NCBI GenBank assembly: GCA_018828125.1
Contig: JAHJWB010000006.1
Location: 186,001 to 250,000, forward strand
Direction: 5' to 3'
Length of the DNA stretch: 64,000 nt
Origin: Gammaproteobacteria bacterium
GTDB taxonomy: Bacteria > Pseudomonadota > Gammaproteobacteria > Burkholderiales > Burkholderiaceae_C
A program made the translations under genes and the position numbers. Positions within the stretch are counted from its first letter, which is position 1. Every line of letters starts with the position of its first letter. Of this stretch, positions 1 through 64,000 are shown in pieces. Below the pieces are notes generated by a model that was not told the DNA's origin, made no database searches, and worked only from the letters and a program-made list of their open reading frames with translations.

Positions 1-838
1 CCACCGGGAAAGCAGCCACCGGGGTGCCACATGCCATGGCTTCCAGCATCACAAGGCCAAAGGTTTCAGAGCGGCTAGGGAACACAAACACATCGGCAGC
101 GGCATAAACCTGCGCCAAAGCGGCCCGATCCAGAATGCCCAGCCAGCGCACGTGAGGGTACTTTGCTTTCAACCTTGCCTCCAGAGGGCCCACACCGCAC
201 ACGACTTTGGTGCCGGGCATGTCCAGCTGCAAAAAAGCCTCGATATTTTTCTCGTAGGAAATACGCCCCACATAAAGGGATACGGGATGCGCCAATGTCC
301 CAGTAAGTGGGCTCGGACGAACTTCTCCATGAAAGGGAAAGGCCTGGGTATCAACACCGTGAGTCCATGGCTTCAGATTGCAGAAACCCCGCCGCGCCAG
401 CATCTGCAATACACCTTGCGTGGGCACCATGATCCCGGACGAAGGTCGGTGAAAATGCCGGAACAGCTCATATCCCCATGACAGCGGAACCCGCAATGCA
501 GCATGGAGAATTTCAGGGAACCGCGTATGAAACGCGGTGGTGAAGGCAAGGCGATTGCGCACGCAGTATCGACGTCCGGCCCAGCCCAGAGGACCTTCCG
601 TCGCCAGATGAATGGCATCAGGCTTCATCGCCTCAAGCATTTGAGTCAAATGCTTGTTTGGCCGCACGGCCAAGTCAATGCCCGGATAGCCCGGACAAGG
701 CCGCGTAGAGAACTGGCCGGGGTGCACAACCTGCACCTCGTGCCCGACTGCTTCCAGTTCGTGCACCAGTTCCCGCAACGTAGTCACCACGCCATTGACC
801 TGTGGCATCCACGCGTCTGTGACCAAGGCGATTTTCAT
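1..838 (-). CDS. GT4-family glycosyltransferase (3' end outside window)
   Basis: About 279 residues are visible, reading leftwards off the window edge. The start ([17 protein letters not shown]) gives the usual N-terminal Rossmann opening of GT4 enzymes. Near the edge the E-x7-E donor-binding signature is visible ([17 protein letters not shown]). A GRISYEKN stretch matches the GR..KN phosphate-binding region of mannosyl/glucosyltransferases. The ATG overlaps the stop of the upstream phosphoesterase by 4 bases (ATGA), so the two are very likely translated together. The family includes PimB/MgtA-type lipid glycosyltransferases and the diacylglycerol glycosyltransferase Agt. From its partners (OlsB-like and PlcP/LpxH-like) I infer a membrane-lipid acceptor; the donor sugar cannot be read from the sequence. 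Confidence 0.85.
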
Positions 839-1707
839 ACAGCAACCTCAGCCTTCATGGGGCGGGCATGGGTGGTCGATACCGCAGGCCATTGCACCAG
901 CTCAAGCCGACCGTCCAGATGCTCGACAAGCGCTGTGTGGCTCTCCACCCAATCGCCATCATTGCAGTACAACGTGCCACTAATTTCACGCATCTCGGCG
1001 CGGTGGATATGTCCACAGACTACGCCGTCGAGGCCTCGCCGCCGCGCCTCGGTGGCCACGGCAACTTCAAAATCGGTCACGTAGTTGAGCGCCTTTTTTA
1101 CCTTGCCCTTCAGGTACGCCGACAACGACCAATACGGCAAGCCCATGCGTGCACGCAGTGTGTTGAGGTGGCGGTTGAGCTTGAGGGTGAACTCATACAG
1201 GTTGTCGCCCAGGTACGCCAGCCATTTGGCGCATTGAATGACTCCATCAAAGTGGTCTCCGTGTGTAACCCACAAACGTCGACCATCGGCCGTGGTGTGC
1301 ACCGCATCGGCCACTACCTCGATACCGCCGAAAGAGTGACCCACAAAGGCGCGCGCAAACTCATCGTGGTTGCCTGGCACAAACACCACCCGACAGCCCT
1401 TGCGGGCGCGCCGCAGCAGTTTTTGCACCACGTCGTTGTGCGCCTGCGGCCAAAACCATTTGCGGCGCAGCTGCCAGCCGTCGACGATGTCTCCCACCAG
1501 ATACAAGCAATTGCTGGGGTGGTGTTTGAGAAAGTCCAACAATGCTTCGGCTTGGCAGCCTGGAGTGCCCAAATGCAGGTCGGATATGAACACCGCGCGG
1601 AACCTGCGTGCCCCCGGGGACTGGGCATGCACCTCGGCGCCAGTGTCATCGGAACCGATGGTCTCGCTCATCCACGGGCCGAGTGCGTCAAACGCGGCGC
1701 GCATCAC
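835..1707 (-). CDS. Calcineurin-like phosphoesterase, LpxH/PlcP type (UDP-2,3-diacylglucosamine diphosphatase family)
   Basis: 290 residues with all blocks of a dimetal phosphoesterase: SDLHLG, GDIVDGW, GNHDEF, THGDHFD and GHIHRAEM. Homologues are usually named UDP-2,3-diacylglucosamine diphosphatase (lipid A pathway). The same family contains PlcP, a phospholipase C that strips head groups from phospholipids during phosphate starvation. The protein is longer than classical LpxH (about 240 residues). Its ATG overlaps the olsB-like stop (ATGA) and its stop overlaps the glycosyltransferase start, giving a tight three-gene operon. That context, away from the lpx genes at 27-31 kb, makes a PlcP-like role as plausible as LpxH. 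The choice is inference. Confidence 0.85.
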
Positions 1708-2540
1708 GCCCCCAGAAAGTGCTTGCGGTAGCGGGGGTGCAGGTCGGCCAGCCGCATGAGCATCGGGAGGTCAGCGGTATTGAAATCAGGGTCCCACGCG
1801 GGAGCCCCCAGAACACGCGCACCCAGGCGCAGATAGCCCTTGATAAGGGCAGGCGGCTCTACCGAAATGGAGGCGTCCAGCTGGTCCACCGGCAGTGGCA
1901 AACGCGGAAGCACGTGGTACTCAATGGGTGCGAGATGGGTTTGGCGCACCTGCTGCCAGATACTTGCGGCCACATCGCCACTGACCACTCCGTTGTAAAG
2001 CATGGGAATGCTGGCGCAGCCGATCATGGTGTCGAGTTGGTTGCGTACCATGAAATCCGCCAGTGCGCCCCACAACGCCATGATCACGCCGCCGTGCCGG
2101 TGGCTGGGATGCACACAGCTGCGGCCAAGCTCCACCATGCGGGGGCGAAGGCTGCGCAGCCGCGTCAGATCAAATTCGGTGTCGCTATAGGTCCCGCCAA
2201 CTCGCTTCGCCTGCGCGGGTGTCAGCACTCGATAAGTCCCAATGACTTGCTGGCTCTGGGCGTCGCGCACCAACAGGTGCTCGCAATAGTCGTCGAACAG
2301 ATCGATGTCATGGCCGGGAATGGGGGTCGTCAATCGAGCGCCCATTTCAGCCGCGAAAACATCAAATCGCAGTTTCTGCGCCTGCCGGACTTCATCCTGG
2401 TGCCGGGCCCAGGCGACTTGAATAACACCACGTTCTGGTGCTGGCGTTGCAGCCGCGGGCACAACACCCGGTGGATGCAATGCCTTGCCAGAACCAGCGT
2501 CGGACGACATGGGCAACGTCAGGTGGGGCAGCTTATTCAT
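1704..2540 (-). CDS. olsB: OlsB-like L-ornithine N-alpha-acyltransferase (GNAT-fold N-acyltransferase)
   Basis: 278 residues from the ATG at 2540, chosen over upstream in-frame starts because AGGAGA lies 9 bases before it. The HDIDLFDDYCEHLLVRD block and the VELGRSCVHPSHR block are typical of the acyl-ACP-using acyltransferase family that makes lyso-ornithine lipid (OlsB). That protein catalyses the first step of ornithine lipid synthesis at the inner membrane. First gene of the operon with the phosphoesterase and glycosyltransferase. No olsA (second acyltransferase) is visible in the window; it may lie further left or elsewhere. An alternative is a generic autoinducer-synthase-like N-acyltransferase. 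Confidence 0.75.
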   Translation of the reverse strand: MNKLPHLTLPMSSDAGSGKALHPPGVVPAAATPAPERGVIQVAWARHQDEVRQAQKLRFDVFAAEMGARLTTPIPGHDIDLFDDYCEHLLVRDAQSQQVIGTYRVLTPAQAKRVGGTYSDTEFDLTRLRSLRPRMVELGRSCVHPSHRHGGVIMALWGALADFMVRNQLDTMIGCASIPMLYNGVVSGDVAASIWQQVRQTHLAPIEYHVLPRLPLPVDQLDASISVEPPALIKGYLRLGARVLGAPAWDPDFNTADLPMLMRLADLHPRYRKHFLGA

Positions 2541-2657
2541 GGTGCAACATCTCCTGGTGTGGGGGCAGCCTTCGGCCAAAAGACCTAACCGCCGACGGGA
2601 AACCGTTTCCCTCGGCCAGAGTTTGGAATTGGCGCGTGACGAGACCGTGTCCAAACC

Positions 2658-2675
2658 ATGTCAATGCGATGACGC
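2658..2675 (-). promoter_or_regulatory. Weak candidate Pho box upstream of olsB
   Basis: On the minus strand two heptamers, GCGTCAT and TTGACAT, are separated by 4 bases. Each matches the PhoB heptamer CTGTCAT at 5 of 7 positions, with the 11-base period expected for a Pho box. It lies about 118 bases before the olsB start, in the 201-base divergent region shared with the GGDEF-EAL gene. No convincing -10 hexamer follows, so this is only a suggestion. Confidence 0.22.
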
Positions 2676-2741
2676 TTGTTGCTCGCCACCGGTGCGATTC
2701 CCAAGCTGACGGCCTGCATAATTGATCCAGGAACTCGCCAA

Positions 2742-5723
2742 GTGCCCACCCTCCCTTCACTCCCGTTGTTCAGGCCTGTCACCGCATCCCTGGCGGTGTT
2801 TGTGCTGGCAGCGGCGTGTGCCGGGGCATTGGTATGGACGCTGGAGCGGCAGGACCGCACCCAGCAGCGCACGCAGGTGGCCGACATGGCAGGTGACCAT
2901 GTGCAGACCTTGCAGCGCGCCATTGGGCTGGCACTGTCCGCCAACAACGCGCTGGTAGCGCTGGTGCGCCAAGGCCAGGGCAAGGTCTCCCAGTTTGAGG
3001 AAATCGGCATGCAGATGCTGCCGTTCTACCCCGGCATTGCGGCCATGGGGCTCTCTCCAGGGGGAGTTGTTCAGCAGGTAGTGCCGAGGCAGGGCAATGA
3101 AAATTCCATAGGCTTCGACCAGCTCAACGATCCACGACAAGGCCGCGAATCTGCCCGTGCGCGGGAATCCGGTCAACTCACCCTGGCAGGCCCCATGGAG
3201 CTGGTGCAGGGCGGCCTGGGAGTGGTGGGCCGCCAACCGGTCTATCTCGACGATGCGCGAGGCCATCGCAGCTTCTGGGGTTTTACGTACGTCACCATCC
3301 GCCTGCCGGAGGTACTGGCCGCCGCCCGCTTACCCCAGCTGACCGAGCGCGGCTACCACTATCGACTGTGGCGTGTGCGCCCCGACAATGGCGAAGAGCA
3401 GACCATTGCAGCCTCCGTACCGCCTCCCGGCCTGGATGCCGTCAGCCGGTCGCTGACCTTACCGAACGGGCAGTGGACCCTGAGCCTGACCCCTACAAGA
3501 GGATGGGGCAGCACGGGGGTGCTGGCATCGCGCTGCGCCATGGGATTGCTGTTTGCGCTTTTGATGGCCTACTTGGCGCGACTGCTGTTTGAGCTGAAAG
3601 CGCATGAGCGCGGCCTGGCCGACCAGGTCAAACAGCGCACCGCGGAAATACAGGCCACACAACAACAATTGCGCGCCACCATAGACGCCATTCCCGACCC
3701 TTTATTTGAAATCGACCAGGACGGGCGCTACTGCAGCGTGCACACGCAGCGTCCCGAATGGCTGCCCGAGCCGGCCGAGACGTTGATCGGCCGCACCGTG
3801 ACGGATGTGCTGCCTGCCCTGGCTGCACTGGCTGTAATGGACGTACTGCAAGAAGCGCAGGCGCAGGGCTGGTCTACCGGGCGGCAGATCACGTTGGTGC
3901 TGCCCAAGCTGGGGACGACATGGTTTGAATTGTCTGCAGCGCGCAAATCCACCCCACCCGGCGCCACGCCGCGCTTTATTGTGCTGTCGCGCGACATATC
4001 TGAACGCAAGCGGTCTCAAGAGCAATTGCACCTGACCGCCCAGGTATTTGACCAAAGCAGTGAGGCCATCGTGATCGCCGATGCGGCCCACACCATCGTG
4101 CGCATCAACCGCGCGTTCACGCGCATCACCGGGTATGACGAAACCCAGGCCGTGGGCCAGTCCCTGCGCCTTCTCACAGTGGCCAAGTCCACCCACAACT
4201 TCGATGCCGAGCTGGTCTACACCCGCCTGGCAAAAGACGGCCACTGGGAGGGAGAAGCCTGGGGGCGGCGCAAAGACGGCTCGGCCTACCCGCAGGGGCT
4301 GTCGATGACCAGCGTGCGCGATGGCAATGGTGCCGTCACACATTCCATCACCTTGTTTCGCGACATCACGCAGCAGCGCGAAGCCCAGGACCGCATCCAG
4401 CGTCTGGCGCATTTTGACCCCCTCACCCATCTGCCCAACCGCACGCTGCTGGCCGAACGGGCCCAACGTCACATTGCAGACGAGCAAACGCGCAGCGGCA
4501 CGCTGGCCATGTTGTTCGTGGATCTGGACCACTTCAAGAACGTCAACGACTCTCTGGGCCACCGCATTGGCGACGTTCTGTTGGTGGCGGTAGCGCGGCG
4601 GCTGGAGTCGCTGCTGCGCCCCCAAGACACCGCATCGCGCCTTGGCGGCGATGAGTTCTTGCTGTTGCTGCCAGCCACCACCGCCGCGCAGGCAGCCGAA
4701 GTGGCCACCCAGTTGCTAGCGGCCATCGCCCAGCCGTTTCAAATTGACTCCTACGAACTCACCACCACCTTGTCGGTGGGTATCGCGATGTACCCGGCCG
4801 ATGGTGACTCCTTTGACACGCTTTACCAACGCGCGGATGCCGCCATGTACCGCGCCAAACAAAGCGGGCGCAACCGCTATGGCTTTTTTACCGCCGACCT
4901 GGAGGCGCGCACCGCACGCGCCCTGCAGATCGAAAACGCGCTGCGCCGCGCCCTGGAGCGCAACCAGTTCACGCTGCACTACCAGCCGCAGGTGTCGCTG
5001 GCCACGCGCCAGGTGGTGGGGGCCGAAGCACTGCTGCGCTGGCACCACCCCGACCTCGGAACGGTGTCGCCCGCAGAGTTCATCCCGGTGGCCGAAAGCA
5101 GTGGAATGATCGTGGCCATTGGCGAATGGGTGCTCCACACCGCCGTGCACGACGCCAAACGCTGGCTGGACATGCAATTGCCGCTGCGTGCTGTGTCGGT
5201 CAACCTGTCTGCAGTGCAGTTTCGCCACCCCCAGTTGCCCGAGATGGTGACCCGCATCCTGCAGCAGGCCGGGCTGCCAGCCCGGCGGCTGGAACTGGAG
5301 TTGACCGAGGGCGCGGCGGTGGATGACCCCGCGGCAGCGCTGGCCATGATGGACCAGCTGCACGACCGCGGCGTGCGGCTGTCGATGGACGACTTTGGCA
5401 CCGGTTACTCCTCGCTCAGCTACCTCAAACGCTTCCAGATCTACAAGCTCAAAATCGACCAATCGTTCGTCCGCGACCTGGATGAAGACGCCAACGACCG
5501 CGCCATCGTGAGCGCCATCATCCGCATGGCACAGGCATTGGGCATGCAAACCACGGCCGAAGGGGTGGAGACCGACGGTCAACTCGAATTTCTACGCCAA
5601 CAAGGGTGCGACGAGGGCCAGGGCTATCTCTTCAGCCGCCCGCTGCCCGCTCCTGCGTTTGAAACCTACCTGCGGGAGCATCTGAAAGGCGAAACCCATC
5701 ACCTCGCCCCACCCGGGGGATAA
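2742..5723 (+). CDS. CHASE-PAS-PAS-GGDEF-EAL cyclic-di-GMP enzyme, membrane-bound
   Basis: 993 residues from a GTG at 2742, preceded by AGGAA 8 bases upstream; this start places the first membrane segment (VTASLAVFVLAAACAGALVW) at the N-terminus. Order: membrane segment, periplasmic CHASE-like sensor, second membrane segment near residue 270, coiled coil, two PAS domains, GGDEF (intact GGDEF at 635-639 with the RxxD inhibitory site RPQD five residues before it), then EAL (EALLRW at 762, ELTEG, DDFGTGYSS and KIDQSF present). Both catalytic signatures are intact, so it could make and break cyclic-di-GMP; which activity dominates cannot be told. A second GGDEF-EAL gene follows after 84 bases, probably co-transcribed. 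The longer in-frame start at 2676 is less likely. Confidence 0.9.
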   Translation: MPTLPSLPLFRPVTASLAVFVLAAACAGALVWTLERQDRTQQRTQVADMAGDHVQTLQRAIGLALSANNALVALVRQGQGKVSQFEEIGMQMLPFYPGIAAMGLSPGGVVQQVVPRQGNENSIGFDQLNDPRQGRESARARESGQLTLAGPMELVQGGLGVVGRQPVYLDDARGHRSFWGFTYVTIRLPEVLAAARLPQLTERGYHYRLWRVRPDNGEEQTIAASVPPPGLDAVSRSLTLPNGQWTLSLTPTRGWGSTGVLASRCAMGLLFALLMAYLARLLFELKAHERGLADQVKQRTAEIQATQQQLRATIDAIPDPLFEIDQDGRYCSVHTQRPEWLPEPAETLIGRTVTDVLPALAALAVMDVLQEAQAQGWSTGRQITLVLPKLGTTWFELSAARKSTPPGATPRFIVLSRDISERKRSQEQLHLTAQVFDQSSEAIVIADAAHTIVRINRAFTRITGYDETQAVGQSLRLLTVAKSTHNFDAELVYTRLAKDGHWEGEAWGRRKDGSAYPQGLSMTSVRDGNGAVTHSITLFRDITQQREAQDRIQRLAHFDPLTHLPNRTLLAERAQRHIADEQTRSGTLAMLFVDLDHFKNVNDSLGHRIGDVLLVAVARRLESLLRPQDTASRLGGDEFLLLLPATTAAQAAEVATQLLAAIAQPFQIDSYELTTTLSVGIAMYPADGDSFDTLYQRADAAMYRAKQSGRNRYGFFTADLEARTARALQIENALRRALERNQFTLHYQPQVSLATRQVVGAEALLRWHHPDLGTVSPAEFIPVAESSGMIVAIGEWVLHTAVHDAKRWLDMQLPLRAVSVNLSAVQFRHPQLPEMVTRILQQAGLPARRLELELTEGAAVDDPAAALAMMDQLHDRGVRLSMDDFGTGYSSLSYLKRFQIYKLKIDQSFVRDLDEDANDRAIVSAIIRMAQALGMQTTAEGVETDGQLEFLRQQGCDEGQGYLFSRPLPAPAFETYLREHLKGETHHLAPPGG

Positions 5724-5807
5724 CGCTCGAGAGACTTGTAAGCTTCGACTGCTACACTTTGCTACAAATTACCCAGGCCGTATGGCCCCTCGTCCGTACC
5801 GGTCTCC

Positions 5808-8060
5808 ATGTCTCCCCCGTATAGCACTCCGGATTTGCAGCGTCCGGCAGTCGCTCCCGACACGCCCCTGCAACGCACCTTGCGTGAACAACAGACCCTG
5901 CTCGACAGTGCGGGCGTGGGTATCGTGTTTCTGCGCCAGCGCAGTGTGGTGCGCTGTAACCAGCGGTATGCGGAGATTTTTGGCTACCCCAGCGCTGAAC
6001 GTCTGGTGGGGCTGAACACCGAAGCCTTCTACCCCAATCGCGACGCGTTCCGTGAACTGGGCCGCAGCGCCTACCCTGTGTTGGCCCAAGGGCAGTCTTT
6101 TCGTGTGGAACGCCGGCTGCGCCGCTGCGATGGCAGCCTGTTTTGGGGCAGTCTTACCGGCCGGCTTATCAACCCGCATGACACGACCGAGGGGTCCATC
6201 TGGATCGTGGACGACATCAACGAGCAAAAACGCGCGCAGGCGGCCTTGAACGCTGCGGTGCGCGAAAAGCAGTTATTGTTTGACAGCGCCATGGTGGGCA
6301 TCGTGTTTTTGCGCGACCGGCACCTGACCCGCTGCAACGACCACTTTGAGCAGATGCTGGGTTACCAGCCCGGCGAGTTGATGGGCAGCTCATCGCGCCG
6401 CTGGTACGCCAGCAATGAAGCATGGGAAGAAGTCGGCCAACGCTGCTATCCACCCATGGCCGCGGGCACCCCTTACGAAGGCGAGGTGGAGCTGTGCCGC
6501 AAGGACGGGACGCCCGTCATCTGCGAGGTGCGCAGCAAGTCCATCGACCCTACAGCCCCTGCACAAGGCTCCATCTGGATCACGATGGACATTACCGAGC
6601 GTAAGCAGGCGCAGGCCGCTCTCGCACGCGCCCATGAAGACCTGGAGCAGCAGGTGCAGGACCGCACCCGCGAACTGCGCGAGACCGTTGACAACCTCCA
6701 CCGCGAGATCAATGACCGCAAGGCCGACCAAGAGCGCATTTACTGGCTGGCGCACTACGACGCGCTCACCGGGCTGCCCAATCGCTCTCTGCTGTCCGAG
6801 CGCGCGGAGCAGGCAATTCGCGTGGCGCAAGAGGGCAACACGCCACTGGCCTTGATCTTTCTGGATCTCGATCACTTCAAGCATGTCAACGACTCGCTGG
6901 GCCACCGTGTGGGCGACGCACTGCTAATGGAGATCGCCAAGCGGCTGCGAGCCGTGGTGCGCGACAAGGATACGGTGTCACGCCTGGGGGGCGACGAGTT
7001 CATTCTTCTGCTGCCGGGTGCCAATGCCCATGGCGCCGCACGTGTAGCGGGCAAGCTGCAAGAGGCCTCGCGCCAGCACTACCAGATCGACCACCACGAG
7101 CTGACCATGGCTCCGTCGATGGGGATCGCCTTGTTCCCGCAGGACGGGGTGGACTTCGACACGCTGACGCAATCGGCAGACGTGGCGATGTATCGGGCCA
7201 AGCTTGACGGTCGCAACACGTTCCGCTTCTTCACCCCCGAGATGCAAGCGGAGTCGGTGCGCGCCCTGCAGCTGGAAAACGCCCTGCGCCGCGCGCTGGA
7301 GCGCGATCAGTTCCACCTGCATTACCAGCCGCAGATGAGCCTGTCCACAGGCTCGGTGCACAGCGTAGAAGCTCTGCTGCGCTGGCAGCACCCGCAGCTG
7401 GGCGGTATATCGCCTGCCGAATTCATCCCGATTGCCGAGGACAGCGGGCAAATCCTGCAGATTGGCGAATGGGTGCTTCGCACGGCACTGGCGCAGCTCA
7501 AGGCCTGGCGTTCGAGCGGGTTCCCTCATCTGACAATGGCGGTCAACCTGTCTGCCATCCAGTTTCGCCAGCCCCAGTTGCCCGAACTGGTCAGCCGCAC
7601 GCTGGCCGAGTTTGACCTGCCGCCCGACTCGCTGGAACTGGAGCTGACCGAAGGCGTGGCGGTGGACGACCCCCACGCAGCCGTGGCCACGATGGACCAG
7701 CTGCACGCACGGGGCGTGCGCATGTCGATGGACGACTTTGGCACCGGCTACTCGTCCCTCAGCCAGCTCAAACGGTTTCAGATCTTCAAACTCAAAATCG
7801 ACCAATCCTTTGTGCGCGACTTGGGCAACGACGTCAACGACCGCGCCATCGTCAGCGCCATCATCCGCATGGCGCAAGCACTGGGCATGCGCACCACGGC
7901 AGAAGGTGTGGAGACCGAAGGCCAGCTTACCTATCTGCGTGAGCAGGGCTGCGACGAAGCGCAGGGCTACCACCTGAGCACCCCACTGCCCCCGGCGGAA
8001 CTGGAGATGTTCATGCGCCAGCACTCGAGCATGAAGCAGGCCATTCACTATAAAAATTAG
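5808..8060 (+). CDS. PAS-PAS-GGDEF-EAL cyclic-di-GMP enzyme, cytoplasmic
   Basis: 750 residues with no membrane segment. Two tandem PAS domains resemble each other closely (LLDSAGVGIVFLRQR and LLFDSAMVGIVFLRDR), suggesting internal duplication. A coiled coil (near residue 280) leads to GGDEF, intact at 394-398, with inhibitory-site motif RDKD. The EAL domain has EALLRW at 521, ELTEG, DDFGTGYSS, KIDQSF and EGVET intact. The catalytic half is very similar to the gene just upstream, pointing to a local duplication with exchange of the sensor part. The likely ligand of the PAS domains is unknown. Transcription ends at the large inverted repeat at 8061-8136. Confidence 0.9.
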   Translation: MSPPYSTPDLQRPAVAPDTPLQRTLREQQTLLDSAGVGIVFLRQRSVVRCNQRYAEIFGYPSAERLVGLNTEAFYPNRDAFRELGRSAYPVLAQGQSFRVERRLRRCDGSLFWGSLTGRLINPHDTTEGSIWIVDDINEQKRAQAALNAAVREKQLLFDSAMVGIVFLRDRHLTRCNDHFEQMLGYQPGELMGSSSRRWYASNEAWEEVGQRCYPPMAAGTPYEGEVELCRKDGTPVICEVRSKSIDPTAPAQGSIWITMDITERKQAQAALARAHEDLEQQVQDRTRELRETVDNLHREINDRKADQERIYWLAHYDALTGLPNRSLLSERAEQAIRVAQEGNTPLALIFLDLDHFKHVNDSLGHRVGDALLMEIAKRLRAVVRDKDTVSRLGGDEFILLLPGANAHGAARVAGKLQEASRQHYQIDHHELTMAPSMGIALFPQDGVDFDTLTQSADVAMYRAKLDGRNTFRFFTPEMQAESVRALQLENALRRALERDQFHLHYQPQMSLSTGSVHSVEALLRWQHPQLGGISPAEFIPIAEDSGQILQIGEWVLRTALAQLKAWRSSGFPHLTMAVNLSAIQFRQPQLPELVSRTLAEFDLPPDSLELELTEGVAVDDPHAAVATMDQLHARGVRMSMDDFGTGYSSLSQLKRFQIFKLKIDQSFVRDLGNDVNDRAIVSAIIRMAQALGMRTTAEGVETEGQLTYLREQGCDEAQGYHLSTPLPPAELEMFMRQHSSMKQAIHYKN

Positions 8061-8136
8061 AGCTGGTAGCGCTTGACCGTATTTGGTTTCAGGTACTTTT
8101 ATATCTAAAAATCAATAGAATCAAGCGCTAGCAGCT
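8061..8136. repeat. Large inverted repeat, Comamonadaceae palindromic family, between convergent genes
   Basis: AGCTGGTAGCGCTTGA (8061-8076) is repeated inverted at 8121-8136 with one mismatch, around a 44-base AT-rich middle. The arms carry the AGCGCTTG/CAAGCGCT core seen in other copies in this window. It begins right after the stop of the GGDEF-EAL gene and precedes the stop of aapP on the other strand, so it may act as a two-way terminator. Confidence 0.75.
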
Positions 8137-8167
8137 ATCTTTTTAGTAGTTTTGGCGCTTTGCGCGC

Positions 8168-8911
8168 TCAATGCCCCAAGATCTTGGACAAGAAGTCCCG
8201 GCTGCGTTCGTTCTGCGGGTTGTTAAAGAACTCGGCCGGCGTGTTCTGCTCCACGATCTGCCCTTGGTCCATGAAAATCACGCGGTCAGCCACTGCCTTG
8301 GCAAAACCCATTTCGTGCGTCACACAGATCATGGTGATGCCCTGGTTGGCCAACTCGATCATCACGTCCAGCACCTCCTTGATCATCTCCGGGTCCAGCG
8401 CACTGGTGGGCTCGTCAAACAGCATGATCTTGGGCGTCAGGCACAGGGCTCGCGCAATCGCCACGCGCTGCTGCTGCCCGCCTGACAACTGCAGCGGGTA
8501 CTTGCCCGCCTGCTCGGCAATGCGCACACGCTCCAGCTGTTGCATGGCGCGCGCCTCGGCCTCCTTCTTGGGCAACTTGCCCACCCACATGGGCGACAGG
8601 GTAAGGTTCTCCAGCACCGTCAGATGCGGAAACAGGTTGAACTGCTGAAACACCATGCCCACCTGTTTGCGGATGGTGTCCACAGCCTTGATGTCATCCG
8701 ACAGCTCGATGCCATCCACCACCAGACGGCCCTCCTGGTGCTCTTCCAGCCGGTTGATGCAGCGGATCAAGGTGGACTTGCCCGAGCCCGACGGCCCGCA
8801 CACGACAATGCGTTCGCCCTTGGCCACTTGCAGGTCGATATCGCGCAGCACATGAAAGTCGTTGCCGTACCACTTGTTGACTTTGTCGAAGGTAATGATG
8901 GGTTGAGTCAT
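8168..8911 (-). CDS. aapP: General L-amino acid ABC transporter, ATP-binding subunit AapP
   Basis: 247 residues with a complete ABC ATPase set: Walker [11 protein letters not shown]-loop [12 protein letters not shown], signature [10 protein letters not shown], Walker [14 protein letters not shown] and the switch histidine in CVTHEM. It belongs to the polar amino acid uptake group (GltL/GlnQ/AapP). Start ATG at 8911 ([11 protein letters not shown]). Last gene of aapJQMP, separated from aapM by 151 bases that include a repeat element. Confidence 0.93.
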
Positions 8912-9009
8912 ATTGGTAATCCGTTGCGCTGCACTACCCGCAGCCGAGGAAACTGGCGCGACAAGGACCAGTGCACCTGTTGAACTGGCTTTGCCAGGCC
9001 ACCGGGTGT

Positions 9010-9060
9010 GTCCCCCTCTCCAAGGTGAGGGGGAAGGCGCCGAAGGCGACTCAGGGGGAC
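9010..9060. repeat. CCCCCTC/GAGGGGG compound palindromic repeat between aapM and aapP
   Basis: GTCCCCCT at 9010-9017 pairs with AGGGGGAC at 9053-9060. Inside, CCCCCTC (9012-9018) can instead pair with GAGGGGG (9027-9033), and CGCC-GAA-GGCG forms another small hairpin (9038-9048), so alternative cruciforms compete. I recognise this as a dispersed intergenic element common in Acidovorax-type genomes. It starts two bases beyond the aapM stop and may stabilise or terminate the upstream message. Confidence 0.65.
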
Positions 9061-9062
9061 CT

Positions 9063-10166
9063 TCATCGACTGCGTCCTTTGTTGGCCTGCTTTTCAACCC
9101 AGAGGCTGTAGCGGGACATGGAGAAACAGAACGTGAAATAGATGAGGGCAATGAAAAGGTAGCCCTCGATCTTGTAGGGCCGCCAGTCGGCGTCAGAGTT
9201 GAGCGCCAGGCCCAGCGAGCCGGTCAGCTCGTACAGGCTCACGATGGTGACGAGCGAGGTGTCCTTGAAGATCGCGATGAAGCTGTTCATGATGCCGGGC
9301 ACCACAATGGCCAGCGCTTGCGGCAGCACGATCTTGCGTTGTGTCTGCCAGTAGGACAGTCCCAGCGTGGCTGCGGCCTCAACCTGTCCTTTGGGAATGG
9401 CCTGCAACCCGCCGCGAATCACCTCGGCCATGTAGGCCGCGGCAAAGAGCGTGATGCCGGCCAGCACGCGGATCAGCACATCGATCGTCACCCCTTGCGG
9501 CATAAACAGTGGGAACATGAACGACGCCATGAACAGCACCGAGATCAACGGCACGCCCCGCACCAGCTCCACATAAATGGTGCATGCCGTGCGGATGGCG
9601 GGCAGCGACGAGCGACGACCCAGCGCCACCACCAACGCCAGCGGAAACGCCATGACAATGGAGAGTGTGGCCAACAAAATGGTCAGCGGCAAACCGCCCC
9701 AGCGGTCGGTCTCTACCTTTGTCAGGCCCAGCACATTGCCGTACATCAGCGCAAAGAAGCTGGCCAACACCACTGCCCACAGAAGCACCAGCCAGGGCCG
9801 CCAGAAGACGCGGGTGCAGCTGGCCACCAGCATTGACACCATGAGCACCGTGGCCACCAGCGGGCGCCATTGCTCGTCGAACGGATAACGCCCAAAGATG
9901 ATGAGACGGTACTTCTCGGCCACCACGCCCCAGCATGCACCCACGCCGTCTACCCGGCACGCATCCGAGTCGGGCTGCCATACCGCCTGGAACAGGCCCC
10001 AGTTCAGCAACTGCGGCACGTACCACAGCAACAGGCCGCCGATGATGGCGGTCGAGACGGACGTCTTCCAGTCGGCAAACAGGTTGGCGCGCAGCCAGCC
10101 CACCAAGCCACGGTTTTGCACCGGCGCCGGGCGCGGGGCAATGGATTCGAAAGTTTTCGCAATCAT
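9063..10166 (-). CDS. aapM: General L-amino acid ABC transporter, permease AapM
   Basis: 367 residues; a hydrophobic polytopic protein of the HisM/GltK permease family. The long N-terminal extension before the core typical of AapM is present. The EAA loop is visible ([23 protein letters not shown]), which contacts the ATPase. Start ATG at 10166 ([11 protein letters not shown]), two bases after the aapQ stop, so the pair is translated together. It forms the inner-membrane channel with AapQ. Confidence 0.92.
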
Positions 10167-10168
10167 GG

Positions 10169-11347
10169 TCAACGCTCCTTGATCGCGGCGCGCGCGTTGT
10201 ACCAGTTCATCAAAAGCGAGGTGATGAGCGACGTGCTGAGGTACACCAGCATCACGATGGAGATGCACTCCACCGCGCGCCCGGTCTGGTTCAGCGCAGT
10301 GTTCGAGATAGACACCACGTCTGGGTAGCCAATGGCCACCGCCAACGAGGAGTTTTTGGTGAGGTTGAGGTATTGGCTGGTCAGCGGCGGAATGATGACG
10401 CGCAAGGCCTGTGGCAGCATTACCAGCCGCATTTGTTGGCCGCGGTTAAGCCCCAGGGCCGCCGCTGCCTCGCCCTGCCCGCCCGACACCGACTGAATGC
10501 CAGCGCGCACCACCTCGGCCACAAACGCCGAGGTGTAGAAAGTCAGCCCGAGCAGCACGGCCAGAAACTCGGGGGTGAGTGCCCCCCCGTGCTCGATGGC
10601 GAACTCGCCCTTGATCGGCATGTTCATTTGCCCGGGAGCACCCCCCACCAGCCAACCCAGAACGCCGCCTAGCAGCACCACAGCAACGGGGGTCCAGAAC
10701 AGGCTGCGCACCCGGCCAGTGCCTTCGAACCGCCGCACCGCCCAGCGCCGGTAACCCCAAGCGGCCACACAACCCACAAGCAAGCCCACGGCCGCTATGC
10801 CGTGGCCGGTGGCCCATACGGGGATCGGAAAGTTGAGCCCGCCCTTGCTGAGAAAAAATGGACCCACCTGCCAGGGCTCGTAGCTCGCGGGCAAAGTTTC
10901 GGTTAGCAGCAGGTACCAGGTCAGCAACTGCAGCAAGATTGGCACGTTGCGGAACATCTCCACATAGGCCGAACACAGCCCCCGCACCAGCGCGTTGCGG
11001 GAGAACCGCCCAACCCCAAGCGCTGTGCCCAGCAGGGTGGTCAGCACAATGCCGATGACAGCAACCCGCAGCGTGTTGACCACGCCCATCAAAAAGGCCC
11101 GCCAGTAGGGCTCGTTGGAATCAAACGGGTACAGGCCTTCGCCAATGTCAAAACCCGCAGGCTGGGTCAGAAAGTCGAATCCGCTCTGGATGCCGCGCAC
11201 CTGCATGTTGTGCATGGTGTTCTTGGCCAGGAACCAGATCACGAAACCTATCAGGCCCACGGCCAGCACCTGATAGATCAGGCCCCGAAAGGCCTGGCTG
11301 CGCCAGGACCAGGAGCGTTTTTTGGGAGGAAGGCGGGGTGGTGGCAT
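10169..11347 (-). CDS. aapQ: General L-amino acid ABC transporter, permease AapQ
   Basis: 392 residues, polytopic membrane protein of the amino acid permease family with an EAA loop (GEAAAALGLNRGQQMRLVMLP cut to its core EAAAALGLN). Like other AapQ proteins it has an N-terminal membrane segment and a large periplasmic insert before the core. Downstream of aapJ after 209 bases that hold a perfect hairpin, and directly followed by aapM. Confidence 0.92.
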   Translation of the reverse strand: MPPPRLPPKKRSWSWRSQAFRGLIYQVLAVGLIGFVIWFLAKNTMHNMQVRGIQSGFDFLTQPAGFDIGEGLYPFDSNEPYWRAFLMGVVNTLRVAVIGIVLTTLLGTALGVGRFSRNALVRGLCSAYVEMFRNVPILLQLLTWYLLLTETLPASYEPWQVGPFFLSKGGLNFPIPVWATGHGIAAVGLLVGCVAAWGYRRWAVRRFEGTGRVRSLFWTPVAVVLLGGVLGWLVGGAPGQMNMPIKGEFAIEHGGALTPEFLAVLLGLTFYTSAFVAEVVRAGIQSVSGGQGEAAAALGLNRGQQMRLVMLPQALRVIIPPLTSQYLNLTKNSSLAVAIGYPDVVSISNTALNQTGRAVECISIVMLVYLSTSLITSLLMNWYNARAAIKER

Positions 11348-11507
11348 GCCAGCTCAATCAAGGTCGATGGAACCCACACACTCCCCGTCTCCGAGGAATG
11401 TGCAGCCAGACAAGGCGCCCCACCCTGTGGGCGAAACGGCCTCGCAATCAATCATGAAATCTGGAGGCCTCCCACAGACCCAAGGCCCGTAGGAGTCGTC
11501 CGTTGCA

Positions 11508-11527
11508 ACAGCAGCAGATGCTGCTGT
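11508..11527 (-). other. Intercistronic hairpin between aapJ and aapQ
   Basis: ACAGCAGC and GCTGCTGT pair perfectly around a 4-base loop, with no T-run. It lies 29 bases downstream of the aapJ stop. In binding-protein transporter operons such hairpins often stabilise the 5' mRNA so the periplasmic protein is made in excess over the permeases; that role is inferred here. Confidence 0.5.
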
Positions 11528-11556
11528 GTGGTTTGCTGTAGTGCTTCTGGCGGCTA

Positions 11557-12588
11557 TCAGCGGATGGGGAAGGCGTACATGAGGCCGTCCTTGTTCCACT
11601 GGTTGTTCAGGCCGCGCGGCAACGCCAAAGCCGACTTGGGGCCGACGTTGCGCTCAAAGATCTCGCCATAGTTCCCGGTCGTCTTGATGGCGCGGGCCAT
11701 CCAGTCACGCTCCAGCCCCAAGAGCTTGCCGGTGTCTTCGGTCGTGCCCAGAATGCGCTGCACCACAGGGTCGGCGTTCGTCTTCATCTGCTCCAGATTG
11801 GCTTGCGTGATGCCATATTCTTCGGCTTCGATCAGCCCATAGACCACCCACTTGACGATGGCAAACCACTCGTCGTCACCGCGGCGCACCATCGGGCCCA
11901 GCGGCTCTTTGGAGATGAGTTCGGGCAGGATCACATGCTCTGCAGGGTCCTTGGCTTCCTTGTTGCGCACTGATGCCAAGCCCGACGCGTCGGTGGTGTA
12001 AGCGATGCAACGGCCCGCAAAATACGCACCGGTAGCGGCCTCTACCTTTTCAAACACCACGGGCTTGATGGCGAGGTTGTTGGCCTTGGAGTAGTCGGTC
12101 AGGTTCTTTTCGGTGGTGGTGCCGGACTGAACGCACACGGTCTGGCCCTTGAGCTGCTTGGCGCTTTTGATCTTGCTCTTGGTGGGCACCATGAAGCCTT
12201 GGCCGTCGTAGTAGGTAACCGCCGTTTGGTGCAGCCCGAGCGATGCGTCGCGCGTGAGCGAGAACGTGGTGTTACGCGAGAGCACATCCACCTCACCCGA
12301 CTGCAGGGCCGTGAAGCGCTGCTGTGCGTTCAGGGGCACATACTTGACCTTCTCCCCATCGCCAAGCACCGCAGCGGCCACGGCGCGGCAAATGTCCACA
12401 TCCAGGCCCGACCATTTGCCATTGGAGTCTGCTGCCGAGAACCCCGCCAGCCCGGTGTTGACGCCACACACCACCTGACCCCGGGACTTGATACCGTCCA
12501 GCGTCTTGCCTGCATGCGCAGGGGCGGCCGCAAAAGCGGCAACAGTCGCCAGACAGGCGGCTGCGATGCGGAAGGGGGATTTGTTCAT
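11557..12588 (-). CDS. aapJ: General L-amino acid ABC transporter, periplasmic binding protein AapJ
   Basis: 343 residues from the ATG at 12588 with GGAGAG upstream. A signal peptide (MNKSPFRIAAACLATVAAF..PAHA) is cleaved after AHA near residue 26. The mature protein opens KTLDGIKSRGQVVCGVNTGL and follows the SBP_bac_3 fold with WSGLDVDICRAVAAA. Length and the C-terminal GLMYAFPIR match AapJ rather than the shorter GltI. First gene of the transporter; binds L-amino acids in the periplasm. Confidence 0.93.
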   Translation of the reverse strand: MNKSPFRIAAACLATVAAFAAAPAHAGKTLDGIKSRGQVVCGVNTGLAGFSAADSNGKWSGLDVDICRAVAAAVLGDGEKVKYVPLNAQQRFTALQSGEVDVLSRNTTFSLTRDASLGLHQTAVTYYDGQGFMVPTKSKIKSAKQLKGQTVCVQSGTTTEKNLTDYSKANNLAIKPVVFEKVEAATGAYFAGRCIAYTTDASGLASVRNKEAKDPAEHVILPELISKEPLGPMVRRGDDEWFAIVKWVVYGLIEAEEYGITQANLEQMKTNADPVVQRILGTTEDTGKLLGLERDWMARAIKTTGNYGEIFERNVGPKSALALPRGLNNQWNKDGLMYAFPIR

Positions 12589-12791
12589 AACGGGTTCTCT
12601 CCAAAAAACGAGGATGGAATGCACGACCTTGAACCGCTGCCATGCGCGTTCTTGGTGCCGAACCCGGACCTTAACGACACGCCCCCCAAGGGGCATCGGG
12701 GTTTACGCGGGTCGTTGCAAGCCCTTGGTATACCCTGATCCGCGCTAATTCCGCGCAGCAGGCAAGGACTTGGTTTGCGGCAGCAGCCAGT

Positions 12792-13322
12792 TCAATCCAA
12801 CTTTTTCTGCAAGAACTGTGCCTGTCCCATCTGCGGATCGAGGGCGTAGGCCGCGAAGCCTTCGCGCGCATAGGCACGCAAGGCGCTGTGATTGCCCGAC
12901 AAAACTTCCATGGTGAGCTTGCAGGCCCCACGGTCCCGCGCAATGCCCTCCACCACCTGCAGCATGCGCTGCGCAATACGGTGACCGCGCCATGCGGGCA
13001 CCACCACCACGTCGTGCACATTGACAAGTGGTTTGCAGGCGAAGGTGGAGAAGCCTTCAAAGCAGTTGACCAAGCCCACGGGCGATGGCCGGTTCGGCGC
13101 GCCGGCATCGTGTTCTGCCCATGCCATCACGCTGAACGCATCCGTGCGCTGGAGCAGCGCCAGGGCAAGGCCTTTTTTAACGTCCGCGCGTAGGGGTTCG
13201 CCGCCGCCCGCCAAATCCTGGGCATAACCATCCAGCAGTTCGACCAACGCGGCCGCTTCATGGGGATTGGCGTAGTCCACACGGCGAATGGTCACGTTGG
13301 CATGGGCGGCGTTGAGAGGCAT
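12792..13322 (-). CDS. GNAT-family N-acetyltransferase
   Basis: 176 residues from the ATG at 13322 (MPLNAAHANVTIRRVD). The acetyl-CoA binding region reads VVVVPAWRGHRIAQRMLQVV, the classical V-x-P-x-x-R-G-x-G/R motif A of GNATs, followed by the ALRAYAREGF motif B. The substrate is unknown. It lies between glmM and aapJ on the same strand. A longer start near 13472 is possible but would overlap glmM. Confidence 0.8.
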   Translation of the reverse strand: MPLNAAHANVTIRRVDYANPHEAAALVELLDGYAQDLAGGGEPLRADVKKGLALALLQRTDAFSVMAWAEHDAGAPNRPSPVGLVNCFEGFSTFACKPLVNVHDVVVVPAWRGHRIAQRMLQVVEGIARDRGACKLTMEVLSGNHSALRAYAREGFAAYALDPQMGQAQFLQKKLD

Positions 13323-13434
13323 ACAAGACCTGGACTGAGTGGTTGAGATATCGAGCCCACCCCATCTGGGTGCGCCATAAGTGCGCCATGAATGCGCCGC
13401 AGGGCTTGAGCGGAAGCCAGAAAGCGCTGGCCCC

Positions 13435-14769
13435 TTAGCCCGCCCTGGCCGCGTCTGCCAACCGCTGCGCACAGGCGCTGGCCACTTGCGCGTCGCGCGC
13501 CTCCACCATCACACGCAGCAAGGGCTCGGTGCCACTGGCCCGAATCAGCACCCGGCCCGATGCGCCCAATTGCTTTTCGACGGCTTCGGTGGTATCGGCC
13601 AACACGCGGTTGGACTTCCAGTCTTGGCCCGGCGGTAGCCGCACGTTCAACAGGACCTGTGGGTACAACGTGATTTCGGCCAACAACTGCGCCAGCGTAA
13701 GGCCGCTGCGCACACAGGCTTGCAACACCTGCAACGCACTCACCAAGCCATCGCCCGTGGTGTGACGGTCCAGCGCCAGCAGGTGGCCCGACCCCTCCCC
13801 GCCCAACACCCACTGGTGGCGCGCGAGTTCTTCGAGCACATAGCGGTCACCCACCTTGGCGCGCACAAACTTCACACCGCGCGCCTGCAGCGCCACTTCC
13901 ACCGCCATGTTGGTCATCAGCGTGCCCACGACGCCCGGCACATGCTCGTCGCGCCCCATGCGATCCGACGCCATGAGGTAGAGCAGTTCGTCACCGTTGT
14001 ACAGGCGCCCGGCTGCATCCACCACCTGCAAGCGGTCTGCATCACCATCCAGGGCAATGCCGTAGTCCGCATGGTTGGCACGCACCGCCCTCACCAGCGC
14101 GTCGGGGTGTGTGGCGCCCACTTCGTCGTTGATGTTCAGGCCATCCGGCGCGCACCCTATCGACAAGACCTCGGCGCCCAGCTCGTGGAAGACCTTGGGC
14201 GCCACCTGGTAGGCCGCACCATGCGCAGCGTCCACCACAATCTTGAGTCCCTTCAAGGTCAAGTCGTGCGGAAAGGTGCTCTTGCAAAATTCAATGTAAC
14301 GGCCCGCCGCGTCGTCCAGACGCCGCGCCTTGCCCAGGCTCGCCGAGTCAGCCCATACAGGGGCCTCGCTCAGTGCGGCCTCTACCGCAAGCTCCCAGGT
14401 GTCGGGCAACTTGGTGCCCTGTGCACTGAAAAACTTGATGCCGTTGTCGGGAAAAGGGTTGTGGCTGGCGCTGATGACGACCCCCAAGCTGGCGCGCTGC
14501 GCCCGTGTCAGGTAGGCCACGCCCGGTGTGGGCAGCGGGCCCAACAACACCACATCGACCCCTGCAGAGTTGAAGCCAGACTCCAGCGCGCTTTCCAGCA
14601 TGTAGCCGGAAATACGGGTGTCTTTGCCAATCAGCACCGTGGGGCGGTCTTCGGTGCGGCGCAATACGCGGCCTACGGCATGGGCCAGTCGCAAAACAAA
14701 ATCTGGCGTGATGGGCGGCTGCCCCACTGTGCCGCGAATGCCATCGGTTCCAAAATACTGACGTGTCAT
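13435..14769 (-). CDS. glmM: Phosphoglucosamine mutase GlmM
   Basis: 444 residues, the usual length. It converts glucosamine-6-phosphate to glucosamine-1-phosphate for UDP-GlcNAc, peptidoglycan and lipid A. N-terminal YFGTDGIRG, the catalytic phosphoserine in [12 protein letters not shown] (Ser102), metal-binding ALDGDADR, sugar-binding GGEGSGH and phosphate-binding [12 protein letters not shown] are all present. Follows folP in the conserved rlmE-ftsH-folP-glmM order, with a 128-base gap. Confidence 0.97.
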
Positions 14770-14897
14770 GTTGTAGCGTCTCCTCGTGTCATTTTCGTTG
14801 TTTGTTGTGGGCTGCCAGATGGTGCAGCCGAGCCATGGGAGTCAAAATATCAAAGCAATTTTCAAAATTTCCAAACGCCAAGCATTCGATCAGTCAG

Positions 14898-15740
14898 TCA
14901 TTCAGTCAGTTGGTCCAAACGCTGCATGGCCGTCCACACGGCCAAAGCCGCCACCGTTTCGCGCACGTCGTGCACTCGCACGATAGAAGCTCCGCGCTCC
15001 ACCGCAAGCACAGCCGCTGCCACGCTGGGCACCATTCGGTGGTCGACATCAAGCCCCGTCACGGCGCCCAAAGACGATTTGCGCGACCACCCCGCCAGCA
15101 GGGGGTAGCCAGCAGTCTTCAGCACAGCCTGTTGGGCCAATAGCTCAAAGTTCTGCTCGACTGTTTTGCCAAATCCAATGCCTGGGTCCAGAACAATTCG
15201 AGTCATTTTGACCCCTAGCGCTTGCAAATCAAGCGCCGATTGCTCCAAAAAAGATAGCACTGATGTGACTACACTGCCCGCCATAGGCGCCACTTGCATG
15301 GTCTGAGGATCGCGGTGCATGTGCATCAGGCACACCCCGCACTGCGGATGCGCCGCCACCACGGCAGCGGCCCCTGGTTGACGCAGGGCCCAGATGTCAT
15401 TGACGATGTCAGCACCCAAGCCCAAGACAGCTTGCATGACCTCGGGCTTGTAGGTATCCACCGAAACGGGCACGCCCAACGTGACGGCATCGCGGACCAA
15501 TGGGAGCACACGCACCAATTCGTCTTCGAGCGAGACCGCCGGACTGCCAGGGCGCGTGGACTCGCCGCCGATATCCAGAATATGAGCGCCATCCTTTAGC
15601 AACTGTTCGCAATGGCGCAATGCGCTCACCCTGGATCCATGGCGCCCACCATCCGAGAACGAATCCGGCGTGACGTTGACGATACCCATGACTTTGGGCA
15701 ACGTCAGGTCAAGGGAAAAACGCGTGGTCTGCCAAATCAT
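14898..15740 (-). CDS. folP: Dihydropteroate synthase FolP
   Basis: 280 residues from the ATG at 15740 (MIWQTTRFSLDL). It condenses pABA with dihydropterin pyrophosphate in folate synthesis and is the sulfonamide target. Signatures: GIVNVTPDSFSDGG, DIGGESTRPG, RIVLDPGIGFGKT and WSRKSSLG. A copy of the palindromic repeat family lies within the coding region (15209-15262) and encodes part of the segment FLEQSALDLQALGVKM, keeping frame. Sits between ftsH and glmM. Confidence 0.96.
   Translation of the reverse strand: MIWQTTRFSLDLTLPKVMGIVNVTPDSFSDGGRHGSRVSALRHCEQLLKDGAHILDIGGESTRPGSPAVSLEDELVRVLPLVRDAVTLGVPVSVDTYKPEVMQAVLGLGADIVNDIWALRQPGAAAVVAAHPQCGVCLMHMHRDPQTMQVAPMAGSVVTSVLSFLEQSALDLQALGVKMTRIVLDPGIGFGKTVEQNFELLAQQAVLKTAGYPLLAGWSRKSSLGAVTGLDVDHRMVPSVAAAVLAVERGASIVRVHDVRETVAALAVWTAMQRLDQLTE
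15209..15262. repeat. Palindromic repeat copy inside folP
   Basis: GCGCTTG and CAAGCGC pair perfectly around CAAAT (15218-15236). The flanks TAGC before and the GATTGCTCC-A6-GATAGC-like tail after it match the extended family consensus seen between genes elsewhere in the window. The folP reading frame stays open through it. Confidence 0.65.
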
Positions 15741-15853
15741 GAATGCAATACAAAGGTGCCCACAACCCCAGCAAAGAACATGGGAGCAAAGAAAACACAA
15801 CGACCATCGATCACCCTAAAAACCCAACGGATCACCCACCTTCGACACCCATG

Positions 15854-15875
15854 AAAAACGGGGCACAAGGCCCCG
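15854..15875 (-). terminator. Rho-independent terminator after ftsH
   Basis: On the minus strand CGGGGC and GCCCCG pair around a 5-base loop and are followed by TTTTT. It lies 28 bases past the ftsH stop, ahead of folP, so folP needs its own promoter or read-through. Confidence 0.75.
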
Positions 15876-15902
15876 CTGGAACAGCTTTTACCCGGTCGGC
15901 CT

Positions 15903-17825
15903 TCAAGCAGCCGTGGGTGCGGGGTCCGTTGCCACCGCTGGCGTACCGCCGCTGGAGTTATCACCACCCGAGGAGGGGGGCGTACGAGGTGTCCAGTCTT
16001 TTGGAGGACGGGGCTCCTTGCCAGCCATGATGTCGTCCAGTTGCTCTGTATCGATGGTTTCCCATTCGAGCAGAGCCTTCGCCATGGCGTGCATCTTGTC
16101 GCTGTTCTCTTCGATCAGCGCACGGGCCAGGTTGTACTGCTCGTCGATGATGCGACGAACTTCCATGTCCACCTTTTCCATGGTCTGCTCGCTCATGGTG
16201 GTGGTTTTTGTCACCGAACGGCCCAGGAACACTTCGCCTTCATTTTCCGCATACACCATAGGGCCCAGGGCGTCAGTCATGCCGTAGCGCGTCACCATGT
16301 CGCGGGCGATATGTGTCGCACGCTCAAAGTCGTTGCTCGCACCCGTCGTCATCTGGTTCATGAACACTTCTTCGGCAATTCGGCCACCGAACAGCATGCT
16401 GATCTGGTTGAGCATGTATTCCCGGTCGTAGCTGTAGCGGTCCTGCGCAGGTAGGCTCATCGTGACACCCAAGGCACGGCCGCGGGGAATGATGGTGACC
16501 TTGTGCACAGGATCACACTTGGGCAAAAGCTTGCCGATGAGGGCGTGGCCAGATTCGTGATAGGCCGTGTTGCGGCGCTCTTCCTCTGGCATGACCATGC
16601 TCTTGCGTTCGGGGCCCATCAGGATTTTGTCCTTGGCCTTCTCGAAGTCCTGCATCTCTACCGTGCGCGCATTGCGGCGCGCGGCCATCAGGGCAGCTTC
16701 ATTGCACAGGTTGGCCAGATCGGCACCACTCATGCCGGGCGTGCCGCGGGCAATGATGCTGGGGTTCACATCCTGGCCGACCGGGATCTTGCGCATGTGC
16801 ACGTTCAGGATCTGTTCGCGGCCACGGATGTCGGGCAGCGTTACATAGACCTGGCGGTCGAAACGTCCGGGACGCAGCAAGGCAGCGTCGAGGATGTCGG
16901 GGCGGTTGGTGGCAGCGACCACGATCACGCCCAGATTGGTCTCGAACCCGTCCATCTCAACCAGCATTTGGTTCAGGGTCTGTTCGCGTTCATCATTGCC
17001 ACCGCCGAGGCCCGCGCCACGCTGACGGCCCACGGCGTCAATTTCGTCGATGAAGATGATGCAAGGTGCGTTCTTCTTGGCGTTGTCGAACATGTCGCGT
17101 ACACGGGCCGCGCCCACGCCAACGAACATCTCCACAAAATCCGAACCCGAGATGCTGAAGAACGGCACCTTAGCTTCGCCCGCAATGGACTTGGCCAGCA
17201 AGGTCTTGCCGGTACCAGGAGGGCCCACCAGCAGCAACCCGCGGGGAATGCGTCCGCCCAGTTTCTGGAATTTCTGGGGGTCTTTCAGGAAGTCCACGAC
17301 CTCCTTCACCTCTTCTTTTGCCTCGTCACAGCCGGCCACATCGGCAAAGGTCACTTGGTTGGTGTTTTCATCCAACATTCGGGCTTTGCTTTTGCCAAAG
17401 CTGAAAGCACCGCCCTTGCCACCGCCTTGCATCTGGCGCATGAAGTACACCCAGACGCCGATCAGTAGCAACATCGGGCCCCAGCTGACCAACAAGGTCA
17501 TGAGCAAAGACCCTTCTTCACGTGGCTTGACGTCAAACTTGACGTTGTTGTTGATGAGGTCTCCCACAAGACCACGATCCAAGTAGGTGGCAGTCGTGCG
17601 GATCTTGCGATCATCGTTAGTGACAGCCACGATCTCGGTGCCGCCCTGGCCTTCCTGGATGGTTGCGCTCTTGATGCGGTTGCTGCGGACTTCCTCCAGG
17701 AATTCCGAGTAGCCGACGTGACCTGCGCTGGCTCCGGCACGGGTGTCAAACTGTTTGAACACTGTGAACAGCACCATGGCAATGACGAGCCACACGGCAA
17801 TTTTTGAAAACCACTGATTGTTCAA
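15903..17825 (-). CDS. ftsH: ATP-dependent zinc metalloprotease FtsH
   Basis: 640 residues from a TTG at 17825 ([12 protein letters not shown]), chosen because family members begin NNQWFSK and GGAG lies just upstream. Two N-terminal membrane segments flank a periplasmic domain. Then come the AAA domain (Walker A GPPGTGKT at 201-208, Walker [12 protein letters not shown]) and the zinc protease motif HESGH. The hexamer degrades misassembled membrane proteins and regulators such as LpxC. Follows rlmE after 171 bases, as in E. coli. Confidence 0.97.
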
Positions 17826-17996
17826 GCGGGGCTCCAGTTGCGGAAAACAGAAAACGGACACACTGCCGTCATGGCACGCATGTGCGGATCATTTTAGGTC
17901 TTTCAAGCCTCGGGGCCATCCCTATTCCCCCTATCGGCCATGGAATCAACACGGGCTTTGCAGCCGTATTTCACGGATCCTTGACCTTAGGCAAGA

Positions 17997-18662
17997 CTAA
18001 ATTGGCTGCTTTTTGAGCCCCATACCGACCAAAAAAGTCTCCGAAGATTTGTCGCGCGAGGCCTTAGGTTTTATGGGTTTGACCACTTTGAATGTCTGCT
18101 TGAACAGTGTCACGAGGTCGCTGTAGCCACTGCCGTGAAAAAGCTTGACCACCAGAGCGCCTTCCTGTTTCAAATGGTTGCAAGCAAACTCCACTGCGAG
18201 TTCCACCAGATGGGAAATCCGGGCCGCATCTGCCGATTCGATACCGGACAGGTTGGGGGCCATGTCCGAAACTACAACATCCACAATCTTGCCGTCCAAC
18301 GCCGCTTCCAGGCGTTCCAGCACCTCGGCCTCCCGAAAATCTCCGTGGATGTAGGTAACGCCCTCAATAGGCTCCATGGGCAATAGGTCCAGCGCAATGA
18401 TGGTTCCATTCAGCTGGCCTGCAGCGGCACCCCCTGGGGACATGCGTCGACGCAGGTACTGACTCCATGCGCCAGGCGTGGAGCCCAGATCGACCACGGT
18501 ATAACCCGGCTTGATCAAGCCGAGTTGTTCATCGATTTCCTTGAGCTTGTAGGCAGCACGGGCCCGAAAACCCTCTTTGTGGGCCAACTTGACGTAGGTG
18601 TCATTGACGTGGTCGTTCAACCACGCCTTGTTGACCTTCTTGCTTTGGGTTTTGACTTTCAT
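17997..18662 (-). CDS. rlmE: 23S rRNA 2'-O-ribose methyltransferase RlmE
   Basis: 221 residues from the ATG at 18662 ([14 protein letters not shown]). It methylates U2552 of 23S rRNA using SAM. SAM-binding motif [15 protein letters not shown], catalytic Asp in [10 protein letters not shown], and Lys in [10 protein letters not shown] fit the K-D-K-E tetrad. Divergent from yhbY with only 47 bases between starts; upstream of ftsH as in many proteobacteria. Confidence 0.96.
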
Positions 18663-18671
18663 ACAGCGCCA

Positions 18672-18702
18672 TTGTCTCTCGACAATCAGCACCATCGATA
18701 AT
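18672..18702 (+). promoter_or_regulatory. Possible yhbY promoter very close to its start
   Basis: GATAAT at 18697-18702 with TTGTCT 19 bases upstream (18672-18677). Transcription would start at about the yhbY ATG (18710), and no Shine-Dalgarno sequence is visible, so a leaderless message is possible. The opposite strand reads TATTAT at the same place and may serve rlmE. Confidence 0.3.
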
Positions 18703-18709
18703 ACGGCCC

Positions 18710-19183
18710 ATGCCCCAAATTCAACTGACTCCCGCAGAGCGCCGGGAACAACGCGCCAATGCCCATCACCTGGCCCCCGTGGTCATGGTCGGCGGCGACG
18801 GCCTGACTCCTGCCGTCCAGAAGGAAATCGACGCCGCTTTGAATGCCCACGGGCTCATCAAGGTGCGTGTTTTCAACGATGACCGCGCTGCGCGGGAGCT
18901 GATGTACCAGCAACTCACGGCAGAACTCGGTGCAGCGCCGATTCAGCACATCGGTAAACTCCTTGTGCTCTGGCGCCCTCAGCCCACCAAGGAGCGCGCG
19001 GTCGATGAAGACCGCATGCCTGGCCCGCGCGACGTGAAGGTTCTCAAATACAGCAAGCGCGGTGGACAGCGTCCCGAGATCAAGCAATTGCGGGTTCTGG
19101 GCAATCAGCGGCTTACTTCTGGCGGCCAGATCAAGCGCGCAAAGCCCAAGCAAAAATCCATCAAGAAGCGCCAGGCGGATTGA
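18710..19183 (+). CDS. yhbY: YhbY-type CRM-domain RNA-binding protein
   Basis: 157 residues. The N-terminal CRM domain has [29 protein letters not shown] and the HGLIKVRVF segment, typical of the 50S-associated assembly factor YhbY. About 60 further residues form a basic tail ([15 protein letters not shown]), longer than the E. coli protein (97 residues). Divergent from rlmE; its stop overlaps the next gene's ATG (ATGA). Confidence 0.9.
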
Positions 19184-19968
19184 TGAGCGCGGAAGCAGTT
19201 CCTGCACCCTCTGCAGCCCCTGCCACTACTGCCACTACGCCCCCCACCCGGCACATCTTGTGCATGAAATGGGGCACGAAATATGGCCCGGAATACGTCA
19301 ACCGGCTCTACGCCATGGTGCGGCGACATTTGACGGGCGATTTTCGCTTCGTGTGCCTGACGGACGATAGCGCTGGCATTCGCAGTGAAGTGACCTGCCT
19401 GCCGATACCTGCGCTGGACCTGCCCCCGGGCATCCCAGAGCGGGGTTGGACCAAACTGGCAACCTTCAGTGCGGATCTGCACGGCCTCACGGGCACCGCC
19501 TTGTTTCTGGATGTGGATGTTGTCGTCACCGGCAGCCTGGACGCATTTTTTACGCAGCCTGGCGAATTCCTGATCATTCACGACTACAAGCGTCCCTGGC
19601 GCGTCACAGGAAACTCATCGGTCTACCGGTTCACGCTGGGCGCACATCCAGATGTGCTGGACCACTTTCGCGGGCATTTCGCCGAGATCCGAGCGCAGTT
19701 CCGCAATGAGCAGGCTTACCTGTCTGACTTCTTGCACCGCCAAGGAAAACTGCAGTACTGGCCTGCAGAATGGTGTCCAAGTTTCAAATACCACGGCATA
19801 CCGACTTGGCCCACCAACTACTGGCGCCCGCCATTTGTGCCTGCGGGTGCGCGCATCGTGATCTTTCACGGTGAATGCAATCCGCCCGATGCGCTGGCAG
19901 GACGCCGCAACCGCCGGTTCCGCTTTATCCGCCCCGCGACATGGGTGGCAGAGCACTGGCACGAGTAG
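19183..19968 (+). CDS. Putative small glycosyltransferase
   Basis: 261 residues starting at the ATG overlapping the yhbY stop. After a low-complexity Ala/Pro/Thr leader it reads CMKWGTKYGPEYVNRLY. It holds a DxD-like motif (FLDVDVVVTGSLDAF), which suggests a GT-A fold enzyme of the GT8/GT32-like kind using a metal-bound nucleotide sugar. A conserved WRVTGNSSVYRF segment and C-terminal HGECNPPDAL follow. Donor and acceptor unknown; coupling to yhbY looks incidental. Confidence 0.65.
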   Translation: MSAEAVPAPSAAPATTATTPPTRHILCMKWGTKYGPEYVNRLYAMVRRHLTGDFRFVCLTDDSAGIRSEVTCLPIPALDLPPGIPERGWTKLATFSADLHGLTGTALFLDVDVVVTGSLDAFFTQPGEFLIIHDYKRPWRVTGNSSVYRFTLGAHPDVLDHFRGHFAEIRAQFRNEQAYLSDFLHRQGKLQYWPAEWCPSFKYHGIPTWPTNYWRPPFVPAGARIVIFHGECNPPDALAGRRNRRFRFIRPATWVAEHWHE

Positions 19969-20046
19969 AGCTGGACGAGAGGCTCGACTAACGCGGCAAT
20001 AAGGCGCGTAACCCGCTTAAACCCGCGAGTGCCTCTGTCGCCCCAT

Positions 20047-20514
20047 TTAAACCGCTGCGGGCTCATCCTCAAAATTCTGCGCAGGAGCGTCATGGCGCAA
20101 GGTTCGCCACAAGACTGCTAGCGCGCAGCACCATTGAAGCGCATACATCGCGGTGCCTACGCTGTGCCACAAGCGCAGGTCTTGCCGGGCGACGATGCGC
20201 GGCGCCACACCAAACTGGGTCAACAACGCCAGCAACAACCCGCCCAATATAAAAACCATAGCAGCTTGCGCCCATGGATGTTGCGCTAGCGCGTGTTTTG
20301 GCTTGGATATAAGCAGCAAAACAAGACAGCAGCCCACAGCCACCCAGGTCTGCGCCGCAAACAACTTGGCAGCCACGAACCCCGCCAGAGCGGGAGTGGG
20401 CAGATGCGAAAACAGGAGTGGCACCACCAGAAAGCCAATGGTGGTCAGACTGCCCCACCAGAGGGCGGCGACCAAGGCTGGCAAGCGGTGAAGCATGGGC
20501 GCCTTGGGGCTCAC
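20047..20514 (-). CDS. DUF4149 membrane protein
   Basis: 155 residues with four hydrophobic segments ([66 protein letters not shown], each quoted in part). It matches the small integral membrane family DUF4149 often found beside greA in beta-proteobacteria. The ATG overlaps the greA stop (ATGA), so it is translationally coupled. Function unknown. A degraded palindromic repeat lies in the middle of the gene (20262-20304). Confidence 0.75.
20262..20304. repeat. Degraded palindromic repeat copy inside the DUF4149 gene
   Basis: On the minus strand the run CTAGCGCAACATCCATGGG then CGCAAGCTGCTATGG resembles the family consensus (CTAGCGCTT-ATCCA-AAGCGCTAGCAGCTAT) but the arms no longer pair fully. 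It codes for residues between two membrane segments. Confidence 0.4.
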
Positions 20515-20987
20515 AGGTAGCTGACCGCTACCACTTCATAGCGGCGGATGCCGCCCGGGGCCAGCACTTCCGCGGTATCGCCCTCTTCTTTGCCAATCAG
20601 GGCCCGCGCGATGGGGCTGGAGATATTGATCAGGCCTTGCTTCAAATCCGCCTCGTCCTCGCCCACGATCTGGTATTTGACTGTGTCACCAGACTCTTCG
20701 TCTTCCAGTTCGACCGTGGCACCAAAAACGACTTTACCGCCGCCGTCCACGCCGCTGGGGTCAATCACTTGCGCCACCGACAGCTTGCCTTCAATCTCCT
20801 GGATCCGCCCTTCAATGAAACCCTGGCGGTCCTTGGCAGCATCGTAGTCAGCGTTTTCGCTCAGGTCACCTTGCGCACGCGCTTCGGCAATGGCCGTGAT
20901 CACGGCGGGACGCTCCACAGTCTTGAGGCGATGCAACTCTTCCTTGAGCTTCTCGGCGCCGCGCTTGGTAATTGGAATGGTGGCCAT
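20511..20987 (-). CDS. greA: Transcription elongation factor GreA
   Basis: 158 residues from the ATG at 20987 ([18 protein letters not shown]). N-terminal coiled coil with the acidic tip segment [18 protein letters not shown], then the FKBP-like C-terminal domain ending YEVVAVSYL. It rescues backtracked RNA polymerase by stimulating transcript cleavage. Downstream of carB as in many proteobacteria, but separated from it by a strong hairpin, so it likely has its own promoter. Confidence 0.97.
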
Positions 20988-21090
20988 GGTTTTCAGTCTC
21001 CATAAATCAGTACGGCGGCAGCACCAAAGGCACTGTTGCCGTTGGGTCCACACCTGCGTGACTCCCGGCCCGCAAGGCATTCATGACCCT

Positions 21091-21125
21091 ACAAAAGGAA
21101 ACCGCCGCGCGTTGCCGCGCGGCGG
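21091..21125 (-). terminator. Terminator after carB
   Basis: CCGCCGCGCG (21102-21111) and CGCGCGGCGG (21116-21125) form a perfect 10-base-pair stem with a 4-base loop. On the minus strand it is followed by TTTCCTTTTG. It lies 39 bases past the carB stop and before greA. Confidence 0.7.
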
Positions 21126-21164
21126 TGTCTGTTCAAGCGAAGATTATGCCGCCTTTACCAGGGC

Positions 21165-24431
<3,267 letters not shown>

Positions 24432-24441
24432 GGTGCGTCGA

Positions 24442-24867
24442 TCAATTGATCGTGGGTTCGGCTGCCTGGGGGCTGGGTGTCGAGGGAGGTGCGGCCGCAT
24501 CAGCAGCGGGCGCACGCCGCGCGGTCAGTTTGGCGAGCAACGCCTCGACCCGAGCGGCAGGAAGGTTTTTCTGCATCAACTGCAGTAAACCGTCGCCTTG
24601 AATCAGCGGGCGGAGGACTTCTTCTTCTGCGTCATAAAACGTGACTTCCCACTCCTGCAGCAACTCATCAAACTCAGCATCATCCAACGTCTTGCCCTTG
24701 GCCACCAGGGTCACCAAAGGCATGGCCTTGTTGTCGATGAATGCTTTTTTGTAGGGCTTTTGCTGCCAACGCTCGGTGAACCACTCGCGGTGGGGCGACG
24801 GCAATGTCAGAACGCGCTTGTAGATCGCCTTTTCAAGCGACGCAGCGGGGAAGCTGAACAGTTTCAT
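24442..24867 (-). CDS. Conserved hypothetical protein between carA and carB
   Basis: 141 residues with no family I can name. It opens [24 protein letters not shown], has a highly charged helical middle ([19 protein letters not shown]) and ends in an Ala/Pro-rich tail. Spacing of 20 bases from carA and 10 from carB makes it part of the car operon. Composition and codon use look like those of the neighbours, so it is a real gene. A role linked to carbamoyl-phosphate synthesis is only suggested by position. Confidence 0.7.
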
Positions 24868-24887
24868 GGCACGGACTCCTCAGTGAC

Positions 24888-26060
24888 TCAAAGAGCCTTG
24901 GCGGCGCGCATGGCGTCGGTAAAGCGCTCGAAGAGATAGCCAATGTCGTGCGGCCCCGGAGACGCCTCTGGGTGCCCCTGGAAACAGAACGCAGGCTTGT
25001 CGACGTGCACAAGGCCTTGCAGGGTTCCATCGAAAAGGCTCACATGGGTGGCACGTAAGTTGGAGGGCAACGAGTCCATGTCGACGGCAAACCCGTGGTT
25101 CTGGCTGGTGATGCTGACGCGGCCCGTGTCCAGATCCTTGACCGGATGGTTGGCGCCATGGTGGCTGTGGGTCATCTTGAAAGTCTTGGCACCAGCGGCC
25201 AACGCCATGATCTGGTGGCCCAGGCAAATACCAAACGTTGGCATGCCGCTATTCACGATGGCGCGCGTAGCGTCGATGGCGTAATCACAGGGCTCCGGAT
25301 CGCCAGGGCCGTTGGAGAGAAACACCCCATCGGGCTTGAGCGCCAGCACATCCGCAGCGGTGGTTTGCGCAGGTACTACTGTCACCTTGCACCCACGCTC
25401 TGCCAACATGCGCAGGATGTTCTTCTTCACCCCAAAGTCGTAGGCCACCACGTGGAACTGCGGGTCGGACAGTTCACCGTATCCAGCACCCAGCTTCCAC
25501 TCCGTCTGGGTCCAGTCATAGCGCTCGGCGGTGGACACTACCTTGGCAAGATCCAACCCAGCCATGTTGGGTGCTGCCTTGGCTTTCGCGATGGCCTCAT
25601 CGACCAGCGCTTGCGTCACCGCCTGCCCTGCTGCCAAGCCCACGATGGCGCCATTCTGTGCGCCCTTGCTGCGCAGCAGACGGGTCAGCTTGCGGGTGTC
25701 GATGTTGGCAATGGCAACCGCTTTTTCGCGCACAAGATACTGCGAGAGCGTTTCGGTAGAGCGGAAATTGCTGGCGATCAAAGGGAGGTCTTTGATGATC
25801 AGACCCGCGGCATGGATCTTCTCGGCTTCGACGTCCTCAGCGTTCACGCCGTAGTTGCCAATGTGCGGATACGTGAGGGTCACGATCTGCTGGCAGTAGC
25901 TCGGGTCGGTGAGGATTTCCTGGTAGCCGGTGATAGAGGTGTTGAACACCACTTCACCGACCGTGGTGCCCGTGGCACCGATCGAGTTGCCGATAAAGAC
26001 CGTGCCGTCTGCGAGCGCCAGGATGGCGGGCGGGAAGGTTCCCTGTAGAGACAAAAGCAC
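24888..26060 (-). CDS. carA: Carbamoyl-phosphate synthase small subunit CarA
   Basis: 390 residues from a GTG at 26060 ([16 protein letters not shown]), preferred because GGAGA precedes it at good distance and homologues start LLSLQGT. N-terminal CPSase domain ([19 protein letters not shown]) and C-terminal class I glutaminase with the nucleophile Cys in GICLGHQ and His/Glu in [13 protein letters not shown]. It feeds ammonia to CarB. First gene of carA-orf-carB; a TATAAT promoter lies about 140 bases upstream. Confidence 0.97.
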
Positions 26061-26201
26061 TGGGTTCTCCGGATGGTTACGGTCGCCCGGCGCCTGCAGG
26101 CCGCTTGCAATTGGTGTTTGCAATCGAGTACCAGCGGCTGCTCTCAGATGGATTGTTGCTTTGGGTGCGGTCGGGCGACGCTGTTGCGAGAAAAGCCCCC
26201 G

Positions 26202-26232
26202 ATTATACCCCTCGCCCTTACAACCTCATCAA
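26202..26232 (-). promoter_or_regulatory. carA: Probable carA promoter
   Basis: On the minus strand TATAAT (26202-26207) with TTGATG 19 bases upstream (26227-26232). The predicted start gives a leader of about 135 bases before the carA GTG. The leader contains TTGCAAACACCAATTGCAA, a partly symmetric segment. Nothing else is seen in the 322 bases between carA and trmH (26061-26382). Confidence 0.5.
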
Positions 26233-26382
26233 CGGAGCGGGAAGCCCTCCAAACCTGCGACGGACCACTACAAACTGCCGTCGACGGGGCGCCCATGAAC
26301 GAAGAACACCTGAGAGGCGGAGTCCGACGGTGTCAAAAGCGGGCGAAGCACGTGCAGAAATTGGGGGCGTTGACTTGGCCTT

Positions 26383-27156
26383 CTACCGACCCGCCCCGCT
26401 TTGGTGCAGGCAAATCGCCGCCGCTGCGGCCACATTCAGCGACTCCTCTCCGCCAGGTTGGGCAATCCGAATCCGCATTGCGGCGCGGGCTTCCAAAATC
26501 GCGGAAACGCCCTGCCCCTCGTGCCCCATGACCCAAGCGCAAGGCCAAGGCAATGCAGCACGGTGCAAAAACTCACCGGCGTGCGAGCTGGTGACCAGTA
26601 TGGGGAGTTCCAATGCCTGCAAGTCGTCGGCCCCAACGCCTTCTATCAAATCCACAGCGAAATGGGCTCCCATGCCCGCGCGGAGGACTTTGGGGGACCA
26701 GAGCGCCGCACTGCCTTTGATGGCGACCACCTGGCGAAACCCAAAGGCCGACGCACTGCGCAGGATGGACCCCACATTACCCGCATCCTGCACCCGATCA
26801 AGCACCACGGTGCCCACACCGGACTGCAACAGGGCGGGCTCCGGCATATCGAGAATGAATCCCATGCGGGCGGGGGATTCCAGGCCGCTGATGTCCGTAA
26901 ACAGCGCATCTGCCAACACTATTACTTTAGTAGCTGCAAGCTCCCATTCCACCTGCGCCAGAGGCCAAAAAGACTCTGAAAACACCGCAATGGCAGGATG
27001 CCGACCGCGGGCCATCGCTGCTCGGCACAGATGATCACCCTCCAGCCAGACACGCCCTTGTTTTCGGTATGCCGTCGAGTCTTGCGCCAAACGGCGCAAG
27101 TCTTTCACGAAAGGGTTGTCTCGCGAATGAATGGCAGTGACAGGCGAAGAAGTCAT
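26383..27156 (-). CDS. TrmH/SpoU-family RNA 2'-O-methyltransferase
   Basis: 257 residues. An N-terminal L30e-like substrate-binding domain is followed by the SPOUT domain with its three motifs: DRVQDAGNVGSILRSA, WVMGHEGQGVS and IRIAQPGGEESLNVAAAAAI. The target (rRNA or tRNA) cannot be named from sequence. Last gene of the rpsB-to-trmH cluster, 12 bases after rnhB. A half copy of the palindromic repeat family seems present near 26918-26945. Confidence 0.9.
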   Translation of the reverse strand: MTSSPVTAIHSRDNPFVKDLRRLAQDSTAYRKQGRVWLEGDHLCRAAMARGRHPAIAVFSESFWPLAQVEWELAATKVIVLADALFTDISGLESPARMGFILDMPEPALLQSGVGTVVLDRVQDAGNVGSILRSASAFGFRQVVAIKGSAALWSPKVLRAGMGAHFAVDLIEGVGADDLQALELPILVTSSHAGEFLHRAALPWPCAWVMGHEGQGVSAILEARAAMRIRIAQPGGEESLNVAAAAAICLHQSGAGR

Positions 27157-27168
27157 CGGAAGTTGCAG

Positions 27169-27801
27169 CTAGGAAAGGCTCAAGATGCGTTGCGCAACCG
27201 GGGCGAACGAGCGGCGGTGATGAATGCAGGCGCCATGCTCGCGCAGCGCCTCCATGTGCATCGCGGTGCCATAACCTTTGTGTCCGGCAAACCCATACTC
27301 TGGAAACTCTGCGTCGACCTGGGCGCACCACCGGTCGCGGTGCACCTTGGCCAGGATGGAGGCTGCAGAGATAGCGGGAACCAGCGCATCGCCCTTGACG
27401 ATGGCTTCTGCGGGGATATCGAGCATGGGCAGCCGGTTGCCATCGACGAGCACCATCGCTGGCTTGAGCCGCAGGCCCAGCACCGCCCGGCGCATCGCCA
27501 GGAGCGTGGCTTGCAGAATGTTGAGTTGATCAATCTCTTCCACACTGGCCTGCGCGATGCTGCAGCACAGCGCCTTGGCACGGATCTCGTCGTAAAGCTT
27601 GTCACGGCGCGCCGGAGTGAGCTTCTTCGAATCGGCCAGCCCTGCAATGGGATGAAGGTCGTCCAGAATCACGGCAGCAGCCACCACAGGGCCCGCCAAA
27701 GGGCCTCGCCCGGCCTCATCCACGCCAGCGACCAGGCCCGGCGGATGCCATGGCAGGCAAACCTGCTCAGGCAGCGGGGGAGAGGATTTTCTGGATCGCA
27801 T
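27169..27801 (-). CDS. rnhB: Ribonuclease HII
   Basis: 210 residues from the ATG at 27801 ([13 protein letters not shown]). It removes ribonucleotides from RNA-DNA hybrids. Active-site acidic residues lie in [20 protein letters not shown] (Asp, Glu), [13 protein letters not shown] and VDGNRLP; the C-terminal HRRSF is typical. The start lies inside the 3' end of lpxB, giving a 35-base overlap, so the N-terminal dozen residues may be a lineage extension. Confidence 0.95.
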
Positions 27802-28930
27802 CGGCAGCCAATTGAGGAGTGTTGCGTCGCAGGCTTTCGTGCAGTGCGGTAAAGCGCTGCTCCAGAGCTGCAATTTTCTGAGGATTATTGTGCCTCGCGT
27901 CCAACCATGCGAGCGTCGCGTCGCAAAGGGCTTCTGGCGTGGCAGCGTCCTGAATCAGTTCCGGCACCACAAAATCGCGGCACAGAATATTGGGCAAACC
28001 AACCCAGGGCTGCAACTGCTTTCGGCGCATGAGCCACCAACTCAGCGGGTGCATGTGGTAACCGATGACCATGGGGCGCTTGAAAAGCGCTGCTTCCAGC
28101 GTGGCAGTGCCGCTGGCGATCAACGTAACGTCGCACGCAGCAAGCACAGCGTGGGACTGGCCTTCCACGATCTGTACCGCGTCCCCCAAGCCACACGCAT
28201 GGGAGACCTGCACGATTCGATTGCGTAAAACGGGAACGGCAGGAACTACCAATTTGATAGCTGGTCGCGCTTGTCGAATAAGCGCTGCAGCCCTAAAGAA
28301 GGGTTGCGCTATGTATTCGATCTCTGAAGAACGACTGCCCGGCAGGATGGCAAGCACCACGTCAGACTCGTGAAGTCCGAGCCGCGCCCGGGCAGCCGCG
28401 CGGTCTGGCACCATCGGGATCACACCAGCCAGGGGATGGCCCACATAGGTCGCGGCGATGCCATGCTGCGCCAGCAGCGCTGGTTCGAACGGAAAGATGC
28501 ACAGCACGTGGTCCACACTGCGCCGAATCTTCTCAATTCTGTCTGCCCGCCACGCCCAGATGGATGGACACACGAAATGCACCGTCTTGATGCCAGCGGC
28601 ACGCAGGTCCGCTTCAAGGCCCAGATTGAAATCAGGGGCATCGACACCAATGAAAACATCCGGGCGCTCCATGAGCAAGCGCTCTCGCAGTTGCTTGCGG
28701 ATGCCCAGAAGTTCGCGCAGCCGGCGCAGCACTTCCATGCTGTAGCCGTGCACAGCAAGTTTTTCACTGGGCCACCAGGCATCAAAACCACGGCGTGCCA
28801 TCTGGGGGCCGCCAATACCGCAGGACGTCAACCCAGGCCAATGGGCCTGCATCCCGTCGATCAGCAAGCCTGCCAACAAATCACCCGAAGTCTCGCCCGC
28901 CACCATGGCGACGCGGGGGGAAACAGTCAT
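27767..28930 (-). CDS. lpxB: Lipid A disaccharide synthase LpxB
   Basis: 387 residues. It joins UDP-2,3-diacylglucosamine and lipid X to make the lipid A disaccharide at the inner membrane. N-terminal [15 protein letters not shown], the [11 protein letters not shown] block, [26 protein letters not shown] and [19 protein letters not shown] are family hallmarks. A palindromic repeat copy (28248-28300) encodes the segment around [13 protein letters not shown] without breaking frame. Follows lpxA after 11 bases. Confidence 0.97.
28248..28300. repeat. Palindromic repeat copy inside lpxB
   Basis: GCGCTT (28267-28272) and AAGCGC (28280-28285) pair, and the flanks TTGATAGCTGG before and TGCAGCCCTAAAG after match the extended family consensus well. 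It is one of the best preserved intragenic copies and encodes part of the region [14 protein letters not shown]. Confidence 0.65.
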
Positions 28931-28941
28931 GAAACGCTCCC

Positions 28942-29730
28942 TCAGCGCGCAATGCCGCGCGTGGAGCCATCGAGGAAGGCCAGCACCAGGGCAATGTCGG
29001 CGGCAGCTTCGGGATGGGCGGCCGGCAACTGGCCCATGGCGGTGCGCGCGGCCTCCAGAGTCAACCCCTGGCGGTACAACAATCGGTGCATCTGCTTGAT
29101 GCCCGCCACGCGCGCGGGGGAAAAACCCCGGCGTCGCAGCCCCTCCAGATTGAGCCCTCGCACGGCCAGGGGGTTACCGTCCACCATCATGAAAGGGGGG
29201 ACGTCCTGCGAGATGTGGCTTGCGAACCCCGCCATGACATGGGCACCCACCTTGACGAACTGGTGGATACCCGTCAGTCCACCGATGATGGCCTGATCAT
29301 CCACCTGAACGTGGCCGGCAAGAGTGGCGTTGTTGGCGAGAATGGTCTGGTTGCCCACTAGGCAATCGTGCGCGATGTGCACGTAAGCCATGATCCAGTT
29401 ATCATCGCCGACGGTGGTCACACCCTTGTCCTGCGTGGTCCCCAGATTGAAGGTGCAGAACTCGCGGATGGTGTTGCGGTTGCCGATGACCAGTCGCGTC
29501 GGCTCACCCGCGTATTTCTTGTCTTGAGGTGCCGCCCCCAGCGAAGCAAACTGAAAAATGTGGTTGTCTTCGCCAATGGTGGTGCGCCCTTCGATCACGC
29601 AATGCGCCCCCACCGTGGTGCCCTGGCCGATCACCACATGCGGGCCAATCACGGTGTAAGGCCCCACCGTCACGGAGGGATCAATATCGGCGCCCGCCTC
29701 AACAATGGCAGTGGGATGAATGTTGCTCAC
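28942..29730 (-). CDS. lpxA: UDP-N-acetylglucosamine acyltransferase LpxA
   Basis: 262 residues of a left-handed beta-helix made of hexapeptide repeats ([16 protein letters not shown] and similar). The catalytic His lies in the [13 protein letters not shown] region. It transfers 3-hydroxyacyl from ACP to UDP-GlcNAc, the first lipid A step. The C-terminal helical part ends [10 protein letters not shown]. Sits between fabZ and lpxB in the standard order. Confidence 0.97.
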
Positions 29731-29751
29731 GATCCAGTCGGCCTGCGTCGT

Positions 29752-30192
29752 TCAGCCCACGCTGCGCATGGTGCACATGAGTTCAGCTTCGCAAGCCACC
29801 TCATCGCCCACACTGGCAACGCCCTTGAACTTCCAGATGCCACCTCGCACGCGGTCGATGGTGATGACAAGGATCAGCTGATCGCCCGGCTCCACAGGGC
29901 GCTTGAAACGTGCGCCGTCGATCCCGACAAAGTAATAGATATTGTTTTCGTCGGGCACCTTGCCCATGGCATCAAATGCCAGCAAGCCTGCGGCCTGTGC
30001 CAGCGCCTCCAGGATGAGCACACCCGGCATGACCGGACGGCCTGGGAAATGCCCCATGAAATAGGGCTCGTTGAACGTGACGTTCTTGATGGCCTTGATA
30101 CGAGTGTTGCTCTCAAGCTCAATCACCTTGTCCACCAGCAAAAATGGGTAGCGGTGGGGCAGTTGCTTGAGAATTGCGTGAATATCCATCAT
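29752..30192 (-). CDS. fabZ: 3-hydroxyacyl-ACP dehydratase FabZ
   Basis: 146 residues from [17 protein letters not shown]; the second ATG at 30189 is an alternative start. The hot-dog fold active-site loop [20 protein letters not shown] contains the catalytic His and Glu. It dehydrates hydroxyacyl-ACP in fatty acid synthesis and competes with LpxA for substrate, which explains the gene order lpxD-fabZ-lpxA. Confidence 0.97.
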
Positions 30193-30208
30193 CGAGTTGT
30201 TCTTCCGT

Positions 30209-31189
30209 TCATGCTGCTTTGAGAGCCTGCTCCAGCGCTTTGATGCGCTCGCGCAAGCTGTGCAGTTGTTTGAGTGTCGCAGCGTTTTTTTCCCAGCGCG
30301 CATTGTCGTCGATGGGGAACATGCCGGTGTACTGCCCAGGCTGGTTCAGCGAGCGGGTGACTACGGTGGCCGCCGATATGTGCACGTGATCGGCCAGTGC
30401 GAGGTGCCCCAGCACAATGGCGCCCCCGCCCACCGTACAGTGAGCACCAATCGTCGCACTGCCCGCCACGCCGACACATCCGGCCATTGCGGAGTGTTTG
30501 CCAATGCGTACGTTGTGGCCAATCTGGATGAGGTTGTCGAGCTTGACACCGTCTTCGATCACGGTGTCCTGCAAGGCACCGCGGTCGATGCAGGTGTTGG
30601 CGCCGATCTCGACGTCATCACCAATGCGCACGGCGCCCAGCTGTTCGATCTTGATCCACTGCCCGTTCTCCGGTGCAAAACCAAAACCATCCGCCCCGAT
30701 CACCACGCCAGAATGGACAATACAGCGCGCGCCAATATGGCAACCTTCGCCCACCGTGACGCGGGACTTGAGCACCGTCCCCGCACCAATGCGCGCGCCA
30801 CGCTCCACCACACAAAGGGGGCCAATGGTCGCCGAAGGGTGCACCTGAGCGGTCGCATCCACCACTGCGCTGGCGTGAACGCCACCCGCCACTGCAGGCG
30901 CATTGCGCTGGCGCCACAGTTGGGTGGCACGTGCAAAATAGACGTAGGGGTTGTCCGCCACGATACAAGCGCCGCGTGCCAACGCCACTTCGCGCATCGC
31001 GGGCGCCACAATGACACAGGCCGCCCGGGAGGCGGCCAGTTGCTGCTGGTAGCGGGGGTTGCTCAGGAAACTCAGGTCTCCTGGGCCAGCGACCTCCAGT
31101 GGCGCGATGCGGGAGATAGGAGTGTCATACCCTCCTCCTTCGAGCGAGCCACCGAGCGCATCCACGATGTGCCCGAGTAACAAGCTCAC
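30209..31189 (-). CDS. lpxD: UDP-3-O-acylglucosamine N-acyltransferase LpxD
   Basis: 326 residues. An N-terminal uridine-binding domain ([19 protein letters not shown]) is followed by hexapeptide repeats ([20 protein letters not shown]). The catalytic His sits in the [16 protein letters not shown] stretch, and a C-terminal helix ends it. It adds the second acyl chain in lipid A assembly. Lies 24 bases after skp. Confidence 0.97.
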
Positions 31190-31213
31190 GCGCTAGCCTC
31201 TCGACGGAGCGAT

Positions 31214-31735
31214 TTACTTGGCACCAACGGAGGCATTCAGCGCCTTGATCACCTTGTCGGTGATGTCGTGCTTAGGGTTGATGTAAACGGCCTCTTGCAA
31301 GATGACGTCGTACTTTTCTGCCTCGGCCACTTGCTTCACCACCTTATTGGCACGCTCCAAAACTTGGGAGAGTTCCTCATTCTTGCGCGCGGTCAGATCT
31401 TCTTGGAACTCACGGCGCTTGCGCTGAAATTCACGGTCCTGGTCGACCAGTTGGCGCTGGCGCATCGTGCGCTGACTTTCAGCCATCGTGGGCGCCTCGC
31501 GCTCAAATTTTTCAGACGCAGTTTTCAATGTGTTGCCCATGTCGAGCAACTCTTTTTCGCGGCGGGAAAACTCTTGCTCCAACTTGGTTTGCGCGGCCTT
31601 GGCCGTGTTGGCTTCGCGGAAGATGCGATCAGTGTTGACAAAGCCTGCTTTGAATTCTTGCGCTTGAGCAGGCGCTGCGATGGCAAGGGAGCCAAGCAAC
31701 AGGGCCAAAGAGATATGGCGAGAAAAGGATTTCAT
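31214..31735 (-). CDS. skp: Periplasmic chaperone Skp/OmpH
   Basis: 173 residues. A signal peptide (MKSFSRHISLALLLG..PAQA) is cleaved near residue 25. The mature part opens FKAGFVNTDRIFREANTAK and continues as long charged helices, the jellyfish-tentacle coiled coil of the Skp trimer, ending VIKALNASVGAK. It carries unfolded outer-membrane proteins to BamA. The bamA TAA overlaps its ATG by one base (TAATG). Confidence 0.95.
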   Translation of the reverse strand: MKSFSRHISLALLLGSLAIAAPAQAQEFKAGFVNTDRIFREANTAKAAQTKLEQEFSRREKELLDMGNTLKTASEKFEREAPTMAESQRTMRQRQLVDQDREFQRKRREFQEDLTARKNEELSQVLERANKVVKQVAEAEKYDVILQEAVYINPKHDITDKVIKALNASVGAK

Positions 31736-34032
31736 TAGAAAGACGTTCCAATCTGGAATTGCAATTTTTGGATTTTATCGCCAGCAAACTTACGCACTGG
31801 CTGCGCAAACGCTAAACGCAGTGGACCAAGCGGGGAAATCCAGCTCAAACCCAGCCCAACGGACGAGCGCATGTCACTGAGAGTAACTTTGTCATTCTCA
31901 CCATACACATTACCTACATCAAGGAAAGTAAAGACCCGCAGGGTTCGGTCGTTCCCAGCGCCCGGAAATGGAGCAATCAGCTCAGCATTGAGGGTGATTT
32001 TCTTCGGGCCACCCAGCGAGGCTCCCGTCACGTCGCGTGGGCCCAATGTGCCTTGATCAAAACCACGCACCGACCCGAGACCACCCGAATAGAAGTTCTT
32101 GAACACTGGGAAGGGCCGACCATTCATCCCCTTGCCAATGCCCAACTCGCCGTTGAAGGCCACAGTAAAGCGCTTGTTCAGCGGAATGTACTGCTGGTAT
32201 TGGTAGTTGGCACGCACATAACGCGCATCCCCTGCCACTGACCACTCTGAATTGAGGCGCTGGTAACGCCCCGAATTAGGCGCCAGGGCGCTGTCACGGT
32301 CATCACGCGACCAGCCGATGGTCAGAGGGATGGAAGTGCTGCTATAGCCAAACTGGTCGGCGTAGGCAAGATAGGTTGCTGGAATATTGGTGCCAGGCTT
32401 GATCTTGGTCTGTTCCAGGCCACCACCGAAAAACACGGTATCGGTTTCGCTGAAAGGCACACCAAATCGCACTGATGTGCCCGTGGTGATCAGTTCGTAG
32501 TTCCCGCCCTGATCTTCATACGGCTTGTCTGTACGGTAATAAACGTCCAGCGTGCGCGAAATACCTTCAGGCGTGAAATACGGGTTGGTAGTGCTGAAAA
32601 CCAGCGTACGGCGGTACTTGCTGGTGTTGACATCAATTCCGAGGTAATTACCAGAACCAAAAATATTTTCTTGCTTGATACCAAACGACAGCGCCACCTT
32701 TTCCGCGCTGGAAAAGCCAACGCCCAGCTGCAAAGAACCCGTCGGCTTCTCTGCCACGTTGATCACCAGATCCACCTGATCGGGCGAGCCTGGCACCTCC
32801 TGGGTTTCCACATTGACCTCGGTGAAAAAGCCCAGACGATCCACGCGGTCACGCGAGATGCGGATTTTTTCACCGTCGTACCAAGAAGCTTCATACTGAC
32901 GAAACTCCCGGCGAATCACCTCGTCGCGCGTGCGGTTGTTGCCACTGACATTGATGCGGCGCACATAGGCGCGGCGCGACGGTTCGGCCTGCACCACAAA
33001 TGTGACGCGGTTGTTCTCGCGGTCAATCTCAGGCACGGCTTCCACTCGGGCAAAAGCAAATCCGAACCGCGCAAAGTACTCGGAGAACGCCTTGGTGGTT
33101 TCGGTGACCTGGTCGGCGTTGTAGGGCTCGCCTGGGCGAATCGTGACCAGCGACTTGAACTCGTCTTCACGGTCCAGGTAGTTCCCTTCCAGCTTCACGC
33201 CAGACACCACAAAACGCTCTCCTTCGGTCACGTTGACGGTGATGGAGATGTCCTGCTTGTCGGGCGAGATGGCGACCTGCGTGGAGTCCACACGAAACTC
33301 CAGATAGCCGCGCTGCAGGTAGTAAGAGCGCAGTGTTTCCAGATCGGCGTTGAGCTTGGCACGGGAGTAGCGGTCTGATTTGGTGTACCAGCTGAGCCAG
33401 CCGCCGGTATCCTGATCAAACAGTCCTTTCAGCGTGGATTCGCTAAAGGCCTTGTTGCCCACAAGGCGCACTTCCTTGATGCGGGCTGGCTCGCCTTCCA
33501 CCACGGTGAAGGTCAGATTGACACGGTTGCGCTCAATGGGCGTCACCGTGGTTATCACCTCTGCGCCGTAGAGGCTCTTATTGATGTACTGGCGTTTGAG
33601 TTCTTGTTCAGCACGATCCGCCAGCGCTTTGTCGTAGGGGCGACCTTCGGTCAGCCCGACGTCACGCATCGCCTTCTTGAGCGCGTCCTTGTCAAACTCG
33701 CGCGTGCCCGCAAAATCCACATCGGCAATGGTGGGGCGTTCTTCTACGACGACCACCAGCACATTGCCGCTCGCTTCCAAACGCACGTCTTTGAAAAGCC
33801 CCAACCCGAAAAGCGCACGGATTGCGGCAGCGCCTTTTTCATCGTTGTAGTCGTCGCCCACACGCAGAGGCATTGACGCGAACACCGTGCCGGGCTCCAC
33901 ACGTTGCAGGCCCTCGACGCGGATATCCTGCACCTTGAAAGGCTCCAGAGCCCATGCCGCATTGGCGGCAAAAATCATGGCTGCAACGGCCGATGCGGTA
34001 CGCACGCCCAGGCGATTGATGTGTTTTTTCAT
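31735..34032 (-). CDS. bamA: Outer membrane assembly factor BamA
   Basis: 765 residues. A signal peptide ends near AAWA (about residue 28), then five POTRA domains start at FKVQDIRVEGLQRVEPGTV. A 16-strand barrel follows with the FYSGGLGSVRGFDQGTLGP stretch, which contains the conserved VRGF/RGF loop motif, and a C-terminal FQIGTSF ending in Phe as expected of a Bam substrate. Core of the BAM complex. Flanked by rseP and skp in canonical order. Confidence 0.98.
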   Translation of the reverse strand: MKKHINRLGVRTASAVAAMIFAANAAWALEPFKVQDIRVEGLQRVEPGTVFASMPLRVGDDYNDEKGAAAIRALFGLGLFKDVRLEASGNVLVVVVEERPTIADVDFAGTREFDKDALKKAMRDVGLTEGRPYDKALADRAEQELKRQYINKSLYGAEVITTVTPIERNRVNLTFTVVEGEPARIKEVRLVGNKAFSESTLKGLFDQDTGGWLSWYTKSDRYSRAKLNADLETLRSYYLQRGYLEFRVDSTQVAISPDKQDISITVNVTEGERFVVSGVKLEGNYLDREDEFKSLVTIRPGEPYNADQVTETTKAFSEYFARFGFAFARVEAVPEIDRENNRVTFVVQAEPSRRAYVRRINVSGNNRTRDEVIRREFRQYEASWYDGEKIRISRDRVDRLGFFTEVNVETQEVPGSPDQVDLVINVAEKPTGSLQLGVGFSSAEKVALSFGIKQENIFGSGNYLGIDVNTSKYRRTLVFSTTNPYFTPEGISRTLDVYYRTDKPYEDQGGNYELITTGTSVRFGVPFSETDTVFFGGGLEQTKIKPGTNIPATYLAYADQFGYSSTSIPLTIGWSRDDRDSALAPNSGRYQRLNSEWSVAGDARYVRANYQYQQYIPLNKRFTVAFNGELGIGKGMNGRPFPVFKNFYSGGLGSVRGFDQGTLGPRDVTGASLGGPKKITLNAELIAPFPGAGNDRTLRVFTFLDVGNVYGENDKVTLSDMRSSVGLGLSWISPLGPLRLAFAQPVRKFAGDKIQKLQFQIGTSF

Positions 34033-34077
34033 GAGTGAAGCTGAAGCCGCAATTGCGAGGCAAACGCGGCAAAAGTG

Positions 34078-35442
34078 TTAGCCAAAGAGCCGGGTGACGT
34101 CGTTGAAAAGAGCTATGGACATCATGAGAAGCAACACTGCAACGCCTGCGCGCTGCAGACGCTCCATCCATGCATCCGACACCCCCTTGCCCGTCACTCC
34201 CTCCCAAAGATAATACATCAGGTGCCCCCCATCCAAGACAGGCAGCGGGAGCAGGTTGAGCACGCCCAGACTCACACTGATCAACGCAAGGAAAACAAGG
34301 TATTGCGTGAGGCCCAGGCTGGCCGAACGCCCTGCATAGTCGGCAATCGTCAGGGGGCCACTCAGGTTCTTGAGCGACGCCTCGCCAATGACCATGCGAC
34401 CCATCATGCGCAGAGTGAGAATCGATACATCCCAGGTTTTGACAACACCCGCCCAAGCACCCTCGAACACACCATATTCGACTGTGACGAATTCAGGCGC
34501 TGCGCCCACATACGCGCCAATGCGCCCCACTGTAGCGCCCGGCTCTGCCTTGGCCTCAGGCAAAACGTCCAGCGTCACCACCTGCCCTGCTCGCTCGATG
34601 CGCCAGGATTGGGCCAATGGCTCGGTCCCACGGACGGACTGACGAATCAACTCTCGAAGCTGCTGCCCATCGACCACATCGGTATTGCCCAACTTGAGAA
34701 CCACGTCTCCCTGGCGCAAGCCCGCGCGCTCTGCCGCGCTGCCAGACATGACCTCACCCAGAACAGGGCGTGTCCATGGACCCAGGATGCCGATTTTGCG
34801 GAACAACTGGGCGTCGGCCTCCCGGCTGTCGATCTGCGACATATCCAGAAGAATTTCACGGTGAGATGCGCCCGGTTGCGGCTGCACATCCAGCCGTACC
34901 GTTACGCCTTCGAGAGCGCCCCGCGTCAGCAGCCAGCGAAGGTCTTCAAAGGACCGGACCGTTTCCATATCGTCCGAACCCAGCGCTGCGCGCTCTACCA
35001 ACTCTCCACCACGCAAGCCCGCACTTTGGGCAACCGAGCCCGCAACGGGACTGGCCAACACGGCCTTGGGCTCTTCCACCCCGTTCCAGTTGACCAGCGA
35101 GTACAGCAACACTGCGAGCAACAGGTTAGCGATGGGTCCCGCTGCCACAATGGCGGCACGAGACCGCAAGGGCTGGGTATTGAAAGCGAGGTGGCGCTCG
35201 GCATCGGGCACGGGCGCTTCACGCTCGTCCAGCATGCGCACATAACCACCGAGCGGAAACGCGCCCAGCACAAACTCTGTGGGCGAACCCTTGGGCCGCC
35301 AAGTGAGCAGCGGTTTGCCAAAGCCCACCGAGAACCGCAATACCTTCACACCGCAGGCCACCGCTACCCGGTAGTGCCCATACTCGTGCACGGCAATCAG
35401 GAGGCCGAGGGCCACGATGAAGGCAACAAGGGTCAACAGCAT
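34078..35442 (-). CDS. rseP: Site-2 intramembrane metalloprotease RseP
   Basis: 454 residues. The zinc motif HEYGH lies in the first membrane segment (IAVHEYGHYRVA). Two PDZ domains follow in the middle and the second metal site is LPVLDGGHLMYY near the C-terminus. It cleaves anti-sigma-E (RseA) and remnant signal peptides. Located between dxr and bamA, linking it to envelope stress. Confidence 0.97.
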   Translation of the reverse strand: MLLTLVAFIVALGLLIAVHEYGHYRVAVACGVKVLRFSVGFGKPLLTWRPKGSPTEFVLGAFPLGGYVRMLDEREAPVPDAERHLAFNTQPLRSRAAIVAAGPIANLLLAVLLYSLVNWNGVEEPKAVLASPVAGSVAQSAGLRGGELVERAALGSDDMETVRSFEDLRWLLTRGALEGVTVRLDVQPQPGASHREILLDMSQIDSREADAQLFRKIGILGPWTRPVLGEVMSGSAAERAGLRQGDVVLKLGNTDVVDGQQLRELIRQSVRGTEPLAQSWRIERAGQVVTLDVLPEAKAEPGATVGRIGAYVGAAPEFVTVEYGVFEGAWAGVVKTWDVSILTLRMMGRMVIGEASLKNLSGPLTIADYAGRSASLGLTQYLVFLALISVSLGVLNLLPLPVLDGGHLMYYLWEGVTGKGVSDAWMERLQRAGVAVLLLMMSIALFNDVTRLFG

Positions 35443-35484
35443 GGGTGAAGGGTTCCGTAAATCAACAATGGCATTCAGCGATGC

Positions 35485-36666
35485 TCAGGCAACCAGAAGG
35501 CCTGCCGCTTGCTCTGCAGCACTCCGCGCCTGGGCATCCAGGTCAAGCAAGGCTTCGAGCGAATCTGGCTTGGAGGGCGACACTGCCTCCAAAGTTGCAA
35601 GGTTGACCGCATGAATGTGGTCAAAACGCAGTCTTCCCCGCAAAAAGGCCCCCACCGCCACCTCGTTGGCTGCATTCAGGACTGCCGTGGTCCCCTCAGC
35701 GGCCTTCAGCGCCTGCCACGACAAGTGCAGGCCAGGAAAGCGCACAGCATCTGCGTCTTCAAAGGTGAGCGCAGTCAGCGCCGAAAAATCCAGCTTGCTG
35801 GCGCCACTGTCTATGCGCTCAGGCCATGCCAGGCCACAGGCAATGGGCACACGCATGTCGGGCGTACCCATCTGCGCCAAGATGGATGCATCTTTGAACT
35901 GAACCATCGAATGGATGATTTGCTGGGGATGAATGACTACCTTGATCTGATCGGGGTGCAGATCAAACAACCAGCGCGCCTCGATCACTTCAAGCGCCTT
36001 GTTCATCATCGTGGCCGAATCGACGGATATCTTGCGCCCCATCGAAAAGTTGGGATGTGCGCAGGCTTGCGCCGGCGTGATGTCCGCCAGCGTGGACGGG
36101 TCGCGCTGGCGAAACGGACCGCCAGACGCCGTCAACAATATGCTGTCGATCCGCTCGGACCAGGTGGCGGGGTCTTCGGGCAGGCATTGAAAAATGGCGG
36201 AGTGTTCGCTGTCGATGGGCAAAAGCGTCGCCCCGCCGTCGCGTACTGTCTGCATGAACAGCCCGCCCCCCACCACCAACGCCTCTTTGTTTGCCAGCAA
36301 CAGCCGTTTGCCCGCACGAGCAGCTGCCAGACAGGGCGACAGGCCCGCAGCGCCCACAATGGCCGCCATCACCGCATCCACATCAGCATGAGACGCTATT
36401 ATTTCAAGAGCGTCTTGCGCTTGCAGGACAAGCGTTGGAAGACTATTTGACTCTAATTTTTCAGCCAAAAGCTGTGCATGGGGTGCACTGGCCATCACCG
36501 CATAGCGAGGGCGAAACTGCGCGCACTGCGCCAGCATCAGATCCACCTGGGTGGCAGCGCTGAGCGCGAACACCTCAAAACGCTCTGGATGGCGGGCCAC
36601 GACGTCGAGCGTGCTCGTGCCAATGGAGCCCGTAGACCCCAGAACCGTAATTCGTTGTTTCATCAT
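35485..36666 (-). CDS. dxr: 1-deoxy-D-xylulose 5-phosphate reductoisomerase
   Basis: 393 residues. N-terminal NADPH-binding ITVLGSTGSIGTSTLDV, substrate and metal-binding LLPIDSEHSAIFQCL, LTASGGPFR and MGRKISVDSATMMNK are present. It converts DXP to MEP in non-mevalonate isoprenoid synthesis, upstream of UppS substrates. Its ATG overlaps the cdsA stop by 4 bases. A palindromic repeat copy (36400-36455) codes for part of LVLQAQDALEIIASHA, a segment outside the motifs. Confidence 0.97.
   Translation of the reverse strand: MMKQRITVLGSTGSIGTSTLDVVARHPERFEVFALSAATQVDLMLAQCAQFRPRYAVMASAPHAQLLAEKLESNSLPTLVLQAQDALEIIASHADVDAVMAAIVGAAGLSPCLAAARAGKRLLLANKEALVVGGGLFMQTVRDGGATLLPIDSEHSAIFQCLPEDPATWSERIDSILLTASGGPFRQRDPSTLADITPAQACAHPNFSMGRKISVDSATMMNKALEVIEARWLFDLHPDQIKVVIHPQQIIHSMVQFKDASILAQMGTPDMRVPIACGLAWPERIDSGASKLDFSALTALTFEDADAVRFPGLHLSWQALKAAEGTTAVLNAANEVAVGAFLRGRLRFDHIHAVNLATLEAVSPSKPDSLEALLDLDAQARSAAEQAAGLLVA
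36400..36455. repeat. Palindromic repeat copy inside dxr
   Basis: GCGCTTG (36417-36423) pairs with CAAGCG (36429-36434) around CAGGA. The flanks CTATTATTTCAAGAGCG before and TTGGAAGACTATTTGACT after resemble the extended repeat seen between genes. The frame stays open across it. Confidence 0.55.
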
Positions 36667-37517
36667 CGCGCCGTCAGACTCGTCAGCATCATCGCCAAGG
36701 GCAGCGTCGGCAGAAGTGCGTCTACCCGGTCCAGCACGCCGCCATGGCCTGGCAACAGCCCACTGCTGTCCTTGACCCCTGCGCTGCGCTTGATGAGCGA
36801 CTCCACCAAGTCACCCGACACACTCATGGCGACCATAAACAGCGCAGCAATCACCAGCAACCACCAGCCTGGTTGCGCCATGCGGGTATAAAAACTTGGC
36901 ACGGTCGCTTGCCAGTGCGCATCGGCAGCCACCCACACAAACGCCATCACCACCACCCCAGCAAGCCCACCCCACACCCCTTCCCAGCTCTTGCCGGGGC
37001 TGATAGAGGGGGCCAGCTTGCCCTTGGTGAAGCGCAGACCAAAAGCGCGGCCTGCAAAGTAGGCAAAGATGTCAGCTACCCACACGAGCAGCAGCACTGA
37101 CAAAAGAAAATTGATTCCGATATTGCGGGCCTGCACCACTGCCAGCCAAGCCAGCCACAGCGCCAGCACCCCAGCGACCAGACGCAGGCCAGCAGGGATA
37201 CGCGCCCAGCCCGGCACCCCGGCGCGCAGTAACCACGCGGTGGCCAACACCCAAAGCCCGCCGCCCAACACCCAGAGCGCTGTCAAGGGCCGGTCCACCC
37301 AGCCCATCGCCCACGACCCGGCACAAAGCGCCACACACGCGGCCCCTACCGCCACCGAGCCCGCCTGAGCAAATCCGCTCAAGCGTCCCCATTCCCATGC
37401 CCCGGCGGCCATCAACACCAGAACCACCAGCATGAAAGGCTCGGTCGACGGATAAAAAAGCGCGGGCAGCAAAATGGCCAGCAGGACGAGGGCTGTAATG
37501 ACGCGCTGTTTGAGCAT
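36663..37517 (-). CDS. cdsA: Phosphatidate cytidylyltransferase CdsA
   Basis: 284 residues with about eight membrane segments. The C-terminal CDP-alcohol signature SLIKRSAGVKDSSGLLPGHG is complete, including the K-D and H-G residues. It makes CDP-diacylglycerol for all phospholipids. Overlaps dxr by 4 bases and follows uppS after 27 bases. Confidence 0.96.
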   Translation of the reverse strand: MLKQRVITALVLLAILLPALFYPSTEPFMLVVLVLMAAGAWEWGRLSGFAQAGSVAVGAACVALCAGSWAMGWVDRPLTALWVLGGGLWVLATAWLLRAGVPGWARIPAGLRLVAGVLALWLAWLAVVQARNIGINFLLSVLLLVWVADIFAYFAGRAFGLRFTKGKLAPSISPGKSWEGVWGGLAGVVVMAFVWVAADAHWQATVPSFYTRMAQPGWWLLVIAALFMVAMSVSGDLVESLIKRSAGVKDSSGLLPGHGGVLDRVDALLPTLPLAMMLTSLTAR

Positions 37518-37544
37518 GGAGCCTTTCAGAACCTGTTCAGGTTC

Positions 37545-38276
37545 TCAGCCCGGCATCGGATGGGGATGCGCGGACAGGATTTGTTCGGAGGTTTTGCCAA
37601 AACGGCGCTCTCGGCCGCCGAAGGCGGCAATCGCCTCGTCCAGCGCCGACTCGTCGAAATCCGGCCACAACCGATCGCTGAAAAAGAACTCGGAGTATGC
37701 GGCCTGCCACAGCAGAAAGTTGCTGATCCGCATTTCGCCTCCAGTGCGAATCACCAGGTCCGGGTCAGGTACATGGGCCATGCCCATTGCGCCATGCAGG
37801 CTGGACTCGGTAATGGCCTCGCCACGCGCGGACAGCGAAGCTGCAGCTTGTGCAATATCCCAACGGCCACCGTAGTTGAAGCACACATTGAGCACCAGGC
37901 GCGTGTTTTCTGCAGTCGCCTCTTCTGCTTTTGCCAATCCCTCGCGCACCTTGGGCGACAGACCTGTGCGCTCGCCCACAAAATAAAGACGAACCCCGTC
38001 CTTTTTGAGTTGCGGCACTTCGCGTGCCAACGCCATGGCGAGCAACTCCATGAGGCCAGACACCTCGTCAGCAGGACGGTTCCAGTTTTCGGAAGAGAAC
38101 GCAAATACGGTCAGCACGGAAACACCACGCTGCACGCAAGCACGTGCGCAGCGGCGCAGTGAATCAACCCCTTGCTTATGGCCCGCCAGACGCGGCAAAA
38201 AACGGCGCGTGGCCCAGCGGCCGTTGCCATCCATGACGATGGCGATGTGGTGTGGCACCACCAAAAAGTCAGACAT
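37545..38276 (-). CDS. uppS: Undecaprenyl diphosphate synthase UppS
   Basis: 243 residues from the ATG at 38276 (MSDFLVVPHHIAIV). The catalytic block IVMDGNGRWATRR, FAFSSENWNRP and the C-terminal DLVIRTGGEMRISNFLLWQ are all intact. A cis-prenyltransferase supplying the lipid carrier for peptidoglycan and surface glycans. Between frr and cdsA as in E. coli. Confidence 0.97.
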   Translation of the reverse strand: MSDFLVVPHHIAIVMDGNGRWATRRFLPRLAGHKQGVDSLRRCARACVQRGVSVLTVFAFSSENWNRPADEVSGLMELLAMALAREVPQLKKDGVRLYFVGERTGLSPKVREGLAKAEEATAENTRLVLNVCFNYGGRWDIAQAAASLSARGEAITESSLHGAMGMAHVPDPDLVIRTGGEMRISNFLLWQAAYSEFFFSDRLWPDFDESALDEAIAAFGGRERRFGKTSEQILSAHPHPMPG

Positions 38277-38298
38277 GTGAGTGTTCAAGCCCTGGGGC

Positions 38299-38859
38299 TT
38301 AAACCGCCATGATTTCCTGTTCCTTGCCCGCCACCAGTGCATCGATCTCCAGGATATGGCGGTCGGTGAACTTCTGAACGTCGGCTTCGGCACGCTTTTG
38401 ATCGTCTTCCGATGCCAGCTTGTCTTTAACCAGCTTTTTGACCGATTCGTTGGCATCGCGACGCAGATTGCGAATGGCGATCTTGGCGCTCTCGCCTTCG
38501 TTGCGGGCCAGCTTGGTCATTTCCTTGCGGCGCTCTTCGCTCATCGGCGGCATAGGCACACGGATCAGGTCGCCCATGGACGCGGGGTTCAGGCCCAGAT
38601 CGCTTTCGCGGATGGCCTTTTCGATCTTGGCGCCCATCCCCTTTTCCCAGGGCTGCACGCTGATGGTCCGCGAGTCGATCAACGCAACGTTGGCCACTTG
38701 GCTCAGGGGAACCATCGAGCCGTAGTATTCGACCTGCACCGTATCGAGCAAGGCGGGATTTGCACGGCCTGTGCGGATCTTCTGGAGGTTGCTCTTGAAC
38801 GCAGAGATGGACTGGTCCATCTTGGTTTCGATGTTTTTCTTGATGTCGGCAATCGTCAT
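38299..38859 (-). CDS. frr: Ribosome recycling factor Frr
   Basis: 186 residues, standard length. [18 protein letters not shown] at the start, the conserved [13 protein letters not shown], and [15 protein letters not shown] in the hinge region. With EF-G it splits post-termination ribosomes. Sits after pyrH with 50 bases between. Confidence 0.97.
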
Positions 38860-38909
38860 GTTTTCTCCTCAGGGCTGGCGCGCATCGGTGCGGGCCTCAA
38901 CCATCGTCG

Positions 38910-39632
38910 TCAAGCGTAAACCAGCGTGCCTTCGTCTTCACCCATCACCACGCGCTTCAAAGCGCCGTGTTTGATGATGGAGAACACCCGTACTGGCAGC
39001 TTTTGGTCGCGGCACAGCGCGAAGGCAGTCGCATCCATAATGCCCAGATTGCGGGACATGGCTTCATCAAAGCTGAGCTTCGTGTAGCGCGTCGCCGTTG
39101 GATCCTTCTGGGGGTCGGCAGTATAAACGCCGTCTACTTTGGTGGCCTTCAGGACCAATTCAGCACCGATTTCCGCACCACGCAGCGCAGCTGCTGTGTC
39201 GGTGGTGAAGAAAGGATTGCCCGTGCCTGCCGCAAACACCACCACCTTGCCTTCTTCGAGGTACTGCAGCGCCTTGGGGCGCACGTAGGGCTCGACCACC
39301 TGTTCGATGGCAATGGCGGACATCACCCGGGCAATCAGACCCTGCTTGTCCATGGCATCAGCCAAGGCCAGCGCATTCATCACGGTGGCCAGCATTCCCA
39401 TGTAGTCGGCAGTGGCCCGGTCCATGCCGACCGAGCCGCCAGCCACCCCACGGAAAATATTGCCCCCACCAATCACCACCGCCACCTGGACACCCAGGCG
39501 GGTGACCTCCGCGATCTCTTCCACCATGCGAACGATGGTGGCGCGGTTGATACCGAAAGCATCATCCCCCATCAGCGCCTCACCAGACAGCTTGAGCAAG
39601 ATGCGCTTGTGGGCTGGTGCAGCGTTGGACAT
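38910..39632 (-). CDS. pyrH: UMP kinase PyrH
   Basis: 240 residues of the amino acid kinase fold. [20 protein letters not shown] opens the ATP site, [13 protein letters not shown] is the glycine loop, and [19 protein letters not shown] the C-terminal site. Phosphorylates UMP to UDP; typically activated by GTP and inhibited by UTP. Between tsf and frr. Confidence 0.97.
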
Positions 39633-39685
39633 GGGAAACTTCTCCGGTAATAGGTGGGGGCTTTTTGGGATGGTTACAGGAACGA

Positions 39686-40615
39686 TCAGGCAGCAGCCTT
39701 GGCGGCGGCCACCTGGGCAGCCACTTCAGCAGCAAAATCGTCGACCTTCTTCTCAATGCCTTCGCCGACCACGTACAGGGTGAAGCCCTTGACTGTGGTG
39801 TTGGCGGCCTTGAGCATTTGCTCAACAGTCTGCTTGCCGTCCGCAGCCTTCACGAAGACCTGGTTGAACAGCGAGACTTCCTTGAGGAACTTCTGCACGC
39901 CGCCTTCGATGCGCTTGGAAACGATTTCGTCGGACTGCACAGGCTTGCCCGCGGCAACGGCTGCGGCTGCATCTTCAGCAGCCTTGGCGGCGGCCACCGA
40001 GCGCTCTTTTTCAATCAGGTCGGCAGGCACATCAGCGCTGGTCAGGGCCACGGGCTTCATGGCAGCAATGTGCATGGCCACATCCTTGGCGGCCACTTCG
40101 TCGCCTTCGAATTCCACGACCACGCCAATGCGGGTGCCATGCAGGTAAGAGGCCAGTTTGTTGCTGCCGCTGAGCTGCTTGAAGCGGCGGAACGACATGT
40201 TCTCACCGATCTTGCCGATCAGGCCCTTGCGCACGTCTTCGAGCGTGGGGCCGAAGCTGTCTTGCTCGTAAGCCAGAGTGCCCAGGGCAGCCACGTCGGC
40301 GGGGTTGTGCTTGGCCACCAGTTCGGCAGCGGCCTTGGCCAAGGCCAGGAAGCTGTCGTTCTTGCTGACGAAATCGGTTTCGCTGTTCACTTCGACCAGA
40401 GCACCCGTGGTGCCGTCAATGTAGCTGGCGACCACACCTTCAGCCGTAATGCGCGATGCAGCCTTTCCGGCCTTGGTGCCGAGCTTGACGCGCAGCAGCT
40501 CTTCAGCTTTGGCCATGTCGCCATCGGCTTCCGTCAGGGCCTTCTTGCATTCCATCATGGGGGCGTCGGTCTTGCCACGCAGTTCGGCAACCATGCTTGC
40601 GGTAATTGCAGCCAT
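39686..40615 (-). CDS. tsf: Elongation factor Ts
   Basis: 309 residues from the ATG at 40615 ([19 protein letters not shown]). The EF-Tu-contacting TDFV motif is present ([12 protein letters not shown]), followed by a duplicated core and a C-terminal Ala-rich helix. Recharges EF-Tu with GTP. Follows rpsB through a terminator-like attenuator. Confidence 0.97.
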
Positions 40616-40658
40616 CTTTATTCCTTCAGTGTTCAGTTCAGTCAATACAGACTCGGGC

Positions 40659-40687
40659 TAAAAAAAAGGGGGCTCACCAGGGGCCCC
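40659..40687 (-). terminator. Terminator/attenuator between rpsB and tsf
   Basis: On the minus strand GGGGC and GCCCC (extendable with the flanking G/C runs) form a hairpin followed by nine T. It lies about 35 bases past the rpsB stop and 44 before tsf. It probably ends a share of transcripts, so rpsB is expressed above tsf. Confidence 0.75.
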
Positions 40688-40721
40688 GCTTTTGTTCGCG
40701 ACGGATCGCGCAGCCGGGTGA

Positions 40722-41474
40722 TCAGGCGGCGGCTTCTTGCACTTCCACGAATTCGTCCGTGCTTTCAGCGGTGGCAGCCTTCACGACTTCGTTCACAGCA
40801 TTGGCGCGGCCTTCGATGATCGCGTCAGCAATACCGCGGGCATACAGCGTCACGGCCTTGGCCGAGTCATCGTTGCCAGGGATCACGTAGTCGATGCCTT
40901 CGGGCGAGTGGTTGGTATCCACCACACCGATCAGCGGAATGCCCAGCTTCTTGGCTTCGGCCACAGCGATCTTGTGGAAACCCACGTCGATGATGAAGAT
41001 GGCGTCCGGCAGAGCAGCCATGTCCTGGATGCCGCCGATGTCTTTTTCCAGCTTCGCGATTTCGCGGGAGAAAGTCAGTTGTTCCTTCTTGCTCAGGCTT
41101 TCAAGACCAGCCTCTTGCTGAGCCTTCATTTCCTTCAGGCGCTTGATCGAGGTCTTGACCGTCTTGAAGTTGGTCAGCATGCCGCCCAACCAACGCTGAT
41201 CCACAAAAGGCACGCCAGCGCGCAGGGCTTCGGTGGACAGGATTTCGCGAGCTTGGCGCTTCGTGCCGACCATCAGGATGGTGCCGCGGTTGGCAGCCAG
41301 TTGCTTGGCGAACTTTTGGGCTTCCTGGAACAGCGGCAGCGACTTTTCCAGGTTGATGATGTGAATCTTGTTGCGATGGCCGAAGATGTAAGGGGCCATC
41401 TTGGGGTTCCAGAAGCGGGTTTGGTGACCAAAGTGGACACCGGCTTCCAGCATTTCGCGCATGGTAACGGACAT
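40722..41474 (-). CDS. rpsB: 30S ribosomal protein S2
   Basis: 250 residues from the ATG at 41474 ([20 protein letters not shown]). The [20 protein letters not shown] block, a coiled-coil insert rich in K/E, and [16 protein letters not shown] with [20 protein letters not shown] are typical of S2. First gene of the long minus-strand cluster. Its leader of about 200 bases carries a conserved-looking hairpin. Confidence 0.98.
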
Positions 41475-41590
41475 AAAAATACTCCAAAGGTTGGGTCTAA
41501 AATCCAGCCCCAATATTTGCGCCGCCGTGGTTGACACGAGGGGCGCAACACCTTGACAGGGCTGGTTTGCGATTTGTTTTGCCTTGTGGC

Positions 41591-41630
41591 GATACCCGAT
41601 AACACCAATACACCGATAACATCGGATATC
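41591..41630 (-). promoter_or_regulatory. Leader hairpin of rpsB, candidate autoregulatory element
   Basis: GATACCCGAT (41591-41600) and ATCGGATATC (41621-41630) pair over 10 base pairs, with one G-U wobble in the transcript, around a 20-base loop that itself repeats the GATAAC and CACCAATACACC motifs. It sits 117 bases before the rpsB start. Ribosomal protein operons are often autoregulated through leader structures; S2 control here is inferred. Confidence 0.45.
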
Positions 41631-41686
41631 CCCACCTTGTTGCTTGCGCTTGACAACTGCGCTACAGCACCCAGCAAAACCCAAAG

Positions 41687-41695
41687 ATTCTAGCA
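41687..41695 (-). promoter_or_regulatory. rpsB: Extended -10 promoter of rpsB
   Basis: On the minus strand TGCTAGAAT, an extended -10 (TG-N-TAGAAT). No good -35 is visible, and that position falls inside the first codons of the divergent amidase. Transcription would begin near 41680, giving a leader of about 205 bases. Confidence 0.45.
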
Positions 41696-41701
41696 CAGCC
41701 C

Positions 41702-43054
41702 ATGCGCCCAGACCTTTTTGCCACCCGCAGCCAACTGTGCCAAGGCGCCACCACGGCGCCCGCCGAGCTGGAGCGCTGCATTGAAGCCGCCCAGGCGCCA
41801 GCCAATACCCACAGCTTTGTCCGCCCGATGTTTGACTCGGCACGCACCACTGCGGTGCAGCCTGGCCTTTCCGACCTGCCACTCGCCGGTCTGGCTGTGT
41901 CCGTCAAGGATCTGTTCGATATCGCCGGGCAAGCCACTCCCGCTGGCTCCACAGCGCTGGCGGATGCACCGCCTGCCACCGAAGACTGCCCCGCAGTTGC
42001 CCGGTTGCGCGCAGCAGGCGCCACCATCATCGGCCGGACCAACATGGTGGAGTTCGCCTTCTCGGGCGTGGGCGTGAACCCGCACTTTGGGACCCCCGCA
42101 GCATGGGACGCACGTTTTGGCGCCCTGCCCGGTGCCGCCCATTCGCCCAGCGCGCCCCGCGTGCCCGGCGGCTCCTCATCCGGCGCTGGGGTGTCTGTTG
42201 CCACCGGGGCAGCATTCATCGGGCTGGGGTCAGACACCGGGGGGTCCATCCGCATCCCGGCAGCGCTCAACGGCATTGTGGGTTTTAAAAACACGGCCCG
42301 GCTGGTGCCCACGACGGGTGCCGTGCCGCTGTCCACCACCCTCGATACCGCCTGCGCCATGACCCGCAGCGTGCGCGATGCCATCGTGGCGCACGAAATA
42401 CTGGCTGCACGGCGTGTGACACGCAGCCCCGCGCCCCTTTCGCAATATCGGTTGGCCGTACCGTCGGCGGTCTTCCTGGACGGAATGGATGCCACTGTGG
42501 CCCGCGCGTTCGAACGCACCCTGGACACCCTGCGCCAGACAGGCGCCACCATCGACACCATCGATCTACCCGCCGTGCGCGAACAACCCGCATACGGGTT
42601 TGCCGCCCCCGAAAGCTACGCATGGCACCGTGACCTTCTGCAGCGCGCGGGCGATCGCTACGACCCTCGGGTGCGCACGCGCATTGAAAAAGGCGCCACG
42701 CTGATGGCCTGGGAGTACATCGACCTGCTGCAGGCGCGCCAGGAATGGATCGCCCGCATGCACGCCCAGATGGAGCGGTTCGATGCGCTGCTGTCGCCCA
42801 CCGTACCGATCGTGGCGCCCCCTCTTGCAGACGTGGCCCCCGGCGAGGAGCGTGATGCCGAGTTCTTCCGCGTCAACAACCTGCTGCTGCGCAACACCAG
42901 CGTGGTCAACCTGCTGGACGGTTGTGCGCTGTCGCTGCCATGCCACGTGCAAGGGGAACTCCCGGTCGGCCTGATGGTCTGGCACGGGGCCCTCAGGGAT
43001 GACACCGTGCTCAATGCCAGCCTGCAGATCGAACAGATACTACAAAAACAATAG
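41702..43054 (+). CDS. Amidase-signature family amidase
   Basis: 450 residues. The Ser-cisSer-Lys catalytic triad is visible: Lys in [12 protein letters not shown], the cis-Ser in [13 protein letters not shown] and the nucleophilic Ser in [13 protein letters not shown]. It belongs with the bacterial amidases related to GatA and hydrolyses an amide bond; the substrate cannot be read. Not GatA itself, since no gatC or gatB is adjacent. Divergent from rpsB (starts 227 bases apart). Followed after 49 bases, containing a palindromic repeat, by a D-amino-acid dehydrogenase-like gene. Confidence 0.88.
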
Positions 43055-43090
43055 CTACTAGCGCTTACTGGATAAGCGCTAGAGGCCAAA
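43053..43090. repeat. Palindromic repeat between amidase and flavoprotein genes
   Basis: CTAGCGCTTA (43058-43067) and TAAGCGCTAG (43073-43082) pair perfectly around CTGGA. Flanks AGCTA before and AGGCCAAAAA after match the family consensus. It overlaps the last base positions of the amidase stop. Confidence 0.8.
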
Positions 43091-43103
43091 AACACTCCAA
43101 TTC

Positions 43104-44336
43104 ATGAAGATTGCCATCGTGGGCGCCGGTATTGTCGGCGTCACCACTGCGTATGAGCTGGCCAGCGACGGCCATGAGGTAACCGTATTCGACCAGCGCA
43201 GTGCCGCAGCCGAGGAGGCCAGTTTTGCCACGGCAGGCTTGTTGGCACCGCTGCTGCTCAGCCCTTGGGCCGTGCCCGGGTTCGGCCACGCGCTGCGGCT
43301 GATGGGGCCGCATGCCACCTTGCGAATTGCAGGCGGTATAAGCAAAGCCCACATGGCCTGGGTGTGGCGCTGGCGGGCGGCATCTGCCGCTCACAGCGCC
43401 CCTGCCGCGGCGCTGGAGCGTTTGGCGCAATACAGCCAGGCCCGCGCCAACAGCATTGCCAGCCAGCACGAACTGGACTTTGAAACCAGCGAAGGTCGCC
43501 TGGTGCTACTGCGCACTGAACAAGAACGCGCAGCCCTGCAGCCCGCCCTGCAGGTACTGCGCGACTGCGGCGCGGCTGTGAGTGAGATTGATGCGGCCAC
43601 AGCCCGCAAGATCGAACCCGGCCTGTCGCCCGAAGCCCCGCTGGCAGGTGCCATCCATCTGCCCGGTGCCAGCGCAGGCAACTGCCGCCTGTTTGCGCAG
43701 TTGCTGCGCCAGGGCACACAGGACTCGGGGGTGCAGTTTGTTTTCAACACCCGCGTGGACCGCATCAGCAGCAGCCCCACCGGACTGGCCGTGCAAGGCG
43801 AGCCAGAACTGCGCCGCTTTGATGCGGTGGTGCTGTGCGCAGGCATGGCTTCGGCCGCGCTCATGCCCGCCATGGGCGTGCGCCTGCCGATGACGGCGGT
43901 TTACGGCTATTCGGTCAGCGCCCCGCTGCGCGAATCCACCCATGCACCGCGCGCCAGCGTGGTGGACATGGCCCAGCAGATCAGCATCACGCGGTTGGGG
44001 CAGCGAGTGCGCATTGCGGGCGGCGCCGAACTGGCCGGCGCGGACGCAGACCACCACACCCCCACCCTGCAACGCCTGTACCGCACGCTGAACGACTGGT
44101 TTCCGGGGGGCGCGCAGCTGTCGTCCAACCTGCAGATCTGGCGCGGCGCCCGGACCATGCTGCCCGACGGAGCCCCCGTCATCGGCGCCAGCGGCGTGCC
44201 CGGCCTGTGGCTCAACACCGGCCATGGCGCAGGCGGCTGGGCGCTGGCCTGCGGCAGCGCCCGAGCCGTAGCGGACTTGATTGCGCAACGCGAGCCCGAG
44301 GTGTCGCTGGACGGGTTGGGCCTGCGGCGGTTCTGA
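43104..44336 (+). CDS. DadA-like D-amino-acid dehydrogenase / FAD-dependent oxidoreductase
   Basis: 410 residues. An N-terminal FAD-binding Rossmann motif (IAIVGAGIVGVTTAYEL) is followed by the DAO-type substrate domain and the C-terminal GLWLNTGHGAGGWALACGSARA, typical of DadA. Such enzymes oxidise D-amino acids at the inner membrane and pass electrons to quinones. Pairing with the upstream amidase hints at use of amino acid amides, but that is inference. Another amine-oxidising role in the DAO family remains possible. Confidence 0.85.
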   Translation: MKIAIVGAGIVGVTTAYELASDGHEVTVFDQRSAAAEEASFATAGLLAPLLLSPWAVPGFGHALRLMGPHATLRIAGGISKAHMAWVWRWRAASAAHSAPAAALERLAQYSQARANSIASQHELDFETSEGRLVLLRTEQERAALQPALQVLRDCGAAVSEIDAATARKIEPGLSPEAPLAGAIHLPGASAGNCRLFAQLLRQGTQDSGVQFVFNTRVDRISSSPTGLAVQGEPELRRFDAVVLCAGMASAALMPAMGVRLPMTAVYGYSVSAPLRESTHAPRASVVDMAQQISITRLGQRVRIAGGAELAGADADHHTPTLQRLYRTLNDWFPGGAQLSSNLQIWRGARTMLPDGAPVIGASGVPGLWLNTGHGAGGWALACGSARAVADLIAQREPEVSLDGLGLRRF

Positions 44337-44418
44337 TCGCATTCCGATTCGTCAACTTTCAGCGCCGGGGGCGGCGCACAATCGCAAGAGTCCTGCACCT
44401 TGCAGCACCCACGCCGCC

Positions 44419-45954
44419 ATGCACCGCATTACCCCCCACCAGCCCCACGCCCTGTACAACACCGCGGCCACACGCCGCATGGAGCGTGCTGCAGCCGCAG
44501 CCCTCCCGCCGCACACGCTGATGCAGCGCGCCGGTCTGGCCGTAGCCCAGCTGGCCCAGGCGCTTGCACCGCATGCGCGCACTGTGTGGATTGCCTGTGG
44601 CCCCGGCAACAACGGCGGTGACGGACTTGAAGCCGCCTTGCACCTGCAGCGCACCGGCCGCCAAGTGGTGGTGACCTGGCTGGGCCACCCCGACCGAACA
44701 CCCACTGACGCCAAAATGTCCTGGCAACGCGCGCAAACTGCGGGCGTGCAGTGGGCTGATGCAGCCCCCCGCGACATGACGCCCGCAGACTTGTGCATTG
44801 ACGCGCTACTGGGCATCGGCCTCTCGTCGGCTAACCCCTTGACGACCCCCACCTCCCGTCCACACGATGCTCGACTGCGCGCATGCCTGGATGCCCTGCA
44901 GCACAGCCCCGCCCCGGTGTTGGCCGTCGACCTGCCCAGCGGGCTGGACGCCGACACCGGTCAATTTGCCCCGGGCATGGCACCCGACACCACCCACACT
45001 CACCACAGCGCAGCACCGGCACGGCACACGCTGAGCCTGCTCAGCCTGAAGCCTGGGCTCTTCACCGCTGTGGGTCGCGACGCTGCAGGCCAGGTATGGT
45101 TTGACGACCTGGGGGTGGCGCCCGGACACGAACCGCCCAACGCCTGGTTGACGGGCACCACACTGCCCGCCCCTCGCGCCCACGCCAGCCACAAAGGCAG
45201 CTACGGCGATTTGGCGGTTGTGGGGGGCGAAGGCCTGGCGGACCGCGGCATGGGCATGGGCGGTGCGGCCTTGCTGGCAGCATCTGCAGCCTTGCACTAC
45301 GGCGCCGGCCGTGTGCTGGTAGCGCTCCTGGACCACGGGCACTTGCAAGTCGACCCCCAGCAGCCTGAACTGATGCTGCGCAGATTCGACGCATTGGCGC
45401 TGGAGGACCTCACCGTGGTGTGCGGTTGCGGGGGTGGCCAAGCCGTGGGCCGCGTGCTGCACGACGTGATCACCCGGTCCGCTCAACTGGTGCTGGACGC
45501 CGACGCCCTTAACGCCATCGCACCCAATGCTGCTTTGCACGCGCTGGTGGTGGCGCGCGGCCAGCACGGGTTGCCCACCGTGTTGACACCCCACCCCCTG
45601 GAAGCCGCGCGCTTGTTGGGCCTGACGACCGCAGAGGTACAAGCCGACCGGCTGGGTGCCGCCCAACAGCTCGCCGCGCAGTTCAATTGTGTGGCCGTGC
45701 TCAAGGGGTCTGGCACGGTGATCGCCACGCCCGACCGCGTGCCCGCCATCAATCCCACAGGCAACGCGCGCCTGGCCACCGCAGGTACAGGCGATGTGCT
45801 GGCCGGCATGGTGGGTGCACACATGGCCGCGGGGGCAGGCGCCTTTCGCGCAGCCAGCGAAGCGGTGTATGCACACGGATGGGCTGCCGATGCTTGGCCT
45901 GCCCACAAGGCCCTCACCGCTAGCGGGCTGGCGCGGCGGGTATACCGCCGATAA
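44419..45954 (+). CDS. nnr: Bifunctional NAD(P)H-hydrate repair enzyme Nnr (epimerase plus ADP/ATP-dependent dehydratase)
   Basis: 511 residues from the ATG at 44419. The N-terminal YjeF_N epimerase half has WIACGPGNNGGDGLEAALHL and CIDALLGIGL. The C-terminal ribokinase-like dehydratase half has NPTGNARLATAGTGDVLAG. Together they repair the damaged nucleotides NADHX and NADPHX. Starts 82 bases after the flavoprotein gene and is probably in the same transcript. Confidence 0.93.
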   Translation: MHRITPHQPHALYNTAATRRMERAAAAALPPHTLMQRAGLAVAQLAQALAPHARTVWIACGPGNNGGDGLEAALHLQRTGRQVVVTWLGHPDRTPTDAKMSWQRAQTAGVQWADAAPRDMTPADLCIDALLGIGLSSANPLTTPTSRPHDARLRACLDALQHSPAPVLAVDLPSGLDADTGQFAPGMAPDTTHTHHSAAPARHTLSLLSLKPGLFTAVGRDAAGQVWFDDLGVAPGHEPPNAWLTGTTLPAPRAHASHKGSYGDLAVVGGEGLADRGMGMGGAALLAASAALHYGAGRVLVALLDHGHLQVDPQQPELMLRRFDALALEDLTVVCGCGGGQAVGRVLHDVITRSAQLVLDADALNAIAPNAALHALVVARGQHGLPTVLTPHPLEAARLLGLTTAEVQADRLGAAQQLAAQFNCVAVLKGSGTVIATPDRVPAINPTGNARLATAGTGDVLAGMVGAHMAAGAGAFRAASEAVYAHGWAADAWPAHKALTASGLARRVYRR

Positions 45955-46070
45955 AGGTTGCCGATGCACGCTGCACCGCGTGCGCAAAGCACTGCGCATC
46001 ACGGCGCCGCGCAGCACGCAAGACATGGGGGACATACGCGAATGCAGCGGCGGCCCCCTCCTCCTCCCCC

Positions 46071-46808
46071 TCAACCCACCACCACAACCTCTTTCAAGGG
46101 TTTGAGGACACTCGACGGCGTCATCCCAAACGTCTGGCGGAACATGCGGCTGAAATGCGCTGAATCAGAAAAATCGCCATGCAGCGCGGCGTCGGTCAGG
46201 CGTGGACTCACCGCCAGCCCCGCCAGGGCCAAGCGCACCTGGGACCACACACGGTAGCTGCGCAAACTCACCCCCATCTCCGCGCGAAACAGGTGGTTGA
46301 AACGCGATGGCGACAACTGAACCCCCAAGGCCAATCCATCGCGCGCCAACCTCGCGTCTTGCGGACTGCGCAGGGTCCGCAGGCTATGCGCCACGCGCGG
46401 ATCGAGTGGACGCCCATCGCTGCAAGGAAGATGCAGCAGCGCCTGCAGATCAAAGTGACGCAACCGGGCATCCATGGTGCTGCGTGCCCGCACAGGAACG
46501 GCCACATCCAGCAGGACGCCCCCTTGCTGCGCAAACAAGCCCCGCAGGCTGCGCGCCTCGCGTGAATCTGGCTCCAGGTACATCAAGGCCACCTGCTCCC
46601 CACACGGGTCGAGAAGATGCTGGACACCCGCGTCCACCAACGCGCTGTGACAGGTATCCACCTGCCCCGGTCCCCAATGCAATGCGAACCGGCCCGACAG
46701 GCCCATCAGCAATACCGGAGCGGCGTGGCAATGCCAGCCCGTGGCCGGCAAGTCGCCGACATACAGCGCACGGTCAGCCCCCAAGGTCAAGGTGTTGCGT
46801 GATGGCAT
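46071..46808 (-). CDS. AraC-family transcriptional regulator
   Basis: 245 residues from the ATG at 46808 (MPSRNTLTLGADRALY). The N-terminal half looks like a cupin-type sensor (GWHCHAAPVLLMGLSGRFAL). The C-terminal AraC DNA-binding domain has two helix-turn-helices: LALGVQLSPSRFNHLFRAEM and the second ending HFSRMFRQTFGMTPS. The ligand is unknown. Divergent from the alpha/beta hydrolase with 119 bases between starts, a usual layout for a regulator and its target. Confidence 0.88.
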   Translation of the reverse strand: MPSRNTLTLGADRALYVGDLPATGWHCHAAPVLLMGLSGRFALHWGPGQVDTCHSALVDAGVQHLLDPCGEQVALMYLEPDSREARSLRGLFAQQGGVLLDVAVPVRARSTMDARLRHFDLQALLHLPCSDGRPLDPRVAHSLRTLRSPQDARLARDGLALGVQLSPSRFNHLFRAEMGVSLRSYRVWSQVRLALAGLAVSPRLTDAALHGDFSDSAHFSRMFRQTFGMTPSSVLKPLKEVVVVG

Positions 46809-46927
46809 AGCCCAAACATACAAGTTTTTATTCAGCCTTTTCGATAGCCTTGTGCAGGCCCTGCGTGGCACCCCGCGCATCAGGTAGCACTCTTCCAAGC
46901 TCCCCCTACAACTACGGAGACCCGTTC

Positions 46928-47914
46928 TTGAAACGCATCGTCCTTGCCACTGCCGCAGCCCTCGCACTCGTCACCGTCGCGCTTTACTACGGCGCACCCT
47001 CACTTTTCAAAGAGCCCCTGCTGGCACTCAATCGCCACCTCTCGGGCCTTGAAGAAAAAACCATCCACGCCGCGATGCACCAGATCCACTACCTGGACAG
47101 CGGTCCACCCGAATCACCAGCAGACCCCGGCGGCGATGGCGCACCGGTAGTTCTGCTGCACGGCATTTTTGCGGAGAAGGACCACTGGGTCGATTTTGCG
47201 CGCCCCCTCACCGCCACCTACCGGGTACTTGCCCCAGACCTGCCCGGTTTTGGCGAGAGCACGCGAAACGAAAATCTGCCGTATGACTACGCAGCGCACG
47301 TCACTCGCCTGGGCGCGTTTCTCGACGCGCTGAACATTCAACGCGCGCACTTGGCAGGCAACTCGATGGGCGGCACTATCGCTGCGCTCTACGCCATAGA
47401 ACACCCTGAACGCGTGGCCAGCGTGGCTTTCATCGGCGCACCCCACGGCATCCGGTCACCACAACACAGCACCATGGACCGGCTCATCGACGCGGGCCAG
47501 CGCCCGCTTGTCGCAAACGACGCCGCTGCTTTTGACGCCATGATGGCCTTGGTTTTTGAGAAGCGCCCCTTCCTACCCTACCCCACCCTGGCTGCGACCG
47601 AGCAGGAGGCGCTGCGCAACGCCGCCTCCAACACTCGGCTATGGGATGCGCAGCTCAAGGATCGCTACCTGTTGGATGAACAACTATCGAACCTGCAGCA
47701 ACATCCAATGCTGGCGCTGTGGGGCTCGAACGACCGGGTTTTCGACGTGTCGGGCGCGCAGAGGTTGGAGCGGCGGCTGCCGAAAGCCCGTGTCGAAACG
47801 CTGCCCGGCATCGGGCACCTGCCAATGATGGAGGCGCCCGGCGATACCGCAGGCCGGTATGCGGACTTTCTGGGCGCGCTTCAGCCGGCTGCGGGCATCT
47901 CCACGCAGAAATAA
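46928..47914 (+). CDS. Alpha/beta hydrolase with N-terminal membrane anchor
   Basis: 328 residues from a TTG at 46928 preceded by CGGAGA; the result, LKRIVLATAAALALVTVALYYG, makes a good membrane anchor or signal, while longer starts do not. Oxyanion LLHGIFAEKDHW, nucleophile elbow GNSMGG, acid in WGSNDRVFD and His in GIGHLPMMEAP give a complete catalytic triad. Probably an esterase/lipase facing the periplasm. Possibly controlled by the divergent AraC gene. Confidence 0.85.
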   Translation: MKRIVLATAAALALVTVALYYGAPSLFKEPLLALNRHLSGLEEKTIHAAMHQIHYLDSGPPESPADPGGDGAPVVLLHGIFAEKDHWVDFARPLTATYRVLAPDLPGFGESTRNENLPYDYAAHVTRLGAFLDALNIQRAHLAGNSMGGTIAALYAIEHPERVASVAFIGAPHGIRSPQHSTMDRLIDAGQRPLVANDAAAFDAMMALVFEKRPFLPYPTLAATEQEALRNAASNTRLWDAQLKDRYLLDEQLSNLQQHPMLALWGSNDRVFDVSGAQRLERRLPKARVETLPGIGHLPMMEAPGDTAGRYADFLGALQPAAGISTQK

Positions 47915-47923
47915 CAAGTAAAA

Positions 47924-47962
47924 ATAGCTTCTAGCGCTTACCCCATAAGCGCTAGAAGCTAT
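47924..47962. repeat. Perfect 17-bp palindromic repeat between convergent genes
   Basis: ATAGCTTCTAGCGCTTA (47924-47940) and its exact inverse (47946-47962) flank CCCCA. It lies between the hydrolase and RNase R stops and is flanked by AAAA and TCAATTAAT, so it likely works as a two-way terminator. It is the most symmetric copy of the repeat family in this window. Confidence 0.85.
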
Positions 47963-48002
47963 CAATTAATGAGCACCCTGTGGAACAGGGCGGTGCAGAA
48001 AA

Positions 48003-50333
48003 TCAACTGCGGCGTGGCTTGCGGGCCTTGCCTTTGCTGGACTTGCCCGCCACGGCCTTCTTGACGGATGCCTTGAGCGACTGGATCGGCGAGCGGGCCG
48101 CGCGCTCCCGGGAGAGTCCCGCTTGCTCGGTTGCAGAGGGAACCCCACCCTTGTCGGATTTGCGGCTCGCAGAGCGGCCTCCCGATTTGCGAGCCCCCCC
48201 GCCAGCGCCTTCGGCCCCCAGGCCCTTGTCCTTGAGCGCGCGACCCAACAGCTCCTCGCCCTCGCGAACCAGACGGAAGTCGATCTTGCGTCCGTCCAGG
48301 TCCACGCGGCTGACCTGCACGCGCACCCGCGCGCCGATGGCGTAGCGAATGCCGGTTCGCTCGCCCCGCAGCTCCTGGCGCGCCTCGTCGAACTTAAAGT
48401 ATTCGCCGCCCAGTTCGGTGATATGCACCAGCCCTTCGACATACATCGCGTCGAGCGTGACGAAGATACCGAAGCTGGTGGCAGCACTGACTACGCCGCT
48501 GTATTCCTCACCCAGGTGCTCGCGCATGTACTTGCACTTGAGCCAGGCTTCCACATCACGACTGGCTTCATCGGCGCGACGTTCGTTGGCGCTGCAGTGC
48601 AGGCCTGCGGCCTCCCAGGCCTGCGTGTCACGGCTGGGGGGTGCCACATCCTTGCGCGGCTTGGTGCCCGGCGCTGCCACACGGGCCGCGAGCCGCTTGG
48701 CCAGCTTGGCGTGGGCTTCACCGGGTGTGGGCAAGGACGGTAGCGCGTACTTGGTCTTGCTCAGGATGGCCTTGATGACCCGGTGCACCAGCAAGTCGGG
48801 GTAGCGCCGGATAGGGCTGGTGAAATGTGTGTACGCGTCGAACGCCAGCCCGAAGTGCCCACTGTTCACCGGCGTGTAGATGGCTTGCTGCATGGAGCGC
48901 AGCAGCATGGTGTGGATCTGCTGGGCGTCAGGCCGGTCCTTCGTGGCTTCGGCAATCGCCTGGAAGTCCCCCGGTTTGGGGTCGTCGCCAATCGTCATGC
49001 CCACCGCCATGGCCTTGAGGTAGTTGCGCAGGATCTCCTGCTTCTCGGGCGTTGGGCCTTCGTGCACGCGGAAGAGGCCGGGTTGACCGCCCTGCGCGAT
49101 GAAATCAGCGCTGCAGACATTGGCGGCCAGCATGGCTTCTTCGATGAGCTTGTGCGCGTCGTTGCGGGTGCGCGGCACGATCTTTTCGATGCGGCCGTTC
49201 TCGTCGCACACGATCTGCGTCTCGGTGGTTTCGAAGTCCACCGCACCGCGTTCTCGGCGCGACAGCAGCAGGGCACGGTACACGTCGTGCAAATTGATCA
49301 GGTCACCGACCCGGTCCTTGCGCTTGCTGGCCTCGGGACCGCGCGTATTGGCCAGAATGGCCGCCACTTCGGTGTACGTAAACCGTGCGTGGCTGAACAT
49401 CACCGCCGGGTAGAACTGGTACGCGTGCACCTCGCCCTTGGCCGTGACCAGCATGTCGCAGACCATGCACAGGCGTTCCACCTCGGGGTTGAGCGAGCAC
49501 AGGCCGTTGCTGAGCTTCTCGGGCAGCATGGGGATCACGCGGCGGGGAAAGTACACACTCGTCGCACGGTCGTAAGCATCGATGTCGATAGCGCTACCGG
49601 TCTCTACGTAGTGGCTCACATCAGCAATGGCCACCAAAAGGCGCCATCCCTTGCCGCGGCCAACCTTCGCAGGCTCGCAGTACACCGCGTCGTCAAAGTC
49701 ACGTGCGTCTTCACCGTCGATCGTGACCAAGGGGACGTCCGTCAGGTCCACGCGGCGCTTCTTGTCTTGCGCACGCACCTTGTCGGGTAGCTCTTTGGCC
49801 TGGGCCAGACACTCGGCCGAGAACTCATGCGGCACACCATATTTGCGCACCGCAATCTCGATCTCCATGCCCGGGTCATCCACTTCACCAAGCACTTCGG
49901 TGATGCGGCCCACAGGCTGACCAAACAATGCGGGCGGCTCGGTCAGTTCCACCACCACCACCTGGCCCGGCTTGGCGGCGCCTGTGGCCCCTTTGGGGAT
50001 CAGGACATCTTGCCCATAGCGCTTGTCTTCCGGCGCCACCAGCCACACGCCGCTTTCCTGCAGCAGTCGGCCAATGATGGGCTGCGGGGGACGCTCAATG
50101 ATCTCGACAACGCGCCCTTCAGGGCGGCCGCGGCGGTCCTGGCGCACGATGCGGGTCCGCACGCGGTCCTTGTGCAGCACCGCCCGCATTTCGTTGGGGG
50201 GAATATAAATATCGCCTTCGCCATCATCGCGAATGACAAAACCGTGTCCATCACGGTGACCCTGAACGCTGCCTTCAATTTCGTCCGACAGATGCGCGGA
50301 CTGAGCGCCGGGGGTAGATTTTTTGATATACAA
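48003..50333 (-). CDS. rnr: Ribonuclease R (no N-terminal helix-turn-helix domain)
   Basis: 776 residues from a TTG at 50333 (LYIKKSTPGAQSAHLSDE), with AGGA 10 bases before it; reading further upstream would run antisense through a tRNA gene. Cold-shock domains (GSVQGHRDGHGFVIRDD), the RNB exonuclease core with DGEDARDFDDAVY and PIRRYPDLLVHR, an S1 domain (YSGVVSAATSFGIFVTL) and a Lys/Arg-rich tail (KGKARKPRRS) are present. It degrades structured RNA 3' to 5'. Compared with E. coli RNase R it lacks the roughly 80-residue N-terminal HTH domain. Confidence 0.94.
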   Translation of the reverse strand: MYIKKSTPGAQSAHLSDEIEGSVQGHRDGHGFVIRDDGEGDIYIPPNEMRAVLHKDRVRTRIVRQDRRGRPEGRVVEIIERPPQPIIGRLLQESGVWLVAPEDKRYGQDVLIPKGATGAAKPGQVVVVELTEPPALFGQPVGRITEVLGEVDDPGMEIEIAVRKYGVPHEFSAECLAQAKELPDKVRAQDKKRRVDLTDVPLVTIDGEDARDFDDAVYCEPAKVGRGKGWRLLVAIADVSHYVETGSAIDIDAYDRATSVYFPRRVIPMLPEKLSNGLCSLNPEVERLCMVCDMLVTAKGEVHAYQFYPAVMFSHARFTYTEVAAILANTRGPEASKRKDRVGDLINLHDVYRALLLSRRERGAVDFETTETQIVCDENGRIEKIVPRTRNDAHKLIEEAMLAANVCSADFIAQGGQPGLFRVHEGPTPEKQEILRNYLKAMAVGMTIGDDPKPGDFQAIAEATKDRPDAQQIHTMLLRSMQQAIYTPVNSGHFGLAFDAYTHFTSPIRRYPDLLVHRVIKAILSKTKYALPSLPTPGEAHAKLAKRLAARVAAPGTKPRKDVAPPSRDTQAWEAAGLHCSANERRADEASRDVEAWLKCKYMREHLGEEYSGVVSAATSFGIFVTLDAMYVEGLVHITELGGEYFKFDEARQELRGERTGIRYAIGARVRVQVSRVDLDGRKIDFRLVREGEELLGRALKDKGLGAEGAGGGARKSGGRSASRKSDKGGVPSATEQAGLSRERAARSPIQSLKASVKKAVAGKSSKGKARKPRRS

Positions 50334-50352
50334 TCTTAGACTTTCCTGAAAT

Positions 50353-50437
<85 letters not shown>

Positions 50438-50474
50438 AGTTTAACGAGAACCTGCCAAGGTTTTCAAAATATCG

Positions 50475-50507
50475 AAGCCGCTGTAGTTACAGCGGCTTTT
50501 TTATTTT
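50475..50507 (+). terminator. Terminator after tRNA-Leu copy 1
   Basis: AAGCCGCTGTA (50475-50485) and TACAGCGGCTT (50488-50498) form an 11-base-pair stem followed by TTTTATTTT. It separates the two tRNA genes into two transcription units. Confidence 0.85.
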
Positions 50508-50577
50508 CCCAAACAGCTTGGCAACACCTTCTGGCAACCGATCATTCAGATATCTCGGCAAATTTCTTTGCCAACCC

Positions 50578-50607
50578 TTCAGAAGCTCGAAATACTTGTT
50601 CTATAAT
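50578..50607 (+). promoter_or_regulatory. Promoter of tRNA-Leu copy 2
   Basis: TATAAT at 50602-50607 with TTCAGA (4 of 6 matches to the -35 consensus) 18 bases upstream. The tRNA starts 17 bases past the -10. Terminator on one side and this promoter on the other show that the second gene is independently transcribed. Confidence 0.55.
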
Positions 50608-50624
50608 TCGAGGCTGATCTGAAA

Positions 50625-50709
<85 letters not shown>

Positions 50710-50716
50710 AACAAAT

Positions 50717-50750
50717 AAAAAGCCGTTGCATCTGCAACGGCTTTTTTGTT
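50717..50750 (+). terminator. Terminator after tRNA-Leu copy 2
   Basis: AAAAAGCCGTTGCA and TGCAACGGCTTTTTT form a long stem with a 2-base apex, followed by further T. It also faces the end of the DUF349 gene on the opposite strand. Confidence 0.85.
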
Positions 50751-50966
50751 TCTGCGCTGTGATCAACCAGTCCACCGAGGGATGGTTTGGTTTGCGCCCA
50801 ATTGCACGATGGTGCAAGCAATGACTGCGTGATGGCCTATGCGGTGCATCTATACATCCAGGCATCTTCACCACTCACCCAAAGGCACTATTGCGGTTCC
50901 GCCCGCCACCCAATCCAGCAGACGGGGGCCACACAGTGGGCCGCCGTCGAGCCATTGGCTTATTAC

Positions 50967-53732
50967 TTACTTGCGCAGCAGCGTCTTCAACGCATTTTGC
51001 AAACGCCGCGCATTCGCGCTGTCGCTGGCGCTGGCCAGCACACGCGCCGCATCCTGGCCCCAGGTTTGCGCTGGCGCTGGATCGTTGCGACGGGTCAGCA
51101 ATTGCAGTTGCAGCATGCGTCGTGCGGAAACGTGCTCGGCTGGCGTGGGCACCTCGGCCGCCATTTCCAGCCGCAACAAGGCTTCAGACGCATCACCCTG
51201 TGGTGCGGAAGCCAAGGCCTGCGCCCAAGCACCGCGCACCTGGGCAGTTACGCGACCACCCAGGTCCTGCGTGCCGGGGATCTGTTCCGCATCGCGTTTT
51301 TCCCATGCGGTGAGCAGTTGGGTCAGCGCTTCGCCGTGCGCCTGAGCTGCCAGCTTCTTCAGCGCCAGTTGCGCGTGTTCCAGCGCATCGCGTTGCGCGC
51401 GGAAGGCCGTGTCGCCCAGGCGAGGCCCACGGTCTTCGAACGCAGGACGATCACCAAACCGACCACCGCGGTCATTGCGGTCGCCAAACCGGCCATCGGC
51501 ACGTGGCGCACGTGCTGCATCGCGATCTCCGGGGCGACCATCCCGGCGTTCGCCAGGGCGACCACCGCGGCCGGGCGCCGCAGGGGCATCTTTTTTCATG
51601 CCAGGACGATCATCACCGCGCACCGCCACCACAGGGCGGACCGGGGGCTTTGGGGCGGCAGCCGGTGCAGTGGCAGGCTGCTCTCCCGACTTGTCAGCCC
51701 CTTCAGCAGATGCCCCAGGCGCTTCATTTTCTGCAGCAACTGGCGCAGATTCCACGGGCGCCACTGGCTGATTTGGCTCGTCTTTGTGTGCTGACGCCAC
51801 CGCTTCTGCAGCCTGCGCCTGGCCACGCAACGCGGCCTCCAGGGCCTGCATGGCAGAGCGAATTTGCTGCGCGTCACCAGTGGCGTTGGCAGCTTCGAGT
51901 GCCTTGGAAGCATCCAGCACGACACGGTCCCGCGAGCTTAGCTCGGTGACAGCGCGCTCGCGGTCAGCCGACTTGCGGTTGAACGCTTCGTCGATGGGCT
52001 TGCGGAAAGCGTCCCACAGCTTTTGCTCGTGTTTGCGATCCAGAGGCACGGTTTGCGCCTCGGTCTGCCAACGCTGCTGCAATGCCTTGACGGCATCGAT
52101 GCGCAGCATAGGGGCAGCGCCAAGCACCGTGGCTTCTTCGATCATTGCGTGGCGCCGTGCCAGGCTCTCTTTCTGGGCTGCCTCCAAGGGGCCCGCAGCG
52201 AGCGCAATGGCCTGCTTCCACATCGGCTGAAGTTCGGCAAACAGCTTCTCGCCCACATGGCCGCCTTCGCGCCAACGGTCACCAAACTGATACAGCGCCC
52301 GGTTGATGGCCTTCCAGTCTCCAGACGCCGCATGCTCCCGGGCCCATGCCTTGACTTCTTCGATCAGGGCCAGGCGCTGGGCCTTGTGTTCTGCGGCTTC
52401 AGCGCGAATCTTGTCCAGCCACGCTTCGACAACCTTGTGAGCGGCGTTGCACGCCTCGTCAAACTTCTTCCACAGCGCGTGGTTGGGTGCTCCACCTTGG
52501 TCAGCCTGCTTCCACTGCTCACGCAGGTTGCGCAGCGTTTCCTGCATCTTGCGACCACCCAGGCCCTGGCCCTCGGGCCGGTTAAGCAGTGCCTCGGCCT
52601 TGGCCACCAGCTCTTCCCGCACCTGGTCCGCGCTCCAACGCTGCCAGCCTTCGAGTTCACCGGCAGCCACCAGGGCAGTGTGCACCTGCTGCTCCAGCGC
52701 ATTGTCGATGTGTTTGCCTTGCACCTTGAGCACGGCGCGCAGAGCCGCAGCTGCACCCGCGCTGGCTTTGCCATGGCCTTCAGCCGTTTCTTTTTCGAGC
52801 GTGGCCAAGGCTTCACGTACCACTTGTGCCGCCTTTTCAGCGACCTCAGGGGCCACCTTGGTTTTCGCGACACGTCCAGGCTTTGCGGCCGCGACGGCAG
52901 CGGCTGCTGCACCCGCCTCAGTGGGCAGGCCACGCGCAGAACGCAATTCATCGGCCCACACGGGCACGGGCGGCAGCGGTGCGTTGGCGTCTTCTGCCGC
53001 TGCCGCTGCCTGCGCAATGGCAGGCTGGAAAGCCTCCCACACCACCAGCAACTGGCCGCGCGACGCGTCCAGCAGCGGGGGGAAGCGTGCTTCCACACTG
53101 GCCCAGCTAGCGTCACTGGTCAGCTCCTGCGCCTGCTCTTGCCAGCGAGCTACGTCAACGCGAAGCAGCTCGAGAGCCGCATGCGCGTCGCGCCAGGGCT
53201 TCGTAGACAGCACTTCAATACGCTGGGCCAACAACACCGCGGCTTCGCGCTGCACCTGTACACGGTGCTGAAGGTCTTCAATCACCTTCACGCGGTCTGC
53301 AACCTGAACCTTCAGCAGCGAAAGCGGCTCGCGCGACAGAGGCGCACCGGCTTTTGCGGCATCGCGCTGCCAAGCCAGGGCGTCGGCGATATTGAGCTTG
53401 GGAGCCGACAGCAGCGCCTGGGCCTTTTCAGCCCACTCGGCAGCAATGATCTCCTGGCCCTTCGCACGGCGAATCTCATCCAGGCGCTCCCGCACAGCAC
53501 GGGCAGCTCCCTTATCTCGTCCGCTGAGCTCCTTGAAGACCTCCTGCAATTGCTCTGGTGCGGGCTGTGTGGCCAGCCAGTCGCGGATGCGGGAGGCGCG
53601 TTCGCCGGACGTGGCGGCAGAAAACGCGCCGCCGGTCAGCGCATCGAGTGGATGCGGCTCATGGGTTTTGGCCGGGGCCGGATTCACTTCAGGTGCGTCG
53701 GACATTTTGCTGCGGGAAAAAAATGGAAACAT
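50967..53732 (-). CDS. DUF349-domain protein with RG-rich C-terminal segment
   Basis: 921 residues from the ATG at 53732 (MFPFFSRSKMSDAPEV), chosen over 53786 because the protein then begins like homologues. Several DUF349 helical repeats are visible (RWQTEAQTVPLDRKHEQKLW; LREQWKQADQGGAPNHALW; YQFGDRWREGGHVGEKLF), predicted as coiled coil. An Ala/Pro-rich linker leads to an arginine-glycine-aspartate rich stretch (RGGRPGERRDGRPGDRD and RFGDRNDRGGRFGDR), then a final helical domain. The function is not established; RG-rich tails often bind RNA. Its promoter seems to lie 256 bases upstream, leaving a long leader. Confidence 0.85.
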   Translation of the reverse strand: MFPFFSRSKMSDAPEVNPAPAKTHEPHPLDALTGGAFSAATSGERASRIRDWLATQPAPEQLQEVFKELSGRDKGAARAVRERLDEIRRAKGQEIIAAEWAEKAQALLSAPKLNIADALAWQRDAAKAGAPLSREPLSLLKVQVADRVKVIEDLQHRVQVQREAAVLLAQRIEVLSTKPWRDAHAALELLRVDVARWQEQAQELTSDASWASVEARFPPLLDASRGQLLVVWEAFQPAIAQAAAAAEDANAPLPPVPVWADELRSARGLPTEAGAAAAAVAAAKPGRVAKTKVAPEVAEKAAQVVREALATLEKETAEGHGKASAGAAAALRAVLKVQGKHIDNALEQQVHTALVAAGELEGWQRWSADQVREELVAKAEALLNRPEGQGLGGRKMQETLRNLREQWKQADQGGAPNHALWKKFDEACNAAHKVVEAWLDKIRAEAAEHKAQRLALIEEVKAWAREHAASGDWKAINRALYQFGDRWREGGHVGEKLFAELQPMWKQAIALAAGPLEAAQKESLARRHAMIEEATVLGAAPMLRIDAVKALQQRWQTEAQTVPLDRKHEQKLWDAFRKPIDEAFNRKSADRERAVTELSSRDRVVLDASKALEAANATGDAQQIRSAMQALEAALRGQAQAAEAVASAHKDEPNQPVAPVESAPVAAENEAPGASAEGADKSGEQPATAPAAAPKPPVRPVVAVRGDDRPGMKKDAPAAPGRGGRPGERRDGRPGDRDAARAPRADGRFGDRNDRGGRFGDRPAFEDRGPRLGDTAFRAQRDALEHAQLALKKLAAQAHGEALTQLLTAWEKRDAEQIPGTQDLGGRVTAQVRGAWAQALASAPQGDASEALLRLEMAAEVPTPAEHVSARRMLQLQLLTRRNDPAPAQTWGQDAARVLASASDSANARRLQNALKTLLRK

Positions 53733-53987
53733 GGATCCAATGGATAACAAGAGATCCCTCAAGCGCATTGCGTGAGGGATAGCCATGGCAGATGCACGCC
53801 ATCAGCGTGCCAGGGCAATAAAAAGGCTATTTTCACCGGTTTCGGCAAACGGACCGCGCCGGTGCACCACGTCCACCCCAAGCAGGCGATTTGGCAAGGC
53901 GGCATTGCCTTACAGACAGGTACGCCGCACGACCGTCACGAGCCCGCAACTGCGAACGAACCACCGCCGCTCTAGGGAACAGCCCCC

Positions 53988-54015
53988 ATTATCTATATAA
54001 GAGCGCACAACCCAA
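53988..54015 (-). promoter_or_regulatory. Probable promoter of the DUF349 gene
   Basis: On the minus strand TTGGGT (54010-54015) and GATAAT (53988-53993) with a 16-base spacer. It predicts a leader of about 250 bases before the ATG at 53732. Confidence 0.45.
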
Positions 54016-54041
54016 AAGTCTTGTTGCGGGCACAAACAAGA

Positions 54042-54082
54042 AAGCCCGGCGGACAGTGCCTCAAGGCCTGCCTGCCGGGCTT
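54042..54082 (-). terminator. Terminator-like hairpin upstream of the DUF349 promoter
   Basis: AAGCCCGGC and GCCGGGCTT pair perfectly around 23 bases, and the stem can be extended imperfectly by CAG/CTG-like pairs. On the minus strand it is followed by TCTTGTTTG, a moderately T-rich tail. No gene on that strand is known to end here, which hints at an untranslated transcript. Confidence 0.4.
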
Positions 54083-54136
54083 GACGGCTGACACAACGGT
54101 CTTTGCCATCGGTCGACATGCGGAGATAAAGGTCCA

Positions 54137-54177
54137 CATGGCGAGGAGGCAAGAGATTGCCTCCAAGGGTTGCCATG
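54137..54177 (+). other. Long hairpin with GNRA-type tetraloop in gene-free region
   Basis: GGAGGCAA (54145-54152) and TTGCCTCC (54157-54164) close a GAGA tetraloop on the plus strand; an outer stem CATGGC/GCCATG (54137-54142, 54172-54177) extends it. A second hairpin GGCAC-TCG-GTGCC follows at 54200-54212. Such order suggests a structured RNA on the plus strand. I cannot match it to SRP RNA, RNase P RNA or tmRNA. Confidence 0.4.
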
Positions 54178-54457
54178 GAAGCGGCATCTGCTGCACCTTG
54201 GCACTCGGTGCCCTCGGCGGGAGATTTCGCTTCGTCTGGCGATGCCTGAAATCAACAGGCAACTGCACCTTACCAAAGTCCCCTTCACAGCTCAAATCGG
54301 ATTCTCAATGGCAAAAACCGCGTTGATTGAATTTGACATCAGCCGGTCACACCGAGACCCGCAGCCACCGCACGACGCGTACCAAAACCACCCAAAGCCC
54401 TGTGCTTTTTTACATATTTTTCATAACTTAAGTGTATTAAAAATCTTTTTGTTAGTA

Positions 54458-54487
54458 TTGACTAAGCATTAAGTGAACTTCTAGAAT
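54458..54487 (+). promoter_or_regulatory. Strong sigma-70 promoter of the lytic transglycosylase gene
   Basis: TTGACT (54458-54463) and TAGAAT (54482-54487) with an 18-base spacer, preceded by a very AT-rich stretch (about 54405-54457) that resembles an UP element. It gives a leader of about 180 bases. Confidence 0.6.
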
Positions 54488-54676
54488 CCGCCAGCCCCAA
54501 AACAGGGCTAGTAAAAACCCCAACCCGCTGCCGAACCCGGCTAAGTCAAAACAGGGCGCCAAGCACACCAAAGACGTGCAGCCCACTTGATGGCGTACCA
54601 ATCCAGGCGATTTGCCGGGCAAGCGCAGTCCTCGACGACTGTTCCGCTCCCCGGCCTGCCTCAGAAAGGAAGAGCT

Positions 54677-55522
54677 ATGACAGCGTCAGGAAAAATAGTC
54701 TCCGGCGTGCGGACCTTCGTGGCCGACGTTACCGAAGGTTTTCTTGAAATCACCCACAACAGCTTTGCCCTCATCGGGCTGGCCGTTGCCTTTGCCGTAA
54801 TTGCGCTCACCGCCCGTCCCGACCTGCGTCAGGCCGGCGAGGAACAATTAATGGACTGGCTGCGTGCGCGGCAGGTCCAGATGCTGGGCATGTCGGTTGA
54901 GCCTGAAGCCAGCGAGCGCGCGACGGCGGCCAACCCGAAGGATCTGCCCAAGGAACAGGCCGCTGTGACCTTCTGGCTCAGCAAGAAGTACCGCGTGGCT
55001 CCCGAGCCGTTGAGCGTTCTGGTTGCCGAGGCCTACGACATTGGCGCCCGCGCCAAGATCGACCCCACGTTGATCCTGGCCATCATGGCCATTGAATCGA
55101 GTTTCAACCCATTTGCGCAAAGCTCTGTAGGCGCTCAAGGTCTCATGCAGGTGATGACGCGCGTGCATACGGACAAGTACCAAAGCTTTGGGGGCCATTT
55201 CGCCGCCTTTGACCCGGTGAGCAACCTGCGCGTTGGTGTCAAGGTGCTGCAAGAGTGCATCGCACGCGCTGGCTCGGTGGAAGGCGGGCTGCGCTACTAC
55301 GTGGGCGCTGCCAATCTGCCCGACGATGGGGGCTACGCTGCCAAAGTGCTGGCTGAACATTTTCGGCTGCGCCAAGTGGCCGGTGGCCGGGCGATGCCCA
55401 CCAACCCTCCGCCTACGCTGTCAACACAAGCACCAATTCAGGTGGTTCCTGTGATGACGCCTACAACACCCTCGGCGCCTTCCGCCGCGGCAGACAAAGT
55501 GGCCTTGCTCTCCGGTCTGTGA
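54677..55522 (+). CDS. Lytic transglycosylase (SLT domain), membrane-anchored
   Basis: 281 residues from the ATG at 54677, preceded by AAGGAAGAG. One membrane segment near residues 30-50 (FALIGLAVAFAVIALTA) anchors it. The SLT domain has the catalytic Glu in ILAIMAIESSFNPFAQSS, then VGAQGLMQVM and the NLRVGVKVLQECI motif. A Pro/Thr/Ala-rich tail ends it. Cuts peptidoglycan in the periplasm. It has its own strong promoter. Confidence 0.9.
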   Translation: MTASGKIVSGVRTFVADVTEGFLEITHNSFALIGLAVAFAVIALTARPDLRQAGEEQLMDWLRARQVQMLGMSVEPEASERATAANPKDLPKEQAAVTFWLSKKYRVAPEPLSVLVAEAYDIGARAKIDPTLILAIMAIESSFNPFAQSSVGAQGLMQVMTRVHTDKYQSFGGHFAAFDPVSNLRVGVKVLQECIARAGSVEGGLRYYVGAANLPDDGGYAAKVLAEHFRLRQVAGGRAMPTNPPPTLSTQAPIQVVPVMTPTTPSAPSAAADKVALLSGL

Positions 55523-55617
55523 CTCGGGCCTGGGATTCGTGTTTGGCACCAATACACGGTGCCGGGTGGGTCAAAGCATATTGCCGTCGACAGCGGCCTG
55601 TTTCCGTCAGCTACACT

Positions 55618-55766
55618 AAGCGGGTACGCAACTGGCGATAGGCGCGGCACCCCGCAACAGGGTGTCGCCGCTGACGTGGAAACCGGCAAGGGCTTGCCTC
55701 TTGTGAACCACTGGGGAGCGTGCCGCAAGGGTCACCACCTTCGCGTTCAGCCGTTCGCCTGGGCAG
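55618..55766 (+). promoter_or_regulatory. ZTP riboswitch (pfl motif) upstream of glyA
   Basis: Hallmarks in order: GGGTACGCAACTGGCGAT (55622 onward), GTGGAAACC, GTGAACCACTGGGGAGCG, a variable linker, and the closing CGCCTGGGCA (to 55765). An extra hairpin is inserted after the first block and another (GGCAA-GGGC-TTGCC) inside P2. The element senses ZTP/ZMP, which build up when 10-formyl-THF is short, and is known upstream of one-carbon genes including glyA. GGCAGCCCT at its 3' edge (55762-55770) is complementary, 8 of 9, to AGGACTGCC covering the glyA ribosome binding site (55794-55802), giving a ready translation switch. Confidence 0.85.
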
Positions 55767-55806
55767 CCCTTGTTTCAAGGGACACAAGTTCATAGGACTG
55801 CCAATC

Positions 55807-57051
<1,245 letters not shown>

Positions 57052-57075
57052 TTTCGGTTCTTTTCGCAAGCGCCC

Positions 57076-57525
57076 ATGAAGTGCCCCTTCTGCAGCCACC
57101 TCGAAACGCAAGTTGTTGAAACACGGGTGTCTGAGGATGGGGTCTTCATCCGCCGCCGCCGCCAGTGCGGTGCGTGCGAAAAGCGCTTTACCACTTACGA
57201 GCGGCCAGAAGTCAGCTTCCCGGCCATCGTCAAGAAAGACGGACGACGCATTGAATACGACCGAGGCAAGCTGCTCGCCTCGTTCAACCTGGCGCTGCGC
57301 AAGCGCCCGGTCAGCACCGTTCAGATCGACAGCGCCATCGAGCGCATCGAAGAAAAGCTGCTCAACCTCGGTCAGCGTGAAGTGATCTCCAGCCGCATCG
57401 GCGAGCTGGTGATGCGCGAACTCAAGAAGCTCGACAAGGTGGCGTATATCCGCTTTGCCAGCGTGTACCGCAGCTTTGAAGACATCGACGACTTCCGCGC
57501 GATGGTTGATGAAGTGCGCAAATAG
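57076..57525 (+). CDS. nrdR: Ribonucleotide reductase repressor NrdR
   Basis: 149 residues. N-terminal zinc ribbon [24 protein letters not shown], then an ATP-cone domain ([19 protein letters not shown]). Binds NrdR boxes before nrd genes in response to ATP/dATP. In an apparent operon with glyA, so also downstream of the ZTP switch. Confidence 0.97.
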
Positions 57526-57579
57526 CCTTCGCCATCAACGATGATGAGTCGCAGCCGCTAATTTCAAGCCTTTTTGGCC

Positions 57580-57612
57580 TGTAGCGCTTATGCGGAAGCG
57601 CTAGCAGCTAAA
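57580..57612. repeat. Palindromic repeat copy 1 after nrdR
   Basis: TAGCGCTT (57582-57589) and AAGCGCTA (57596-57603) pair around ATGCGG, with GGCCTG before and GCAGCTAAAAATTG after, matching the family. It may end the glyA-nrdR transcript. Confidence 0.75.
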
Positions 57613-57703
57613 AATTGAATAGCGCTCTATGTGTGTGTGGATCAGTGATGCGCCCAGCAGGCAGGCGCTGTCACCCAGGCTACACAGAAAAAACTCTCAA
57701 ATT

Positions 57704-57742
57704 AATAGCTATCGGCACTTACTGGATAAGCGCTAGAGCTAT
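57704..57742. repeat. Palindromic repeat copy 2 after nrdR, imperfect
   Basis: AATAGCTATCGGCACTTA and TAAGCGCTAGAGCTATA flank CTGGA; the left arm carries mismatches. Lies about 90 bases past copy 1 and just before the EamA gene. The rest of 57526-57799 shows no gene. Confidence 0.65.
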
Positions 57743-57799
57743 ATTTCGTTAAATATCTGACGCTTGGGATGCCAGCGGACCCTGCGCCGGTACCCGACA

Positions 57800-58705
57800 A
57801 TGCGCCCGGTGAAAACCCGTCATTTCCTGCAGTTGGTGCTGCTGTCTGCCCTGTGGGGCGCCTCTTTTCTTTTCATCCGCATTGCCAGCCCTGTGCTGGG
57901 GCCCAACGTGATGGCGGCGCTGCGCATTGGCCTGGCCACGCTCACGCTGATAGGAATCATGCGGATGGCCAAGGAGCGATGGCCCTGGCAGCACTGGCGC
58001 GAGCTGTTTGGACTGGGCACCCTCACCGTGGCCCTGCCCTTTTTGCTGTACGCCTGGGCAGCGCTGCACTTGCCTGCGGGGTACAGCTCGCTGCTCAACA
58101 CCATGGCAGTACCCTTTGGCGTGATCGCCGCCGCGTGGATGAAGGAAGACACCCTCAGCACCCGCAAGTGGCTGGGCTGCATCTTCGGTTTTGCGGGGGT
58201 TGCGCTCATCGTGCAACTGGGGCCCGTAGAACCCACTCCGGCCTTGCTGATGGCAGCGGCTGCGTGCGTAACGGCATCTGCCTGCTACGGAATCTCCACG
58301 ACCTGGATGAAGCGCGCCACCAAACGCATGTCACCACTGGCGATTGCCGCGGGCATCCACGGTGCCGCACTGGTGCTGTTGATGCCAGGCGCTGCATGGA
58401 GTCTGCCCGACGCCCGCTTCACGCCGGGCGCCTTGGCAGCGGTGGCCGTGATGGGCATCGTGACCTCGGGCCTCGCTTATTGGCTCAACCTGCGGGTGTT
58501 GACGCATGTGTCGCCGGTCGCAGCCATGAGTTCGGCCTTCATGATTCCGCTGTTTGGCGTGGCATGGGGACATATCTTCCTGGGCGAGGCATTGGGCCCG
58601 GGGATGGTCTGGGGCGGCACACTTGTGCTGGTGGCCACAGGGATGGTGACGGGCTTCAACCCCTTGCGGTGGCTGGCGGCGCTGCGGTCACGAAACGAAG
58701 ACTAA
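57800..58705 (+). CDS. EamA/DMT-family transporter
   Basis: 301 residues with ten hydrophobic segments in two homologous EamA halves. The first opens LVLLSALWGASFLFIRIA, the second carries ISTTWMKRATKRMSP and LAYWLNLRVLTHVSPVAAM. Members export metabolites or drugs; no substrate can be named. The ATG at 57800 gives the best N-terminal fit. No clear ribosome binding site is seen. Confidence 0.88.
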   Translation: MRPVKTRHFLQLVLLSALWGASFLFIRIASPVLGPNVMAALRIGLATLTLIGIMRMAKERWPWQHWRELFGLGTLTVALPFLLYAWAALHLPAGYSSLLNTMAVPFGVIAAAWMKEDTLSTRKWLGCIFGFAGVALIVQLGPVEPTPALLMAAAACVTASACYGISTTWMKRATKRMSPLAIAAGIHGAALVLLMPGAAWSLPDARFTPGALAAVAVMGIVTSGLAYWLNLRVLTHVSPVAAMSSAFMIPLFGVAWGHIFLGEALGPGMVWGGTLVLVATGMVTGFNPLRWLAALRSRNED

Positions 58706-59231
58706 TGGACCGGGCGTGGCGACGGGAGCCGGTGCGGGGACGTAATCCGTTGGGTCCATCGCTTCGGGTCAGCGCCACACCCGCCGTGACGCGGTCTGCA
58801 GCGAGCGGAGACAGCGGGCTCTGGGTTCGAAAGTGAGCCTCCGGCGCATCGACATCGAGCATGCTCCCATGGCGGCCCCGGCTCTTCGCCAGCACCGAGA
58901 AGATGTCGCTCCCCATCAAGATGACTTCTCATCACCACACACACCTGCGCACCACACAGCAGCGGAGACACCTGCAGTACCGTGCTGCTGGTACGCGCGC
59001 CGGGCGGCTGGGCGGCTGAGCACGTCGTAGCGGTAAACAAAATCCGTAGACACCGACAATGCCCCGGGGCGCGTTGCACGGGGTTGCCGCCACTTGCAAA
59101 CTGCTGCCAGCAGGCAGGCCACGCCTGCCAAAGTCACGCACCGTGGTGGGTGTGGCTTAGAAGGATAGGTCGATGAAACCCATCACCACTGCGGCATCAA
59201 CTTGCGTGAACCGTTGGGGATCATCGAAAAC
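58706..59231. other. 526-base gap without a recognisable gene
   Basis: Between eamA and aroC stops. Several short frames are open but none has a plausible start, ribosome binding site or family resemblance. On the minus strand a short frame ends DAAVVMGFIDLSF at 59157, a sequence with the look of a real protein C-terminus, but it is closed by a stop 24 codons upstream. It could be a remnant of a lost gene. Confidence 0.4.
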
Positions 59232-60329
59232 CTAAAGAAACGAGGCCTGAATGGGAGGCACGGGTTGCACCACGTCGGCGCACTGGGCCCGGTGGCGCAA
59301 GGCGTGGTCCATGATCACCAGAGCCAGCAATGCCTCAGCAATCGGCGCTGCACGAATGCCCACGCAGGGGTCGTGGCGCCCTTTGGTGATCACCTCGGCG
59401 CTCTGGCCATGGATGTCGATGGATTCACGCGGGCTGATGATGGAACTGGTGGGCTTGATCGCAATGCTGACTTCGATGTCTTGCCCGGTGCTGATGCCGC
59501 CCAACACCCCACCCGCGTTGTTGCTGCGAAAGCCTTGGGGTGCCATCGAATCACCGTGCATGGTGCCGCGCTGAGCCACGCTGGCAAATCCAGCGCCAAT
59601 CTCCACACCCTTCACCGCATTCAAGCCCATCATGGCGTAGGCAATGTCGGCATCAAGTTTGTCGTACAGCGGCTCGCCCAGCCCCACCGGCATGCCCGTA
59701 GCCTGCACACGGATGCGCGCACCGCACGAATCACCGGCCTTGCGCAAGGCGTCCATGTAGTCCTCGTACTGCGCTACATCAGCGACCGGGGCAAAAAACG
59801 GGTTGCTGCGCACATGCTCCCAGCTCTCGAACGGGATGGGAAGCTCGCCCAATTGCGTCATGCAAGCGCGAAATTTAGCCCCGTACTGCTGCGCCAGCCA
59901 CTTCTTGGCTACCGCGCCAGCGGCTACCGTGGGCGCAGTCAGGCGCGCTGAAGACCGACCGCCGCCGCGTGGGTCGCGGATGCCGTACTTGTGCCAGTAC
60001 GTGTAGTCTGCGTGGCCCGGGCGAAAGCTCTCTGCGATGTTGCTATAGTCCTTGCTGCGCTGATCCGTGTTGCGGATCAGCAGCGCAATCGGCGTGCCCG
60101 TGGTCTTGCCCTCGTACACGCCGGACAGGATCTCCACCGCGTCGGGTTCGTTGCGCTGAGTGACGTGGCGGCTGGTGCCAGGACGGCGCCGGTCCAGATC
60201 AGCCTGAATATCGGCCTCTGACAACGGCATGCCAGGCGGGCAACCGTCAATTACGCAGCCAATGGCCGGGCCGTGGGATTCACCAAAATTGGTGACTGCG
60301 AATAGGGTGCCGAAGGTATTGCCGCTCAT
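59232..60329 (-). CDS. aroC: Chorismate synthase AroC
   Basis: 365 residues. [19 protein letters not shown] at the start, the FMN-site block [17 protein letters not shown] with [11 protein letters not shown], and [15 protein letters not shown] near the C-terminus are all signatures. Last step of the shikimate pathway (EPSP to chorismate). Divergent from the third GGDEF-EAL gene. Confidence 0.98.
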
Positions 60330-60507
60330 GGCGCGGGATTATCCCAGAGCCGGAGACGCAGACTCCGCGCCGCCCCATGGAGATGCATTCCCCGGCCCAC
60401 GGCGTTGGAAGTACAGGCTGAGCAAAGATCCACGAGGCCTCGAAGATATTGCGCTTGGCAGCGAAACACGCACTTGCTAGCATGGGCAGACGACCACTGG
60501 GATATTC

Positions 60508-62739
60508 ATGCCCGTCTCTTCATCGCCCTCTTTCGGCCCACCGCTTTCACCTCCCCCCTCCCTGCCACTACCCTTGGCTGATGCGCCTTTGCGCCGGGCG
60601 CTGGATGCCAGCGATGACGCCATCGTCCTGAGCGATCGGTCACGCCACGTGGTGTACATCAACGATGGCTTCACCCGCCTGTTCGGGTTCGGGCCCGAGG
60701 AAGTGTTGGGAAAGTTCCTCAGCTCCGTGCTTTTTGGGGCTCATACCGACCCAGGACTGCTCGACAAAATCCGTGAGAACGTAATCGAGCAAGGCTGCTG
60801 CCGCGTGGAGACCTTGCTGTACAGCAAAAGCGGTCAGCCACTGTGGATCTCCATGGTCATCAACGCCTCCGGTGATGCATCGGGAGGGCCTGGAGGCACC
60901 ATCACGGTGTTGACCGACATCACGCTGACGAAGATGCACGAGGTACTGCAAAAGCGTGTGCTCGAAGGAATGGTCAACGAGCTGCCATTGCCCAACCTGA
61001 TGGCATTGGTCTGTCGGGAGGTGGAGCGCATTGCGCCAGAGGTGACTGCCTCCATTCTGGGAGTGGATGACCAGGGCCGGCTGCATCCACTGGCAGCTCC
61101 GCGGCTGCCGCCCGACATCTGCGCTGCACTGGACGGTGCGGCCATCGGCCCGCTTGCGGGGTCTTGCGGCACGGCGGCGTTTCTGGGTGAGCCCGTGGAG
61201 GTGATCGATATCCACACTGACGTGCGGTGGGCAGATTACCGGACCCTTTTCGCAACCAGCGGCCTACGGGCATGCTGGTCGAGCCCCATCCTTGACCACC
61301 GGGGCAAGGTGGTGGGCACTTTCGCTTTTTACTTTCGTGAGCCCCGCGGCCCCAATGCGTTGCACCGGCGACTCGTAGACGCCTGCCTGCACCTGTGCGC
61401 GCTGGCCATCGAACGCGACGCGACCCGCCAGCGCATTCACCAACTGGCTTTTTTTGATGTGCTCACCGGATTGCCCAATCGCTCCATGTTCTCCAGCAGC
61501 GCAGAGCGCATGCTGGCGAACCTCGAACGCAATGACCAAACAGGGGCGCTGCTGTTTGTGGACCTCGACCGGTTCAAGCAGGTCAATGACACCCAGGGGC
61601 ACGCGGCTGGCGATGCTGTGCTGTGTGAGGTAGCAGACCGGCTCACCCAGTGCCTGCGGGCGCGCGACCTGATAGGCCGCCTGGCGGGCGACGAATTTGT
61701 GATGCTCTTGTCTGAATGCGCCACCGAGCAAGCCATACAAATCGCGCACGGAATGCTCGCGGCCATTGCACAGCCCATGGACATCCTCGGGCAAAACTAC
61801 GTGCCCCACGCCAGCATAGGCATTGCGATGTTCCCAGACGATGGCGAGTCCATCGATACCTTGCTTCGCCATGCGGACCAGGCCATGTACCAAGCCAAAA
61901 GCGACCACCGGCACAGCCTGCAACTCTTCAGTGCCGAGATGAATCGCCGTGCACAAGAGCGAGCCGCACTGGAGCGCGCTTTGCGCCAGGCCCTGGCAGA
62001 GCGTTGCCTCACCCTGCACTACCAGCCGCAGGTGCTCAGCAGCGCGCCGGGCGGTTTGCATGGAGTAGAGGCGCTGGCGCGCTGGAACCACCCTGAATGG
62101 GGCCCTGTGCCACCCAGCCAGTTCATTCCCGTGGCCGAAGAGGCGGGCCTCATCCACGATCTGACGCTCTGGCTGCTGGATGAGGCCTGTGGCCAGTTGG
62201 CGGCATGGCGCGAAGCGGGCCATCACGTGCCCTGCGTGGCCGTCAACCTGTCAGGCCGCAGTTTTCATCAGCCAGAGTTTGCACAGGCGATCAGCCATGC
62301 CCTCAAAAAACATGGTTTGCACACCAGCGACGTCCTGCTGGAGATCACTGAAAGCGTGATGATGGACGCGCGGCCCGTCACGCTGGCCAACATCGAAGCG
62401 CTCCACCGCGAGGGCTTCAAGCTGTCGCTGGACGACTTTGGCACGGGATATTCGAGCCTGAGCTACCTGCACCGGCTTCCGATTTCTGAACTCAAATTGG
62501 ACATGGCTTTTGTCCGAGATCTGACCAACAGCCCCACCGCACGAGCGCTCACGGTTTCGGTGCTGAGCATTGCACAGAGTTTGGGCATGGTGGTGGTGGC
62601 CGAAGGCGTGGAGACCAGTGGCCAGCAGCAGTGGCTGCAGGCCCAGGGGTGCCCAGTCATGCAGGGCTACCTTTTTGGCAAGCCAATGCCCTCCAACGAA
62701 CTGGAGGCTTGGCTACGTGGTCAGGTGCCACCGGGATGA
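60508..62739 (+). CDS. PAS-GAF-GGDEF-EAL protein, DosP-like architecture, with AGDEF variant
   Basis: 743 residues. A Pro/Ser-rich N-terminus precedes a PAS domain (LDASDDAIVLSDRSRHVVYI, residues about 30-145). A GAF domain (about 155-310) contains PLAGSCGTAAFLGEPVEV. The GGDEF domain has AGDEF at 393-397 in place of GGDEF but keeps the RxxD inhibitory site (RARD). The EAL domain is intact (EALARW at 521, EITES, DDFGTGYSS, KLDMAF, EGVET). Most likely a phosphodiesterase with a weak or regulatory cyclase half. An AHTDP stretch in the PAS holds a His where others have Pro/Asp; a heme role is speculative. Confidence 0.9.
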   Translation: MPVSSSPSFGPPLSPPPSLPLPLADAPLRRALDASDDAIVLSDRSRHVVYINDGFTRLFGFGPEEVLGKFLSSVLFGAHTDPGLLDKIRENVIEQGCCRVETLLYSKSGQPLWISMVINASGDASGGPGGTITVLTDITLTKMHEVLQKRVLEGMVNELPLPNLMALVCREVERIAPEVTASILGVDDQGRLHPLAAPRLPPDICAALDGAAIGPLAGSCGTAAFLGEPVEVIDIHTDVRWADYRTLFATSGLRACWSSPILDHRGKVVGTFAFYFREPRGPNALHRRLVDACLHLCALAIERDATRQRIHQLAFFDVLTGLPNRSMFSSSAERMLANLERNDQTGALLFVDLDRFKQVNDTQGHAAGDAVLCEVADRLTQCLRARDLIGRLAGDEFVMLLSECATEQAIQIAHGMLAAIAQPMDILGQNYVPHASIGIAMFPDDGESIDTLLRHADQAMYQAKSDHRHSLQLFSAEMNRRAQERAALERALRQALAERCLTLHYQPQVLSSAPGGLHGVEALARWNHPEWGPVPPSQFIPVAEEAGLIHDLTLWLLDEACGQLAAWREAGHHVPCVAVNLSGRSFHQPEFAQAISHALKKHGLHTSDVLLEITESVMMDARPVTLANIEALHREGFKLSLDDFGTGYSSLSYLHRLPISELKLDMAFVRDLTNSPTARALTVSVLSIAQSLGMVVVAEGVETSGQQQWLQAQGCPVMQGYLFGKPMPSNELEAWLRGQVPPG

Positions 62740-63010
62740 TTGATTGCGCTCTGCCCGCATGGCTTCAGTAGAGCACCTGGTCTGCGAAGGCTTACAGCGC
62801 ATCGATACTGCCTTCTGGTTCCTGCCTCCGGGCCATTGCTGGCGACAGCATCACCAATCCCGCAGGGCTGTCGGTATGCGGACCTGCTTGCGGCATCGCT
62901 ACACGCAAATCCCAGCCAACGCTTCGGCAAGGCGTTGAACCAACGCTGGGCACAGACGCCGGTGAGTGCATCGATGGCGGTTACGGCCTGCTGCTTTCAG
63001 ACAGCGGTGT
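62740..63010. other. 271-base intergenic stretch, nothing recognised
   Basis: Between the convergent ends of the GGDEF-EAL and CBS genes. No supported reading frame, repeat-family copy or strong hairpin with a T-run was seen. Confidence 0.5.
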
Positions 63011-63460
63011 TCAGGGGCGAGACTCGTCTTCAGGCCAGTCGCGAATGTAGGCCTTGAGCATCTTGTTCTCAAAATTCTGGCTGTCCACCACGGCCTTGGC
63101 TACGTCGTAGAAGCTGATCACGCCCATGAGCATCTTGCGGTCCATCACCGGCATGTAACGCGCATGGCGGTCCAGCATCATGCGGCGCACTTCATCCATA
63201 TCGGTCTCGAGCGTGCAGGTCAAAGGAGCATCATCCATGGCCGATCTCACCAGCATAGTACCCACGCCGCCACCGTTTTTCACCACTGCCTGAATCACCT
63301 CGCGGAAGGTGAGCATGCCCACCAGGTCCCCGTGCTCCATGACCACCAGCGATCCGATATCGCGATCAGCCATCAGGCTCACCGCACCGGCCAGCGGCTC
63401 GTCAGGCGTAGCCGTGTAAAGGGTGTTGCCTTTGACGCGAAGGATGTCGCTGACTTTCAT
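63011..63460 (-). CDS. CBS-domain pair protein
   Basis: 149 residues from the ATG at 63460 (MKVSDILRVKGNTLY). Two CBS domains fill the protein: the first has ADRDIGSLVVMEHGDLVGM, the second DRHARYMPVMDRKMLMGVIS. Such pairs bind adenine nucleotides and regulate partners. No catalytic domain is present and the partner is unknown. Divergent from metY. Confidence 0.88.
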   Translation of the reverse strand: MKVSDILRVKGNTLYTATPDEPLAGAVSLMADRDIGSLVVMEHGDLVGMLTFREVIQAVVKNGGGVGTMLVRSAMDDAPLTCTLETDMDEVRRMMLDRHARYMPVMDRKMLMGVISFYDVAKAVVDSQNFENKMLKAYIRDWPEDESRP

Positions 63461-63606
63461 GGTGCGGAGTCTCCGGGAGAGCAGGAAGAGTGTGTGTAGG
63501 CCTGCTGGCACATTCACATCCGCATCGGGTGCGCACATGCTGCAGGCATTTGCCAGCAAATATAGCCCACAATGCCCGCCTGCATTGACAACATGGGAGA
63601 CATAAG

Positions 63607-64000
63607 ATGCCCGGTTACTCCGACCCCGGCTTTGACACGCTGGCGCTGCACGCAGGCGCCAGCCCCGACCCCGCCACTGGTGCGCGCGCCACCCCCATCC
63701 ACCTGACCACGTCGTTCGTCTTCGAATCGAGCGACCACGCGGCCTCGCTGTTCAACCTGGAACGCGGCGGCCACGTGTACAGCCGCATCAGCAACCCTAC
63801 CAACGCCGTGCTGGAGCAGCGCGTGGCCGCATTGGAAGGCGGCGTGGGCGCCATCGCCACCGCCAGCGGCCAGGCCGCACTGCACCTGGCCGTAGCCACG
63901 CTGATGGGCGCGGGCAGCCATATCGTGGCCAGCACCGCGCTGTACGGCGGCTCGCAGAACCTGCTGCACTACACGCTCTCGCGCTTTGGCATTGAAACCA
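63607..64000 (+). CDS. metY: O-acetylhomoserine aminocarboxypropyltransferase (sulfhydrylase), N-terminal part
   Basis: First 131 residues, cut by the window end. [52 protein letters not shown] and [11 protein letters not shown] are characteristic of the PLP-dependent Cys/Met metabolism enzymes of the MetY type. Forms homocysteine from O-acetylhomoserine and sulfide. The PLP lysine lies beyond the edge. An upstream SAM riboswitch was looked for and not seen. Confidence 0.88.

Follow-up and report, generated by a model that had tools for sequence, protein, structure and literature searches.

ZMP and ZTP are made when formyl-THF is short. The closest described relatives of the element analysed here are the glyA ZTP riboswitches of Herbaspirillum seropedicae, where one is reported (PMC7011215), and of Cupriavidus metallidurans, where expression from a pfl-glyA-lacZ operon fusion goes up with trimethoprim and a sulfonamide has no effect (PMC10882993). 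They share both the gene and the aptamer class with our locus; the available parts of the two texts describe neither a ribosome-site lock nor the hairpin that we call P4. By analogy, the trimethoprim response fits an ON switch under folate stress; being obtained with an operon fusion, it does not show translational control. Descriptions of pfl RNAs and of their association with glyA go back to 2010, and glyA is among the five genes most commonly linked to them (PMC2864571, available text). Mechanistically, the closest comparisons are the Clostridium beijerinckii pfl and Fusobacterium ulcerans ZTP switches, in which, going by the available text, a ligand-stabilised aptamer is set against a downstream strand, much as we propose here (PMC10085676, PMC13273304, PMC7484762). 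In those two systems the invading strand forms a terminator. At our locus the ribosome-binding site itself would be the invader, and a search for terminator-like sites finds none. The mechanistic ZTP papers cited deal, in the parts available, with transcription-terminating examples, and a 2026 covariation study began its ZTP platform models from terminator-predicted sequences (PMC13273304, available text). A search for a translational ZTP platform at glyA brought up no paper among the matches listed, as judged from titles and the starts of abstracts, and a prior description is possible.

The window, by which we mean the whole 64,000-nucleotide stretch of DNA analysed, carries one such element. 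It matches all positions (1-86) of RF01750, the ZMP/ZTP riboswitch model, and scores 44.5 bits in the cmscan search (E 0.0005 over the 64 kb), where the gathering score is 39; no second match at E 0.001 or better is found elsewhere in the genome. A ZTP riboswitch had been proposed from the letters alone, with a covariance model search named as the check, and this search bears the proposal out. The conserved sequence blocks on which the proposal rested are where it placed them and are intact. The gene downstream is a one-carbon gene, as expected of the class; glyA, as the sequence-only reading had it, begins immediately 3' of the riboswitch. The coordinates are collected in Table 1. Elsewhere in the window, two tRNA-Leu (CAG) genes lie about 190 bases apart at 50353-50437 and 50625-50709; they have identical scores and alignments against the tRNA model.

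Table 1. Features of the glyA leader and neighbouring genes, in window positions.
Feature	Position	Strand	Basis or remark
ZMP/ZTP riboswitch aptamer	55618..55771	+	RF01750, cmscan 44.5 bits
P1 5' strand	55620..55629	+	3' strand 55718-55726; RF01750 alignment, one pair flagged non-standard
GGCG, candidate pseudoknot strand	55634..55637	+	four G-C pairs possible with CGCC 55756-55759
Insertion with hairpin, between ACTGGCG and P2	55638..55675	+	38 nt; stem about 55641-55672; -19.8 kcal/mol alone
P2 and loop	55676..55711	+	GUGG 55676-55679 with CCAC 55708-55711; RF01750 alignment, pairs checked
P3 core	55750..55764	+	GCC 55750-55752 with GGC 55762-55764; CGCC 55756-55759 in loop
GGCAGCCCT, P3 3' strand and following bases; candidate anti-Shine-Dalgarno strand	55762..55770	+	
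P4 hairpin CCCTTG-TTT-CAAGGG, adjoining P3	55767..55781	+	covariation of arms
Weak local hairpin AGTTC-ATA-GGACT, covering Shine-Dalgarno bases	55787..55799	+	minimum-energy folds; -1.2 kcal/mol alone
AGGACTGCC, Shine-Dalgarno AGGA (55794-55797) and CTGCC, partner of GGCAG	55794..55802	+	
glyA, serine hydroxymethyltransferase	55807..57051	+	ATG start, 414 aa; NF000586.1, 647.6 bits, cut-off 335; translation
nrdR, next gene 3' of glyA (context only)	57076..57525	+	TIGR00244, 184.4 bits, cut-off 124.65

P1, P2 and P3 agree with the RF01750 model, apart from the one P1 pair flagged as non-standard, and the pairs of P2 and P3 were checked individually. The candidate pseudoknot between GGCG and CGCC lies outside the covariance model; it is a feature of the class in published ZTP structures. 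One point of the sequence-only reading needs correction here. It had put the final GGCA of the aptamer into the pseudoknot, whereas the RF01750 alignment assigns GGC(A) to P3, as its 3' strand, and the pseudoknot would be made by the two strands just named. If P3 and the pseudoknot form together, as in published structures, the logic of the switch is unaffected. Where the consensus is short, the window aptamer has the insertion hairpin, placed between ACUGGCG and P2, and also a long loop on P2. The insertion had been noticed as an extra hairpin, and it is real. It is also common and typical within the window's family: in 121 of the 126 family leaders that could be parsed, the part from the GGCG block to GGGAGC folds into two hairpins (23 of the 149 could not, and an earlier, stricter parse took in only 24). 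By inspection, several aptamers of the order outside the family likewise have extra sequence at this site.

We propose, at a probability of about 0.7, that the glyA leader carries a ZMP/ZTP riboswitch with a translational expression platform in which the ligand turns glyA ON. With ligand bound, P3 and the pseudoknot would keep GGC (55762-55764) and P4 would take CCCTTG (55767-55772), leaving AGGA (55794-55797) usable and glyA ON. With no ligand, GGCAG, with or without the CCT that follows it, would pair with (AGGA)CTGCC over the Shine-Dalgarno sequence and spacer, and translation would be lowered. We infer that the ligand binds in this species, that the two states exclude each other in the real RNA, that the switch is of the ON type and that it acts on translation. 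The region 55350-55950 contains no terminator-like site, so translational ON control would be the best reading.

The family comparison rests on the following samples, all scored under strict filters by which weak matches are lost. Of the 200 family genomes, 158 have an RF01750 match at E 0.001 or better, counting the one that holds the window, and 131 exceed the cut-off. In the order sample the count is 17 of 200 genomes, four of them from the window's family, and in the class sample it is 1 of 185, namely the window's genome. The 158 matched genomes gave 150 places among the matches listed, the window's own included. From these we took 149 leaders, the window plus 148 loci, leaving out L001, which duplicates the window's locus, and one that met a contig end and had no glyA motif (L061). 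In each leader the glyA start was set at the nearest in-frame ATG 81-99 bases before a conserved GlyA motif. Among the 42 family genomes that gave no match, 38 have a glyA-like match; 30 of these loci were taken and 28 used, L160 and L178 being dropped for want of a readable leader. Both ACTGGCG and CGCCTGGG are present in 19 of these 28 leaders, neither in 8, and one of the two in L168, which was kept out of the aptamer count. Leaders with both motifs in genomes that gave no RF01750 match include L151-L155, L157-L159, L161-L167 and others, which means that the family search undercounts. Taken together with the 158 matched genomes, they make the riboswitch a usual trait of glyA in the family. 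The leaders lacking both motifs (L156, L169, L170, L172, L174, L177, L179, L180), in a family that mostly bears the riboswitch, are apparent losses. Thirty-three stretches of named genomes contain an exact copy of a 27-base piece of the leader, and 30 of these carry Acidovorax or Paracidovorax in their titles. The window element is a real and, for its family, ordinary ZTP riboswitch.

The proposed lock begins with the complementarity, pointed out by the sequence-only reading and recovered at the same positions, between GGCAGCCCT and AGGACTGCC. Eight of the nine positions pair over the Shine-Dalgarno sequence, the exception being C55767 opposite A55797. This relation between the 3' end of the aptamer and the ribosome-binding site is kept widely: GGGCAG and CTGCC are both present in 103 of the 149 leaders, the pair being missing in the other 46. 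In 105 of the 149, CTGCC stands no more than 16 nt from the glyA ATG, and 200 shuffles of the leaders gave a mean of 4.1 and a maximum of 11. When each leader's P3 3' five-mer is taken individually, its reverse complement occurs among the last 16 nt in 105 of the 149 as well, where 3.0 are expected. In 78 of 149 the Shine-Dalgarno sequence is joined to CTGCC, as RGGACTGCC, directly before the glyA start. Besides the shuffled leaders, the glyA leaders free of the aptamer served as a control for this enrichment: CTGCC occurs in 120 of the 168 leaders with aptamer motifs (the 149 and the 19 recovered) and in 0 of the 8 without, and L168, with its single motif, nevertheless has it. A plausible translational platform, common to most of the family, accompanies the window's riboswitch. 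Some leaders (L034, L045, L048, L067, L077, L080 and similar) have no obvious Shine-Dalgarno sequence and carry AACCCTAGA or AACCCTTGA near the glyA start; by inspection, leaders sharing one of these shortly before the start mostly do not have CTGCC.

A55765 is kept in 134 of the 149 leaders, 125 of which have A or C opposite it in P3, and this conservation despite the mismatch fits a role outside P3. However, the 10 aptamers of other families that were examined all have it too, including three with no exact downstream partner, so its conservation may be a trait of the aptamer and not of the lock.

On comparison of the leaders, P4 is the best supported part of the putative platform. It had been described beforehand as a short hairpin competing for the same bases; the hairpin is there, and it turns out to be a conserved, covarying element, which the earlier description did not convey. 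Counting G-U pairs, 123 of the 149 leaders have a stem of at least 5 pairs with no gap that starts at its position; in 120 of the 149 the stem score is above the shuffled mean. The arms pair at -10.0 kcal/mol with their own partners and at -7.6 kcal/mol when partners are exchanged between leaders (z -14, 0 of 5000 permutations, a test that ignores relatedness). P4 starts after the GGC of P3 and so can coexist with P3. Its position makes it compete with the CCT:AGG part of the lock, while GGCAG:CTGCC alone is compatible with it; with P4 intact, this shorter pairing would still mask the spacer that precedes the start codon.

P4 is also where control of transcription would have to be sought. The aptamer might act through Rho or through a weak terminator near P4, with the GGCAG/CTGCC complementarity being secondary. 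P4 covaries strongly and sits directly 3' of P3, which is the terminator's place in transcriptional ZTP switches, and pfl RNAs are stated to overlap predicted terminators frequently (PMC2864571, available text). An intrinsic terminator at P4 was considered and rejected, because P4 is followed by ACACAAG with no U run and none of the terminator-like sites sought in 55350-55950 was found. The other families of the order bear on the same question. Thirteen matches of the order sample fall outside the window's family, and the 10 with loci were examined. Seven of these have a reverse complement of the P3 3' strand 25-50 nt downstream, before the start-codon region, where 1.45 are expected. In six of the loci (L181, L182, L184, L185, L188, L189) a CTGCC complementary to GGGCAG lies 27-50 nt downstream and not at the start codon. 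The corresponding pair in L190 is GGCAT and ATGCC, and L183, L186 and L187 have no exact downstream match to the P3 3' strand. This arrangement lends something to the transcriptional alternative, whereas in the window's family the usual partner of GGCAG is at the start codon, and P4, beginning after the GGC of P3, is compatible with P3. With the missing U run and terminator-like sites, these points leave transcriptional control unlikely in our judgement. What the ten loci suggest is that a P3-invading strand is widespread and that its place differs between families. We would tentatively go further. In the window's family the P3 invader CTGCC may have come to lie in the spacer between the Shine-Dalgarno sequence and glyA, the covarying P4 holding the rest of the anti-Shine-Dalgarno strand, and in the other families GGCTGCC would lie in an upstream hairpin at a distance from the start codon, so that the output would have been changed by moving a five-base invader; we regard this as possible and would not lean on it.

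The proposed translational lock is less well served by covariation, which had been set in advance as a test of the two pairing segments and which proved nearly absent. The pair is mostly invariant. Exchanging partners across all leaders changes the duplex energy from -12.0 kcal/mol (own) to -11.5 (exchanged), a small effect at p 0.0004. Compensated variants occur in two leaders, as GGCAC/GTGCC in L039 and GGCCG/CGGCC in L127. Among the 46 leaders that lack the canonical pair, the own partner is not favoured (-7.5 kcal/mol, against -7.8 when exchanged, p 0.87). Of the 24 leaders in which AG does not follow GGC, 2 keep complementarity in the last 16 nt, where 0.6 are expected. With 4 to 7 supported independent pairs, a test on the tree had too few branches and did not reach significance. 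Most of the family keeps the candidate lock, which is linked to the aptamer but hardly covaries.

Folding energies give a similarly qualified picture. The calculations have pseudoknots and ligand outside their model. The minimum-energy fold of the free leader contains neither P3 nor the lock, which says little because of the missing pseudoknots. With P1 and P2 enforced, the ensemble stands at -77.5 kcal/mol, with probabilities of 0.29 for the lock, 0.77 for P4 and 0.05 for P3. Under the same constraint the five-pair lock comes to -76.6 kcal/mol (a cost of 0.9), the eight-pair lock to -75.4, and P3 with the pseudoknot bases left free, given no ligand or pseudoknot energy, to -74.5 (a cost of 3.0). 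From the costs of 0.9 and 3.0 kcal/mol it follows that ligand could tip the balance; in this model, ligand and pseudoknot together would have to contribute about 2 kcal/mol beyond the five-pair lock. When the ligand-bound model is enforced, 55795-55797 are still mostly paired locally (unpaired 0.04-0.11), the local hairpin being lengthened by two bases of P1, taken from its outer end, where pairing had not been imposed. In the isolated 3' segment the window's Shine-Dalgarno sequence is unpaired with a mean probability of 0.54. The modelled energies allow the lock and do not prove it.

In another account the riboswitch is real, but CTGCC would be kept because it helps initiation, binds an RNA-binding partner or the like, and P4 with a local hairpin (e.g. 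55787-55799) would govern access to the ribosome site. Such a hairpin does appear in the folds, and the Shine-Dalgarno sequence is predicted to be less accessible than with shuffled upstream bases in 63 of the 78 RGGACTGCC leaders (means 0.34 and 0.45); the deviating leaders' indifference to their own partner points the same way. In the window, however, that hairpin is worth very little by itself (Table 1). CTGCC, moreover, is absent from the aptamer-free leaders and tracks GGCAG: it is present in 118 of 142 leaders that have AG after GGC and in 2 of 26 that do not, a comparison that ignores relatedness. We think this account improbable. That the aptamer has decayed and regulation has been lost, as the modest score and the 42 of 200 family genomes giving no match might hint, is very improbable, given that the conserved blocks are intact, that CGCCTGGGCAGCCC lies upstream of the shared leader piece in 32 of the 33 named loci, and that a low score alone does not mean loss when both motifs persist in 19 of 28 leaders from genomes with no match.

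The translational switch at glyA thus stays our preferred reading. Its novelty is modest. If it is true, the lock would offer clear tests by compensatory mutation, and a conserved translational version in a large family would be the natural comparison for the terminating switches, one aptamer being read out in two ways. The response of glyA, and hence of the supply of one-carbon units, to folate shortage in the window's family would also be accounted for.
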